NCBI GenBank assembly: GCA_009886115.1
Contig: VFJJ01000057.1
Span: 1 to 58,287, forward strand
Length of the DNA: 58,287 bases
DNA from: Actinomycetota bacterium
Lineage (GTDB): Bacteria > Actinomycetota > Acidimicrobiia > IMCC26256 > VFJJ01
Direction: 5' to 3'
Shown: positions 1 to 58,287 of the stretch, piece after piece
Layout: each line of letters begins with the position of its first letter
Position numbering within the stretch: position 1 is the first letter of the stretch
Notes under the pieces: generated by a model
Told to the model about the DNA's origin: nothing
Databases searched by the model: none
What the model saw: the letters and a program-made list of their open reading frames with translations, nothing else
Program-made: the position numbers and the translations under genes

Positions 1-3000
1 GGCCCTGATGCCAGCGCAGCGACTGCATGCCGGCCACGTAGATCGCCTCGGCCCCGGGCTCCTCGAGGTGGCGCCCGAGCTGGTAGGCCTGCTCGGTGAG
101 CTGCTCGGCCGTGGCCAGATGGCCGGCGAGCAGCTCACGCTCGGCCGCGACATATGTGACGATCCAGCGCATGTCGGGTCGGCCGACCTCGTCGGCGATC
201 CGGGTCATCCGCCGGTAGAGCCGATCGGCCAGGACGACATCGGAGCGCAGCATGGCGCCGTAGCGACCGCGGTGGGCCGCGCCGAAGATCGCCGTCGGAT
301 CACCCGACCGCTCGGCGAGCGCGAGCATTTCCTCCGCCTCCGCAGGATCTTCAACGCCAAGTCCACCCGTCCCGGGTTGACCCAGCGACCAGACGTCGGC
401 GAGCGTTTCGAGGTCGTCGAGGCGCCGGGCGATCGCCACTGCGTGTTCACGGTCGGCGTGCGCCTGATCGGGATTGGAGAACATGCCGTCGTAGCCGAGT
501 CGGGCGAGGAGCCGAGCGCGGGCCGGGCTGTCGTGGCTGCCGACCTGGTCGAGCGCGGCCTGCAGGAGCGCCCGGGAGTCGAGATCGCCGGGATAGCCGC
601 GTTGATAGTCGGTGAGCGCCGCCTGGACGAGGGAGTCGGTGTCACCGAGGCGGGTGGCGAGCGCGGCGGCGTCGAGCCGGGTCTGGCGGAACGTGCGGTC
701 ACCGGCCTGGACCTGGGCCTGAGCCAACCGGAGGAGAAGGCCGCACGTCAGCTGCTCGTCCGGGTCGGGGGTGCGCCGGTGGAGCTGGAGGGCCTGGCGG
801 TACCAGCGCACGGCTTCGTCGGGGGCCAGCGCTTCGAGCGCACGGTCACCGGCTCGGGTGGCGTGCCCGGCGGCGAGGGTGAGATCGGCCGGGGTGACGG
901 CCGCCTCGGCCCAGTGCCGGGCCAGCTCGGTGATCCGGGCGTCGCTGAGGCCGTGCCCGAGCGCCTCGATGGTCTCGGCGATGCGGCGGTGGGTTCGAGC
1001 CCGGCGGGTGGCGGTGAGCTCGTCGTAGAGCGCGTGCTGGATGAGCGCGTGGGCGAAGGCGAACCGCTCGGCGGCGATGGTCTCGATGAGGGCGGCGGCC
1101 TCGGCCCGCTCCAGGGTGGTGATGACATCGTCGGCGTCGCGTCCGAGCACCCGGGCGAGCAGCTCGAGATCGAACTCCTGGCCGATCGCCGCGGCGGTGA
1201 CGAGCACGTCCTGGACGTCGGCGCCGAGCCGGGCCACGCGGCGCCGGACCAGACCCCGAACGGCGTCGGGCAGGACCCCGGCGCGCAGCTCGGTCCCGGT
1301 CTCGTGCAGGTGCCGGAACAGCTCGCCGGCGAAGAGCGGGTTGCCGTCGGTCTCGCGGTGAAGCGCGTCGGCCAGTGCCGGATCGGCACCGGTCAGGCGG
1401 GCGATGTCGTCTGGGCTCAGCCCGGCGAGCTTGATGTGTTGGACCGCCGGGTCGGTGGTGATGACCGGGAGCATGTCGGTGAGTGGCGTGTCGCCGTCGA
1501 GATCGGTGTGCCGGTATGTGGCCACGACCAGCAGCCGGGCCCCGGAGGCCGACGACAACAGGTGCCGGAGCAGGACGAGCGTCGCCTTGTCGGCCCAGTG
1601 GAGATCGTCGATCACGAACACCACCGGCGCCCGGGTCGATGCCTCGGTGAACGTGGCGACGGCGGCGTTCATCACGAGGTAACGCTCGGTCTCGGGGTCG
1701 GTGGCCGGCGGTTCGGGCAGCGACGATCGCCGCTCGGTGACCGAGGGGACGAGCCGGGCCAGCTCGGCGAGCCGGCGATCGCCGATCGCGTCGATGGCGG
1801 GGTCGGGAAGATGTTCGACGAGCTGGGTGAGCGCTTCGACGAACGGACGGTACGGGACCCGCAGGTCCTCGTCGCAGCGTCCGTGCAGCACCCACGCACC
1901 CGAGGCATGAGCCGTACGGGCTGCGGCTCCGGCGAGGGTCGTCTTGCCGATGCCCGACTCCCCGGCGATGAGCGCCATTCGGAGCTGACCGGCAACGGCT
2001 GCGCCGGCCAGGCCGGAGAGCACCCGGAGCTCGGCGTCGCGACCGACGAAGGTCGATCGGGTCGCTGCGGTCAGGCGCGGCGGCAGCGGCGGCGGATCGG
2101 GCTGGGCGGCGCGTGAGTCGAGGAGCTCTGTCGCCTCTCGTTCGACTCCGGCGCAGCCGTGCTCGCGGGCGAGCGGTCGTGCGGCCTCGAGGAGGGCGAC
2201 GGCGCGTTCCCGGTCGCCGGGTCCACGGCGCTCGAGGAGCATCCGGGCCCAGGCGAGCCGGGTGCGGGCGAGGAAGAACGGGGCCCGGATCTTCTCGTTG
2301 ACGGTCTGGGCCCGGGCGAAGAGCTCGTCGGCAACGTCCAGCCGCTGTTGCTGCGCGGCGAGCACACCAAGGGCATGGGCCACGGAGCCGGGCCAAAGCG
2401 CGCCGGTCGATGCGACCTGGTCGCGGAACGGGAGCATCAGGTCGAACAGGGCGGCGGCGTCGGCGGGGGAACCGACCCGGTCGCACACCTCGGCCCATAC
2501 GACCGCCCGGCCCAACCAGCCGACCTGACCCGAGATCCCTTCCCGCCGGGCGGTGCTGAGGAGCAGTCCGGCCTCCTCGAGCCGGCCGGCGGCCGAAAGG
2601 GCCAAGGCCATCACTGCGGTGCCCGATCCGTCGTAGAAGCTATCGAAGAGCTGGACCTGGGCCAGTAGATCGAGCTCGCCGGCGATCCGGCCGGCGTGCC
2701 AGGCGATGGCGGTCCGGTGCCACTGGGCGAACATCCCGGCTTGGGCCGTGGTTTCCCCAGCCGCGTGGTCGACCGCGTCGGCGCTCAACCGTTCGGCCTC
2801 GGCCGTGTCGCCGTGCAACAGGGCGAGGCTGGCCCGGTACGTCCGGTTCGTCCATTGCAACGCCGGTAGTCCGGTCTCGGCGGCGATCGCGGCCATCGCC
2901 TCGAGCCATCTCGCGGCCTCCTCGATGTCGCCCGACTCCACCGCCGCATGCACCCGCCACATGGCCGACCAGTGCACCAGTACCGGGTCGCCGAGCCGGT

Positions 3001-6000
3001 CAGCGAGCTCGACGGCCTCGGCGGTGATCTCGAGCCGTTCAACCAGCGTCTCGGGAACCCAGATCGCGAAGGCCACGAGGTTCAGGATCTGGGCCAGCAG
3101 CGCGGGAGCGTCGAGCCGGCGCGCGATGGCCAGGGCCTCGTCGGCCAGAGTCCGGCACCGCTCGAGATCGTCACCGACTCTCAGCTCGGCGGCCAGCGTG
3201 CCCAGCAGGCGCGCCCGAATCGGAGGGTCGCGCTCGTCGACCGCGGCGAGCGCAGCCTCGAGCATCTCGACCCGGTCAGTGGACAGCCCGCCGGCCGGGT
3301 CCACGAAACCTCGGCTGTTGGCCAACGTCGCCCGGGCCAACAGGCCGACGTCGCCGATGCGCCGGGCAAGGCGGCCGGCGTCGAGCAACGTGACGCGATA
3401 CACGGGATCGCCGGCGTTGCGTTGGGCCCGACCGAGACGCACGAGCAGGTCGCCGCTCGTGGCCTCCGCCGGTTCGCCGGTGCTTGGTGCGAGGAGCTCG
3501 AGGGCCTGGCCGTACCAACGGACGGCTTCATCAGGGGCCAGGGCCCTCATGGCGAGATCGCCTGCGGTGCGGGCGTAGCCGACCGCCCTGGCGGCACCGT
3601 CGGGCGTCGTCGTCGCCGCCCAGTGCCGGGCCAGCTCGGCGGCTCGCCGGCCGGTCGGATCGACCGCTTCGATCGCCTCGGCGACCCGTCGATGGAGCCG
3701 GGCCCGCCGGGTGGGGGTGAGGCCGGCGGCGATCGTGGTGGTGACCAGGCCATGGGCGAACACGAACCGTCCGGGCGCGACGCTCTGCACCAGACCGGCC
3801 GCTTCGGCAGCCTCGAGCGCGTCGAGCACCCCGTCCTCGTCCTCGTCGCCTCCGGCGGCGGCGACCGTGGCCAGATCGAACTCCCGGCCGATGACCGACG
3901 CGACCTGCAGGACGCGCTGGCCCGGCTCGCCGAGGCGGGCGACGCGCCTGCCGATCACCTCGCGGATGCTGTCGGGAAGCCCGGCCGCGTCGAGATCGGC
4001 ATGTGGGACCCAGCGGCCCGCCTCGTCGAGGTAGACGGCGCCGGTCTCGGCCAGGTGCCGCAGCAGCGCCTCGGTGAAGAACGGGTTCCCGTCGGTCTCG
4101 CGGTGGATGGCGCGCACCAGGCGCAACGCCTCGTCCTCGAGGTCCTGGCCGCTCATCGCCTCGACCAGGGCCACGACCTCGCGATCGGCCAGACCGTGCA
4201 AGGCCACCCGTTCGGTGAAGGCGTCGCGCCGCAGCGAGGCCAGCAGGTCGGTCAGCGGATGCCCCGCCGCCAGATCGCTGTCGCGGTAGGTGCCGATCAC
4301 CAGCAGCCGAGGCTGTCCGGTCTGCTCGACGGCATGGCGCAACAGCAACAGCGTCGGCTTGTCGGCCATCTGCAGATCGTCGAGCACCACGACCAGCGGG
4401 GCCCCGGTACACGCCGCGCCGAGCACGGCGCTCACGGCGCTGAACAACGACCAGCGGTCGGCGTCGGGGTCGCCGCGCACCGGCTGCGCCAGCCCGGGCA
4501 CCCGGTCGTTGACCGCGGGCACCAGCCGTGACAGGTCGACGAGACGGCGGCGGCCGATGCCCTCCAGCGTGTCGACCCGCAGGTGCTCGACGAGATGGCC
4601 GAGCGCCTCGATCCAGGGCCGGTACGGCACGCCCATGTCCTCGTCGCAGTGTCCGAACACCACGATCGCGCCCTGCCCGTGGGCCGCTCGAGCCATCTCC
4701 GCGGCCAGGCTGGTCTTGCCGATCCCCGGCTCACCCGAGATGAGCACGATCTGCGCGCTACCGGCGGCCGCCTGCTCGAACCTCGTCCCGATCCGTTCAC
4801 GCTCGGGGTCCCGACCGACGAATCCCCCCGTCGGCGTGGCCACGAGTAGACGGGGCAGCGGCACCCGACCGGCCTCCGTCGTGTCGGGCGTGGTCGTCGT
4901 GTCCGGCGTGGTCGTCGTGTCCGGCGTGGTCGTCGTGTCGGGCGTCGAGCGCACGCCCAGCCGCTGGAGCAGATAGACGCGCTCGGGGCGATCGATGTCG
5001 CGCAGCTCCTGGACACCCAGCTCGATGAGATGCCATCCGTTCGGGAGATCGTCGATGACCAGCTCGGCGGTGGCCTGGCTCACCGTTACGACCCTCGCCC
5101 GGGCCACGGCCCGCAAACGGGCGGCCCGGTTGACGGTCCTTCCGAAATAATCGCCCGCCCGTTCCTGCGCCTCGCCGGTGTGCACGGCGACCCGGACATC
5201 GAGCGGGGTCGCGGCCGGCCACGGCTCCGCGGCCACCGCGGCCTGCGCGTCGATCGCCGCGGCGACCGCGTCGGAAGCACGCTGGAACACGCTGAACGTC
5301 GAGTCCCCTTCCCCACGGGCCTTCAAGAGCACACCGCCGTGGGCTTCGACCGTGCCGCGCAGCAGGTCCTCGTGCCGGGCCACCGTCTCGGCCATGGTGG
5401 CGGGTGCCGTCTCCCACAGTCGCGTCGAGCCGACGATGTCGCTCAGCACGAACGTGACGACCCCCGTGGGTAGAACCGTGGGTCGAGGGCCCGTCTCCGC
5501 CGGAGGGTGCCAGGCCAGCTCGGGTTGCTGGCGCAGCACCCGCGCCTCCAGGTCCTGCAGCTCCGGGCTGGGGTCGATACCCAGCTCGTCGGCGAGGTGG
5601 CGGCGCAGACGTTGATAGGCCCGCAACGCGTCCGCCTGGCGACCCTGCCGGTACAACCCGGTGATCAGATGCGCCCACAGGCGTTCGCGCAGCGGTTCCT
5701 CGACGACCGCCGCTTCCGCCGCGGCGACGACCTCGGCGTGCTCACCGAGCACCAGCCGGGCTTCGAGCAGCGCTTCGACGGTCACCAACCGCAACTCGCC
5801 GAGCCGGGCCACCTCCACCAGCGCCCAACCGGCACCCGCGGCGTCGGCCAGGGCCGGTCCCCGCCACCAGAGCAACGCCCGTTGCCCGTGAGCGACCGCG
5901 CCGGCCGCGTCGCCCGCCGTCAGGCATCGCCGGGCCTGCGCGACCTCACCGTCGAACGAACCGACGTCGAGCTCACCGTCGGCGACAACCAACCGATACC

Positions 6001-6250
6001 CGCCTGGAGCATGGACCAACCGCTCGGCGCCCAGCGCCTTGCGCAGCTGCGACACGTAACCCTGCAGCGTCTGGGCGGCCGAACGCGGCGGGCTCCCGTC
6101 CCACAGATCCTCGATGAGCCGCTCGGCGGGGACCGCACGGTTGGCGTCGACCAGCAGGCGAACCAGCAGGGCCCGGGGCTTGGCCGCGCCGAACACGACC
6201 TCCTCCCCGCCGGTGCGTACCACCAGTGGCCCCAGGATCCCGAACTCCAC
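1..6250 (-). CDS. Giant BTAD / nucleotide cyclase / double AAA-ATPase-TPR regulator (C-terminus beyond window)
   Basis: A single open frame runs from a GTG at 6250 (GGGGAGG five bases upstream) to the left edge without a stop, giving more than 2,080 residues. Order seen: winged-helix plus BTAD domain (about 1-245, start VEFGILGPLVV); class III cyclase domain (about 256-430) with both metal Asp (FVLSDIVGST, GEGDSTF) and the Asn/Arg pair (FGRTVNRAAR); a Thr-rich linker; an AAA module with Walker A GEPGIGKTS (about 503) and Walker B VVVLDDLQ (about 617); a TPR-like helical stretch (about 850-1366); then a second AAA module with GESGIGKTT (about 1430) and VFVIDDLHWAD (about 1542) and a second helical stretch. 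Such STAND regulators usually have one AAA-TPR unit. The role is inferred as a signal-responsive transcription factor that may make a cyclic nucleotide. It is divergent from a cNMP-binding acyltransferase 110 bp away. Confidence 0.85.
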   Translation of the reverse strand, partial: MEFGILGPLVVRTGGEEVVFGAAKPRALLVRLLVDANRAVPAERLIEDLWDGSPPRSAAQTLQGYVSQLRKALGAERLVHAPGGYRLVVADGELDVGSFDGEVAQARRCLTAGDAAGAVAHGQRALLWWRGPALADAAGAGWALVEVARLGELRLVTVEALLEARLVLGEHAEVVAAAEAAVVEEPLRERLWAHLITGLYRQGRQADALRAYQRLRRHLADELGIDPSPELQDLEARVLRQQPELAWHPPAETGPRPTVLPTGVVTFVLSDIVGSTRLWETAPATMAETVARHEDLLRGTVEAHGGVLLKARGEGDSTFSVFQRASDAVAAAIDAQAAVAAEPWPAATPLDVRVAVHTGEAQERAGDYFGRTVNRAARLRAVARARVVTVSQATAELVIDDLPNGWHLIELGVQELRDIDRPERVYLLQRLGVRSTPDTTTTPDTTTTPDTTTTPDTTEAGRVPLPRLLVATPTGGFVGRDPERERIGTRFEQAAAGSAQIVLISGEPGIGKTSLAAEMARAAHGQGAIVVFGHCDEDMGVPYRPWIEALGHLVEHLRVDTLEGIGRRRLVDLSRLVPAVNDRVPGLAQPVRGDPDADRWSLFSAVSAVLGAACTGAPLVVVLDDLQMADKPTLLLLRHAVEQTGQPRLLVIGTYRDSDLAAGHPLTDLLASLRRDAFTERVALHGLADREVVALVEAMSGQDLEDEALRLVRAIHRETDGNPFFTEALLRHLAETGAVYLDEAGRWVPHADLDAAGLPDSIREVIGRRVARLGEPGQRVLQVASVIGREFDLATVAAAGGDEDEDGVLDALEAAEAAGLVQSVAPGRFVFAHGLVTTTIAAGLTPTRRARLHRRVAEAIEAVDPTGRRAAELARHWAATTTPDGAARAVGYARTAGDLAMRALAPDEAVRWYGQALELLAPSTGEPAEATSGDLLVRLGRAQRNAGDPVYRVTLLDAGRLARRIGDVGLLARATLANSRGFVDPAGGLSTDRVEMLEAALAAVDERDPPIRARLLGTLAAELRVGDDLERCRTLADEALAIARRLDAPALLAQILNLVAFAIWVPETLVERLEITAEAVELADRLGDPVLVHWSAMWRVHAAVESGDIEEAARWLEAMAAIAAETGLPALQWTNRTYRASLALLHGDTAEAERLSADAVDHAAGETTAQAGMFAQWHRTAIAWHAGRIAGELDLLAQVQLFDSFYDGSGTAVMALALSAAGRLEEAGLLLSTARREGISGQVGWLGRAVVWAEVCDRVGSPADAAALFDLMLPFRDQVASTGALWPGSVAHALGVLAAQQQRLDVADELFARAQTVNEKIRAPFFLARTRLAWARMLLERRGPGDRERAVALLEAARPLAREHGCAGVEREATELLDSRAAQPDPPPLPPRLTAATRSTFVGRDAELRVLSGLAGAAVAGQLRMALIAGESGIGKTTLAGAAARTAHASGAWVLHGRCDEDLRVPYRPFVEALTQLVEHLPDPAIDAIGDRRLAELARLVPSVTERRSSLPEPPATDPETERYLVMNAAVATFTEASTRAPVVFVIDDLHWADKATLVLLRHLLSSASGARLLVVATYRHTDLDGDTPLTDMLPVITTDPAVQHIKLAGLSPDDIARLTGADPALADALHRETDGNPLFAGELFRHLHETGTELRAGVLPDAVRGLVRRRVARLGADVQDVLVTAAAIGQEFDLELLARVLGRDADDVITTLERAEAAALIETIAAERFAFAHALIQHALYDELTATRRARTHRRIAETIEALGHGLSDARITELARHWAEAAVTPADLTLAAGHATRAGDRALEALAPDEAVRWYRQALQLHRRTPDPDEQLTCGLLLRLAQAQVQAGDRTFRQTRLDAAALATRLGDTDSLVQAALTDYQRGYPGDLDSRALLQAALDQVGSHDSPARARLLARLGYDGMFSNPDQAHADREHAVAIARRLDDLETLADVWSLGQPGTGGLGVEDPAEAEEMLALAERSGDPTAIFGAAHRGRYGAMLRSDVVLADRLYRRMTRIADEVGRPDMRWIVTYVAAERELLAGHLATAEQLTEQAYQLGRHLEEPGAEAIYVAGMQSLRWHQG
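4877..4945 (-). repeat. 18-bp in-frame tandem repeat coding a Thr/Pro/Asp linker
   Basis: Three full and one 15-bp copy of an 18-bp unit encode repeats of TTPDTT in the giant regulator, between the cyclase and the first AAA domain (about residues 436-458). Units differ only at one synonymous Pro codon base. It probably forms a flexible hinge, and copy number could vary between strains. Confidence 0.9.
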
Positions 6251-6359
6251 GGCCACCTCCCCGGTCGCGCGGGCAGATGGTACGTCGTTACGGGCGAACG
6301 CGAGCGATCCTCCAGCACGGCGCGAGGACCGCTCAAGCGGCGAGGCGCACGCTGACGAC

Positions 6360-7418
6360 ATGCTCGAGATCAGAACTGCCACCACACCCGAAGAGAACGA
6401 AGCCGTCTACCGGTTCCGCTACTCCATCTACGTTCAGGAGATGGGCCGCTACCAGACCATCGCCGACCATACCCGCCGCCGGCTCGCCGATCCCGAGGAC
6501 GACCGCAGCTGGATCGTCTACGCCCACGACGGTACCAACGTGGTCGGGACGATCCGCCTGACCTGGGGTGGCGACGGATTTTCCGACCGCCAGATCAGCC
6601 AGTACGGACTCGGGCCGTTCCTGGAGGAGATCCCGGCCGCCGTGATGGCCGTCGGCGAGCGCGCCATGATCTGCCCGGCATGGCGGGGTGGAGATCTCTT
6701 CGCCGAGCTGGCCAACGGTACCCAGGAACTCATCACCCGCCACGACGTCCGTGTCGTGTTCGGGGCCTGCGAGCCGCACCTGCTGTCGCTGTACTCCCGG
6801 TACCAGCGCCCCTACGCCACGAGGAACATCAACAGCCCCGAGGCCGGTTACCTCATCCCCCTGATCGCCTTCCCCCGAGGACCCGAAGCGCTCACCGGCC
6901 TCGGAGACGGACCGGGAACCCCCCGCTGCATCCACGACGTCCTCGACCGCACCGGAACCGTGAGCAACGCCATGCTGTCCGAACCAGCGGCCTACCACCA
7001 GCAGCTGCACCGGACGCTCGAGCAGCTCCCCGGCTCGCTCTTCGACGGCCTCACCGACGACGAGCTCGACCGGGCCACGGTCCACAGCAGCATCATCGAC
7101 TGCGCCCCCGGCGACCGGATACTCAAGCAGGGCGGCGTCGCCCGCAACGTCTTCGTCGTCCTCGCCGGCACCCTCGAGGTCAGCGACCACGGGCACCCCA
7201 TCGGCGTCGTCCACCCCGGTGAGGTCTTCGGCGAGACCGCCTACCTGCTCCAGCAACCCCGCAGCTACGACGTTGACGTGACCAGCGACGGCACCCGCAT
7301 CCTCAACCTCAGCGAACGCACGCTGCGCACGCTGACCGAACACGATCCCGTCGTCGCGACCAAGCTCCTCGGCAACATCTCCAAGACCCTGTGCCGGCGA
7401 CTCAGCACCGCCGGCTGA
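6360..7418 (+). CDS. GNAT-type acyltransferase fused to a C-terminal cyclic-nucleotide-binding domain
   Basis: 352 residues from the ATG at 6360. Residues about 1-200 resemble the N-acyl amino acid / acyl-homoserine-lactone synthase branch of the GNAT fold (FRYSIYVQEMGRY, then VVGTIRLTW and RAMICPAWRG). Residues about 225-345 form a CAP/PKA-type cNMP-binding domain with the phosphate-binding cassette GEVFGETAYLLQQPRS, including its Glu and Arg. The inferred role is an acyltransferase gated by cAMP or cGMP. Mycobacterial Pat combines the same two domain types in the opposite order, so this is not a Pat orthologue by architecture. It is divergent from the regulator that contains an intact-looking cyclase domain. 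Substrate unknown. Confidence 0.8.
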   Translation: MLEIRTATTPEENEAVYRFRYSIYVQEMGRYQTIADHTRRRLADPEDDRSWIVYAHDGTNVVGTIRLTWGGDGFSDRQISQYGLGPFLEEIPAAVMAVGERAMICPAWRGGDLFAELANGTQELITRHDVRVVFGACEPHLLSLYSRYQRPYATRNINSPEAGYLIPLIAFPRGPEALTGLGDGPGTPRCIHDVLDRTGTVSNAMLSEPAAYHQQLHRTLEQLPGSLFDGLTDDELDRATVHSSIIDCAPGDRILKQGGVARNVFVVLAGTLEVSDHGHPIGVVHPGEVFGETAYLLQQPRSYDVDVTSDGTRILNLSERTLRTLTEHDPVVATKLLGNISKTLCRRLSTAG

Positions 7419-7719
7419 GGCTGCAGCGCCGCGCGCCGCTCAGGAGCGAACCGCACGATGTCGACCCTGCCCAGTCCTCGGGATGGCCCGTTCGACGGCG
7501 GAACCGTGACCGGTACGAGGACAGGACACGCCGACAGCGGCGTGCGCCCCGATCACTGAGCGCGAGGCCACCACTGCTGCCCCGGTCCCGCGGTGGTCGA
7601 AACCTGTCGACATCGACGCGCTGAGCGACGACGAGCAACGTGCCGTTGCAAGGGGTACAGCGATGGAGGTCGAACGGCCCGTACGTCCCTCGCGCAAACG
7701 GCAGGCTCAGGGTCGGTCG
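7419..7719. other. Intergenic stretch with no recognised gene
   Basis: About 300 bp between the ends of the convergent acyltransferase and PhyH genes. No coding frame with recognisable content, hairpin-plus-T terminator or repeat was found here. Confidence 0.6.
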
Positions 7720-8556
7720 CTACGCCTCGGCCGTCCAGACGACGGGAAACTGGGCTGGGTCGAGCTCGAGCGAGCCCGGCGAGAACCAGCGGCTGTAGAC
7801 GGGGTGGCGCACCGTGGGATGGTGACGGGTGCCGAGCCGGCCGAGATGGCTGACGACGCTCCGACGTTGACGGTCGGGTCGCTCATTGGGTGGGCTGCCG
7901 TGGAACGTCCAACCGTGGTGGAACGCAGCCCCGCCGGCGGGAACCTCGACGGGCGCGAGCAGGCTGTCGACGTCGATGCCGGCGGGCGCCTGGGCCCGGG
8001 CCAGCGCCAGCCAGTCGTCGGGAGCGTGGAAGTTGTCGCCGGTAGCGCTCGGAGCCCACCGGTGCGATCCTCGGACGTACCAGATGGTGCCGGTGTCGGC
8101 CGCGGTGTCGTCGAGCGCCATCCAGCAGGTGGTCATGTTCACCGGGTCGAGCCAGCCGTTGTAGGAGTTGTCGCGATGAGCGCCGATGGCCAGCCCGAGT
8201 GGCGGTTTCCACAAGACGTTGTCCTGCAGGAGGACCATCCCCGGAGCGTTCTCGAGCAGCGCGGCGAACTCGCCCTGACGGGCCGAGCGGGTCGTGGCCG
8301 CCACCACCGGGTCAGCCTTCCATGCGTTGCAGAGCTGCAGCGTCCGCTGGCCCCCGTCGGTGGCGGCGGTGTGCGCGATCGCGTTTGCTGTCGCGTCGTT
8401 CACCTCGTCCGGTGCGACCCCCGTCGCCCAGTTCCGGGCGAACAGCGGCGCGAACCGGGCAACGACGGCGGCGACCTCGTCCTCGGGCAGCAGCCGCTCG
8501 ACGACGACGAAGCCGTCACGCCGGTACTGCTCCGCCTGCTGATCCGTGGGTTGCAT
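7720..8556 (-). CDS. Phytanoyl-CoA dioxygenase (PhyH) family Fe(II)/2-oxoglutarate oxygenase
   Basis: 278 residues from the ATG at 8556, preceded by GGAGGA at good spacing; a longer frame begins 20 codons upstream but lacks such a site. Iron ligands fit H127 and D129 (GAHRDNSYNG) with the distal His in TFHGSPPN (about 219), followed by the Arg-rich 2-oxoglutarate anchor (about 226-231). Family members hydroxylate small or lipid-like substrates. It is divergent from the FAD oxidoreductase at 8658, so it may oxidise the same substrate, for example by hydroxylating an N-methyl group; that is inference. Confidence 0.85.
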   Translation of the reverse strand: MQPTDQQAEQYRRDGFVVVERLLPEDEVAAVVARFAPLFARNWATGVAPDEVNDATANAIAHTAATDGGQRTLQLCNAWKADPVVAATTRSARQGEFAALLENAPGMVLLQDNVLWKPPLGLAIGAHRDNSYNGWLDPVNMTTCWMALDDTAADTGTIWYVRGSHRWAPSATGDNFHAPDDWLALARAQAPAGIDVDSLLAPVEVPAGGAAFHHGWTFHGSPPNERPDRQRRSVVSHLGRLGTRHHPTVRHPVYSRWFSPGSLELDPAQFPVVWTAEA

Positions 8557-8657
8557 GGCCTTTCCTCCGTGCCGAATCGAGAATAGACTCCGCGAGGAAA
8601 CAGAGTTTCTCCACATTCAACACGCTGCCGCTCGAGAGTTCGAGCGCGGGGGACACG

Positions 8658-9992
8658 ATGACGCTGCCCGAGGGCGCCCGGTTCGTGGTGATCGGCGCCG
8701 GGGTGCACGGCCTGTCTACGGCCTGGCACCTGGCCAAGGAGCTCGAAGCCCGCGGCACGGGCTGGGGCGGCGACGTCGTCGTCATCGACAAGAACGGTGT
8801 GGGCGCCGGCGCTTCGGGGATCGCCTGCGGAGTGATTCGCAACAACTACTACCAGCCTGCGATGCGGCGGCTGATGGCGCATTCGGTCTCGGTCTGGGAG
8901 TCGGATCCCGAGGCGTTCAGCTACCACCCCGTGGGATACATGCAGATCTCGCCCGAGGCGATGCACGAGCAGGTGGGCCGCATCCACGCCGAGCAACAGG
9001 CGATCGGCTACGAGTCGACGTTCATCGAGGGTGGGCTCGAGAGCCGGCTCTACATGCAGGCCATGTTCCCCGACTGGCAGGCGGGCAACATCACCTCGGT
9101 GTTGCACGAGCGCCGCGGTGGCTACGCCAACAACATCGCATCGATGCTGGGGCTGGCGGCCAAGGCTCGGGCCGAGGGGGTGAGGATCTTCACCGGTACC
9201 AAGGTGACCGGCCTCACGGTCGAAGCCGGTGCGGTGACCGCCGTCGAGACCGATCAGGGGACGATCCGCTGTGAGCAGGTCGTCATCGGGGCCGGCCCCT
9301 GGGTACGAGATTTCTGGCGCATGCTCGACCTTCCCGAGACCGTGAACGTCCTCGGCCGCGACGGCCAGCGGTACGACCGGCCGATGTGGACCTACTGGTG
9401 CCTCGAAGAGGGCACCCTCGGGGTCGACCCGACATATCTCACCGATGCAAGCGGGAAGATGCCGCCGGTGATACACGTCGACACCGATGCGCCACTCATC
9501 GACGACGTCGACGGATCGGTGATCACCGACGGGCTGTGGGGCATCTACTTCAAGCCCGACTTCAACTTCGGCGGGGTGCAGGGCGGGGCGATGCCGTACA
9601 TCGTCGACAAACCGCTCGACCAGGTGGCGGTCGACCCCTACGGCACCGCCAGTCCCGACTTCGTGGTGGGGACGAGCTTCAAGCGCATGTGGACCTCGGC
9701 GCTGGCGCATTGCCTCAAGCGCTTCGAGGGCAAGGGTCATCTGTTCAAGGACGAGCCCTCGGGCGGGTTGGGCTGCTTCACCCCCGACAGCTTCCCGATG
9801 TTCGACACCTTCTGCCAGAACGCCTACGTGATCGCCGACTCGAACCACGGCTACAAGATGCTCGGCGTCGGCGCGCTGGTGGCCAAAGCGATGTTGGGCG
9901 AGCCTCAGGAGCTGCTGCATCCCTTCCGCTTCGCGCGCTATGCGGAAGGCGACCTTCACCCGGTCAGCAACTCCCCCTTCCCCTGGAGCTAG
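8658..9992 (+). CDS. FAD-dependent oxidoreductase, DAO / sarcosine-dimethylglycine dehydrogenase-like
   Basis: 444 residues from the ATG at 8658. It has an N-terminal FAD Rossmann motif VVIGAGVHGLSTAWHL (about 10-25), VVVIDKNGVGAGASG for adenine and ribose binding, and a second dinucleotide signature QVVIGAGPW in mid-protein. It ends in the typical DAO C-terminal pattern GCFTPDSFPMFD and DSNHGYKMLGVG. The family oxidises secondary or tertiary amines such as sarcosine, dimethylglycine or N-methyl amino acids to imines. The DUF1989-GcvT fusion two genes downstream could capture the released one-carbon unit on tetrahydrofolate. The exact amine is unknown. Confidence 0.85.
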   Translation: MTLPEGARFVVIGAGVHGLSTAWHLAKELEARGTGWGGDVVVIDKNGVGAGASGIACGVIRNNYYQPAMRRLMAHSVSVWESDPEAFSYHPVGYMQISPEAMHEQVGRIHAEQQAIGYESTFIEGGLESRLYMQAMFPDWQAGNITSVLHERRGGYANNIASMLGLAAKARAEGVRIFTGTKVTGLTVEAGAVTAVETDQGTIRCEQVVIGAGPWVRDFWRMLDLPETVNVLGRDGQRYDRPMWTYWCLEEGTLGVDPTYLTDASGKMPPVIHVDTDAPLIDDVDGSVITDGLWGIYFKPDFNFGGVQGGAMPYIVDKPLDQVAVDPYGTASPDFVVGTSFKRMWTSALAHCLKRFEGKGHLFKDEPSGGLGCFTPDSFPMFDTFCQNAYVIADSNHGYKMLGVGALVAKAMLGEPQELLHPFRFARYAEGDLHPVSNSPFPWS

Positions 9993-10007
9993 CGACCGAT
10001 TCTCGTC

Positions 10008-10056
10008 GTTCTGTGTGCAGAGAGCGTCGCCGGGCGACCGTTTCTGCACACAGAAC
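10008..10056. repeat. Palindromic intergenic repeat, copy 1
   Basis: Two 24-bp arms around a single central base (10032) match at 21 of 24 positions. The outer arm is TTCTGTGTGCAG and its complement TCTGCACACAGAA. It sits between the FAD oxidoreductase and the next gene. Copies 2 and 3 at 13.9 and 15.1 kb have the same odd-symmetry centre. Confidence 0.85.
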
Positions 10057-10092
10057 CAGTTGATCCATCGACCGAGCACCAGGGAGATCGAC

Positions 10093-11505
10093 ATGGCCGA
10101 CAGGATGTGGGGAGCCGAGCCCTATTGGGGTCTTGGACCTGAGTGGGATCCCGATTGGGTGCTCACGGATCGCCAGAAGGAGCTCCGCGCCACGATCATC
10201 GAGCTGTGCGAACGCGAGATGCGCGCCAACGCCAAGCGTTTCGACGACACGCTCGAGTACCCGCGTCGCAACCTCGAGCTGCTCGGCGAGCACGGGTTCC
10301 TCGCTCTCACCGTCCCCGAGGAGTATGGCGGGTTGGGCGAGAATCACGTTGCCTACGCCATGGTGTGCGAGACGATCGCCCGCTATGGCTGCGCGTCGAC
10401 GGCGATGTGCTACGTGATGCACATGGGTGCGGTCAACGCCATCATGCTGCGCCCCACCGAGTTCCTGATCGACAAGTACATCCGGCCCCTCAACAGCGGC
10501 AAGATCGGCACGCTTTCGTACAGCGACCCCGAGACGGGCAGCCATTTCTGGTATCCCATCTCGTCGGGTGCCGAGCGCACCGACGGCGGGTTCAACGTGC
10601 GCAAGAAGGCGTCGTGGACCACCTCGGCGGGCTTCGCCGATTTCTACGTCGTGCAGACCACCAGCCCCGACTTCTCCTGGTACGACGACCTCTCGGTCTT
10701 CGTCGTCGACAAGGAGGACGCCCAGGCCCGGCCCGAGCTCTGGGACGCGCTGGGCTTGCGTGGCAACCAGTCGGGCTCGTTGAACATCGCGGGGTTCGTG
10801 CCCGAGAGCCAGATCATCGGGCCGGTCGGTGACGGTGCAGCATCGAACGACGAGTCGGTCGACCCATGGTTCCTCATCGGATCATCGTCGGTCTGGAACG
10901 GCATCGCCCTCGGTGCGATCGACATCACCAAGCGCCACACGACTCGTAAGAAGCACGTCGACGTGGGCCTGCGCGTGTGCGACTACCCGACGATCCAGGA
11001 CTATGTCGGCGAGTGCGTCATGGACACGAATGCCAAGCGCCTCTTCACCTACTCGGTCGCCCAGGGCTGCGATCGGGTGACCGACAACAACACGCGGGCC
11101 CTCGGGCCGGGCGAGTTCGCGCGGGCCGATCTGCTGCACTGGTTGTGGCAGATCAAGTTCGAGGCGGCCAAGAACGTCGCCAACGTGTGCGACAAGATGC
11201 TCCACGCCTGCGGCGGTTCCGGCTACAAGCGCGACATGGAGCTCGAGCGCTATCTCCGCGACGGCAAGGCCGGCTGGGTGATGGGCCCGACCAACGAGGT
11301 GCTGCGCCAGTTCGTGGGCAAGGCCGTGCTGCTCGGCTTCGAATCGCTCGACTACTGGAACCAGGCCGTCAACCAGCGCGCCATCGACAACGAGGTGAAG
11401 AAGCTCGACGCCAAGGCCAAGCGGGCGCTGGCGGAGCGGTTGCTCACAGAAGCCGACGACGATGAAGCCAAGGGGGCCAAGGGGACCGTGAAGTCGGCCT
11501 CCTGA
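10093..11505 (+). CDS. Acyl-CoA dehydrogenase-like flavoprotein
   Basis: 470 residues from the ATG at 10093, preceded by AGGGAG. The acyl-CoA dehydrogenase fold is visible throughout: N-terminal helical domain with LLGEHGFLALTVPEEYGG, middle beta domain (GTLSYSDPETGSHFW, RKKASWTTSAGFADFY), and C-terminal helices with CGGSGYKRDMELERYLRDGKAGWVMGPTNEVL. The position that holds the catalytic Glu in MCAD-type enzymes (EGTS) reads GPTN, so the base may lie elsewhere or the reaction may not be classical beta-oxidation. The next gene starts 2 bp after its stop, so the FAD oxidoreductase, this gene and the DUF1989-GcvT gene look like one transcription unit. Confidence 0.8.
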   Translation: MADRMWGAEPYWGLGPEWDPDWVLTDRQKELRATIIELCEREMRANAKRFDDTLEYPRRNLELLGEHGFLALTVPEEYGGLGENHVAYAMVCETIARYGCASTAMCYVMHMGAVNAIMLRPTEFLIDKYIRPLNSGKIGTLSYSDPETGSHFWYPISSGAERTDGGFNVRKKASWTTSAGFADFYVVQTTSPDFSWYDDLSVFVVDKEDAQARPELWDALGLRGNQSGSLNIAGFVPESQIIGPVGDGAASNDESVDPWFLIGSSSVWNGIALGAIDITKRHTTRKKHVDVGLRVCDYPTIQDYVGECVMDTNAKRLFTYSVAQGCDRVTDNNTRALGPGEFARADLLHWLWQIKFEAAKNVANVCDKMLHACGGSGYKRDMELERYLRDGKAGWVMGPTNEVLRQFVGKAVLLGFESLDYWNQAVNQRAIDNEVKKLDAKAKRALAERLLTEADDDEAKGAKGTVKSAS

Positions 11506-11507
11506 TC

Positions 11508-13865
11508 GTGGACGGCGTGGACGGCGTGGAGCGCCCCGTGGATGGTGGCGGCCGGGACGATGAGCCGACTCCTCCTGTCACTGCCAACGGCACCGTGACG
11601 AGACCTCGCCTGCGCCAACCCGGCCTCGTCGTTGCGGAGTCGGGCGTCGAGCGATACCGGGTCCCGGGAGGCGGCTCGGTCGTGGTCGCGCTGGCGGGCG
11701 ACGACGTGATCGAGATCACCGACCCCGAGGGGGGTGGACGGTGTGAGCTGCGAGCCTTGGGGCGAGACGGCACCAACGGGCTCCGGGTGATCGGCGTCCA
11801 TCGCGAAGGCTCGGCGGATGGGGTGCAGCTCTTCGGCCGGTGGTCGCCAGCGGGAGCGGCGGTTCGGTTCGTCGCCAGTGACGATGTGGCGGTCACGATC
11901 GCGTCAGCGCCGCGGGTCATGGCCGTGGACGAGCACGATCCGCCATCCGAGCTTCGGGTCAGGGTCACCAGGGCGCGACCTGGCGCGAACCTCGACACGC
12001 CGGAGCTTCCACCGCCACTCGCGCTTCCTCTCCTCCTCGACCGCCGGGTCGATCGGGCGACGGCCACGGTCTACGAGGTGGCGGCTGGCCAATGGGTGCA
12101 GATCATCGACGTCGAGGGTCGCCAGTGCTCGGACCTCCTGGCGTTCAACGCCCGCCGGCTGCACGACGGGGTCGAGCGCGGCATCGATCCGACGACAACG
12201 CGCACGCTGGTCGGCTCGCTGTATCCCGGTCCGGGCCTGTATTCCAAGTACTACGACCAGGACATGCAGCCACTGCTCGAGGTGGTACGTGACACCGTCG
12301 GCCGGCACGACACCTTCGGCCTGGCGTGCACGGCCAAGTACTACGAGGACATGGGCTATCCCGGTCACGCCAACTGCTCCGAGAACTTCAACGCCTCGCT
12401 GGCGCCCTTCGGTATCGAGCCGAGGCGAGGGTGGCCGGCGGTCAACCTCTGGTACAACACGCTGATCGGGCCAGGCAACACGATCTCGCTCGACGAGCCC
12501 TGGAGCCGTCCCGGCGATTACGTGTTGCTGCGCGCTCTCACCGATCTGGTGGTCGGATCATCGGCCTGTCCCGACGACATCGACCCCACGAACGCCTGGA
12601 ATCCCACCGATGTCCACGTGCGGGTCTACGACTCCGGCCGCACCTTCACGAAGGCGATATCGCACCGCGTGACACCCGACGCCGATCCCATCCTCACCCA
12701 GGACACCGCGTTCGCCCCGTGCTGGAGCGAGCTCACCCGGCGAGTCACCGAGTACCGGGGCTTCTGGTTGCCGACGTCGTTCTCGAGTGAAGGTGCCGTC
12801 GCCGAGTACTGGGCATGTCGCGAGCGGGCGGTGGTCATCGACCTGTCGCCGCTGCGGAAGTTCGAGGTGACCGGTCCCGACGCCGAGCCCCTGCTACAGG
12901 CCGCGCTCACCCGCGATGTCCGCAAGCTCGCCACCGGCCAGGTCGTGTACTCGGCCATGTGCACCGAGACCGGCGGCATGCTCGACGACGTCACGGTGTT
13001 CCGGCTCGGCCCCGACCTGTTCAGGGTCGTCGGCGGCGACGAGCACGACGGCGTGTGGCTGCGCGAACTCGCGGAGAAGCTGGGCTACCGGGTCTGGGTG
13101 CGCCATTCGACGAGCCAGCTGCACAACCTGGCGGTCCAGGGGCCCCTGAGTCGGGCGATCGTACGGGAGATCGTCTGGACGCCACCGGGTCAGCCTTCGG
13201 TCGACGAGCTCAGGTGGTTCCGGTTCACGATCGGGCGCATCGGAGGCTTCAACGGCCCGGCGTTGCTCGTGTCACGCACCGGATACTCGGGCGAGCTGGG
13301 CTATGAGCTGTGGTGTCACCCGAATGACGCTCGTGCGGTGTGGGACGCCGTCTGGGAGGCCGGCCGTCCCCACGGCCTGTCGCCGCTGGGCCTCGATGCG
13401 CTCGACGTGCTGAGGATCGAGGCCGGCTTGGTGTTCGCCGGGTACGAGTTCGACGACCAGGTCGACCCCTACGAGGCCGGTATCGGCTTCGCCGTGGCGC
13501 TCGACAAGGGCCGTCCGCCCGACCAGCCCGACCATCCCGGCGACGACTTCGTGGGACGCGACGCGCTCCGGCGACGCCGAGCCCAACCCCAGCGGGTGCT
13601 GGTTGGGTTGGAGCTGGCCGGGAACGAGACGGCCGGCCACGGCGACCCGGTGCACCTCGGACGACCCCGGGTGGGCGTGGTCACCAGCGGGTGTCGCTCG
13701 CCGTGGCTGGGCACGAACATCGCTCTTGCTCGGGTCGCCGTCGAGGAGGCGGCGTTGGGCACCGAGCTCGAGATCGGCAAGATCGACGGCCACCAAAAGC
13801 GCATCCCCGCCCGGGTCGTGCTCTTCCCGTTCTACGACCCCGGCAAGACCAAGCCCCGCTCGTAG
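11508..13865 (+). CDS. DUF1989 (urea carboxylase-associated) domain fused to GcvT-type aminomethyltransferase
   Basis: 785 residues from a GTG 2 bp after the upstream stop. Residues about 1-180 are of unknown type. About 185-385 match the DUF1989 family (GQWVQIIDVEGRQCSDLLAFN, FGLACTAKYYED, HANCSENFNASL). About 400-690 are a GCV_T tetrahydrofolate-binding domain (VVIDLSPLRKFEVTGPDA, VYSAMCTETGGMLDDVTVFR, RTGYSGELGYELW), and about 700-780 its C-terminal barrel (GDPVHLGRPRVGVVTSG). GcvT-type domains move a methylene unit from an amine to tetrahydrofolate. Joined to a DAO-type oxidase in the same unit, this suggests oxidative demethylation with capture of C1. Function of the DUF1989 part is not known to me. 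Confidence 0.85.
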   Translation: MDGVDGVERPVDGGGRDDEPTPPVTANGTVTRPRLRQPGLVVAESGVERYRVPGGGSVVVALAGDDVIEITDPEGGGRCELRALGRDGTNGLRVIGVHREGSADGVQLFGRWSPAGAAVRFVASDDVAVTIASAPRVMAVDEHDPPSELRVRVTRARPGANLDTPELPPPLALPLLLDRRVDRATATVYEVAAGQWVQIIDVEGRQCSDLLAFNARRLHDGVERGIDPTTTRTLVGSLYPGPGLYSKYYDQDMQPLLEVVRDTVGRHDTFGLACTAKYYEDMGYPGHANCSENFNASLAPFGIEPRRGWPAVNLWYNTLIGPGNTISLDEPWSRPGDYVLLRALTDLVVGSSACPDDIDPTNAWNPTDVHVRVYDSGRTFTKAISHRVTPDADPILTQDTAFAPCWSELTRRVTEYRGFWLPTSFSSEGAVAEYWACRERAVVIDLSPLRKFEVTGPDAEPLLQAALTRDVRKLATGQVVYSAMCTETGGMLDDVTVFRLGPDLFRVVGGDEHDGVWLRELAEKLGYRVWVRHSTSQLHNLAVQGPLSRAIVREIVWTPPGQPSVDELRWFRFTIGRIGGFNGPALLVSRTGYSGELGYELWCHPNDARAVWDAVWEAGRPHGLSPLGLDALDVLRIEAGLVFAGYEFDDQVDPYEAGIGFAVALDKGRPPDQPDHPGDDFVGRDALRRRRAQPQRVLVGLELAGNETAGHGDPVHLGRPRVGVVTSGCRSPWLGTNIALARVAVEEAALGTELEIGKIDGHQKRIPARVVLFPFYDPGKTKPRS

Positions 13866-13886
13866 CCCCCAGCGCCCCACCGCCCG

Positions 13887-13936
13887 GTTCTGTGTGCAGA
13901 AATCGTCGCCTGGCGATGATTTCTGCACAAATTTCG
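13887..13936. repeat. Palindromic intergenic repeat, copy 2
   Basis: Two 17-bp arms (13894-13910 and 13912-13928) flank one central T; 16 of 17 positions pair and the other is a possible G-U. The arms are GTGCAGAAATCGTCGCC and its complement. It is followed by AAATTTCGGGG, as in copy 3. It lies between convergent genes, so it could end transcription in both directions. Confidence 0.85.
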
Positions 13937-13956
13937 GGGGGGGCGGCTCCGGGTGG

Positions 13957-14382
13957 CTACGAGTCGGGGCTGGGGACGATGAGGACGGGGCAGGGGGCGT
14001 GGTGCACGACACGCTGGCTGACGCTCCCGAGCACGGCGCCGGCCCACGCGCCGTGGCCGCGGGATCCCACGACGATGGCGTCGGCCCGCTCGGCCTTGGC
14101 CGTCTCGCAGATCTCCCAGGCAGCCCCGCGCGCTCCCGGCCGGGCGAACAGGGTGCCGGCGACCTTGCCCCCCGCGTCCTCGATCCTCGTCTTGACGGTG
14201 TCGAGCAGCGAGCGGGCAGCCGCCTCCGATTCCTCATGGGCGGCGCCTCGGGAGGGCCACACATCGAGGACGTGCAACACGACGAGAGCCCCTCCCGTCG
14301 AGGCCGACAGCTTCGCCGCGGTCTCGATCACTGCGTCATTGGCGGTTGAACCATCGACCCCGACCACGATGCGCTCGAACAT
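13957..14382 (-). CDS. Universal stress protein (UspA family), single domain
   Basis: 141 residues from the ATG at 14382, whose AGGATCTC upstream is a plausible ribosome site. It starts MFERIVVGVDGSTAND and ends with the ATP-binding pattern GSRGHGAWAGAVLGS (G-x2-G-x9-G-S), so it is probably an ATP-binding Usp. Usual length for the family. Convergent with the DUF1989-GcvT gene across palindrome copy 2, and codirectional with the flavin reductase and formate dehydrogenase genes behind it. Confidence 0.9.
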   Translation of the reverse strand: MFERIVVGVDGSTANDAVIETAAKLSASTGGALVVLHVLDVWPSRGAAHEESEAAARSLLDTVKTRIEDAGGKVAGTLFARPGARGAAWEICETAKAERADAIVVGSRGHGAWAGAVLGSVSQRVVHHAPCPVLIVPSPDS

Positions 14383-14502
14383 GAGATCCTCCCTGATGGC
14401 GCGTGCGTTGCCACGAGCATGCGCCGGGCACGGACGTGCCGGACAGGGCCGGAGGGCACCCGTCGCCGAGTCGTTCGGCCCGGCGACACGGGTCGAACAG
14501 GC

Positions 14503-15036
14503 TCAGGTCGTGTAGCGGCTGCGGTGGAACACCAGGGGCTCGTTGTCGGCGCTGTCGACTGCTTCCACGCGTCCGACGAGGATCACGTGGTCGCCCCCGT
14601 GGAACCAGTGCTCGAGACGGCACTCCAGCGTCGCGTGGGTACCGGTGAGGACGGGGATGCCGGCGTCGGTCAGACGATGCTCGATGCCGGCGAGCTTGTC
14701 GTCGCTCGGACGGGCGAAATGACCCGACAGTCGTTGCTGATCGGCAGCGAGGATGTTCACCACGAACGCCCGTCCGATGGCGAAGCCGGCCATGCTGGGA
14801 GCGCGCCGGTTCAGGCAGATCAGCACGAGTGGGGGATCGAGCGACACCGACGTGAACGAGTTGGCGGTGAACGCCAGCAGGCGGTCGTCGGCTCCCCGGG
14901 TGGTGACGACGGTGACACCGGTGGCGAAGGACCCGACCGCCCGCTTGAACGCCGCGGTGTCGACCGCTGCAGCCTCGATGGCAGCTGCATGCGCGTCGTC
15001 GACCTCGGCGGGCGCCGGTCCCTCTGGGAAGCTCAC
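14503..15036 (-). CDS. Flavin reductase-like, FMN-binding protein
   Basis: 177 residues from a GTG at 15036, preferred because GGAGG lies seven bases upstream; a GTG at 15057 would add seven Gly-rich residues. The core AFKRAVGSFATGVTVVTT, then TANSFTSVSLDPPLVLICLNR and HFARPSDDKLAG, is typical of the HpaC/ActVB NAD(P)H:flavin oxidoreductase family, with the late HVILVGRVEAV strand. It would supply reduced flavin to a monooxygenase; the partner could be the LLM-type enzyme at 42.9 kb or one outside the window. It lies downstream of the formate dehydrogenase operon across palindrome copy 3. Confidence 0.85.
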   Translation of the reverse strand: MSFPEGPAPAEVDDAHAAAIEAAAVDTAAFKRAVGSFATGVTVVTTRGADDRLLAFTANSFTSVSLDPPLVLICLNRRAPSMAGFAIGRAFVVNILAADQQRLSGHFARPSDDKLAGIEHRLTDAGIPVLTGTHATLECRLEHWFHGGDHVILVGRVEAVDSADNEPLVFHRSRYTT

Positions 15037-15057
15037 GCGCGGGCCTCCCCCTCCCAC

Positions 15058-15106
15058 ATCTGCGCGGAAATGTGCGCCCGGTGAGCAATTCCGCGCAAAT
15101 TTCGGG
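15058..15106. repeat. Palindromic intergenic repeat, copy 3 (diverged)
   Basis: Two 18-bp arms (15061-15078 and 15080-15097) around one central C match at 14 of 18 positions. The outer arm is TGCGCGGAA and its complement. It is diverged from copies 1 and 2 in the arms but shares copy 2's trailing AAATTTCGGGG and single-base centre. It lies between the formate dehydrogenase and flavin reductase genes. Confidence 0.7.
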
Positions 15107-15121
15107 GAGGTGGGGTCGGGG

Positions 15122-16068
15122 TCATGGCGCCGGTCGGGGCTGGACGTGGCCGAAACCGAAGCGGCCCTTGATGCACAGGTTGCCGCTCGTGATGTCGTGA
15201 TCGGCCGGTGAAGTGACCTTGACGATGGTGTTGTCCTGCACGTGAAGCGTGAGGTTGCAGCCCACGCCGCAGTAGGGGCAGATCGTGTCGGTGGCGGTCT
15301 GGCGCGACGCGTCCCAAGTCCCGGCCAACCGCATGTCGAACTCGATGCTGGGCATCAGGGCGCCGGTGGGGCACACGGCGATGCAGTTCCCGCAATACAC
15401 GCAGGCCGAGTCGGGCAGGCCCAGGGCGAACTCGGTCGAGATGCGAGCGTCGAACCCCCGCCCGGCCACGCCGATGGCGAAGGTGTTCTGCCACTGCTCG
15501 CCGCACGCATCGACGCACTGGTAGCACAGAATGCACTTCGCGTAGTCGCGGACGTACAGGTCGTTGTCGACCGTGGCCGGTTGGTGGACGGTTTCCGCGA
15601 TGGCGTGATCGCCGGCGGGCGGCAGGTGATGATGACCGGCCTGGGCGGCGTCGCGTACCCCCGCATCGGAGAACGACGGTCGCCCGAACCGGCCGGGGTC
15701 GGCGCGGTACTCGTGGTTCCAACGCTCGACGTTGGCCGTGGTCGAGAGGTCGACCGACGAGCCGAGCAACTCGAGCACCATGCGGCGACTGTGCTTCACG
15801 CGATCGGACGCCGTGTGCACGACCATCCCCGGCTCCACGGTGCGCGAGCACGACGGCACCAGCACCCGCGCGCCCTCCACCTCCACCATGCACACCCGAC
15901 AGGCGTTCTTCGGCGTGATCGTGGGCCCGAAGCACAGCGTGGGTATCTCGTGCCCTTCCCGTCGGCAGGCGTCGAGGATCGTCGACCCCTCGGGAACCTT
16001 CACCGTCTCGCCGTCGACGGTGAGCTCGACCTTTCGGACGGGTGCTCGCAGGGCCACCGGTGTGCTGC

Positions 16069-16072
<4 letters not shown>
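15122..16072 (-). CDS. Formate dehydrogenase iron-sulfur subunit = detached N-terminal part of FdhA
   Basis: 316 residues from a GTG at 16072 that overlaps the upstream stop as GTGA. Residues 13-90 are a NuoG-type [2Fe-2S] ferredoxin domain (C47, C58, C61, C75). Two [4Fe-4S] motifs follow at C180/183/186/190 and C224/227/230/234. The end, CPYCGVGC...C300IKGRFGFGHVQ, is the [4Fe-4S] domain that normally begins the molybdopterin part of FdhA. In ordinary FdhA the chain continues into RLTTPL; here that sequence opens the separate gene at 19859. It should form a complex with the two other subunits and carry electrons from the Mo/W site to the NuoEF-like subunit. Confidence 0.88.
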
Positions 16073-17936
<1,864 letters not shown>

Positions 17937-17937
<1 letters not shown>

Positions 17938-19859
17938 CAGGCTCCTGCGGTCGCGAGCTTGTCGATGCGGACGGCCGAGGCCTTGAACTCGGCGGTCCCC
18001 GACTTGGGATCCCATGCCTCGATGGTGAGCTGGTTGGTGTCGACGTCGTCGGGGAAGTGCATCGTCATGAACACCAGTCCCGGGCGCAAGCCGGGATCGA
18101 TCCGGGTCGGGACCTCGAGCACGCCCCGCCGCGAGCTGACGCGGACGGTCTCGTCTGGGACCAGGCCGAGACGATGTGCGTCCTCGGGCGAGACGTCGAT
18201 CGTCTCGCCCATCCGCATGGGCGACGACATCGCACCCGACTGCACCCCGGTGTTGTACGAGTCGAGGCGTCGCCCCGTGGTGAGGCGCAGCGGGAAGTCG
18301 TCGGAGAGCTCGTCGACGGGCGAAGAGTGAGCCACGACCGAGAACGGAGCCCGGCGACCGAGCGTTGCCGGATCGTCGGACCACAGGCGCCCGTGCAGAT
18401 AGCTCGGTTCGAGCTCGGTCTCGGACGGGCACGGCCACTGGATGCCACCCAGGTCTTCCAAGCGGCGATAGCTCATCCCGGTGTGCATCGGTGACAGTGA
18501 GCGCAGCTCGTCCCAGATCGCCTCGGCCGAGTCGTACCGCCAGTCGTGACCGAGCCGCCGAGCGAGGTCGAGGATGATGTCGATGTCGTCGCGTGCTCCC
18601 TCGGGAGCGTCGATGGCCTTGCGGACCCGCTGCACGCGCCGCTCGGAGTTGGTGACCGTGCCCTCGGTCTCGCACCAGGCGGCCGAGGCCGGGAGCACGA
18701 CGTGGGCCAGCTGCGCGGTGCGGGTGAGGAAGATGTCCTGGACCACGAGGTGCTCGAGGCCCGAGAGGTGGTGGATGGCCTGCTCGACGTCGGCCTCGGA
18801 CTGGGCCGGGTTCTCGCCGATCACATAGAGGGCGGTGAGGTCGCCCCGCCCCATGGCCTCGAACATCTGGGTGAGATGCCAGCCGTACCGGGGCACGATC
18901 GTCGTGCTCCAGGCCGCGTCGAACTTCGCCCGGGCTTCGGCATCGAGGATGTCCTGGAAGCCGGGGAGGCGGTTGGGGATGGCGCCCATGTCGCCGCCGC
19001 CCTGCACGTTGTTCTGTCCCCGCAAGGGATTGAGGCCCGACCCGTACCGTCCGACGTGTCCGGTGAGCAGCGCGAGGTTGATGAGCGAGAGCACGTTGTC
19101 GACGGCGTCGTGGTGCTCGGTGATGCCGAGCGTCCAGCAGATCTGGGCCCGATCGGCCCGGGCATAGGCCTGTGCCAGCTCGCGAATCACCTCGGCCGGT
19201 ACGCCGGTGACGGCCGCGCCGCGTTCGAGCGTCCATTCCTCGACCGACGCCGCGTACTCGGCGAACCCGGTCGTGGCCCGCTCGATGAACACGCGGTTGT
19301 GCAGCCCGGCATGGATGATCTCGCGTGCCACCGTGTTCGACAGGGCGATGTCGGTGCCGACGTGCAGCCCCAACCAGCCATCGGCCCACTGGGCGCTGCT
19401 CGTGCGGCGCGGATCGATGCAGTAGAGCGAAGCGCCGGCGTTCACCGCCGTGAGCACGTGGTGGAAGAAGATGGGATGGGTCTCGCGCGCGTTCGAGCCC
19501 CAGAGGACGATCACGTCGGTGTCCTCGACCTCGCGGTATGACGAGGTGCCACCGCCTGCTCCGAAGACCGTCGCCAGACCGACGACGCTGGGAGCGTGTC
19601 AGGTGCGGTTGCAGGAGTCGATGTTGTTGGTGCCGATGGCGACCCGGACGAACTTCTGGGCGACGAAGTTCATCTCGTTGGTGGCCTTCGAGCACGAGAA
19701 GACGCCCACCGAGCTCGGACCTCGAGTGTCACGAGCGCCGCGGAACCCGGCCGCGGCACGATCGAGCGCCTCGTCCCACGACGCGGGGCGTAGCTGACCT
19801 CCATCGCGGACGAGCGGTGTGGTGAGCCGTTGGTACGGCTGAGGAGCACGGCGCGGCAC
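17937..19859 (-). CDS. fdhA: Selenocysteine-containing formate dehydrogenase catalytic subunit (in-frame UGA = Sec87)
   Basis: 640 residues if the TGA at 19601-19599 is read as selenocysteine. Start is a GTG at 19859 with AGGAGGT four bases upstream. Around the UGA the protein reads IDSCNRT-U-HAPSVVGL, the FdhF/FdhA active-site signature whose catalytic residue is Sec or Cys. Both flanks stay in frame and are strongly FdhA-like (RLTTPLVRDGG before; GRYGSGLNPLRGQNNVQGGG after; molydopterin-dinucleotide domain LRLTTGRRLDSYNTG near 465 and after). It oxidises formate to CO2 at a Mo/W-bis-MGD centre. The usual N-terminal iron-sulfur part is missing here and is encoded at 15122-16072. No selA, selB, selC or selD gene is in the window. 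Confidence 0.9.
19569..19601 (-). promoter_or_regulatory. UGA codon plus bacterial SECIS hairpin
   Basis: The recoded UGA is at 19601-19599. Eleven bases later a seven-pair stem (19587-19581 with 19575-19569: CGTCGTC with GGCGACG, one U-G pair) closes a five-base loop GGUCU. Escherichia coli fdhF has the same GGUCU loop element at the same codon distance, GGU CUG being codons 7 and 8 after UGA in both. This is the element bound by SelB. Confidence 0.85.
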
Positions 19860-19997
19860 GGGGACCTCCTGTTTCCTCTGGCGATCCGAAGTCTACTGTG
19901 ATGAAACTCGTCGGGTCAGGGCGAGCGGATGCACCAGCCGGTCCCGGACGGGCCGCCACACGGGGGCGGCAACACGGTGCGATGCGGTGCGTTGCGG

Positions 19998-21095
19998 TCA
20001 CCCCGAGCGTTCGCACATTCCGTAGCCCGGTTCGCCGTCGCACTCGAAGCTGGCGAGCGACTGGCTCATCACCCGCGCCGCATCGGGTCGGAGGCCGAGT
20101 GCCCCGGCGGCCGCGGCCGCTGCCCCCATGGGCCTCGATCCCAGCTCGCCCAGACCGCCGAGACCCATCGACGTCCACACGGTTCGGTCGTCGCGTCCCG
20201 TGAGCCGGGTGAGGCCGAGGCTGTCGCAGGCCACTTCGACCACGAAGTCGGCCCGGGGATCGTCGCGGTTCACAGGCGGTGCGTAGATGATGCGGTTGGG
20301 GTGCACGGTCTCACCGTCCCACACGTAGGCCTCGCTGAACGCGTAGCCGCCCGAGGCGCCGTGGCGCATGTGACACTGCAGCCCAACGGCCCGTCCGCTC
20401 TCAGGGAACACGGCGCCGATCCACGTGTGGGCCTTGAAGCCTTCGAGGATCCGGACCCCACGCACGTGCCCCCGAAGGCCGTGCGCGTTGAACTCGTGGG
20501 CCGTGCGGTCGACCACGATGGTTCCCGTCGCCGAGATCGCCTGGTCGTAGCGAAACGCCGATCGCGACATGCCCGCCGTGAGACGACCGGCGATCCAGAG
20601 CCCGGCTGGCCCCTTCATCGCCTCGGCGGCCTCGGGCAGCAGCGAACCCTGCAGCCAGATGGGAGCCACTGTCGTGGCTTCGACATCGAGCGAGACGCGG
20701 ACCGTCGCCCCGTGGCTGACATCGCCCGTGGCGTGCTCGGCGTCGCTGCTCGTGGTGAGCGGGAAGTCGCGCAGCTGATAGGCCCAGCGCCGAAAGGGCT
20801 CGATGCAGTGGTAGCGCACGTGTGCCGTCTCGGGGGCGTCGGACCGGAGGATGGGCGCAGGATCGGGGCCTCCGGAGAGGATGCGCCCGTCGGGCAGGAA
20901 CACCACAGCGCGGCCCTGGGCCTCGCCGTCGTGCGCATGGATGCGCAACTCCACGCCGAGGTTGCGAGCCTTGTCGTGCAACCACACCACGAAGGTGTCG
21001 ATGACGGCCGGGTCGTCGGGGTGCGCCGCGGTGAGCGCATGGTCGTCGGTGGGCTCTCGCCCACTGGCGAACGGATCACTCGAGGGAGGCGCCAT
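19998..21095 (-). CDS. Uncharacterised DUF7064/AttH-like (lipocalin-type) protein
   Basis: 365 residues from the ATG at 21095, with AGGAG upstream; this start lies inside the end of the SDR gene before it. No catalytic motif is recognised. The pattern FNAHGLRGHVRGVR followed by WIGAVFPESGRAVGLQCH resembles the degenerate form of the G-x-R-D-H-S-W-G-x-R signature in CrtC/AttH/DUF7064-type beta-barrel proteins, so I place it there tentatively. A second protein with a clearer form of that motif is encoded at 28336-29307. The operon with a sulfotransferase and an SDR suggests action on a lipid- or terpenoid-like compound. Confidence 0.55.
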   Translation of the reverse strand: MAPPSSDPFASGREPTDDHALTAAHPDDPAVIDTFVVWLHDKARNLGVELRIHAHDGEAQGRAVVFLPDGRILSGGPDPAPILRSDAPETAHVRYHCIEPFRRWAYQLRDFPLTTSSDAEHATGDVSHGATVRVSLDVEATTVAPIWLQGSLLPEAAEAMKGPAGLWIAGRLTAGMSRSAFRYDQAISATGTIVVDRTAHEFNAHGLRGHVRGVRILEGFKAHTWIGAVFPESGRAVGLQCHMRHGASGGYAFSEAYVWDGETVHPNRIIYAPPVNRDDPRADFVVEVACDSLGLTRLTGRDDRTVWTSMGLGGLGELGSRPMGAAAAAAGALGLRPDAARVMSQSLASFECDGEPGYGMCERSG

Positions 21096-21963
21096 GTGGA
21101 TCTCCTGTCGCTTGGTGCCCAGTGACCGGGTCACCCGTCGCGCTCGGTCGACCCGGTGCGATCGGTGCGTTCGACGGGAGCAGGCGGAGATCCTCGGTCC
21201 ACACCGGCGAGATCAGCACCCGGAGCACCTCGTCGGCCACCTCGGCCGGCGTCATCTCGCTGGCGCGGGCCTGCCCTCGTCCGGCTCGGGCCTCGAAGAA
21301 GCCGGCGAGCGCAGCCGGGTCCCAGGCCGAGGCGAACTCGGTGCCGCTGGTGGGCCCGACGACGATGCGCAGGAAGGCGATCGTCGGGTGCTCGTTGCGC
21401 CAACCTCGGATCATCGCGTCGAGCGCCGCCTTGCTCGACCCGTACGGGACCAGAGCCGGGCGGGGATCTTCACTCGACACCGACGAGAGGTACGCGGCCC
21501 GTCCGTGACTCTCGGCGAGATGGTCGATGGCCGCTCGGGTCACGAGCGCGGCACCCACGACGTTGGTCTCGAGCACGGTTCGCCAAACGTCACCGTCGGT
21601 CGTCCTCAACGTGGACAAGGTCGAGACCCCGGTCGCGTACACGAGGGCGTCGAGGCCGCCGAGCGCGTTCAGTGCTTCGTCGACGAGACGGTCGCAGTCG
21701 TCGTCGCGGCGCACATCGGCGGTGATCGCGGTGATCGCAGGCGCGGGGAAGGGTGTCGCTTCCGGTCGATCGTCGGGAGCCCGAGCACGGGCACTCGCGA
21801 CTGCCGCTGCTTGCGCGCCAAGGGACTGCAGGCGATCGGTCCGCCGACCTGCGGCAGCCACGTGAGCACCCCGGGCCGCGGCGGCCACGGCGATGGCCCG
21901 TCCGATGCCCGACGACGCCCCCACGACCAGCAACCGCACGCCCGCCAGACCCGCCGTGCTCAC
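21076..21963 (-). CDS. Short-chain dehydrogenase/reductase
   Basis: 295 residues from a GTG that overlaps the sulfotransferase stop as GTGA. It has the Rossmann motif GASSGIG (about 15-21), LSSVSS for the catalytic Ser and YGSSK for the Tyr/Lys pair, so it should be an active NAD(P)-dependent oxidoreductase. An Ala/Arg/Pro-rich insert of about 20 residues after the second strand is longer than usual. The C-terminus ends in a low-complexity tail that overlaps the next gene by 20 bp. Substrate unknown. Confidence 0.88.
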   Translation of the reverse strand: MSTAGLAGVRLLVVGASSGIGRAIAVAAAARGAHVAAAGRRTDRLQSLGAQAAAVASARARAPDDRPEATPFPAPAITAITADVRRDDDCDRLVDEALNALGGLDALVYATGVSTLSTLRTTDGDVWRTVLETNVVGAALVTRAAIDHLAESHGRAAYLSSVSSEDPRPALVPYGSSKAALDAMIRGWRNEHPTIAFLRIVVGPTSGTEFASAWDPAALAGFFEARAGRGQARASEMTPAEVADEVLRVLISPVWTEDLRLLPSNAPIAPGRPSATGDPVTGHQATGDPHGASLE

Positions 21964-23147
21964 GTGAGCTCGAGATACGGAGCGAAGCGCTCGCGGTAGA
22001 AGCCGAACCGTCGCCCCATCAGCTCGGGGTCGAGGCCGAAGTCGCTGGCGACGTAGGTGTGCCCGCCGTGCTGGTCACGGGGGTTGGCCGCCCACCACGC
22101 TCGCATCCGCGCCTCGGCATCGGGGCTCAACGGGGTCCCGAGCCACTTGTAGAGCCCGTGGACGGCGGCCACGGGATCGCGCTGGAACGCCGTGAACCCG
22201 ATGTCGTGGAAGCGGTGGTCGCGACCGGCATCGCGGAACGCGACCAGCCGCTCCATCGCGACCGTCCAGTGATGCGCGTTGAGCCTCCCGGCCTCGACCG
22301 GATCGACGTTCGTGGTGAGCATCTGCCTGACCTCGACGTAGAGATCGGCCACCGACGGCAACACGCTGGCCACGTCGCGATGGGTCATGACGAAACGGGT
22401 CTCGGGAAAGACCTTCTCGCGGTCGGCGAGAAAGAGCATGTGCGTGGGGCTCTTGAGTCGCCAGCTCTGGCGTGGGCGTCGCCACTGCAGCAGCTTGAGC
22501 GCCCGCTTCTCGTAGCGGTACATGGGCTCCATGTCGCAGTCGAGCAGCCAGTCGCTGTAGGTGGGGATGCTCACGAACGCTTGGAACGACTGGGCCTTGA
22601 ACTCCAAGCCCATCAGGTGGTGGTCTTCGTCGGGCCCGGTCGCCGACTGCGGCAGCATCGACTTGAGGCGAGGAGCCATGTGGTCCTGCGCCGCGATCTC
22701 GGCTGCAGCCGCGGCGATGCGTTCCTCGTCGGCCTCGGCCGACACGCCGGGGGGAGGGCACGGAGCCGATGCCTCCCACACGGTGAGGCATCGGGCCGAC
22801 GGATCCTGCGCCAGCATGAACGCCAGCGCCGTCGATCCGGTTCGGGGCAGGCCCAGCCCGAGCAGCTCGATCGTGACGTCCTGCTCGTCGATCTCGGGAT
22901 GACGGGCGTACCAGTCCTCGATGCGCAGCCGGTTGGCGAGCAGCCGGCTGAGCATGCCGTAGAAGGCGTCCTCGCCGAAGGGGTTGAACGACACCTCGGC
23001 CTCGACCGACCGCACCAGGACCTCGAGGCCCTCGCGCCAGGTGTCGCCCCCGAAGTCGGCGAGACCGGTCGAGCTGCGGGCCCCGTCGACCAGCAACTCG
23101 ATCCGGGATCTCACCGAGGACGCGCCCGGCGAAGTTGGCCAGCTCAT
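21960..23147 (-). CDS. Sulfotransferase family protein
   Basis: 395 residues from the ATG at 23147 (GAGGA upstream). The 5'-phosphosulfate loop is LGLGLPRTGSTALAFML (about 95-111) and the 3'-phosphate region is RFVMTHRDVASVLPS (about 255-269), which are the two PAPS-binding elements of the family; WRLKSPTHMLFL lies just before the second. Length fits the bacterial Sulfotransferase_3-like group common in mycobacteria and related actinobacteria. First gene of a three-gene operon with an SDR and the DUF7064-like protein. Sulfonation substrate not identifiable. Confidence 0.88.
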   Translation of the reverse strand: MSWPTSPGASSVRSRIELLVDGARSSTGLADFGGDTWREGLEVLVRSVEAEVSFNPFGEDAFYGMLSRLLANRLRIEDWYARHPEIDEQDVTIELLGLGLPRTGSTALAFMLAQDPSARCLTVWEASAPCPPPGVSAEADEERIAAAAAEIAAQDHMAPRLKSMLPQSATGPDEDHHLMGLEFKAQSFQAFVSIPTYSDWLLDCDMEPMYRYEKRALKLLQWRRPRQSWRLKSPTHMLFLADREKVFPETRFVMTHRDVASVLPSVADLYVEVRQMLTTNVDPVEAGRLNAHHWTVAMERLVAFRDAGRDHRFHDIGFTAFQRDPVAAVHGLYKWLGTPLSPDAEARMRAWWAANPRDQHGGHTYVASDFGLDPELMGRRFGFYRERFAPYLELT

Positions 23148-23359
23148 GGTCGGTCCTCACTCGTGCGTGGTCGAGGCTCGAGATCGCGGCCGCTCACGGG
23201 AATCGCCCATGGTGACCGCACTCGGGAGCGTAATCATCGCGTCGACCGAGGTGCTCGTGACCGAACCGCCGCGACCGCTGCTGCCCGACGGTACGGTCGC
23301 GCCCCCTGAACCCGCCTGATGTGGGAGCCTTCGGGCTCTCGTGAACAAGGAGCACCACC

Positions 23360-23935
23360 ATGGAAGCTCGCATCGGCATCGCTCCCGACGTGAGCGTCGA
23401 GGTCGCCGAGCTGCTCGCGCTGGCGTCGGCGCCCAACCGGGGGACCCCGGGCACCATCGAGGTGCTCGCCCATCGGCCGCCGATGCTCGGCTCGTTCCTC
23501 ACCTGGGCCCGGGTCCTGGCCCGCGATGGCGTCCTGAGCCGCCACGACCACGAGATCCTGGCTCTCCGGGCGTCGCTCAACTGCCGCTCCCCGTTCGAGT
23601 GGGGCGAGCACCTGATCTTCGCCCGGGGCGCCGGGCTGAGCGACCACGACGTTGACGCCATCGTCGTCGGGCCCGATGCTCCGGGGTGGGAACCGCACGA
23701 GGCGGCCCTGCTGCGTGCCGCCGACCAGCTCCACCACGGGTTCGAGATCGACGATGCCACCTGGGCCGAGCTCGCGGGCCGATACGACGAGGGTCAGCTG
23801 GTCGAGATCGTCTACGTCGTCGGGCAGTACACGATGCTGTCGATGGTGGCCAACGGGTTGCGGGTGTCGGTGCCCGAGACGTTCAGACCGCTGCCACACG
23901 CCTGTGGTCGAGCCGACGCCGCGACCGCGTCGTGA
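23360..23935 (+). CDS. Carboxymuconolactone decarboxylase / AhpD-like protein
   Basis: 191 residues from the ATG at 23360 (AAGGAG upstream). The helical fold with HDHEILALRASLNCRSPFEWGEHL at about 72-95 is the CMD/AhpD signature, with one Cys and the conserved E-x-x-x-H pattern but no CxxC, so a peroxidase role of the AhpD type is unlikely. Such single-Cys members act as decarboxylases or have unknown roles in ring and ketone catabolism. It is translationally coupled (GTGA) to the SDR that follows. Confidence 0.8.
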   Translation: MEARIGIAPDVSVEVAELLALASAPNRGTPGTIEVLAHRPPMLGSFLTWARVLARDGVLSRHDHEILALRASLNCRSPFEWGEHLIFARGAGLSDHDVDAIVVGPDAPGWEPHEAALLRAADQLHHGFEIDDATWAELAGRYDEGQLVEIVYVVGQYTMLSMVANGLRVSVPETFRPLPHACGRADAATAS

Positions 23936-24924
23936 CGTGGCGGGACGTCGTCGACCGGGTGATCGAGGGGCCGGTCGTGACGAGCTACACCCGTGTCGGG
24001 TCGGCCGTGAGGAGCCGGCTCGACGAGTGGCGCACGCTCGACTCGTACGATCTCGAGGGCCGGACCGTCGTGCTCACCGGGGCGACGTCGGGCCTGGGTC
24101 TGGCTGCGGCACGACAGCTCGCACGCTGCGGGGCAACCCTGGTGCTCGTCGCCCGCAACCAAGCCAAGGCCGAGGGGGTGGCGAGAGACCTGGTCGATGT
24201 GGGCCTACGAGCTCCGGCGACGCCCCCCGTGGTGATCGTGGCCGATCTCGGATCGCTGGCCGACGTGCGCGCTGCGGCCGAGCAGATCGACGCCCGGTGT
24301 TCGCGCATCGACGCGCTCGTGCACAACGCCGGGACGCTGACTCCTCGACGTGAGCTCACAGCCGACGGGATCGAGTTGACCGTCGCCAGCCAGGTCGTGG
24401 GACCCTTCCTGCTCACCTGCTTGCTGCGCGATCTCCTCGTACGGTCGGCTGCGTCGGCCCCCGCTCGCGTCCTGACCATGTCGTCGGGAGGCATGTACAC
24501 CCAGCCGCTCGACGTGTCACAGCTGGAGATGGCCGCTCCCGGCTATCGCGGCTCGGTCGCGTACGCCAGGGCCAAGCGGGCTCAGGTGACCCTCAACGAG
24601 ATGTGGGGCGAGCGCCTCGCCGGGACGGGCGTGGTGTTCCACGCTCTGCACCCGGGGTGGGCCGACACGCCCGGGGTGCGTGAAGCCCTGCCCCGATTCC
24701 GGGTGATCGTCGGGCCCCTGCTGCGCTCGCCGGCCCAGGGTGCCGACACGCTGGTGTGGTTGGCAGCCGACGACGGAGCTCCGCTGGCCTCGACCGGCGA
24801 CTTCTGGCTCGATCGGCGGCGCCGCTCGATCCACCGTCTGCGATCGACGTGCCGCTCCGACACCCCGGAGGCTCGCCGCGAGCTCTGGGCGTGGTGCGAG
24901 AGCCACAGCGGCTGCACGGCCTGA
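23932..24924 (+). CDS. Short-chain dehydrogenase/reductase, retinol-dehydrogenase-like
   Basis: 330 residues from a GTG overlapping the upstream stop. A leader of about 40 residues precedes the Rossmann motif TGATSGLG (about 46-53). HNAG, MSSGG with the catalytic Ser, and YARAK for Tyr/Lys are all present. The C-terminal part (PGVREALPRFRVIVGPLLRSPAQGADTLVWLA) is typical of the human DHRS12/RDH-like branch. It probably acts on a hydrophobic alcohol or ketone shared with the neighbouring AhpD-like protein. Confidence 0.87.
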   Translation: MTWRDVVDRVIEGPVVTSYTRVGSAVRSRLDEWRTLDSYDLEGRTVVLTGATSGLGLAAARQLARCGATLVLVARNQAKAEGVARDLVDVGLRAPATPPVVIVADLGSLADVRAAAEQIDARCSRIDALVHNAGTLTPRRELTADGIELTVASQVVGPFLLTCLLRDLLVRSAASAPARVLTMSSGGMYTQPLDVSQLEMAAPGYRGSVAYARAKRAQVTLNEMWGERLAGTGVVFHALHPGWADTPGVREALPRFRVIVGPLLRSPAQGADTLVWLAADDGAPLASTGDFWLDRRRRSIHRLRSTCRSDTPEARRELWAWCESHSGCTA

Positions 24925-25139
24925 ACCTCGCTGGGCGTCGGCCGAAACAACGCACCGAACGCACGTGATCGCCAACCCGATCGGGTATCTCGCAGACCGC
25001 ACGACCTTCGATGATCTCCGAGCCGGTAGGGCGCCTCGGCCGATAGGGTGCGCCCGGTCGCGGAGCTTCCGTCCGGACGGCGGGCCCCGACCGATGCTGG
25101 CCGACCGGCCGACTGGCCGACGACTCGGGGGGTATCGGC

Positions 25140-26825
25140 GTGGTCACGAACGTGCTCCATCAACACAGCGGCCCCGGAGTCACCTGGTCGAGGGTCAACA
25201 TGGCCGAGACCGTCGTGGGGGTCCAGACCCCGCTGAGCTGGTGTTGTTGGGACGAATTCGGCGAGCGTGCGTTTCGGATCGGGTACCGCCAGCTCAAGCT
25301 CGTACCCAAGGCGTTCTTGGAGGTCCCGGCGTCGATCGACGAGCAGTTCACCGCGATCTTCTTCGGGCAGGGTGCCTGCAACCTCGACGCATTCCGGGTG
25401 GCGCTCGCCGCCATGCCGGGCAACACCGGCGAGGCCGCAGAGGCAGGATTCTTCTCCTCGGCCGACACGGCGGGGAAGCGCCGCCGCACGATGGAGTCGC
25501 GGTGGCGACAGCTCGTCGTGCTGGTCTGGCTGCCGATGTACGAGCTCGGTGTGGCCCACCGCCTGGCCCGCATCCGCGCCGCCAGTCGAGAGCACTGGCG
25601 GCAGTGTCGGAGCGAGCTGCCGACCGCCGACCGTGCTCTCGCCACACGCCGGCTGCACGAGGCGCTCGGGCAGGCCGCCGACGAGGTCGCGGCCCAGATC
25701 GCCGTCTCGACCTTGGTGGGTATGGCCCACGGTGCGATCCAGGCGCTTCTCGATCGGGTCGGTCGTCGCGATCTCGAGCTGGTGCTGATCGGCGGATACG
25801 GCCACACCGAGGAGCTCGACATCGCCGCGGCCATGTGGACGGTCGCCCGTCAGGGTGGCGATGTCAGGGAGTTCCTTGACGAGCACGGGTTTCACGGTCC
25901 TGCCGAGGGCGAGCTGTCGAGCTCCTCGTGGCGCGAAGAGGCCAGCCCGGTCGAGTCGCTCGTCGAGAGCTTCCGGGGCATGCCGGCCGACGCCGACCCG
26001 CGCACCGCCGAGCGGGCGGCGATCGCTGCGAGGGAACGGGCCGAAGCGACGATCCTGCAAGGCCTCAACGGTCTCGATCGCTGGAGGGGGCGCCGCATCC
26101 TGGCCAAGGGCCGGCGCATCATCCCCTTGCGGGTCGTGGCCAAGGCGGCGTTCACCCAGACGTTCGACGTTGCCCGTATCGCAGCTCGAGTCATCGGTGC
26201 GCACCTGGTGGCCGAGGGCCGCCTGGATGACAGCGAGGACGTGTTCTACCTCTCGCTGGCTGAGATCGACGATCGCCAGTTCCCGGGTGATCTCCGCGAG
26301 GTCGTAGCGCAGCGCCGTGGGGTGCGGGATTCCTACGCGCGCATCGAGCTTCCGCTGATGTGGACCGGGATGCCCGAGCCGCTCACGGTGGCGCACGATG
26401 CAGTGCCATCCCACGGGGCCCGCCCGGGAGACGACGCGCTCGTCGGCATCGGGGTGAGCGCCGGAATCGTGGAAGGGCCGGCCCATGTCCTCGCCGACCC
26501 GGGTGACCCGTCAGCCTTCACGCCCGGCGACATCCTCGTGTGTCACACGACCGATCCGAGCTGGACGAGCTACTTCCTCATGGCCAGCGGCGTGGTCATC
26601 GACATCGGCGGTACCCTCAGCCACGGTGCGATCGTTGCCCGGGAGCTGGGGATCCCATGCGTGATGAACTATCCCGGCACCCGTGTGCTGCAGACCGGTG
26701 ATCGCATCCGCGTCGACGGCACCGCCGGCACCGTGACCGTCATCACCCGGGTCGGTTCCACCGGGCCGGCGCCATTCGAGGGTCCGGGAGCGCCGGGCTC
26801 GCCATCAGCCGAGGAGAAGACCTGA
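25140..26825 (+). CDS. PEP-synthase/rifampin-phosphotransferase-like protein without ATP-grasp domain (copy A)
   Basis: 561 residues from the GTG at 25140 (GGGGGG upstream). The start HSGPGVTWSRVNMAE...TPLSW matches the linker region that follows the ATP-grasp domain in rifampin phosphotransferase-type enzymes. The C-terminal swivelling domain carries the phosphohistidine motif GGTLSHGAIVAREL with His495, followed by GIPCVMNYPGTRVLQTGDRIRVDG. The ATP-grasp domain that would phosphorylate this His is absent and not seen nearby. A related protein is encoded on the other strand at 29307-30908. Phosphotransfer needs a partner kinase domain or another mechanism. It is coupled to the SnoaL-like and DUF1214 genes downstream. 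Confidence 0.8.
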   Translation: MVTNVLHQHSGPGVTWSRVNMAETVVGVQTPLSWCCWDEFGERAFRIGYRQLKLVPKAFLEVPASIDEQFTAIFFGQGACNLDAFRVALAAMPGNTGEAAEAGFFSSADTAGKRRRTMESRWRQLVVLVWLPMYELGVAHRLARIRAASREHWRQCRSELPTADRALATRRLHEALGQAADEVAAQIAVSTLVGMAHGAIQALLDRVGRRDLELVLIGGYGHTEELDIAAAMWTVARQGGDVREFLDEHGFHGPAEGELSSSSWREEASPVESLVESFRGMPADADPRTAERAAIAARERAEATILQGLNGLDRWRGRRILAKGRRIIPLRVVAKAAFTQTFDVARIAARVIGAHLVAEGRLDDSEDVFYLSLAEIDDRQFPGDLREVVAQRRGVRDSYARIELPLMWTGMPEPLTVAHDAVPSHGARPGDDALVGIGVSAGIVEGPAHVLADPGDPSAFTPGDILVCHTTDPSWTSYFLMASGVVIDIGGTLSHGAIVARELGIPCVMNYPGTRVLQTGDRIRVDGTAGTVTVITRVGSTGPAPFEGPGAPGSPSAEEKT

Positions 26826-27223
26826 TGTTGCCCCGCCAGCAGGTTGTCGACGCCGTCATCGAGGCCCATCATCGCTGGAACACGAGAGACCGGGAGGGCT
26901 GGATCGCCATGTGGCATCCCGACGCGGTCATCGACGATCCTGTCGGTGCCCCGACGAAACACGGTCTCGCGGCGGTCGAGCAGAGCTGGGAGGCTGGTTT
27001 CTCGCAAGAGCCGTGGTTCGTCGTGCCCGGCGAGATCCACGTGTGCGGCAACGCCGCCGCGTTCACGGCGTCGCACCTCAGCATCCTCGAAGGGCGACGT
27101 GTGCTCATGACCGATATCGAGATCTGGGAGTTGGCCGACGACGGCCGATTCATCCGCGTGAAGGCCTATTACGAGCCACTCTCGGGGACCCCCGATTACT
27201 TCCTCCCGAGCACGTCGGGCTGA
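26825..27223 (+). CDS. SnoaL-like / NTF2-fold protein
   Basis: 132 residues; its ATG overlaps the upstream TGA by one base and its own stop overlaps the next ATG in the same way. The sequence VIEAHHRWNTRDREGWIAMWHPDAVIDDPVG is the typical SnoaL_2 ketosteroid-isomerase-like opening, with ITDIEIWEL-type strands later. Members are small cyclases, isomerases, hydratases or binding proteins. Substrate unknown; the tight coupling to the PEP-enzyme-like and DUF1214 genes implies a shared pathway. Confidence 0.82.
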   Translation: MLPRQQVVDAVIEAHHRWNTRDREGWIAMWHPDAVIDDPVGAPTKHGLAAVEQSWEAGFSQEPWFVVPGEIHVCGNAAAFTASHLSILEGRRVLMTDIEIWELADDGRFIRVKAYYEPLSGTPDYFLPSTSG

Positions 27224-28269
27224 TGGCCGCCGCGGGTTCGAGCCCGTTCGACGAGTTCCTCGCCGTAGCCGACGAGGGTCGAGATGCGTTGCTCGGCCGA
27301 TATCACGACCTCGACCCGATCGAGCGGGCCGACGCGGAAGCCTTCTGCGCGCAGGTGATCGAGACGGCGTTGCAGCTCGTCGCTGTCGACGGCGCCCGGC
27401 CGGCTTTCGTGCCGTGGCAGACCCCGACACGCCGTTACACCGATAATGGCCTCGACTCGGTGTACCGCATGGCCTTCGTCGACGACGAGCATCGCTACCT
27501 GATCTGCGGCACCCGTACCGACGAGTGTTACCTGTCGATCTCACTCTACGCCGCCGATTCCGGTCAGCCCGACCGTCAGGTCAGCAGCGCGAACCACCTC
27601 GATCTCGGTGTCGACAGAGGCCGGAGCTTCGAGATGGAGTTGGCGCCGGCGGATGGAGGCACGATCGTCATCACGAGGCAGTACGTGGTCGACCCGCAGG
27701 CCGACGTGACCCGCCTGTTCCGTATCGGAGTGGTGGCCGGACCGCCCCCGAGCCCGGCGTCTCAGACCGCGACTGACGCCGGATGGGGTCGTGCCGCAGG
27801 CCTCGTCCGAGCGCTCACGACGGAGCCCCCACTGCGTCACCCTCCCCCGCCCTGGGTGTCGCACACGGTCAACACGATGGGCGATCCCAGTGGTTGGGAG
27901 ACCGATCCTCTCCCGGGCCGCAGCGCCGTCGATCAACGCTACGCGTCGGGGCCCTTCGACCTGGGCGACGGCGAGGCCTTGGTGATGGAGACCCGACTCC
28001 CTCGATGCGCTTACGCCAGTGCGACCGCGTGGAACCGCTTCTCCCAGAGCGTCGATCAACGGTTCCACCGCTCGACGATCAATCAGCGAACGGCGGTGCG
28101 CTCGGCCGACGGACGTGTGCGCGTCGTGGTGGCGCCGCGCGATCCGGGCGTGGCCAACTGGCTCGATACCGGCGGCCGGACCCGGGGATCGGTCTTCTGG
28201 CGGTTCCTGCTGGCCGAGGAGCCCGCTGAGGCGATCTCGTGCGAGGTGCTCCCGATCGATCGGCTCTGA
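27223..28269 (+). CDS. DUF1214 domain protein
   Basis: 348 residues from the ATG at 27223, overlapping the preceding stop. The region RYTDNGLDSVYRMAFVDDEHRYLICG and the late segment LPRCAYASATAWNRFSQSVDQRFHR, with INQRTAVRSADGRVRVVVAPRDPGVANWLDT, match the DUF1214 beta-sandwich family, which is common near SDRs and sulfotransferases in mycobacteria. No signal peptide or catalytic motif was seen. Function is unknown. It ends convergent with the DUF7064-type gene. Confidence 0.75.
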   Translation: MAAAGSSPFDEFLAVADEGRDALLGRYHDLDPIERADAEAFCAQVIETALQLVAVDGARPAFVPWQTPTRRYTDNGLDSVYRMAFVDDEHRYLICGTRTDECYLSISLYAADSGQPDRQVSSANHLDLGVDRGRSFEMELAPADGGTIVITRQYVVDPQADVTRLFRIGVVAGPPPSPASQTATDAGWGRAAGLVRALTTEPPLRHPPPPWVSHTVNTMGDPSGWETDPLPGRSAVDQRYASGPFDLGDGEALVMETRLPRCAYASATAWNRFSQSVDQRFHRSTINQRTAVRSADGRVRVVVAPRDPGVANWLDTGGRTRGSVFWRFLLAEEPAEAISCEVLPIDRL

Positions 28270-28335
28270 CGAGCACGGGTCGCTCCAGGCGTGAGCCCTC
28301 CACCGGAGCCTGTGACGGAGCCTCTGTCGGGGGCC

Positions 28336-29307
28336 TCAGGTGGGCCGGCGGGACTGTTCTCGGGCCTGGGCTCGGGCGAAGGCCCGGTAACGGTCGACGT
28401 GCCAGACGTCCTGGTCCTCTCCCCAGCCGACGGTCGAGACACCAGCTGAGCCCACGTACTCCCACCGGGTGAGGCTCACCCAGTTGAACATCCACGGGAT
28501 GTTGGTGAACGACGCCCGGTTCACGCACGTGCCCACCGCTTCGACGCGCCGGCCCAGCGAGTCGACCGCCCGCACGACGACGCGACGCGGCCACAGGCCG
28601 TCACGCTCGACGGTCCTCGTGCCGCTCACCAGGGCCGCCGCCTCGCCGTCGCGCCAGAGGTAGCCCATGACGACGGGAGCGCCGGCCGTGTCCGGGAGCG
28701 AGAAGGCCAGGAACGCCGAGTCGGCGCACTGGGCATGGTCGTAGCCCATGCGCAACGTCGGGTCCTCGATTCGGGGGCCCCACGACCGATCCCGGATGGC
28801 GTAGCAATCGACCGGGATCTCCTCGCCGTGCAGAACCATGCGCCCGGTCACGTGGCCCGGTTGGTCGACGTGCGCCGAGAACAGGCCGGGGGGATCTCCG
28901 CGGCCGAGCACATGGGGCTCCATGACGGCCCGGAACTCCACGTCGATCGAGCAGTCGGGGTGGTCGTAGGTGACGTGGTACGCGCTGAGCGGTTCCAGGC
29001 AGCGCACACCGATCCCAAGGGGGAACTGGAAGTCACGCAGATCCCCGAGCTTCGGCAGGGGGAGGCTCCACTGGTAGTTCCAGTGGAGGCTGTCCCACGG
29101 GAGGCACCCGGTGTCGTCCCACACCATGACCCCTCCTCCGAAGATGCCCATGTTCGGGCGCACCCAGGGATAGACGTAGGCCTGGATCCGCCGCTCGGGC
29201 ACCGAGATCGAGAACCAGGTCGTCTCGCTCCACAGGGGGTCGTCAGAAGCTGGGGGATGGAAGTTGTCGTCGCTGGCGTCGAGCCGAACTCCCTGGTCGC
29301 CGTGCAT
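28336..29307 (-). CDS. DUF7064/AttH-like lipocalin-type protein
   Basis: 323 residues from the ATG at 29307, which overlaps the TGA of the upstream PEP-enzyme-like gene (TGATG). The motif CYAIRDRSWGPR in mid-protein is the clear form of the hallmark seen in CrtC/AttH-type double-lipocalin proteins; WSETTWFSISVPERRIQAYVY near the N-terminus also fits. These proteins bind or hydrate hydrophobic compounds, but the role here is not known. Coupling to a swivelling-domain protein mirrors the partner set of copy A on the opposite strand. Confidence 0.7.
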   Translation of the reverse strand: MHGDQGVRLDASDDNFHPPASDDPLWSETTWFSISVPERRIQAYVYPWVRPNMGIFGGGVMVWDDTGCLPWDSLHWNYQWSLPLPKLGDLRDFQFPLGIGVRCLEPLSAYHVTYDHPDCSIDVEFRAVMEPHVLGRGDPPGLFSAHVDQPGHVTGRMVLHGEEIPVDCYAIRDRSWGPRIEDPTLRMGYDHAQCADSAFLAFSLPDTAGAPVVMGYLWRDGEAAALVSGTRTVERDGLWPRRVVVRAVDSLGRRVEAVGTCVNRASFTNIPWMFNWVSLTRWEYVGSAGVSTVGWGEDQDVWHVDRYRAFARAQAREQSRRPT

Positions 29308-30908
29308 CAGATGCGCTCCGATCGCTCGAGGATCTCGACGGATCCCGTCGATCCGTCGATGCGGATCACATCGCCGGTGTGGAGCGTGCGGGTACCCGTC
29401 CGCGTGTTGATGACACAGGGGATACCCACCTCCCGGGCCACGATCGCGCCGTGGCTGAGAGCGCCACCGATGTCGATGACACATCCCGCGGCCACGAGGA
29501 AGTACGGGGCGTAGCTCGGGTCGGTCGTCTCGCACACGAGGATCTCGCCCGGTTCGAGATCGCCCGTGCTCGGGTCGAGCAACACCCGGACGATTCCCTC
29601 GGCCACACCCGGGCTCACGCCCACGCCCGAGACCGCGTCGGCAAGGCCCGCGGGCTCGAACGCTCGCGGCTCGACCATCCCCAGCCACGACTCGGGAAGG
29701 ACGATCGCGAGGTACTCGTCGTAGCGGGCCCGCCGGAACGCCACGAGCTCCGTGACATTGCTGGGCACCTCGGCGGTGAGCAGCTCGTCGACGGTGAGGA
29801 AGAACACGTCCTCGGGATCGTCGAGCAACCCTCGGCGCGCCCATTCGGCCCCGATCACACGGGCCTGGGCTCGCATGGCGTCGAGCATCTGCATCAGGCC
29901 CGCCTTGCCGATCTCGCGCAACGGAACGTAGGTGTGCGTTGCCCGGAGCAGCAGTCGTGCGTAGGGTCGGCGGTACCAGACCAGCGCGGCCACGAGCTCG
30001 CGCTCTGCTGCGATGCGCTCGTCAACCCGTGCCCGTTCGGCGACGCGGGGATCGGTACCGTCGTCCATCGAGCGGAGCGTGCTCACGAGGCGCTCGACCG
30101 GCGCCGGATCGTCGCGCCACGAACGGCTCGACATCTGGCCCTGGGCCGGGCCCTGGAAGCCGCGTCGAGCGAGGAACTCCGCGATGCTCAGCCGGTCGCG
30201 CGACACGGCCCAGAGATCGGCCGTGGTCTCGATCTCGATCGACTCGTGCCCGCCGAAGAGCGTGAGCATGAGATGGCTCTTGTCGACCGAGGCCAAGGTC
30301 TTGCCCAGCTGCTGGAACAGCGGCCCGCACAGAAGCGCGACGTTGGTGTGGGGTCGGGCCATCTGGTGGAAGCGCTCGCGGGCCTCGACGAACCGGCGAA
30401 AGGCTGTGGCTGCGTCGCCGCTCGATTCGGTGATGGCCTGACGCCAGAAACGCTCGTTGTCGGCGTGCACGCGACGCAGCCAGCGTGGCGTCCGGGCGAA
30501 CAGCACCGGGGTCTTGAGGAACACCACCGGATAGCGACGCCGCGAGTTGTTGCTCTCGACACCAGGACGTACCGAACCGAAGTAGTGCTCTTCGAGCGCG
30601 TCGCCCGAGGTGCCCGGTTGCAGGTCGGCCCACTGGCGCGAGAGGTCGACGTTCAGTGCCACCCGTCCGAAGAAGATCGACGACGTGCGGTGGTCGACGT
30701 CGTCGGGAGGCGGAGCGACCGTGGTGGAGAGGATCCCCATGTCGTGGTACGACTGGCGAATCATGCGCTCGTTGGCGTCGTCCCAGTGCGACCAGTTGAG
30801 CGGCGTACTCACCCCGGGGATGCCCTCGGCGATGTTCACGCGCGTCCAGGCGATACCGGGGCCCGAGACCCGATGGAGCGGATCGTTGAGTGCTGCCGGC
30901 TGTGCCAT
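29307..30908 (-). CDS. PEP-synthase/rifampin-phosphotransferase-like protein without ATP-grasp domain (copy B)
   Basis: 533 residues from the ATG at 30908. It has the same plan as copy A: HRVSGPGIAWTRVNIAEGIPG...TPLNW at the start, a long helical middle, then the phosphohistidine motif GGALSHGAIVAREVGIPCV with His486 and TRTGTRTLHTGDVIRIDGSTG. No ATP-grasp domain is encoded. A TAGAAT box six bases before the ATG indicates a leaderless transcript. The two copies are convergent and may work as alternative or interacting subunits; that is inference. Confidence 0.8.
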   Translation of the reverse strand: MAQPAALNDPLHRVSGPGIAWTRVNIAEGIPGVSTPLNWSHWDDANERMIRQSYHDMGILSTTVAPPPDDVDHRTSSIFFGRVALNVDLSRQWADLQPGTSGDALEEHYFGSVRPGVESNNSRRRYPVVFLKTPVLFARTPRWLRRVHADNERFWRQAITESSGDAATAFRRFVEARERFHQMARPHTNVALLCGPLFQQLGKTLASVDKSHLMLTLFGGHESIEIETTADLWAVSRDRLSIAEFLARRGFQGPAQGQMSSRSWRDDPAPVERLVSTLRSMDDGTDPRVAERARVDERIAAERELVAALVWYRRPYARLLLRATHTYVPLREIGKAGLMQMLDAMRAQARVIGAEWARRGLLDDPEDVFFLTVDELLTAEVPSNVTELVAFRRARYDEYLAIVLPESWLGMVEPRAFEPAGLADAVSGVGVSPGVAEGIVRVLLDPSTGDLEPGEILVCETTDPSYAPYFLVAAGCVIDIGGALSHGAIVAREVGIPCVINTRTGTRTLHTGDVIRIDGSTGSVEILERSERI

Positions 30909-30920
30909 CAGCAGATTCTA
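30909..30920 (-). promoter_or_regulatory. Leaderless -10 promoter box for the copy B gene
   Basis: On the minus strand TAGAAT is followed by six bases (CTGCTG) and then the ATG at 30908, the spacing of actinobacterial leaderless genes. No Shine-Dalgarno sequence is present. Confidence 0.6.
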
Positions 30921-31006
30921 CGAACTGCTCGCGCTGTGGTCATCTGCGTTACCCGGGTCGGCGATCACCTGCTCCGGCCGCCAGCGATGACGGTTCGGGC
31001 GGGTGC

Positions 31007-31891
31007 TCACGCCTGGTCTTCGAGCGACCAGTCGTCGGGGAACGGGATGGAGGTGCGGGCGAAGTTCCCGCCGTCGCACGACGGGATGACCACGCCCGAC
31101 ATGTACTCGGAGTCGTCGGAGGCGAGGAACGTCGCCACGCCGGCGTTGTCGCGCAGACGCGGTGGCCGGTTGAGCTTGAGCGGCCCGGGGAACATCGAGC
31201 GGGCGTCCCAGGCCAGCCCGCTCTCGGCCAGTGCGGCCTCCTCGTACGACATCCCGTTCACCTCGGCGTCGGAGGGAAGGGCGAAGTTGACGGCCATGCC
31301 GTGCGCGGGGGCGAGGCCATTGACCCTGATGCCCCAACGGCCGAGGTCGAACGCCATCGACTTCACGAGTGCGATCGCCCCGGCCTTGGCCGAGCAGTAC
31401 GGACCGAAGCCCGGGTAGGCGTTGAGACCACCGGCCGACGTGGTGACGACGATGTTGCCGAAGCCTTGGGGCTTCATCACCCGGGCGGCGTGCTTCCCGC
31501 TGAAGAAGACGCCCTTGTAGACGACGGCGTTGACGGCGTCGAACTGGGCCTCGGTGAACTCCTCGAAGGGGATCGTGCCGAAACCGTCGACGGGCACCCC
31601 GGCGTTGGCGAACATGATGTCGAGGCGGCCATAGGTGTCGACGGCGGCGCGCACCGCGGCCTCGACCTCGGCCTCGATCGTGACGTCGACCTTCATCCCG
31701 ATGGCGACACCGCCGGTGTCGCTGATCGCCTGGGCGACGTCGTGAGCGCGCTTGTCGACCAGGTCGGTGACCACGATCGAGGCGCCCTCCTCGGCCCACC
31801 ACCGGGCGCACTCGCGCCCGAGGCCCGAGCCCGCTCCGGTGATGACGGCGACCTTGTCGGCGAAGCGCCCTGTGCTCGTGTGGGCTGCCAT
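31007..31891 (-). CDS. Short-chain dehydrogenase/reductase
   Basis: 294 residues from the ATG at 31891 (GGGGGA upstream). Classical features are intact: TGAGSGLG (about 18-25), NAG, TTSAGG and YCSAK, then the substrate-loop region with PGPLKLNRPPRLRDNAGVATFLASDDSEYMSG and the C-terminal IPSCDGG. The insert around EVNGMSYEEAALAESGLAW is typical of a mycobacterial-type subgroup. It is preceded by the CoA-transferase gene on the same strand, 95 bp away, suggesting action on an acyl-CoA-derived alcohol. Confidence 0.9.
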   Translation of the reverse strand: MAAHTSTGRFADKVAVITGAGSGLGRECARWWAEEGASIVVTDLVDKRAHDVAQAISDTGGVAIGMKVDVTIEAEVEAAVRAAVDTYGRLDIMFANAGVPVDGFGTIPFEEFTEAQFDAVNAVVYKGVFFSGKHAARVMKPQGFGNIVVTTSAGGLNAYPGFGPYCSAKAGAIALVKSMAFDLGRWGIRVNGLAPAHGMAVNFALPSDAEVNGMSYEEAALAESGLAWDARSMFPGPLKLNRPPRLRDNAGVATFLASDDSEYMSGVVIPSCDGGNFARTSIPFPDDWSLEDQA

Positions 31892-31986
31892 GGTTCCCCC
31901 GGTGTCTCGATGGTGAAGCTGGAAGGTGGTGAACGGACCGGCCCGACGTGTGTCGGCGTGTCGGGTGTGTCGGGTGTGTCGGTGGA

Positions 31987-34452
31987 TCAGCGCGCCGGAA
32001 GCGGATCGGGAGCGAAGATCACGCCGTCGGCCTCCAGCTCGGCGATGGCGTCGGCGGAGTATCCCAGCTCGTGGAGGATCGCGGTGTTGTGCTCACCCCG
32101 TACGCATCCGGGGCGAGCCCGGCCGGGGGTGAGGCTCAAGTCGACGGGCACGCCGCTGCGTACCACCGTCCCGAAGAGAGGATGGCCGACCTCGAGCGAG
32201 CGTCCGGTCTCGCGCATCACGGGATCGTCGAGCGTGAAGGCCGACTGCGAGTCTTCCCGTACAGCCACACATCCCACGTCGACTCCAGCCAGCAGCGACT
32301 CCCACTCGGGCGCCGGACGTTCGGCGAACACCGCCGTCAGCTCCTCGATCAGCAAGGCGTCATTGGTGTTGCGGGCGGCGACGGTCGCGAACCTCGGATC
32401 GCTCGGCAACGCCTGGCGTCCGATGGCCTCGGTGAATCGTGTCCACTCCCCCTCGGTGGGAACGACGATGCACACCCAACCCTCGGCTGCCTCGTACAGG
32501 CGGCTCAGGGCGCCCGTCCCCATGTTCTCGGCGTCGCAGACCGGGACGGAGACCTTGTCGGCGTATGTGCAGAAGTCGTCGGAGTAGGCGAGAGCGTTGC
32601 CGCCGATCATGCTCGCGACCACGAACTGGCCTCGTCCCGTACGCCGCTGGTGCAGCACCCCCAAACAGATCGCCGGGAGCACGGCCAGCGCGGCGTTCGA
32701 GTCGCCGTCGACGATGTGCGCGAGCCGAGGCGCGATCACCGCCTGGAGCTCGGGGACGCTCAGGTCGACGTTGAGCTCGGGGTCGATCCAGTGGCCGACC
32801 TGTCGGCCGAAGCTGCCCGCGACGGCCTGCGCCGCTTGGGCGTAGAGGGCTCGGTGCGCATACGGGCCGTCGACGCCGTACCCGGCGGCGTGCACGTAGA
32901 CGATTCGCGGGTTGAGACGCGAGACGGTGTCGTGGTCGATGCCGAGGCGTTCGGCCACACCCGAACGAAAGCCGAGGACGAACACGTCGGCCTTCGCCAG
33001 CACCTCGTGGGCGATCTTGCGGCCTGCCTCGCTGGCGAGGTCGAGCGAGAGGCTCTCCTTGCCGCTCGTGGTCTTGACCGATCCGACCTCGGGGCCGAAC
33101 GAGCGCCGCATCGGATCGCCGACCCGGTCCTCGAGCTTGATGACCCGAGCCCCGAGGTCGGCGGCCATCGAGACCCCGAAGGGCATGGCGTAGAAGTATC
33201 CGAACTCGACGATCGTGACGCCCGTCAGCGGGCCCGCAGCGTGGCGACCGTCACCGTCACCGCCGCCGTCACCGGTTCCGTTGGCAGCCGGGACGGTGCT
33301 GGGGGAGCGAGGAGATGGGAGCGGGTCGTGGGCGTCGAGCGCCGGCGCCGAGCGCGTGATGACGGCCGGCGACCCCCGGAAGCCGGCGAGCGGTCCGACC
33401 TGGCGGACGGGACCGTGCACGGGATCGTCGACGGTGATGGCGTTGCCGTTGTGGACGATCTGCGGATGGTCGAGGCCCTCCTCGCTCGTGGCCGCGACCT
33501 CGAACGCGATGTCGGGATCGGCGAGCAGCAGCGGCAGCCACTCGGTGAGCGTCTTGGTGCGGAACGCCTCCCACATCTGGTCTTCCCAGACCTGGGCGTC
33601 CTCCGGGGAGTCGAACATCGGGAGGTTCTTGTTCTGCGGTAGGTCGAGGAGCGCGCCGAGCCCGGCGACGCGGGTGAGCGATTGGGCCTGGTGCGGCAAG
33701 ACCGTCGAGGTCTGGATGAACCGGCCGTCGCGCGTGCCGACGAGCAACCCGTAGCGGGTGAAGGCCATCGCGCCCGACTTGGTGTCGGCGACGCCGCTGT
33801 TGCCTGCCCGGCGCATCATCAGCGTGATCATCAACGAGAAGTAGTCGAGCGGGTCGAGACCCTGGACGAGCGTGGCGTCGACCCGCTGGCCGTGGCCCGT
33901 CTGGTCGCGAACGAGCAGAGCACCGGCGATCCCGCCCAGGGCCATCATCGCCGCTCCGTAGCTGCCCGAGAGCTGCGGGAAGTAGATCGGGCCGTTGCGC
34001 GGCGCGTACGACCCGCGGGCGAACACGCCGGCCTTGGCGGCCACGAGGGCCTCGTAACCCTTGAGCCTGCTGTAGTTCCCGGTTGGCCCGAACCCGCTGA
34101 TCGCGCAGTAGACGAGCGAGGGATCGGCGCCGCACAGCGCCGCTGCACCCACGACCCAGCCGTCGGCCACGCCGGGGCTGAACCCCTCGACGACGATGTC
34201 GGCGCCGGCAGCGAGCTCACGGACCCGCGCTCGCCCGGCCTCGGTGCGGAGGTCGGCGACCACGCTCTCCTTGCCCCGGTTCCAGACCAGGAATCCCGAC
34301 GGCGACAGCGTGCGCAGGCGATCGCCCCCGGGCGCCTCGATCTTGACGACCCGGGCGCCGAGATCGGCCAGGACCATCCCCACCATCGAAGCAGCCGCGC
34401 TCCCGGCGCCCATCTCGATGACGGTCAGCCCACCGCAGATCGTGTGGTTCAC
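31987..34452 (-). CDS. Tandem CaiB/BaiF (family III) CoA-transferase fusion with inactive-looking second half
   Basis: 821 residues from a GTG at 34452 (GGGAG upstream). Two full family III domains (about 1-390 and 435-821) are joined by a Gly/Asp-rich linker (TGDGGGDGDG). The first keeps the catalytic Asp at 192 (GQRVDATL). The aligned site in the second reads GQFVVAS, so Val612 replaces it. Family III enzymes swap CoA between organic acids through an aspartyl-CoA anhydride and normally act as interlocked dimers; a tandem fusion could fold as a pseudo-dimer with one active site. The acid substrate is unknown. Confidence 0.88.
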   Translation of the reverse strand: MNHTICGGLTVIEMGAGSAAASMVGMVLADLGARVVKIEAPGGDRLRTLSPSGFLVWNRGKESVVADLRTEAGRARVRELAAGADIVVEGFSPGVADGWVVGAAALCGADPSLVYCAISGFGPTGNYSRLKGYEALVAAKAGVFARGSYAPRNGPIYFPQLSGSYGAAMMALGGIAGALLVRDQTGHGQRVDATLVQGLDPLDYFSLMITLMMRRAGNSGVADTKSGAMAFTRYGLLVGTRDGRFIQTSTVLPHQAQSLTRVAGLGALLDLPQNKNLPMFDSPEDAQVWEDQMWEAFRTKTLTEWLPLLLADPDIAFEVAATSEEGLDHPQIVHNGNAITVDDPVHGPVRQVGPLAGFRGSPAVITRSAPALDAHDPLPSPRSPSTVPAANGTGDGGGDGDGRHAAGPLTGVTIVEFGYFYAMPFGVSMAADLGARVIKLEDRVGDPMRRSFGPEVGSVKTTSGKESLSLDLASEAGRKIAHEVLAKADVFVLGFRSGVAERLGIDHDTVSRLNPRIVYVHAAGYGVDGPYAHRALYAQAAQAVAGSFGRQVGHWIDPELNVDLSVPELQAVIAPRLAHIVDGDSNAALAVLPAICLGVLHQRRTGRGQFVVASMIGGNALAYSDDFCTYADKVSVPVCDAENMGTGALSRLYEAAEGWVCIVVPTEGEWTRFTEAIGRQALPSDPRFATVAARNTNDALLIEELTAVFAERPAPEWESLLAGVDVGCVAVREDSQSAFTLDDPVMRETGRSLEVGHPLFGTVVRSGVPVDLSLTPGRARPGCVRGEHNTAILHELGYSADAIAELEADGVIFAPDPLPAR

Positions 34453-34562
34453 TGTCGCTCCCGCGGCGATTGACGGACGTGGGCACTGTACGGGGAGGCG
34501 CCGGCCCGAGGAAAGCGGCATCTCCCCGCCCGCCGCCACCGGTTGCCGCCCGTTCTCGCGCG

Positions 34563-34600
34563 TTCATTTCCCTTCCTTTCACTTCCTTTTCCTTCCATTC
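34563..34600. repeat. Polypyrimidine tract (CTTCC-rich) in intergenic DNA
   Basis: A 38-bp run of C and T interrupted only by three A bases, built from TTCC and TTTC blocks, is strikingly unlike the surrounding GC-rich DNA. It lies in the 240-bp gap between divergent genes starting at 34452 and 34693. The complementary strand is a run of AAGGAAG-type purines. Role unknown. Confidence 0.7.
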
Positions 34601-34692
34601 GTGTTCGCTGACCTCGGCTCCCGTCCGCTCCCGGTCAGCACACCGCGGGATCGGTACGCTCGTCGAGGCGTTGCGAGGGGGAGGGGAGCCGG

Positions 34693-36411
34693 TTGTTCGA
34701 TGTGGTGGTCCGAGGGGGGACGGTCGTCGATGGCACGGGAGGGCGTCGTCGCCGAGCCGACATCGGGATCGTCGCCGGCCGCATCGCCGCCATGGGGCTC
34801 CTCGAGCCGACATCCGCTCGGGAGGTCGTCGACGCGAGCGATCGCATCGTCGCTCCCGGCTTCGTCGACGTCCACTCGCACCTCGACGCCCAGGTCTTCT
34901 GGGACCCGGGGCTGACCCCGTCGTCGTTGCACGGTGTCACGACGACCCTGTCGGGGAACTGCGGTTTCACCCTGGCGCCGACCAACGAAGCAGCGACCGA
35001 CTACCTCGTTCGGATGCTCGCCGTTGTCGAGGGCATGCCGCTCGCCGCCCTCCAGGCCGGTGTCCCGGCCGATTGGTCGACGACCGCCGAGTACCTCGAT
35101 CGCATCGAAAGCAGATTGGCGATCAACGCCGGCTTCATGGTCGGGCACAGTGCCCTGCGGAGGGTCGTCATGGGCCCGGCTGCCGTCGAACGAACCGCCA
35201 CGCCTTCGGAGCTCACGGCCATGGAATCGATGCTGCGAGATGGCCTCGCTGCCGGGGCCCTGGGCTTCTCGTCGTCGTGGGGGCCTGCGCACTTCGACGC
35301 CAACGGCGACCGGGTGCCCTCGCGCTGCGCCGACCGCGATGAGCTCGTGGCCCTGGCCGCGATCTGTGGCGAGTTCGCCGGCACGTCGCTCGAGTTCATC
35401 CCCGAGCGAGCCGATCGCTTCGATGACGCGCAGCTCGAGACGATGACGTCGATGTCGGTAGCTGCGGGCCGTCCGCTCAACTGGAACATCGTCCGGATCA
35501 TGGCCGGCAACCGCTCCGAGACGGCCGGGGTGCTCGCCGCCGGTACCCACGCTCGGGCCCATGGGGCCAAGATCGTGGTGTTGCACATGCCCATCCCGTC
35601 GCGGGCGCGGTTCTCGTTCCTCACCGGCTTCGTGCTCGACGCCCTCCCCGGCTGGGGCCCGGTGCTCTCGCTCCCCGTTGCCGAGCGGCTCGGGGCATTG
35701 CGTGATCACGAGGTGCGGAGCCGTCTGGCCCGGGGTGCGGCCGAGGCCGTGGGCGGGTTGGCCGAGATCGCCGAGTGGGGCAACCGGGTGATCTCCGACA
35801 CCTCGACGGCCGAGACGGCGCGGTATCGGGGCCGGCTCGTCGCCGACATCGCGCTCGAGGAGGCCAAGACCCCGTTCAACGCGCTGCTCGACGTGGTCTG
35901 CGCCGACGGGTTGCAGACCATGTTCACCCGGCCGGCGAGCGAGCCCAGCCGCGCCGACTGGGACGCCGGCGTGGCGGCATGGCGAGATGGGAGGGCGCTC
36001 ATCGGGGGCTCGGATGCCGGAGCCCATCTCGACTTCACCGCGTACTTCGACTACCCGGTCTACGTGATCGAGCACGCGGTGCGGCGCCACGATGCGCTGT
36101 CACTCGAGGAGGCCGTCCACCTCATGACCGACGTACCCGCCCGCTTGTACGGCCTGCGCGACCGGGGACGTGTCGAGGTCGGGGCCTGGGCCGATCTCGT
36201 GCTCTTCGACGAGGCCACGATCGCCTGCGGTGAGATCGCGACCCGCCACGATCTCCCGGCCGGCGCCGGTCGCCTGTACGCCGAACCCGTTGGCATCGAC
36301 CGGGTCATCGTCAACGGCGTCACCGTGGTGGCTGACGGCCGCCTCACCGGCCGCCTAGCCGGCACCCTGTTGCGATCGGGCCGCGACACCTTCACCCCGT
36401 CGATGGTGTGA
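34693..36411 (+). CDS. N-acyl-D-amino-acid deacylase-type amidohydrolase
   Basis: 572 residues from a TTG at 34693 (GGGGAG a few bases upstream); the frame agrees with the canonical FDVVVRGGTVVDGTGG start. APGFVDVHSHLDAQVFWDP holds the metal HxH, and LSGNCGFTLAP holds the Cys that binds zinc in D-aminoacylases. A late Asp lies in GGSDAGAHLD, and the C-terminal barrel reads GRVEVGAWADLVLFD. It should hydrolyse an N-acyl amino acid or cyclic imide. Together with gamma-glutamyltransferase and a class IV aminotransferase further on, this points to degradation of conjugated amino acids. Confidence 0.85.
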   Translation: MFDVVVRGGTVVDGTGGRRRRADIGIVAGRIAAMGLLEPTSAREVVDASDRIVAPGFVDVHSHLDAQVFWDPGLTPSSLHGVTTTLSGNCGFTLAPTNEAATDYLVRMLAVVEGMPLAALQAGVPADWSTTAEYLDRIESRLAINAGFMVGHSALRRVVMGPAAVERTATPSELTAMESMLRDGLAAGALGFSSSWGPAHFDANGDRVPSRCADRDELVALAAICGEFAGTSLEFIPERADRFDDAQLETMTSMSVAAGRPLNWNIVRIMAGNRSETAGVLAAGTHARAHGAKIVVLHMPIPSRARFSFLTGFVLDALPGWGPVLSLPVAERLGALRDHEVRSRLARGAAEAVGGLAEIAEWGNRVISDTSTAETARYRGRLVADIALEEAKTPFNALLDVVCADGLQTMFTRPASEPSRADWDAGVAAWRDGRALIGGSDAGAHLDFTAYFDYPVYVIEHAVRRHDALSLEEAVHLMTDVPARLYGLRDRGRVEVGAWADLVLFDEATIACGEIATRHDLPAGAGRLYAEPVGIDRVIVNGVTVVADGRLTGRLAGTLLRSGRDTFTPSMV

Positions 36412-36426
36412 CCCCGGCTGCCGCCG

Positions 36427-36445
36427 GGCCAGGCCGGGCCTGGCC
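36427..36445. terminator. Possible bidirectional terminator hairpin
   Basis: GGCCAGG and CCTGGCC form a seven-pair stem with a five-base loop between the convergent amidohydrolase and transporter genes. There is no T tract, so it is only a candidate. Confidence 0.4.
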
Positions 36446-36482
36446 GCGGCGGATGCCCGCTCGGCCTCGGCGCTGGCAGCTC

Positions 36483-39305
36483 TCAGCCGGGAACCGAGTG
36501 AGCGCGGTCGCCCAGGTATGCCGTGGCGACGGCCTCATCGGTGTCGAGGAGCTCCGGTCGGCCTTGGGCGATGATGCGTCCAGCGTCGAGGACGTAGAGC
36601 CGATCGACGAGCGAGCGCATCATCGGGACGTCGTGATCGATCACCACCAAGCTCGCGCCGAGGTGATCGCGTATCTCGCGGATGATCCGCGAGAACGAGG
36701 CGATCTCGGGAGGGGCGAACCCGGCCGTCGGCTCGTCGAGGAGGAGCACGTCGGCACCCAGTCCCACGACACAGGCGAGCTCGACGAGCCGGCGCACGCC
36801 GGTCGGGAGCGTCGACGACGGATGGGTGGCGTACTCGGAGAGGCCGAGGAGCTCGATGATCTCGGCCGCTCGAGCCCGGCGTGTCCGGTCGCGCCTGACG
36901 GCGCCGGGCCAGCCCGACATCGTCGCGACGAGTCGTGAGGGGAGTTGGCGTTCGAGTGCCAACTCGACGCTCTCGCAGACCGTGAGATCGGCGAACAGCA
37001 GTGCCTGCTGTTGGGTTCGACCTAGACCGCGACGGGCACGCTGGTGCGGAGCCAGGGTTGTGATGTCGTTTCCGTGCAAGAGGATGCGACCGGCCGCCGG
37101 GCGGGTCACACCGGTCAAGGCGTCGAAGAGCGTGGTCTTGCCCGCACCGTTCGGCCCCATCAACCCGAGGATCTCTCCCGCCTCGAGCTGGATCGACACG
37201 CTCTCGACCGCCGTGATGCCGCCGTACCTGACCGTGATCCCTTCGGCCACCAACGGCCGAGCGCCGTCGGCGGTCGTCCCGGGCGGGAACCGGCGGACGA
37301 GCGCACGTGTCGGTGTCGGTGTCGCACGAGCCGATGGCGTCGGATCCGGAGCTGGCGGCGGCGATGATGGGCTCGAACGCACGAGGCGGGCAACGATGCG
37401 GTCGCGCACGTCGAATACGAGTGACGCCATCCCACCGGGTACGAGGATGAACACGAGGATGACTGCGAATCCCGACGACAACAGCGCGTAGTCGTCGCCG
37501 AGGATGCGGGGAATGCCTTCGATCCACACCGCTCCGAGCACGGCACCGGTGATGCTCGTGACCCCGCCGAACACGGTGGTGACGACCAGACCGAACGACT
37601 TGGCAGCGCCGAACTTGGTTCCGGGGTCGGTCGAGAAGTTGATGAGCAGGCCCCCGTACATGAATCCGGCGAGCGTGGCGATCCCACCGGAGATCACGAA
37701 CGCCCGGAGCTTCACCAGCCTGGGGTTGATCGCCAGGCTCGTCGCCGAGACCTCGTTGTCGCGCACCGCCACCATCATGCGGCCCGGGCCGGTGCTGCGG
37801 ATGCGCTGCACCACCACGCAGGTGATGACGAGCACGAGGAGGCACAGCCAGTAGTAGTTGCGTTCTTCGTCGAAGTCGACGCCGGCGATCACGGGACGGT
37901 CGATGTGCAGCGACGACCCGACGCCGGTCCTGGTGGTCACGAACCAGTCCTGGTTGAAGAGCCATGTGCTCGTGCCGATGGCAAAGGCCAGCGTTGTGAC
38001 GGCCAGGAACAGGCCCCGGACTCGTAGCGCGGGGAGACCGACACCGAGCGCCACCGTGCACCCGGCGACCACGGCCAGCGCACCCGCAGCCAGATACGGG
38101 ATGTCGGCCAGGAGCAGTCGGCCCCCCAGCGCCGCTCCGATCCCCACGAACGAATACTGGCCCAGCGAGACGTGCCCCGAATAGCCGGTGAGGACCACGA
38201 GCGACACGCCCATGAGCGCGAACAGCACGACGCTGGATGCTCGGAACTGGTTCGACGGTGTGAGCGCCAACGGTGCCAGGACCGCCAGCCCGATCACGAC
38301 GGTCCGCGTGGCGACCCGCAACGCCCGGACGCGATGGTGGCGTGCCAGAAGAGGCTCGATCGGCCGGACCGAGCGGGCGAAGGTCCACCCCGATCGGTCA
38401 CGGCCCCGGATCAGCTGACCGAGATTGCGTCGGGCGAGGAGGCTCAGCACGATCAGGATCGCGATCACGAGCTCGACCACGCCCCCGGACGGGTAGTTCC
38501 ACAACACGAGCGCCCCAACGACGCCGATCGCGATGCCGCCCGCGAACGAACCAGCCAGGCTGGTGAGGCCGCCGATCATCGCGGCGCCGAGCGATCGCAA
38601 CAGCAGCGACGGCCCCAGTGCCTCCGAAACGGCCAGCGGGCGCGTCGGGCCGTAGAGGATCGCAGCGACGCCAGCCAGGAGACCGGCGATCGACCACATC
38701 GTGAACGAGATCCGGTGGATGGGGATGCCGGCGAGTCGGGCGGCCTCGCCGTTGTCGGCCACGGCCCGGCTGGCTCGCCCCACCGTGCTCCGGCGCAGGA
38801 ACAGCGCCAGCCCGGCGACGATCAGCGGCGACACCAGCAGGATCAGGATCTGGCCCGGTCCGAGGAACAACTCGCCGATCTGGATCTCCCACGAGAACGG
38901 CGTCGGATACCGCTCGCCCTCGAGCCGGCTCACGCTCGGCAGCAACAGGCTGAAGGCGAAGATCACCTGGCCCAGGCCGATCGTCGCCACCATGGCCGTC
39001 AGCCTCGGTGCGCTCTCGAGGCGCCTGATCACCAGCAGCTCGCAGAGCCCGCCGAGCATGGCGGCGGTGACGAGACCCATCGGGAGAACGATCCAGTACG
39101 GCCAGCCGGCGTTGAGCACCAACAAGGGAACGATCAGGCTCGGGAGCGCACCGAGCTCGCCGGCAGCCAGGTTCAGAACGCGCGAGGTCTTGTAGACGAG
39201 CGTCAGGCCCACGGCGACGAGCGAGTACGTGAGCCCGGTGATCACGCCGAGGACCACGATGTGCAGGGGGATCTCGAAGTCGATGAAGGGGATCGTGAAG
39301 GTCAT
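36483..39305 (-). CDS. LivH-LivM-LivG triple fusion, branched-chain-amino-acid-type ABC transporter
   Basis: 940 residues from the ATG at 39305. About 1-300 is a LivH-like permease (VVLGVITGLTYSLVAVGLTLVYKTSRVLNLAAGELG). About 330-635 is a LivM-like permease (TGYSGHVSLGQYSFVGIGAALGG, FGGVTSITGAVLGA). About 680-940 is a LivG-like ATPase with GPNGAGKTTL, ADVLLLDEPTAGFAP and IDHD. A Pro/Ser/Ala-rich linker joins permease and ATPase. The ABC signature, normally LSGGQ or similar, reads LPTGVRRLVELA, so hydrolysis may depend on the partner ATPase. LivF is missing here and is found fused to an MFS protein at 44911-47130; the binding protein is at 49646. A shared operator-like site lies upstream. Confidence 0.92.
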   Translation of the reverse strand: MTFTIPFIDFEIPLHIVVLGVITGLTYSLVAVGLTLVYKTSRVLNLAAGELGALPSLIVPLLVLNAGWPYWIVLPMGLVTAAMLGGLCELLVIRRLESAPRLTAMVATIGLGQVIFAFSLLLPSVSRLEGERYPTPFSWEIQIGELFLGPGQILILLVSPLIVAGLALFLRRSTVGRASRAVADNGEAARLAGIPIHRISFTMWSIAGLLAGVAAILYGPTRPLAVSEALGPSLLLRSLGAAMIGGLTSLAGSFAGGIAIGVVGALVLWNYPSGGVVELVIAILIVLSLLARRNLGQLIRGRDRSGWTFARSVRPIEPLLARHHRVRALRVATRTVVIGLAVLAPLALTPSNQFRASSVVLFALMGVSLVVLTGYSGHVSLGQYSFVGIGAALGGRLLLADIPYLAAGALAVVAGCTVALGVGLPALRVRGLFLAVTTLAFAIGTSTWLFNQDWFVTTRTGVGSSLHIDRPVIAGVDFDEERNYYWLCLLVLVITCVVVQRIRSTGPGRMMVAVRDNEVSATSLAINPRLVKLRAFVISGGIATLAGFMYGGLLINFSTDPGTKFGAAKSFGLVVTTVFGGVTSITGAVLGAVWIEGIPRILGDDYALLSSGFAVILVFILVPGGMASLVFDVRDRIVARLVRSSPSSPPPAPDPTPSARATPTPTRALVRRFPPGTTADGARPLVAEGITVRYGGITAVESVSIQLEAGEILGLMGPNGAGKTTLFDALTGVTRPAAGRILLHGNDITTLAPHQRARRGLGRTQQQALLFADLTVCESVELALERQLPSRLVATMSGWPGAVRRDRTRRARAAEIIELLGLSEYATHPSSTLPTGVRRLVELACVVGLGADVLLLDEPTAGFAPPEIASFSRIIREIRDHLGASLVVIDHDVPMMRSLVDRLYVLDAGRIIAQGRPELLDTDEAVATAYLGDRAHSVPG

Positions 39306-39360
39306 CGGGCGCCGCCAGGCTGTCGCGACACGTTTCGATCCCCCGGCTCCCGTATCCCTT

Positions 39361-39374
39361 TTCAGGATACTCTA
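39361..39374 (+). promoter_or_regulatory. Regulon site A (TTCAGGATACTCTA)
   Basis: First of four sites sharing TTSAGKATACT. It lies between the divergent LivHMG fusion (start 39305) and the SDR-like gene (start 39409). It may be an operator overlapping a -10 box (GATACT). Confidence 0.6.
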
Positions 39375-39408
39375 TTGACCCAGCAGCGGGTGGGAGAGGG
39401 GCGTTCGC

Positions 39409-40125
39409 ATGGAGTCACTCGTCGGCCGGACGGTCGTCGTTCTGGGCGGGAGCTCGGGGATGGGACTGGCCACGGCCCTGGCCGCACGCGATGCCGGCGC
39501 CCACGTGGCCATCGCGGCACGCACGCCCGATCGTCTCGCGCGGGCCGCGGCCACGGTCGGCCCGGACACCCGGTCGTACGCGCTCGACGGCGCCGATGGT
39601 GATGCCGTCGAGGCGATGTGCGCCGACCTCGGCGTCATCGACCACCTCGTGTCGTTCACGGGTGACCAGCCTGCTGCGCCGATCGGCGAGACCACCCACG
39701 ACCTCGTCGTTCAGGCGCTCGATGCGCGGGTCTGGACGGCTCGCAACGTGTGCGTCTCGGCCGTGGCCCGCATGCCCGAGCACGGATCGCTCACGTTCTG
39801 CTCGGGCCTGTCTGCCGTGCGACCCCGTGCCGGTCGAGCCGCTGGTGCGGTGGCGACCGCGGCGCTCGAGTCGTTGGTTCGAGCCATGGCGTTGGAGCTC
39901 GCGCCCATCCGGGTCAACACGATCCGGCCCGGTGCCTTCGACACTCCGGTGCTCGATCGAGCGTTCGGAGCGAACAAGCACGAAGCGACCCGTGCCTTCG
40001 TCGAGGGTCTGCCGATCAAGCGGCTGGGTCGTCCCGAGGAGCTGGCGCATGCCGTGCTCTTCCTCATGACGAACACCTACGTCACCGGGACCGTGCTCAA
40101 CGTCGACGGCGGCGCGCTCATGTGA
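39409..40125 (+). CDS. SDR-fold protein lacking the catalytic Tyr-x-x-x-Lys
   Basis: 238 residues from the ATG at 39409 (GGGAGAGGGG upstream). The cofactor motif GGSSGMG (about 13-19), a Ser at 132 and the C-terminal RPEELAHAVLFLMTNTYVTGTVLNVDGG are standard SDR. At the expected Tyr and Lys positions (about 145 and 149) both are Ala, within PRAGRAAGAVATAALESL. It therefore probably does not carry out the normal SDR chemistry; it could be a binding or regulatory protein or use other residues. It starts divergently from the LivHMG gene across site A. Confidence 0.82.
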   Translation: MESLVGRTVVVLGGSSGMGLATALAARDAGAHVAIAARTPDRLARAAATVGPDTRSYALDGADGDAVEAMCADLGVIDHLVSFTGDQPAAPIGETTHDLVVQALDARVWTARNVCVSAVARMPEHGSLTFCSGLSAVRPRAGRAAGAVATAALESLVRAMALELAPIRVNTIRPGAFDTPVLDRAFGANKHEATRAFVEGLPIKRLGRPEELAHAVLFLMTNTYVTGTVLNVDGGALM

Positions 40126-40223
40126 CAGAGGACGGCCGCCCGGCGACCTCGAGGGCGCCGAGAGGCCCCGTGTGGCGCGCTCCCCGGTCACGCAGTCACG
40201 CAGCAGTGACGACGAGACCTCGA

Positions 40224-41681
40224 TCATTCACCGTTGGCGAGGGTCACGACCCGGGCGGACCCGCCGCGTCGGTGATCGGCTCCGGCGCTGAGGCGATCGC
40301 CGACGACAGCAACCACGTTGGCGCTCCCGAAGCCCTCCGGCCCGGGATCGCGGGCCAGGGCCTCGGGCCAGATCCTCGAGAGCGGATGGTCTGGCTCGAG
40401 CGCGAGGTCGCCACCGAAGCAGACCTTGAAGCGTGGCGCGTCGATGGCATCCTGAGGTGTATGGCCCTCGCAGAGGAGGCGGATGAGGACCTGCACCTGG
40501 GCCTGTGGCTGCATGATCCCCCCTGCGACGCCGAGGCACAGCTGCACCCGACCGTCGGGGCCGGTCACCATGGCGGGGATGGTCGTGTGCGGGGGCTGCC
40601 CGGGCGACGGCATGCGTCGCAACATCCGGAACATCGTCGCCCGGTTCTGGATCGGGCTCCCCAGCACAGGGATACCGAGGTGGCTGCCGAAGTCGCCGAA
40701 GACCGAGGTGATCAAGGAGACGGCGAGCCCATCGTTCTCCATCACGGCCAGATAGGTGGTGTCGCCCCGGGCCGGGCTCGGCCGTTGAGGGCCCATCGCC
40801 GCAGGGTCGAACCCGGCCGCCGCCATGCCCCGCCTGAGCGCGTCGGCGACCCGGTCCCAGTCTTCGTGTGGTCGATCGAGGGCTTCGAGCTCGCGCAACG
40901 CGTGGAGCACCGCGGGCCCCTGCGTGGGAGCCGGCAGCTCCCAGACCGAGCAGCCTCGGAAGCTCGCACACTCGGCAGTGATCGACCCGGTGCGGTGCGA
41001 CCCGAGATCGTGGTGGTCGAGGTAGCCCCCGTCGGCCCGCACCACCTCGACGATCTCGTCGGCGATCGGCCCTTCGTACAGGGTGCGGGCGCCACCGACG
41101 ACGATGGCCTCGAGGCAGTCGGCCAGGCGGTGGTTGCGCACGACGCTCCCGAGCGCCACGGGCCGCCCGTCGGGTACGTACAAGGGCCCCAGAACCGGAT
41201 CGGAGCCGATCTCCGCCGCGGCCCGTGCGGCCGCGCTGGCGAGGGACGGCCGCACCTCGAACCCCTTGTGGGCCAGGGCGATTGCCGGAGCGAGGACCGT
41301 GGCCAACGACAGCGTGCCGTGGGCTTCCAGGGTCGTCACGAGCAGGTCGACCGCTCCCGGAGGCGTCACCGACCGGCCACCGCGTGGTGGCACCCCGTCG
41401 AGCCCGTCGGCCCGGAGGGCTTCGGCCGTGAGGCCCTGTGGCACCGCCCCCGATCCGCCGAACGCCAAGGGGGCAGTGGTGGGGTCGTCGCCTCGCCCTC
41501 GTCCCAGGAGGAGGAACGCGTCTCCGGCGACACCGCACGACTGCGGCTCGACGACGTACAGGACGAACGCCGCGGCGACCGCCGCATCGACGGCGTTCCC
41601 ACCAGCCCGGAGCATCTCCACCGCCGTTTCGGTGGCGCGCGGATCCGAGGTGGCGACGGCAGCCTGCCGCGGCGGGTTCAC
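40224..41681 (-). CDS. Gamma-glutamyltransferase family N-terminal-nucleophile hydrolase
   Basis: 485 residues from a GTG overlapping the amidohydrolase stop as GTGA. The start AVATSDPRATETAVEMLRAGGNAVDAAVAAAFVL and the autoprocessing region RGDTTYLAVMENDGLAVSLI (nucleophile Thr at about 309-310) are diagnostic. GGIMQPQAQVQVLIRLL and DAPRF follow near the C-terminus. No signal peptide was seen, unlike periplasmic GGTs, so it is probably cytoplasmic. It would cleave gamma-glutamyl or related amide conjugates such as glutathione adducts; a glutaryl/cephalosporin acylase-like role is also possible. Confidence 0.88.
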   Translation of the reverse strand: MNPPRQAAVATSDPRATETAVEMLRAGGNAVDAAVAAAFVLYVVEPQSCGVAGDAFLLLGRGRGDDPTTAPLAFGGSGAVPQGLTAEALRADGLDGVPPRGGRSVTPPGAVDLLVTTLEAHGTLSLATVLAPAIALAHKGFEVRPSLASAAARAAAEIGSDPVLGPLYVPDGRPVALGSVVRNHRLADCLEAIVVGGARTLYEGPIADEIVEVVRADGGYLDHHDLGSHRTGSITAECASFRGCSVWELPAPTQGPAVLHALRELEALDRPHEDWDRVADALRRGMAAAGFDPAAMGPQRPSPARGDTTYLAVMENDGLAVSLITSVFGDFGSHLGIPVLGSPIQNRATMFRMLRRMPSPGQPPHTTIPAMVTGPDGRVQLCLGVAGGIMQPQAQVQVLIRLLCEGHTPQDAIDAPRFKVCFGGDLALEPDHPLSRIWPEALARDPGPEGFGSANVVAVVGDRLSAGADHRRGGSARVVTLANGE

Positions 41682-42835
41682 AGCCGAAGGAACTTCTCGG
41701 CGTTGCCCCAGAGGATGTTGCGCCGGGCCTCCTCGCTCACCGACGACCATCCGAAGATCACCTCGGGCGAGTTCGGGAACTGGCCACCTGGGTGGGGGAA
41801 ATCGGACTGATACAGCAGGGCGCCGTCGCCGACCATCTCGATGAGGTGCTTGGCGATGGCGTCGCCCTCGTACAGCTCGATCCCGCAGAAGATCCGTCCC
41901 GACTGCGCGTACTCGATCGGCGACAGGTCGATCGGAGGTACGGCGTGGCTCATGTAGTCGGCTTGGCCCTTGAGCCTGACGAGCCACGCCGGAAGCCACC
42001 CGGCGCTGCACTCGGCGAACCCGACCCGCAGACGCGGGTAACGATCGAAGAGCCCGCTCAGGATCAGATACGCCACGAGACGCTCCGCTCCCCACGGATG
42101 CGCGGCCGCTCGAGCGATGACGACGTTGTCCCAGATGTCGCGGTACCCGGGGAAGTAGGGCGGCTCGTAGAAGAACGAGTGGTGCAACAGGGGCAGGTCG
42201 TGCTCGCCCATCGCCTCCCAGATCGGGTGCAGCGACGGATCATCGACCGGGAGCCCCTCAGGCAGCACGACGGATACGGCACACACGTGAGGGAGCGCCG
42301 ACTGGCTGCGGATCGTGGCGGCAGCCTGCTCGGCCGCGGCGCCCGACACGAGGATCGTGCCCCTCAGCCGCTTCGGATCGGCGCTGCAGTACGCCTCCAG
42401 ATAGCGGAGGTACGCCGAATAGATCTCCAGCCCCATCTCGATGTCGAGCGCAGAAACCGCATTGACGAACGTCCCGGGGATGATCAGGTGCCCGTCGACC
42501 CCTTCCAGGTCCATGTCGTGCAGCCGCCCGGCTGCGTTCATGTCGTTGACACCCGGCGTGTAGGGCGTCGGCAACGAGGTACGGCTCACGCTTCCCTTGA
42601 GCGGGGAAACCCCACCGGTTCCCGCTGCTGCCGTCCCCTCGGTGCTCGTTCCCAACCGCCGGCGGTACGGGAACGGATGGATGCTCAGATGGTGGCCACC
42701 TTCGGTCTGGGGCTGGTGGAACGGTGCGAGCTCCGACCACCGATCGCGCAGCACGGGGCCTGCGAACTGCTCGAGGGTCTCGATGCTCGGCCCCACGTGG
42801 GTATCGGAGTCGAAGATGCGATAGCCGTTCCTCAT
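41678..42835 (-). CDS. Amidohydrolase_2 family (ACMSD / LigW-like) metal-dependent hydrolase or decarboxylase
   Basis: 385 residues from the ATG at 42835 with GGAGG upstream. The opening FDSDTHVGPS carries the single-His version of the family motif; later HHSFFYEPPYFPG, AECSAGWLPAWLVRLK and a conserved metal Asp in LYQSDFPHPGG are typical of the mycobacterial-type amidohydrolase_2 group. The C-terminus RRNILWGNAEKFLRL is the standard family ending. Many such proteins decarboxylate or hydrolyse aromatic or polyketide intermediates. It is coupled to the gamma-glutamyltransferase. Confidence 0.87.
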   Translation of the reverse strand: MRNGYRIFDSDTHVGPSIETLEQFAGPVLRDRWSELAPFHQPQTEGGHHLSIHPFPYRRRLGTSTEGTAAAGTGGVSPLKGSVSRTSLPTPYTPGVNDMNAAGRLHDMDLEGVDGHLIIPGTFVNAVSALDIEMGLEIYSAYLRYLEAYCSADPKRLRGTILVSGAAAEQAAATIRSQSALPHVCAVSVVLPEGLPVDDPSLHPIWEAMGEHDLPLLHHSFFYEPPYFPGYRDIWDNVVIARAAAHPWGAERLVAYLILSGLFDRYPRLRVGFAECSAGWLPAWLVRLKGQADYMSHAVPPIDLSPIEYAQSGRIFCGIELYEGDAIAKHLIEMVGDGALLYQSDFPHPGGQFPNSPEVIFGWSSVSEEARRNILWGNAEKFLRL

Positions 42836-42892
42836 CGGGACGTCCTCCGTTGCTGTTGGTGCCACGTCAAGGTCGTGAGGGACGGTCCGAAG

Positions 42893-43915
42893 CTACACAC
42901 GATCGGCCCCGCCGGGGATCGCATGTATTGCCTCGATCAGTGCGCCCCAGCGCTCGGGATCGTCGTGGAAGGCGACGTTGAAGCTGAGCCGATCTACGAT
43001 CCCGCCGTAGTGCGCGGCGACGAGTTTCGGGATGTCGTCGATCTGGCCCACGACGGCGAACGCTTCGAGGACGTCGTCGTCGATGAGGCGCATCATGTCG
43101 ACCTCGCGCCCTTCTCGGGCGAGCGCCGCCAGCTCGGGTTGGAGGTCGCCCCAGCCCTGCAGCTCGAGGACGCCCCGATATGCCGGCGTCGCTCCGTAGA
43201 AGGCCAACCGGCTCTGCACGCGGGCCTTCGCTGCGGCCGTCTCAGCGGCGTCGCGGCCGGTGACGAGGAACACCGGTCGGGCGATCTCGACATCGGGTCG
43301 TGTACGGCCCCCGGTGCGTAAACCGTCATCGAACGCGGGGAGCGTGACCTCGCGGAGGTACCTCGGCGTCGAGAACCCGTGCACCAACAGCCCGTCGGCG
43401 ACCTCACCGGCGACACGCACCATGCTGGCTCCCACCGCGGCCAGCATGATCGGCGGGTTGCCATGGGGGTTCGGTCCGGGGTCGAAGAACGGGGTGAGCA
43501 GGGTGTGCCGGTAGAACTCGCCCTCGAAACGCAGGGGGGCGTCGCCGGCCCACGCACGCCAGATGGCACGGACGGCGAGGATCAGCTCGCGCATCCTCGG
43601 TACCGGTCGATCGAAGGCCGCGCTGAACCTTCGCTCGACGTGGGCCCTGACCTGGCTACCGAGGCCGAGCATGAAACGACCCTGGGAATAGGTCTGAAGG
43701 TCGTTCGCCGTCTGGGCCAGGTGCCACGGGCTCCGTGGAAAGGCGACCGCGATCGCGGTGGCCAGGCACACCCGGCTGGTCTCGGCGGTGCAGCGCATCA
43801 ACGAGAGAAAGGGGTCGTGCACGGTCTCGGTGACCGAGACACCGTCGAACCCGATCGACTCGGCCAGCCCGGCCCGGTGGAGCGAGTCATGGTCGAGGAT
43901 CGCATGGACCTTCAT
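42893..43915 (-). CDS. LLM-class F420- or flavin-dependent oxidoreductase (luciferase-like)
   Basis: 340 residues from the ATG at 43915. The TIM-barrel sequence KVHAILDHDSLHRAGLAESIGFDGVSVTET and TYSQGRFMLGLGSQVRAHVERRF are characteristic of the TIGR03617-like LLM group found in actinobacteria, which often use F420. NPPIMLAAVGASMVRVAGEVADGLLVHGF is the canonical cofactor-binding stretch. A leaderless promoter places the -10 TATACT six bases before the start. The substrate is unknown, but regulation is shared with the transport genes. Confidence 0.88.
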   Translation of the reverse strand: MKVHAILDHDSLHRAGLAESIGFDGVSVTETVHDPFLSLMRCTAETSRVCLATAIAVAFPRSPWHLAQTANDLQTYSQGRFMLGLGSQVRAHVERRFSAAFDRPVPRMRELILAVRAIWRAWAGDAPLRFEGEFYRHTLLTPFFDPGPNPHGNPPIMLAAVGASMVRVAGEVADGLLVHGFSTPRYLREVTLPAFDDGLRTGGRTRPDVEIARPVFLVTGRDAAETAAAKARVQSRLAFYGATPAYRGVLELQGWGDLQPELAALAREGREVDMMRLIDDDVLEAFAVVGQIDDIPKLVAAHYGGIVDRLSFNVAFHDDPERWGALIEAIHAIPGGADRV

Positions 43916-43917
43916 GG

Positions 43918-43933
43918 AATAAGTATACTGAAT
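43918..43933 (-). promoter_or_regulatory. Regulon site B, also a leaderless -10 box
   Basis: On the minus strand ATTCAGTATACTTATT contains the shared TTCAGTATACT, and its TATACT (43927-43922) is six bases from the LLM gene ATG. On the plus strand the same palindromic AGTATACT can serve the divergent aminotransferase unit. Confidence 0.7.
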
Positions 43934-43969
43934 ATGTCGATCGCGGAGGAGGGGCCCGATGCGAATTGA
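43934..43969 (+). CDS. Possible 11-residue leader peptide
   Basis: ATG-initiated frame MSIAEEGPDAN then stop. The ATG lies four bases after a plus-strand TATACT, so a leaderless transcript could start on it. Its GAGGAG codons double as the Shine-Dalgarno of the aminotransferase ATG at 43959, and the two frames overlap. It may be a coupling leader, or chance. Confidence 0.3.
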   Translation: MSIAEEGPDAN

Positions 43970-44852
43970 TCCCGTGGGCGGCGGCCCGGTGCGGGATGCT
44001 CCGATACCTGAGGTCACGGAGATCGCCTGGGTGAACGGACGCCTCGTGCCCAACGGCGAACCGGCGCTCCGGTCCGACGACCGCGGGATCGTGGGCCTGG
44101 GCGCGTTCGAGGCCGTGAAGGTCGTCGCGGGCGTTCCGTTCGCGCTGCATCGGCACCTCGATCGGCTGGTGGCGTCGGCCTCGCCGCTGGGAATCGAGGT
44201 CGACCTCGCCGCCGTCCGCGCCGGCACCGACGCCGTGCTGGCCACCACACCTCCTGGGGCTCCCCCGTTCTGGCTGCGGATCACGGTCACGGCCGGGCCG
44301 GGCCGGATGGCCAGTGCCGCACGGGCGAGCGAGCCGACCGTCGTCGCGTCCATCGCCCCCATGGTCGTCTGGGGCCCGGCCGCCGACGTGGTCGTCGTGC
44401 CCTGGTCGCGCAACGAACACGGGGCATCGGCCGGGCTCAAGACGGTCTCGTATGTCGACAACGCCCGCGCGCTGCGCTTCGCCCACGATCAGGGAGCCGA
44501 TGAGGGGTTGTTCGCCAACACTGTGGGGAACCTGTGTGAGGGCGCAGGCTCCAACGTGTTCGTCGTTCGCGACGGCACGCTGGTCACCCCGCCGCTGTCG
44601 GCCGGGTGCCTCGCCGGGATCACGCGCTCTCTCCTGCTCGAGCGTATGCCGTCGATCGTCGAGGCCGACGTCCCGGTCGCCGAGCTCGCGACCTGCGAGG
44701 AGGCGTTCCTCACGTCGACGAGCCGCGACGTCCATCCGATTCGCTCGATCGACGGGCGAACGCTCCGCGTCGCTCCCCGGGGCCTCACCGCAGATGCGCA
44801 GGAGGCCTTTGCAGCCGTCGTGCGCGCCATGGCCGACGCGGAGCGCCCGTGA
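43959..44852 (+). CDS. Class IV PLP aminotransferase (branched-chain / D-amino acid / ADC-lyase group)
   Basis: 297 residues from the ATG at 43959, with GGAGGAGGGG upstream. WVNGRLVPNGEPALRSDDRGIVGLGAFEAVKV, HLDRLVASASPLGI, the PLP Lys in SAGLKTVSYVDN (about 166) and EGAGSNVFVV are diagnostic of class IV. Substrate specificity between branched-chain aminotransferase, D-amino acid aminotransferase and aminodeoxychorismate lyase cannot be decided here. First gene of the unit with the MFS-LivF fusion, so it probably transaminates the imported compound. Confidence 0.85.
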   Translation: MRIDPVGGGPVRDAPIPEVTEIAWVNGRLVPNGEPALRSDDRGIVGLGAFEAVKVVAGVPFALHRHLDRLVASASPLGIEVDLAAVRAGTDAVLATTPPGAPPFWLRITVTAGPGRMASAARASEPTVVASIAPMVVWGPAADVVVVPWSRNEHGASAGLKTVSYVDNARALRFAHDQGADEGLFANTVGNLCEGAGSNVFVVRDGTLVTPPLSAGCLAGITRSLLLERMPSIVEADVPVAELATCEEAFLTSTSRDVHPIRSIDGRTLRVAPRGLTADAQEAFAAVVRAMADAERP

Positions 44853-44910
44853 CTTCGCTTCGGAGGGCCGGGCTGGGGTCCGCGGTCGCGACCCTGCCGG
44901 TGGGGGAGTC

Positions 44911-47130
44911 GTGAGCGAGCCAGAGGTGGGGGAGCCGCATGCGGGCCGTCCGGTTGCCACGGAGTCAGCGTCCACACGCCCGACGGAGCGTGACGCCGCC
45001 ATCCTGTCACCCGACAGCACCCCGCGATCCGACGTCGCGATCACCCGCCGGTTGGTGGGAGTGTCCAGGTGGCCGCTGATCCTCCTGACCGCGATCTATG
45101 CGGTGAACGTGAGCGATCAGTTCCTCCTGCCGAGCGTCTTCCCACTGTTGAAAGGGGAATTCGGGTTGTCCGACACCCAGCTCGGCCTGCTCTCGGGCTC
45201 GTACCTGGTGTCGGTGACCGTGCTCACCGTGCCCTTCGGCACGATCGCGGATCGGTTCGTCCGTACCCGGGTCGTCGCCTGGGGGACGGCCGCCTGGGGC
45301 GCAACCATGGTGTGGACGGGACTGGCCCGAGGCTACCCCAGCCTCCTCGCCTCCCGGATGCTCCTCGGCGCATGGGATCCGTGCGACAACCCGACGTCCC
45401 AGTCGTTACTGGCCGACTACTACCCGGTCGGGCAACGCACGAAGGTCCTGAGCGTCTATCAAATCGGGCAGTTACTTGGTATTCTCATGCTGCCCATCGC
45501 CGGAGCCATGGCCACGGAGTGGGGCTGGCGCTCGACCTTTTTCTTCTTCTCGCTTCCAGCGTTCGTCGTTGCGATCCTGGCCTGGCAGCTCCCCGAGCCG
45601 ATCCGGGGTGCCATGGACCGGCGCCACGCCAACCTCCGGACCACGACCGCGGTGGAGTCCGACTACGACCACATCGGCACCCGGGCGGCGTACCGCGAGC
45701 TGCTGCACATCCGCACCTTCACCTCGATCTTCGTGTCCTCGACCTTTGGAAGCCTCTTCTTCGGCTCCATCGGGGTGTGGGCACCGACCTACATGGTCCG
45801 CTACCTCGGTTTCACGCTGACCGAGGCCGCCTCGGCCACCGGCCTGTTCGCCCTCGGAGGCATCGTCGGGGCGCTCGGTTCGGGGTATGTCACCGATTCC
45901 CTCACCCGGTCGGGTCACACCGCCGCGCGTGTGGTCGTGGCCTCGACCATGCGCATCGTCACCGCCCCGTTGTTCTTCGTGGCCTTCTCGGTCGACAACG
46001 CGCCCGCGATGCTCGTGTTCTTCACGCTCGGCGCCATCACGCTCACGGCCTCCCAGCCCCCCCTCAACGCGGCTCGGGCCGATGTCGTCCATCCCAGCCT
46101 GCGCGGTCGGGCGACCTCGCTCGACGCCGTGTTCCAGAGCATCGCCGGGGCGGCCGCACCGGTGATCATGGGCGTCATCGCCGATGCCACCTCACTCCGC
46201 ACCGCGTTCCTCGTGGTGGTCCCGCTGGTCGCGGTCGCCGGCCTCATCCTGTTGCTCGTTGCCCTCCCGGTGTATCGGCGCGACGTGGGCCGCTTGCGCG
46301 ACCTTCTCTGGGACGAGAGCCGCCGCGCCGCGGGGCTCGACGAGGTGGCGGCTGCCGAGATGCTGCAGCTCCGCGACCCCTCCGAGGAGCGGGCGATACG
46401 CCGGCGCGACGACGTCATCCTCGAGATCGACGACCTCTCGTTCTCGTACGGTCCGGTCCAGGTGTTGTTCGGCATCACGATGCAGATCCCCCGGGGTGGG
46501 TGCCACGCCATCCTCGGCCGCAACGGTGTCGGCAAGACGACGCTCCTCTCGACGGTGGCCGGGCTCCTCGACGCGCAGTCGGGCGAGACGGTCTACGACG
46601 GTCTCGAGCTCACCGGTATCCCGACCGAGCAGCGTGTGGCCCTCGGCATCACGCTGATGGCCGGCGGCCGTTCGACGTTCCCCTCGTTGAGCGTCTCCGA
46701 GAACCTCTGGATCGGCGGGTACCCGTTCAGCACCGAGCACGACCTCATTCGCGACCGGATGTCGGAAGTCTTCAGCGTCTTCCCCGAGCTCGAGCGCCGG
46801 GTGAACCAGCCCGGGGGGACGCTCTCGGGAGGCGAGCAGCAGATGCTGGCGTTGGGACGGGCACTCATGGCCGGCCCCTCGCTGCTGCTCATCGACGAGC
46901 TCTCGCTCGGCCTGGCGCCCCGCATCACCCAGGAGCTCCTCGCTGCGCTGCGTCGGGTCAAGGCGCTCGGGACGACGATCGTGATCGTCGAGCAGTCGGT
47001 GCGCACCGCGCTCGACATCGCCGACACCGTGGTGTTCATGGAAAAGGGGGTCGTGCACCCGCTCGGGTCGGCCGACGGGCTCGACCAGGACGAGCTGGCG
47101 CAGATGATGCTCGGAGCGGTCGTCGCGTGA
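44911..47130 (+). CDS. MFS permease fused to a LivF-type ABC ATPase
   Basis: 739 residues from a GTG at 44911 (start uncertain; a GTG at 45059 is a shorter option). A disordered N-terminus of about 45 residues is followed by an MFS transporter (about 50-450) with NVSDQFLLPSVFPLL and the loop motif GTIADRFVRTR. A short linker leads to a LivF-like ATPase (about 505-739) with GRNGVGKTTL, LSGGEQQML, LLLIDELSLGLAP and IVEQS. The ATPase is complete, unlike the LivG part of the LivHMG protein. It likely completes that importer, while the MFS half may move the same or a related solute; the two transport modes in one chain are unusual. It is coupled (TGATG) to a small membrane protein. Confidence 0.9.
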   Translation: MSEPEVGEPHAGRPVATESASTRPTERDAAILSPDSTPRSDVAITRRLVGVSRWPLILLTAIYAVNVSDQFLLPSVFPLLKGEFGLSDTQLGLLSGSYLVSVTVLTVPFGTIADRFVRTRVVAWGTAAWGATMVWTGLARGYPSLLASRMLLGAWDPCDNPTSQSLLADYYPVGQRTKVLSVYQIGQLLGILMLPIAGAMATEWGWRSTFFFFSLPAFVVAILAWQLPEPIRGAMDRRHANLRTTTAVESDYDHIGTRAAYRELLHIRTFTSIFVSSTFGSLFFGSIGVWAPTYMVRYLGFTLTEAASATGLFALGGIVGALGSGYVTDSLTRSGHTAARVVVASTMRIVTAPLFFVAFSVDNAPAMLVFFTLGAITLTASQPPLNAARADVVHPSLRGRATSLDAVFQSIAGAAAPVIMGVIADATSLRTAFLVVVPLVAVAGLILLLVALPVYRRDVGRLRDLLWDESRRAAGLDEVAAAEMLQLRDPSEERAIRRRDDVILEIDDLSFSYGPVQVLFGITMQIPRGGCHAILGRNGVGKTTLLSTVAGLLDAQSGETVYDGLELTGIPTEQRVALGITLMAGGRSTFPSLSVSENLWIGGYPFSTEHDLIRDRMSEVFSVFPELERRVNQPGGTLSGGEQQMLALGRALMAGPSLLLIDELSLGLAPRITQELLAALRRVKALGTTIVIVEQSVRTALDIADTVVFMEKGVVHPLGSADGLDQDELAQMMLGAVVA

Positions 47131-47621
47131 TGACGTCAGGGCTCGGCGCCCCCGCCAGCGCCCCCGCCAGCGCCTCCGAGCGAGCCTCCGGACGCGCCGA
47201 CGATCCGGGCGACGATCGCACCGCGGGGCGCGCGTCGCGACGCATGACGGTGGCGTTCTACACCGCGGTCACGGTGGGTCTCGTGGTCTCGTTCGGGCTG
47301 TGGGTGCACGCCGTGGTCGACCAACCGCCGGTGAAGCTCGCCGAGCCCCGCGTTCAGCAGGACGACAGCGGTGCCCGGGTGCAGACGCTGGCCCACAACC
47401 AGTCGGCGACCATCACGTATTGCGTCGAGGTCGAGATGCAGGCCATCGACCGTGACGGGCGCACGCTCGAGAAAGTGGTCGCCACATCGAGCAGCGGCGA
47501 CGCCATCCGGCCCGGCCAGAAAGCCAACTTCGTCGGCGTCTTCACGCAGATGACCGCCACGGAGATCAACGAGGAGCTCGACGAGTACGTCGCCTACGTC
47601 ACCCGCCGCACCGAGTGCTGA
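47130..47621 (+). CDS. Small single-pass membrane protein, unknown function
   Basis: 163 residues; the ATG overlaps the MFS-LivF stop. A low-complexity Ala/Ser/Arg/Asp N-terminus of about 37 residues is followed by one membrane segment (FYTAVTVGLVVSFGLWVHAVV, about 43-63) and an outside domain of about 100 residues with two Cys (ITYCVEVEMQ; RRTEC end). No family recognised. Placement suggests an accessory part of the transporter. Confidence 0.7.
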   Translation: MTSGLGAPASAPASASERASGRADDPGDDRTAGRASRRMTVAFYTAVTVGLVVSFGLWVHAVVDQPPVKLAEPRVQQDDSGARVQTLAHNQSATITYCVEVEMQAIDRDGRTLEKVVATSSSGDAIRPGQKANFVGVFTQMTATEINEELDEYVAYVTRRTEC

Positions 47622-47766
47622 GCGGCCATGGTGCTCATCGTGCTCACGGCGTCCACGGGCCATCGCAGTCGATCGGGGTTTCTACAGTGTGCAAGGTGCC
47701 CGACCGTTGAGGGCCGGTCCTCATCGATCGTGACCAGCGCGAGGGGCGCGAGAGGAGCCACCGAGG

Positions 47767-48573
47767 ATGACCAAGCGTTCGCCGATCGAGATCCGTCCAC
47801 TCTCGCCCGCCGTCGGCGCTGAGGTCGTCGGTCTCGACCTGTCGCAGCCGATCGACGGCGAGTCGTTCGGCCGCCTGGTCCAGGCCTTCACCGATCACTG
47901 CCTGCTGGTGTTTCCTGCACAGCAGCTCGAGCCGGCGGCGCAGTGGAGCTTCGGGTGCCTGTGGGGCGAGCCCTTGGTCGTGCCGTATCTCGCACCCCAC
48001 GCCGTCACCGGGTTCCCCGGGATCCTCCGGGTACCCAACATGGGCAAAGCCGAGACGCTCACCGAGAACTGGCATTTCGACTCGGCCTTCTTCGAGGAGC
48101 CGCCGCCGATCGCCATCCTCGCCGCCCAGGAGCTCCCGCCGATCGGGGGCGACACGATGTGGTCGAACATGTACCGGGCCTACGAGGCGCTGTCGCCGGC
48201 GATGCAGCTTCTGCTCGGCCAGGTTCGCGCGGCGTTCACGGGCACGCGCGTCGACGATGGTGAGCGGCGCGACGTGGTGACCATGCACCCCGTGGTGCGG
48301 ATCCACCCCGTCACCGGGAAGCGGGCCCTGGCAATCGGCCGGATCGAGTCGGTGCCCCACCTCGAGGGCATGACGCCAGACGAAAGCCGTCCGATCATCG
48401 AGTTCCTGTACCGCCACGTCGCCCGTCCCGAGTTCGTCCACCGTCACCACTGGCGTCGAGGCGACGTCGTCATGTGGGACAACCGGTGCCTGCTCCACTA
48501 CGCCGTGCACGACTACGGCGACGCCCCCCGCTTGCTCCATCGGATGACCGTGCTGGGCGCACCCTGCACCTGA
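47767..48573 (+). CDS. TauD/TfdA-family Fe(II)/2-oxoglutarate dioxygenase
   Basis: 268 residues from the ATG at 47767 with GAGGAG upstream. The iron ligands are H103 and D105 (NWHFDSAF) and H244 (WDNRCLLHYAVHDY), with R255/R259 anchoring 2-oxoglutarate. GDTMWSNMYRAYEALSP is characteristic of the family. Members hydroxylate taurine, 2,4-D, propionates or other small acids, with loss of the leaving group. Substrate unknown. Convergent, 6 bp from the SMP-30 gene. Confidence 0.9.
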   Translation: MTKRSPIEIRPLSPAVGAEVVGLDLSQPIDGESFGRLVQAFTDHCLLVFPAQQLEPAAQWSFGCLWGEPLVVPYLAPHAVTGFPGILRVPNMGKAETLTENWHFDSAFFEEPPPIAILAAQELPPIGGDTMWSNMYRAYEALSPAMQLLLGQVRAAFTGTRVDDGERRDVVTMHPVVRIHPVTGKRALAIGRIESVPHLEGMTPDESRPIIEFLYRHVARPEFVHRHHWRRGDVVMWDNRCLLHYAVHDYGDAPRLLHRMTVLGAPCT

Positions 48574-48579
48574 GGCCGG

Positions 48580-49452
48580 CTAACGCGCTCGTGGTGGGGC
48601 GGCGGCGGGAACATCGACCTCGACCGAGACGAGGGAGCCGATCGCAGCGCCGGCGATGCTGCGCGAGGCCTCCTCGTCGTAGAGGCACACGAACAACGTC
48701 GTCCCTGCGGCGCCGCCGAGCGCGCAGGCGAAGGCGCCCCGACCGGCGGTCTCGAGACGGTCGGTCACCAGGCCCCCGTCGAGAACACGCACGACCTGAC
48801 CGTTGACCGGATCGGCGACCCAGACGGCGCCTTCGGCGTCGAGGGCGATCCCGTCCGGAACCGTCGAGCCCAGGTCGGCGAACACCCGACGGTCGTGGAG
48901 CGATCCGTCGAGCCCGATCGAGAACGCGGTCAGCAGGTTGGCAGCCGATTCGGCCACGATCAACGTCTCGCCGCTGGGATCGATGACGGCACCGTTGGCG
49001 AAGTCGAGGGGATCGCCGACAGGGCGGGCCGAGCCGTCGACGTCGACGAGCACGAGTCGTCCCGCCGCCGGTGCTGCGCCTCCCAGGAGGTCGTAGCCGA
49101 AGTGGCCGACGTAGGCCCGGCCGAGCCCGTCGACCACCATGTCGTTGGCCCGACCGACGGTGAACGCGCTCAGATCGGCCACCGTGATCAGGTCGCCGGC
49201 GGCGTGGCGGTACAGGCACCGCGACGTCGAGCCGACGACGAGGAGATGGCCTCCGGCGTCCCATCCGAGCCCCCCGGGGCCGTCGGGTACCTCGACCACC
49301 GGAGACAGGGGCCCGTCGGGCGGCCCGGCGAGGACCCGACCGGCGCGCTTTTCGACGAGCCAGATCCTGTCGTCGTGCCAGCGGGGGCTCTCGGGGAAGG
49401 CCAGCCCGCCGGCCACCTCGACGAACCCGGCGACGTCGTTGTGCTCTGCCAC
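48580..49452 (-). CDS. SMP-30 / gluconolactonase / LRE-like beta-propeller lactonase
   Basis: 290 residues from a GTG at 49452 (GGGGGTGACC upstream; another GTG two codons earlier is possible). GGLAFPESPRWHDDRIWLVEK carries the metal Glu, GRANDMVVDGLGRAYVGHFG holds the Asn-Asp metal pair, and VPDGIALDAEGAVWVA holds the last Asp. Such enzymes hydrolyse lactones or sugar-acid lactones. A CALGGAAGTTLFVC strand near the end completes the propeller. It is divergent from the LivK-like protein across regulon site C, so lactone opening may follow import. Confidence 0.88.
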   Translation of the reverse strand: MAEHNDVAGFVEVAGGLAFPESPRWHDDRIWLVEKRAGRVLAGPPDGPLSPVVEVPDGPGGLGWDAGGHLLVVGSTSRCLYRHAAGDLITVADLSAFTVGRANDMVVDGLGRAYVGHFGYDLLGGAAPAAGRLVLVDVDGSARPVGDPLDFANGAVIDPSGETLIVAESAANLLTAFSIGLDGSLHDRRVFADLGSTVPDGIALDAEGAVWVADPVNGQVVRVLDGGLVTDRLETAGRGAFACALGGAAGTTLFVCLYDEEASRSIAGAAIGSLVSVEVDVPAAAPPRAR

Positions 49453-49539
49453 GGTCACCCCCGGACGTCCGTCGTGCTGAGCATCATCCGCAGTGGAGCG
49501 CTCGTGGGCTCCCGGGCCCACCCTTGCGCGCCCCGGTAT

Positions 49540-49553
49540 TTCAGTATACTGTT
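49540..49553 (+). promoter_or_regulatory. Regulon site C (TTCAGTATACTGTT)
   Basis: Shared site between the divergent SMP-30 gene (start 49452) and the LivK-like gene (start 49646). It is the closest of the four to the perfect palindrome TTCAGTATACTGAA. Confidence 0.65.
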
Positions 49554-49645
49554 CACCGCTCGCGGGACCAATGGGCGTCCGTCCCAGTTGCGACCACTCG
49601 GCCTCGACTGCGTGACGCGACAGGTGCATCCGGGGGGATCGAACC

Positions 49646-51043
49646 ATGCGTACCAAGACCGGCGTTCGTTTCGTGGCCAGTGCGATGGCGCTGGCCCTCC
49701 TGGCCGCAGCGTGCGGCGACGACGATGACGACGCTCCCGTAGCAGCGGTCACGACCGTCTCGGCGAGTGACACCACCGAGGCCACGACCGGCACGACCGG
49801 GGGAGCGGGGCCCGCGACAACCGTGGCGACCGAGCCCGCGACCACGACCACGGCGGCTCCGGCGGAGCCGGTGACGATCAAGATCGGCTTCGCCTACCCC
49901 GATCTCTCGCTGTTCACCGACGCCTTCCCCAAGGCCACCATCGGTGATCCGGAGTTGCAGATCCTGGCCGCTGTCGAGAAGGCCAGGGCCGACGGGCTCC
50001 TGCCGGTCGGCCACGTCGACATCGAGCTCTCGATCCGGAAGTTCAGCGTCCTCGACGACGACGACAAGCAGGCGGTGTGCCAGGCCTTCGCCGAGGAGGA
50101 CGAGGTCTTCGCCGTGCTCGCCCAGCGGGAGTTCAACGCGGGGAGCGAGTGCCTGGCATCCCGCTTCGACATTCCGACCATCAACATCGCGCCGTTCCCG
50201 CCGAGCAAGTACGAGTCGATCGGTCCGTCGCTGTTCACCATGCGGGTCGACGAGGGCACGATCGCCCGGCAGTTCGTGGCCTGGGCGGCGGCCGAAGGCA
50301 TCTTCGACGACAAGTCCATCGGGCTCATCTTCGACACCCGCTACGAGGAGACGACCGACATCCTCAAGGAGGCGATGGCCGCGGCCGGATACTCGTTCGT
50401 CAGTGAGGTTTCGCTCACCGGCGAGGGCATCGGCGAGGTCGACGTCGCCGTGGTGGCTCAGCGCCTCAAGGCCGACGGCGCCGACCTGATCATCGCCCCG
50501 GTCGGCAGCACCGACGTGGGCAACGTGATGGCTGCAGCCAACGACATCGACTACCTGCCCGAGTGGGTCGACTTCGACATCCAGTCGCACATGGGTGACG
50601 TCTCGGCCAGCTTCTTGGAGGACAACCACTACGACGGGACCAGGGCCATCGCTGCACTCAAGGTCGGCGATCCGGCCGACAACGAGCTCGACCCTGGGGC
50701 CGCGGAATGCCTTGCCAACTACGAGGAATTCGCCGGTGTCACCATCGAGCCCGCGGTCTCCACCATCGAGTCGGGTGAGCTCGAGACTCTGCTCATGACC
50801 TGCGATCTCCTGAGCGTGCTGCTCGCCGGGCTCGATGCCGCGGTCGCCAGCGGTGAGGAGATCACCGCTGCGTCGCTGATCGCCGGGCTGGAGACCGTGT
50901 CGGGTCTGCCTCTGGCGTACTGGGATTCCGTGTCCTTCACTGCAGACAAGCACAGCGGTGCCGACACCTGGCGCGAGGTCGTGTACGAGGCTGACTGCTT
51001 CTGCTTCCAGCCGGTCGGCGAGTTCACGCCGTTCGACGTCTGA
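49646..51043 (+). CDS. LivK-like substrate-binding lipoprotein of a branched-chain-amino-acid-type ABC importer
   Basis: 465 residues from the ATG at 49646 (the preceding GGGGGGATCGAACC supports it). A signal peptide ends in the lipobox LLAAACG (lipidated Cys23), followed by an Asp run and a Thr/Ala-rich tether of about 50 residues. The periplasmic-binding-protein fold begins at VTIKIGFAYPDLSLFTDAF (about 75). Motifs such as IGLIFDTRYEETTDILKEAMAAAGY and ADLIIAPVGSTDVGNVMAAAN fit the Peripla_BP_6 type. It should deliver its ligand to the LivHMG and MFS-LivF proteins, which are encoded apart from it. Confidence 0.87.
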   Translation: MRTKTGVRFVASAMALALLAAACGDDDDDAPVAAVTTVSASDTTEATTGTTGGAGPATTVATEPATTTTAAPAEPVTIKIGFAYPDLSLFTDAFPKATIGDPELQILAAVEKARADGLLPVGHVDIELSIRKFSVLDDDDKQAVCQAFAEEDEVFAVLAQREFNAGSECLASRFDIPTINIAPFPPSKYESIGPSLFTMRVDEGTIARQFVAWAAAEGIFDDKSIGLIFDTRYEETTDILKEAMAAAGYSFVSEVSLTGEGIGEVDVAVVAQRLKADGADLIIAPVGSTDVGNVMAAANDIDYLPEWVDFDIQSHMGDVSASFLEDNHYDGTRAIAALKVGDPADNELDPGAAECLANYEEFAGVTIEPAVSTIESGELETLLMTCDLLSVLLAGLDAAVASGEEITAASLIAGLETVSGLPLAYWDSVSFTADKHSGADTWREVVYEADCFCFQPVGEFTPFDV

Positions 51044-51259
51044 CAGCGAAAGCTCAGGCATGGTCGAGCGCGGTCCCGGGTCTCCGCCACCCGGGACCGC
51101 CCGATCGGTCGCTGACCGACGATGACGGCCTCCTCCGAGACAGCGGCGCGCGAGCCGGGTCAGGCCCCTCTCGGAGCTCCGCGTTGTGGAGGTCTCTGGC
51201 GGTATCCGGGTCGACGTGATCGTCGGCCAGCGTGGTTGGGAGCGGGCACTCGATGTCAT

Positions 51260-51274
51260 TTGAGGATACTGATA
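51260..51274 (+). promoter_or_regulatory. Regulon site D (TTGAGGATACTGATA)
   Basis: Shared site 12 bases before the ATG of the ThDP enzyme gene, followed by ATATCC so that GGATA and TATCC also face each other. GATACT could act as a -10 box. Confidence 0.6.
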
Positions 51275-51285
51275 TCCTGGGCGGG

Positions 51286-52956
51286 ATGACCTCAGTCGGG
51301 CAGCGCCTCGTCGATCTCCTGGGCGCCACCGGGTCCCCGATCTTCGGAGTGCCCGGGGGCCAGACGCTGCCGCTGTACGCAGCCAGTGCCGCGTCAGGGC
51401 ACCGGCACGTGCTCGTGCGCGACGAGCGCAACGCGGCCTGCGCCGCGGACGCCTACGCCCGAGTGACGGGTCAGGTCGGGATCTGCGACGCCACGGTCGG
51501 CCCCGGTGTCACGAACCTGGTGTCGGGCCTGGCCGAGGCGTACGCATCGTCGATCCCCGTGATCGCCATCATCGCCGACATACGACGCGACACCGAGCAC
51601 CTCCGACGCCGATCGGTGGTCTCGCAGGCGCTCGATCAGCGGGCGCTGCTCGCCCCCGTCACCAAGTGGGTCGGGCAGGTGCGCGAGCCGGCCGCGCTCG
51701 ACGAGATCGTCGACCACGCGCTCCGGGTGGCCACCACCGGGCGCTGCGGTCCTGTCGCCATCGAGATTCCCGAGGACATCTTCCTCGGAGCGGCCGACCT
51801 GGCCCGGCCCCGGACGACAACCCCGTCCGATCTCGAGTACCCGAGACATCGGCCCGGGCTCTCGACGCGCGTGCTCGAAGAGGTCGCGGCCCTGGTTCGG
51901 GGCGCGTCCCGTCCGGTCGTCCTCGCCGGGGGTGGGGTTGTGCTCAGCGGCGCCGCCGCGGCACTGACCCAGTTGGCGGAGAGTCACAACCTGCCCGTCG
52001 TCACCACCCTCAACGGCAAGGGCGGTATCGACGAACGAGCGCGCCTGTCGGGCGGGGTCGTCGGTAGCTTCGGCACCGCTCGGGGCAACGTGGTCGTCCG
52101 CTCGGCCAATCTCGTGATCGCCGTCGGGACCAAGCTCGATCAGCTCACGACGCATTCGTGGCGGCTCCCCGCTCTGAGCCAAGACGTGGTGCACATCGAC
52201 ATCGACGGCGAGGAGATCGGGCGCACGATGCCCGTCCGCATAGGCGACGTCGCAGATGCCCGCTCGTTCCTCGAGCAGCTCGACACCGCACTGGTCGGGT
52301 GGTCGTCGCCCGGAGTGGCTGGCGGTTCGTGGATCGACGACATCAACCCCCACGACCAGGCCAAGAGCCCGGGCGACGGGCGGATCTCCCCGGTCGAGGT
52401 GGTCTCGGCCCTCGACGACCTGTTGGGGCCCGACGACCTCCTCGTGTGCGACGCCTCGCTGGCTTCGGGCTGGGCCGCCACCTATTTCCGGATCAAGCGT
52501 TCCGGCGTCGGGATGGTCGCACCCCGCGGCCTCGCCGGTCTCGGCTGGGCGCCCGGTGCGGCGCTGGGTGCGCGGCTGGGCCGTCCGGCGGGCAAGGTGG
52601 TCGTGCTCACGGGCGACGGAGCCTGGGGCTACGGCCTGGTCGAGGTGGAAACCGCAGCGCGACTCGGCCTCGACATCTCCTACGTCGTGCTGAACAACGC
52701 TGCGCTCGGCTGGGTGCGTCACGCCGAGGAGGCGATGTATCCCGAGTCGAGCTCGACCTTCGACGAGGTCGACTTCGCCGGTGTCGCCCGGGGCATGGGA
52801 GCGAACGCGTGGTGCGTTCACGACCCGACGACGCTGGCGACGGCGTTGGCTGATGCCCTTCGCGACCCGGGACCGTCGCTCGTCGATGTCAAGACCTCGG
52901 TCGACCCGTCACCGGTGATCCGTCTCGGGGTGGTACGCCAATCGCCATACATCTAG
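51286..52956 (+). CDS. Thiamine-diphosphate enzyme of the acetolactate synthase large-subunit family
   Basis: 556 residues from the ATG at 51286. ThDP Glu lies in VRDERNAACAADAYARVTG (about 46), the FAD-fold middle domain in PVVLAGGGVVLSGAA, and the ThDP/Mg motif in GDGAWGYGLVEVETAARLGLDISYVVLNN (about 445-473). The catalytic role could be acetolactate synthase, 2-hydroxyacyl-CoA lyase, or an oxalyl-CoA-decarboxylase-like lyase; no regulatory subunit gene adjoins it, which argues against valine biosynthesis. It heads a run of acyl-CoA dehydrogenase genes, so C-C cleavage during side-chain catabolism is more likely. Confidence 0.85.
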   Translation: MTSVGQRLVDLLGATGSPIFGVPGGQTLPLYAASAASGHRHVLVRDERNAACAADAYARVTGQVGICDATVGPGVTNLVSGLAEAYASSIPVIAIIADIRRDTEHLRRRSVVSQALDQRALLAPVTKWVGQVREPAALDEIVDHALRVATTGRCGPVAIEIPEDIFLGAADLARPRTTTPSDLEYPRHRPGLSTRVLEEVAALVRGASRPVVLAGGGVVLSGAAAALTQLAESHNLPVVTTLNGKGGIDERARLSGGVVGSFGTARGNVVVRSANLVIAVGTKLDQLTTHSWRLPALSQDVVHIDIDGEEIGRTMPVRIGDVADARSFLEQLDTALVGWSSPGVAGGSWIDDINPHDQAKSPGDGRISPVEVVSALDDLLGPDDLLVCDASLASGWAATYFRIKRSGVGMVAPRGLAGLGWAPGAALGARLGRPAGKVVVLTGDGAWGYGLVEVETAARLGLDISYVVLNNAALGWVRHAEEAMYPESSSTFDEVDFAGVARGMGANAWCVHDPTTLATALADALRDPGPSLVDVKTSVDPSPVIRLGVVRQSPYI

Positions 52957-53050
52957 GCCGGCCATGGGTGTCGTCGAGACGCGACGGGCGCGCGGTCATC
53001 GCCTCTCGGCGCCGGGCGATGGCCCACCTGATTCGGAGGGGGGAGCGCTC

Positions 53051-54193
53051 GTGGAGTTCGAGTGGTCGCAGGAGGACAGCAGCTTCCGTACGCAGCTCCG
53101 GGCGTTCCTCGACGAGGAGCTCCCAGGCCGGTGGACGGGTGCCGTCGCCACGCTGGGATCACGCGAGAACGTCGCGTACTCGCGCCGCTTCGCCGGCCTC
53201 ATGGCCGAGCACGGCTGGTTGACGCCGCACTGGCCGACCGAGCACGGCGGACACGCCGCTTCGGCCTGGCAGCACACCGTCCTCGGCGAGGAGCTGTGGT
53301 CGATCGGCGAGCCCCGGGGCCCGCAGTACATGAACGTCAACTGGATCGGGCCGTCGATCATGGCCCACGGCACGCCCGACCAGCAGCGTCTGCACCTCCC
53401 GTTGATCGCCCGAGGCGACGTGATCTGGTGCCAGGGCTTCTCGGAACCTGACGCCGGAACCGACCTGACTTCCTTGCGCACCCGGGCCGAGCTCGACGGT
53501 GACGAGTACGTCGTGAACGGATCGAAGATCTGGACCTCGTACGCCGACGTCGCTAACTACTGCTATCTCCTCGTCCGCACCGACAGCGGAGGCACCCGCG
53601 GTCAGGGGATCTCCGTGCTCCTGGTGCCGACCGACACCCCCGGGTTCGCGATCCGACCGATCGGGTCGATGGTCGGCGAGCACTCGTTCAACGAGCTCGT
53701 GTTCACCGACATGCGGGTCCCCGTGAGCTGCCGGCTCGGACCCCAGGACGAGGGCTGGGCGGTCGTCAGGGAAGCGCTGGCGTACGAGCGGGTCGGCGCG
53801 CCCCGCTGGGCCCGGGCCGCGCGTCTCCTCGAGGAGGTGGTCGAGTGGGCGATCGCCAACGACCGCTTCGACGATCCCGTCAGCCTGGAGATCGTCGGCC
53901 GAGCCCGGGCGACGTGCGAGGCCGCCCGGCTGCTCTACTACCGCGTGATCGACGAGCGCGACCGGGCCCAGGGCAGCTCGGCCAATCCGTCGCTCGCCCG
54001 GGTGGCGATGGTGCAGGCCGAACGGATCGTGGCCGAGGCCTGCCTCGAGCTCATGGGCGCCGGCTCGCTCGAGTACGCCAGCCTGGCCGACCATCAGCTG
54101 CGCAAGTCCCTGGCCGCCGGCGTGGCCGCCGGGACGTACGAGGTGCAGCTCAACCTCATCTCCCGCTTGCACCTGCGCCTGCCCAAAGGTTGA
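53051..54193 (+). CDS. Acyl-CoA dehydrogenase (large, FadE type)
   Basis: 380 residues from a GTG at 53051 (GGAGGGGGGAG upstream). Standard fold: EHGWLTPHWPTEHGG, FAD/substrate strand WCQGFSEPDAGTDLTSLRTRAELDGDEYVVNGSKIWTSYA, and C-terminal helix AAGVAAGTYEVQLNLISRL. In actinobacteria such full-length FadE often pairs with a shorter partner as an alpha2-beta2 enzyme; two shorter homologues follow directly. Probably acts on a branched or bulky acyl-CoA. Confidence 0.88.
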   Translation: MEFEWSQEDSSFRTQLRAFLDEELPGRWTGAVATLGSRENVAYSRRFAGLMAEHGWLTPHWPTEHGGHAASAWQHTVLGEELWSIGEPRGPQYMNVNWIGPSIMAHGTPDQQRLHLPLIARGDVIWCQGFSEPDAGTDLTSLRTRAELDGDEYVVNGSKIWTSYADVANYCYLLVRTDSGGTRGQGISVLLVPTDTPGFAIRPIGSMVGEHSFNELVFTDMRVPVSCRLGPQDEGWAVVREALAYERVGAPRWARAARLLEEVVEWAIANDRFDDPVSLEIVGRARATCEAARLLYYRVIDERDRAQGSSANPSLARVAMVQAERIVAEACLELMGAGSLEYASLADHQLRKSLAAGVAAGTYEVQLNLISRLHLRLPKG

Positions 54194-54196
54194 TCC

Positions 54197-55174
54197 GTGG
54201 ACTTCGATCTCGACCTCGAACAAGAAGCGATCGTCTCGGCGGTCGACGCGATCCTCGATCACCACGCCGGCCCGGCCCGGATGCGGGCGCTCGGTGGCGA
54301 CGATCCCGGCTACGACCACGAGCTCGACCGGGTGCTGCAGGCGCACGGCTACCTCGAGCTGGCCGATGGTGGCGATGGCCTTCGCGGCCGACTCGAGGCG
54401 GCGCTGGTGGTCGAGGCGGTCACGGCCCGCCACGGGGTGATCGCCGGTGGCACGCGTGCGCTCGTGGGGCCGGTGCTCGGGATCGACGTGCCCGGTCCGA
54501 TCGCCGTGGTCGCCGCGGGTCATCGCGGCCCGGCCCGGTTCCTCGCCGACGCCCGAACCATCGTGGTCGTCGACAGCACGGAGGTTCGGGTCCTGAGCCC
54601 GGGCCCGGGGTCCACGATCCGGGTGCGGTCGAGGATGGGTTGGCCCATGGGCCGCCTGGCCCCGTCCGGCGCGGCTGCCGGCCCCGCCGATCGAGCTGGC
54701 CCGCTCGATCTGGAGGGAGGGCAAACGGTGGCCGTCGCCCCGTCCGTGGTCGGCGCCTGGTGGCGGGTCGCATTGGCTGCCGAGCTCGTCGGGACCATGC
54801 GTGCGGCGCTGGCGCTGACCGTCGAGCACGTGACGCACCGCAGGCAGTTCGACAAGGCGATCGGGTCGTTCCAGGCCGTGCAACACCGGCTCGCCGAGTG
54901 CGCGGTGGCCGTTGAAGGGAGCCGATGGCTCATGCTGGAGGCGGCGTGGCTGGGTGCGCCGCCGCAGGCCGCGGCGGTTGCGCTGACGCAGGCGCTGACG
55001 GCGGCCCAGCGGGTGTTCGCCGACACCCACCAGTTCCATGGGGCGCTCGGGTTCACCACCGAGTACGACCTCCACCTCGCGACCATGCGACTGCCCGCGC
55101 TGCGCATCGAGGCCCAGGCCTTGGGCAGGCCCGCGACCGCGGTTGCCGTCGAGCGGTGGAAGACCGCCCGATGA
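54197..55174 (+). CDS. Short acyl-CoA dehydrogenase-like protein (partner subunit 1)
   Basis: 325 residues from the GTG at 54197, 3 bp after the upstream stop. Similarity is clear in the C-terminal helices (HVTHRRQFDKAIGSFQAVQHRLAE, HQFHGALGFTTEYDLHLATMRLPAL), but the middle beta domain is short and lacks the usual FAD-binding motif GFSEPDAGTD. Typical of the non-identical partner of heteromeric FadE enzymes. Arg before QFDKAIGSFQ is the flavin-contact helix Arg. On its own it is unlikely to be active. Confidence 0.8.
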   Translation: MDFDLDLEQEAIVSAVDAILDHHAGPARMRALGGDDPGYDHELDRVLQAHGYLELADGGDGLRGRLEAALVVEAVTARHGVIAGGTRALVGPVLGIDVPGPIAVVAAGHRGPARFLADARTIVVVDSTEVRVLSPGPGSTIRVRSRMGWPMGRLAPSGAAAGPADRAGPLDLEGGQTVAVAPSVVGAWWRVALAAELVGTMRAALALTVEHVTHRRQFDKAIGSFQAVQHRLAECAVAVEGSRWLMLEAAWLGAPPQAAAVALTQALTAAQRVFADTHQFHGALGFTTEYDLHLATMRLPALRIEAQALGRPATAVAVERWKTAR

Positions 55175-55244
55175 GCTCGACGCCGATCACGCCAACGAGC
55201 TCGCGGCCGGTGACCCCCGGGCGTCGTGGACGAGACGGCGCGCG

Positions 55245-56192
55245 ATGAGCCTCGATCTCTCCTACAGCGCCGAGCAGCAGGCCTTGGCCGAGTCGGTCCG
55301 CCGCCATTGCGAGCGGACCCTTGCGATGCCGCACTTTGACGCTGCCCCTTCCGTCGCCGTCGATCCGCTGCCGGCCGGGTACTGGTCGGGTCTGGCCGAG
55401 CTCGGGGTGCTGGCACTGGGCACCCCCGAGGGCGGCGGTGGATGTCTCGAGATCTGCGCGGCCATGGAGGCGTTGGGGACGGCCGCCGCGCCCGGTCCGC
55501 TCGTGGGCCACTTCGTCGCTACCGCCCTGTTGGCGCCCGACGACCGCTCGCCGCTGACGACCGCAACAGGCCTGGTCACCGTGGGCTGCCCGCCGCTGCT
55601 CCCCTGGGCCGCGGTGGCCACGACGTTCGTCGAGCTCGCTGACGACCGGGCCTGGCTGGCACGGCCACGCGGAGCGCCGGAACCCGTCGAGACCACCGCC
55701 GGCGAGCCCTGGGCCCGGGTCGGGCTCGAGCGGGTGTCGGAGCTGGGCGATCCCCGGCTCGCCGTTGCCCGCGGCCAGGTCGCGCTGGCGGCGTATCTCG
55801 TCGGCGCGGGCCGGCACTTGCTCGCCGTCTCGGTCGACTACGCCCGCGACCGGGTGCAGTTCGGCCGCCCGATCGGGAGCTTCCAGGCGGTCGCCCATCC
55901 GCTGGCCGACCGCGCGACCTCGCTACAGGCAGCCTCGATCCTGGTTCGCATCGGGGCGTTCCGCATCGACGATGGCGACCAGGCAGGCCCGGGCGCGGCC
56001 GCGACAGCGCTGCTCTCGTCGGCCCGAGCCGCGACCGAGATGGCGTATCGCGCACACCAGACCATGGGCGCCATGGGTTTCACGGTCGAAGGACCCGTGG
56101 CCCGGGCATCGCTGCGCATCCGCCAGCTGAGCCTGCATTCTCCCGGCCTTCCCCGTGCACGGCACCTCGTGCTCGAAGGGCTCGGGTTGTGA
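55245..56192 (+). CDS. Short acyl-CoA dehydrogenase-like protein (partner subunit 2)
   Basis: 315 residues from the ATG at 55245. It opens with the usual dehydrogenase helix LSYSAEQQALAESVRRHCE and ends in RVQFGRPIGSFQAVAHPLADRATSLQAASILVRIGAF and HQTMGAMGFTVEGPVARASLRIRQ; like its neighbour it lacks the GFSEPDAG strand. A possible 25-codon frame (ATG 55171 to a stop at 55248) bridges the gap and overlaps both flanking genes; it is unlikely to be a true gene. It could pair with the full-length homologue upstream or the one at 57072. Confidence 0.8.
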   Translation: MSLDLSYSAEQQALAESVRRHCERTLAMPHFDAAPSVAVDPLPAGYWSGLAELGVLALGTPEGGGGCLEICAAMEALGTAAAPGPLVGHFVATALLAPDDRSPLTTATGLVTVGCPPLLPWAAVATTFVELADDRAWLARPRGAPEPVETTAGEPWARVGLERVSELGDPRLAVARGQVALAAYLVGAGRHLLAVSVDYARDRVQFGRPIGSFQAVAHPLADRATSLQAASILVRIGAFRIDDGDQAGPGAAATALLSSARAATEMAYRAHQTMGAMGFTVEGPVARASLRIRQLSLHSPGLPRARHLVLEGLGL

Positions 56193-56226
56193 CGGACCGA
56201 ACACGAGGAAGCAGAAAGGACAGCTC

Positions 56227-57045
56227 ATGGCGATCACGGAGCCCGTCGAGGGCCTTCTCTACGAGAAGCGCGACCACATCGCGTTCATCACGCTGAATCG
56301 GCCCGAGCGGGGCAACGCACTGCACGGCTCCATGGTGGGGCCCATGAAGGAGATCTGGGCCGAGGTACGCGAGGATCCCTGGATCCGGTGTGCCATCGTG
56401 ACCGCTGCTGGCGAACGCCATTTCTGCACGGGTGCCGACGTGGGTGCGGTCGTGGCCCGGGGGGGCAAGGTGAGCTCCGGCAAGGGCCCGCTCACCGACG
56501 AGGTGTTCTGGTCGCCTCGCCAGAACCGGGTCTGGAAACCCACCATCTGCGCCGTGAACGGCGCCGTCGCCTCTGCAGGGCTGCACTTCGTCGTCGACGC
56601 CGACATCGTCGTCGCCTCGCGGACGGCCACCTTCCTCGACACCCACGTGAACGTCGGGATGGTCGGCGCGGTTGAGAACATCGGCTTGGCCAAGCGCCTG
56701 CCGTTGGGCAGCGCGCTGCGGATGACCTTGTGCGGCAAGGCGTACCGGATGACCGCCGAGCGCGCGTATCAGCTCGGTCTGGTCGATGAGCTCACCGAGC
56801 CGGCCGACCTCCTGTCGAGCGCTGAGGAGATCGCCAAGCAGATCTGCGCCAACTCACCGGCCGCGGTCTCGTTGTCGCAGCAGGCGATCTGGAGCTCGGT
56901 CGAGATGGGCTATCGCGACAGCCTCGAGTATGGCTGGGCGCTGCTGCGCATGCACTGGGACCATCCCGACTTCAAGGAAGGGCCCAAGGCGTTCGCCGAG
57001 AAGCGCGAACCCCAGTGGTATTCGCCCGATGCCCCCGCTCACTGA
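56227..57045 (+). CDS. Crotonase-fold (enoyl-CoA hydratase/isomerase-like) protein with His in place of both catalytic Glu
   Basis: 272 residues from the ATG at 56227 (AAAGGA upstream). The crotonase fold is clear: IAFITLNRPERGNALHGSM, GERHFCTGADVGA, and PTICAVNGAVASAGLHFVVDADIVVAS. Aligned with rat crotonase, Glu144 becomes His120 (AGLHFV) and Glu164 becomes His140 (FLDTHVNVG). The CoA-binding oxyanion elements remain. It may be a hydrolase or lyase of the superfamily rather than a hydratase. Placed between acyl-CoA dehydrogenase genes. Confidence 0.85.
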   Translation: MAITEPVEGLLYEKRDHIAFITLNRPERGNALHGSMVGPMKEIWAEVREDPWIRCAIVTAAGERHFCTGADVGAVVARGGKVSSGKGPLTDEVFWSPRQNRVWKPTICAVNGAVASAGLHFVVDADIVVASRTATFLDTHVNVGMVGAVENIGLAKRLPLGSALRMTLCGKAYRMTAERAYQLGLVDELTEPADLLSSAEEIAKQICANSPAAVSLSQQAIWSSVEMGYRDSLEYGWALLRMHWDHPDFKEGPKAFAEKREPQWYSPDAPAH

Positions 57046-57071
57046 GCACGCATACCGACGATCGGGCGTTC

Positions 57072-58196
57072 ATGGACCTGACTCTGGATCCCGACCTCGA
57101 GGCGTTCCGGACCGAGGTTCGGCGCTTCCTCCACGACTTCGGTGAAGCCGACGCGTTCTTCCACCACGAGGGCGAGCACGAGGTCGCGACCCGTCGCTTG
57201 AACCGGGCCCTGGGTGAGCGGAACTGGCTGGCGCTCACCTGGCCCGAGGAAGCGGGCGGGCAGGCAAAGTCGCCCCTGTACGAGTTCGTGCTCTGGGACG
57301 AGATGGCGCGGGCCCGGGCAGCGAGGCCGCCGCTCGGGGCGGGCATCGTGGCCAAGACCATCGTGGCGTTCGGCACGAGTGAGCAGAAGGCTCGACTGCT
57401 CCCGGGCCTCAGGGCTGGGGAGACGTTCTTCTCGTTGGGCTATTCGGAACCCGAAGCCGGCTCCGACTTGGGAGGCTTGCGCACGAGGGCCGTCCTCGAC
57501 GGTGATCGCTACATCCTCAACGGGGAGAAGCGTTGGACCTCGGGCGCGCACCGGGCCGACTACCTCTGGGTGCTGTGCCGGACCGGACCGCTGGAGGCTC
57601 GGGCTCGGGCGCTGACCATCCTGATCGTCGACCGTCGCAGCCCGGGCATCACGATCTCGCCCATCCCCGCGATCGACGGCGAGCGCTTCAACGAGGTGCG
57701 TTTCGACGACGTGATCGTGCCCGTGTCGAACCGCGTCGGCGAGGAGAACGGGGCCTGGACGTTGATCAGCGAAGCCCTGGCCACGGAACGCCATGTGCAG
57801 TTCCCGCCGGCTCGCGTCAGGCAGGACTTCGATGACGTCGTGGCGTGGCTCCGCGAGCAGGGCCTCACCGACGACCCGGTGGTGCGTTACCGACTCGCCG
57901 ACCTCGCCGTCGACGTCGCCGAGGCCGAGGCATTGGCGCTGGCGATGCTCGAGGCGGTTCAGAACGGCCGACCGGTGGTGGTCGAGGCGGCGTGCAACAA
58001 GTTGGCCGGCAGCGAGGTCTGCCAACGGGTTGCCCGTCTGGCCGGCGACGTTGGTGCACCCGAGGCCATCGTGCGCGGTTCGTTGATCGAGTACCTGTGG
58101 CGCCAGTCGATCAGCGAGACCATCGGCGGGGGCACGTCGGAGATCATGCGGGGCATCATCGCTGGCAACGCTCTGGGCCTGAGCGCCAGGGCCTGA
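57072..58196 (+). CDS. Acyl-CoA dehydrogenase (FadE type)
   Basis: 374 residues from the ATG at 57072. FSLGYSEPEAGSDLGGLRTRAVLDGDRYILNGEKRWTSGAH is the canonical flavin/substrate strand, and the C-terminus reads SISETIGGGTSEIMRGIIAGNALGL. The Glu of MCAD's EGTS is Gly here (GGTSE), as in many mycobacterial FadE proteins where the base sits elsewhere. Last gene of the ThDP-FadE-crotonase unit. An eight-copy 7-bp repeat begins at its stop codon. Confidence 0.88.
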   Translation: MDLTLDPDLEAFRTEVRRFLHDFGEADAFFHHEGEHEVATRRLNRALGERNWLALTWPEEAGGQAKSPLYEFVLWDEMARARAARPPLGAGIVAKTIVAFGTSEQKARLLPGLRAGETFFSLGYSEPEAGSDLGGLRTRAVLDGDRYILNGEKRWTSGAHRADYLWVLCRTGPLEARARALTILIVDRRSPGITISPIPAIDGERFNEVRFDDVIVPVSNRVGEENGAWTLISEALATERHVQFPPARVRQDFDDVVAWLREQGLTDDPVVRYRLADLAVDVAEAEALALAMLEAVQNGRPVVVEAACNKLAGSEVCQRVARLAGDVGAPEAIVRGSLIEYLWRQSISETIGGGTSEIMRGIIAGNALGLSARA

Positions 58197-58252
58197 GCGC
58201 CGAGCGCCGAGCGCCGAGCGCCGAGCGCCGAGCGCCGAGCGCCGAGCGCCGA
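58197..58252. repeat. 7-bp tandem repeat GCGCCGA, eight copies
   Basis: Eight exact head-to-tail copies start immediately after the TGA of the last acyl-CoA dehydrogenase gene, followed by a degenerate ninth (GCGCCCG). No coding role; likely a slippage-prone minisatellite. Confidence 0.95.
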
Positions 58253-58287
58253 GCGCCCGGGCCGCAGCCGGGGCGGTCGCCTCTGAC

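Follow-up and report, generated by a model that had tools for sequence, protein, structure and literature searches.

Does the TGA that interrupts a formate dehydrogenase gene in this actinobacterial DNA end the gene, or does it specify an amino acid? In the window, by which we mean the whole 58,287-nucleotide stretch that was analysed, a minus-strand frame opens with GTG at 19859, runs for 86 codons to a TGA, and then continues to an ordinary stop at 17939-17937. The evidence supports a real selenium-containing actinobacterial formate dehydrogenase, in which UGA is read as selenocysteine (Sec) by way of the usual bacterial signal and machinery. More fully, we propose, with a probability of roughly 0.95, that three genes (Table 1) encode a cytoplasmic formate dehydrogenase, probably NAD+-reducing, with Sec inserted at the UGA through a SECIS element and SelB.

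Translation of the TGA as a residue yields a single protein, with Sec as residue 87, that carries the Mo-bisMGD domains of formate dehydrogenase alpha subunits. Its alignment to solved formate dehydrogenases extends from residue 10 to the end of the protein (E = 4.5e-142 against FdhF of HDCR and 2.9e-132 against FdhH of Escherichia coli), and the TGA aligns with their active-site Sec/Cys. The preliminary description had placed the codon at exactly this site, with homology in the same frame on both sides, and its coordinates and its claim of continuity are borne out by this nearly full-length alignment. It had also anticipated that customary annotation would split the gene, as indeed it would: gene callers would close one ORF at codon 86 and open another at 19514, where the longest ordinary ORF past the TGA (525 aa) begins. 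A corrected annotation recovers 115 N-terminal residues, along with the active-site residue, that would otherwise be lost. A 1208-aa ORF spanning 16069-19695 was rejected as a gene; the fdhA homology lies in another frame, and only the last part of this ORF corresponds to fdhBC.

Table 1. Features of the formate dehydrogenase locus (window coordinates)
Feature	Position	Strand	Description and evidence
fdhA, catalytic part	17937..19859	-	640 aa, predicted Sec at residue 87; PF00384 and PF01568, TIGR01591, PDB matches
UGA codon, predicted to be read as selenocysteine	19599..19601	-	TGA conserved in homologues; Sec/Cys site by alignment
Ribosome-binding site AGGAGGT	19864..19870	-	4 nt 5' of the GTG start; sequence
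Bacterial SECIS hairpin, by sequence comparison	19569..19587	-	GGUCU loop at 19580-19576, six conserved pairs; covariation, codon constraint, loop loss in Cys relatives
fdhBC, fused NuoE-like and NuoF-like diaphorase subunit	16069..17937	-	622 aa; PF01257, PF01512, PF10531, PF10589
fdhN, N-terminal part of FdhA	15122..16072	-	316 aa, GTG start; PF13510, PF12838, PF04879; TIGR01591 positions 1-49

A point missed in the preliminary description is that fdhA encodes the catalytic part only. The protein starts at a point equivalent to residue 62 of the solved FdhF, and an upstream extension is precluded because an in-frame stop (19895-19893) precedes the start codon. The Fe4S4 domain, absent from the 640-aa protein, is encoded two genes downstream, past the NuoE-NuoF fusion, in an ORF (fdhN) whose domains comprise a [2Fe-2S] domain, a [4Fe-4S] ferredoxin domain and the molybdopterin Fe4S4 domain; the first two also stand ahead of the Fe4S4 domain in FdhA of the NAD type. 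The genes are tightly coupled, the start of fdhBC overlapping the stop of fdhA, and the GTG start of fdhN overlapping the stop of fdhBC. Scored singly against TIGR01591, the catalytic chain (644.3 bits, positions 52-672 of 672) and the N-terminal part (50.4 bits) both fall below the curated cut-off of 666.25 bits; when joined, they reach 703.9 bits over positions 1-672 and pass it. The gene order A-BC-N recurs in 63 of the best 80 public loci, those without it mostly ending too soon, and in all five same-order contigs of sufficient length. In loci L096 and L135 there was room for the N-terminal part, and none was present within 6 kb. Formate dehydrogenases of the Cys type from the same order (L031/L069, L032) have the N-terminal part directly in front, which is the usual arrangement. 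Four loci (L078, L084, L129, L143) carry an additional 2-4 kb between fdhA and fdhBC. It is conceivable, although we offer this tentatively and think it somewhat doubtful, that the window enzyme represents a class of Sec formate dehydrogenases, widespread and spanning phyla, in which the molybdopterin Fe4S4 domain, carried on the catalytic chain of solved relatives, comes in trans from a separate polypeptide, an architecture that may have gone unrecognised as a class.

In the assembled enzyme, Sec would serve as a ligand of a Mo (or W) bis-MGD centre, at which formate would be oxidized; electrons would then pass to the Fe4S4 and ferredoxin-type clusters on the separate polypeptide encoded by the third gene, and from there through the NuoE-NuoF fusion (2Fe-2S, FMN, 4Fe-4S) to NAD+. 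The domain set and this predicted path, including NuoE/NuoF diaphorase partners and NuoG-like ferredoxin domains, are those of Fds-type NAD formate dehydrogenases with a fused alpha subunit (PDB 6tg9, 7e5z, 9wxb). In the latter, however, a single chain of about 960-990 aa makes up the alpha subunit, whereas here it is divided between two genes with the N-terminal half last, a split conserved in relatives, and the window operon encodes NuoE and NuoF as one fused partner, unlike the Fds type. The alternative that survives best accepts the enzyme but supposes an acceptor other than NAD+ (NADP+, for example), or supposes that the two parts of FdhA are not joined in a single catalytic unit. Profiles cannot distinguish acceptor specificity, and the split is known here from sequence, but the NuoF-type FMN/NADH domain, the exact complementarity of the two parts on one FdhA profile and the conservation of the operon render this alternative improbable.

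Immediately downstream of the UGA lies a hairpin, which comparison among homologues identifies as a bacterial SECIS. A ribosome arriving at codon 87 of fdhA would there encounter SelB, bound to the GGUCU hairpin and carrying Sec-tRNA(UCA), and selenocysteine would be inserted. The loop sequence GGTCT begins 18 nt past the TGA, precisely as in E. coli fdhF (NC_000913), in which Sec occupies the same active-site position; the equal spacing claimed in the preliminary description is thus confirmed, with the stem register differing by one base. The same description proposed a stem of seven pairs, of which the hairpin, its GGUCU loop and six conserved pairs stand, but the seventh, outermost pair does not, being unpaired in 42 of 81 distinct sequences. 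Among these 81, the loop reads GGTCT in 79 and GGGCT in two (Rokuibacteriota), and 78 contain the loop and all six stem pairs. At columns 18 and 30, each a third codon position, a C-G pair (59 sequences) alternates with G-C (22 sequences) and is broken in none; pair 20-28 occurs as U-G, C-G or U-A and is likewise unbroken throughout. Paired cells amount to 92.2%, a level reached by none of 500 shuffles (84.3%), and the covariation score of the hairpin exceeds that of every shuffle and every slide. Constraint at the codon level is concordant, with codons 91-96 ranking first of 284 windows along the gene in synonymous constraint, and Gly94 encoded by GGT in 85 of 88 sequences while the remaining Gly codons are mixed. 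Single-sequence folding gives an unremarkable energy (z from -1.15 to 0.27), so the structure rests on sequence comparison. Rfam returned no match in the window at gathering thresholds, which is no argument against a bacterial SECIS. Variant elements were observed in two Rokuibacteriota homologues (L137:3846-3896, L148:6244-6294), which keep the TGA and six stem pairs around a GGGCU loop, and in an acidobacterial homologue (L132:6223-6273), which keeps the TGA and GGUCU with only four of six stem pairs.

The decoding machinery lies outside the window, and its complete absence from the genome had been named beforehand as grounds for abandoning the Sec reading. A search of the window's own genome, a draft of 224 contigs estimated at 95.6% completeness and 3% contamination, refutes such absence, with all four components found: selA at 458.7 bits; selB at 320.5 bits, its product bearing the SelB winged-helix domain; tRNA-Sec at 66.2 bits, with the anticodon UCA; and selD, a Cys form, at 398.4 bits. 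The selA and selB genes are adjacent on contig C73, which also carries tRNA-Sec; selD lies on C57, fdhD on C179 and the window itself on C80. No other close formate dehydrogenase was found in this genome, where the next match is 30% identical to the window protein. More broadly, a selA match was found in each of the 34 TGA genomes sampled from the phylum; in one same-order TGA genome (G055, 79% complete) the selA search gave no match. Many genomes of the order have selA with no close fdhA homologue, so the order probably has further selenoproteins. That UGA might be decoded by other means, through near-cognate suppression or a reassigned code, drew no support from this analysis and is very unlikely, given a complete Sec machinery and a covarying SECIS immediately 3' of the UGA. 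The TGA triplets at 17939-17937 and 16071-16069, moreover, end conserved domains in the manner of ordinary stops.

Conservation of the codon across independent assemblies addresses whether the TGA is simply a misread Cys codon, the error that the preliminary description proposed to look for in close homologues. Homologues at 60% identity or more occur in nine of 58 same-order genomes, the window's own included, and all nine have, instead of a Cys codon, a single internal TGA at the same position. The TGA is likewise present in all of the best 80 public homologous loci, labelled as Actinomycetota, Acidobacteriota, Chloroflexota, Rokuibacteriota, Eremiobacterota and others. Of 396 genomes sampled from the phylum, 39 besides the window's own contained a homologue of at least 64% identity: 34 with an internal TGA, four with Cys, and one in which the match begins past the site. 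One of the 34 (G375) has additional stops, perhaps as a result of decay or mis-assembly. Plasmid records gave matches to fdhA only below 60% identity. Two bins titled Bifidobacterium breve (L089, L094) contain an fdhA that groups with Acidimicrobiia and are probably mislabelled.

Cys versions do occur among relatives (L164, L168, L170, L173 and a second copy in L085), and these are instructive in their own right. Four actinobacterial genomes, all from a single genus (family code f48), have TGC or TGT at the Sec site, the GGTCT loop is replaced in every case by GGACT or GGGCT, and none keeps all six stem pairs; a convincing selA was found in one of the four and not in the other three. A quick tree places Cys forms inside the Sec clade, next to Actinoallomurus iriomotensis (L085), which carries selA and has tandem fdhA copies (L085:3981-5873 and L085:6001-7884), one with TGA and one with TGC. 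Its Sec copy has an intact GGUCU hairpin, its Cys copy has the loop GGCCT, and both precede one fdhBC and one fdhN. This tandem looks like an intermediate in the replacement of Sec by Cys. The nesting fits a Sec-to-Cys conversion, as already described for FdhA (PMC1794560), although this direction is likely rather than proven, because the tree is a quick one and the outgroup branches are long. The group offers a clean natural experiment, in which one enzyme exists in Sec and Cys versions, and the SECIS decays and selA disappears in the Cys lineage.

The existence of such Cys relatives is what lends some plausibility to a sequencing or assembly error of TGC or TGT in an ordinary Cys enzyme. Nevertheless, the same-codon TGA recurs in 95 of 102 compared sequences from many assemblies, and the GGUCU hairpin is kept where TGA is present and its loop lost where Cys is present; with independent homologues bearing both the TGA and a conserved SECIS, this explanation is in practice refuted. 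A pseudogene broken by a genuine stop, as the split gene call might suggest, is equally negligible for a frame that contains no other stop or frameshift, shows high GC at third codon positions, is strongly conserved across the family and is followed by intact overlapping genes.

A Sec formate dehydrogenase of this type is already known, and the window provides one more well-supported case, with its alpha subunit in two genes. Among bacterial selenoproteins, FdhA is the most widespread (PMC5029168), and Sec formate dehydrogenase in actinobacteria has also been described from Corynebacterium aurimucosum (PMC2830990). The E. coli enzyme FdhF differs in being a single polypeptide that itself contains an Fe4S4 domain and that lacks a NuoEF partner. 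The closest counterpart is FDH3 (FdhA3-FdhB3-FdhC3) of Actinomycetospora chiangmaiensis DSM 45062; the published account (PMC7176365) gives subunits of 640, 614 and 316 aa, where those of the window have 640, 622 and 316 aa, a likeness drawn from subunit size and description, with Sec predicted in FdhA. By the same account, this is, like the window enzyme, a cytoplasmic Sec formate dehydrogenase in an organism with sel machinery, albeit a different one; FDH3 was found in the proteome, and formate accumulated without added selenite and not with it. With the present loci, the users of Sec gain a group of mostly uncultured actinobacteria, together with other bacteria of soil and water.

The pathway in A. 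chiangmaiensis prompted a search for a formyl-CoA-producing lyase, and the candidate considered, a TPP enzyme at 51232-52956, was rejected, scoring as acetolactate-synthase-like and below every cut-off. Near the fdh operon, the window encodes a trimethylamine N-oxide demethylase (11508-13865, plus strand; NF053776, 1134.8 bits against a cut-off of 1100). This enzyme could be a source of C1 units, and oxidation of formate derived from methylated amines is plausible.
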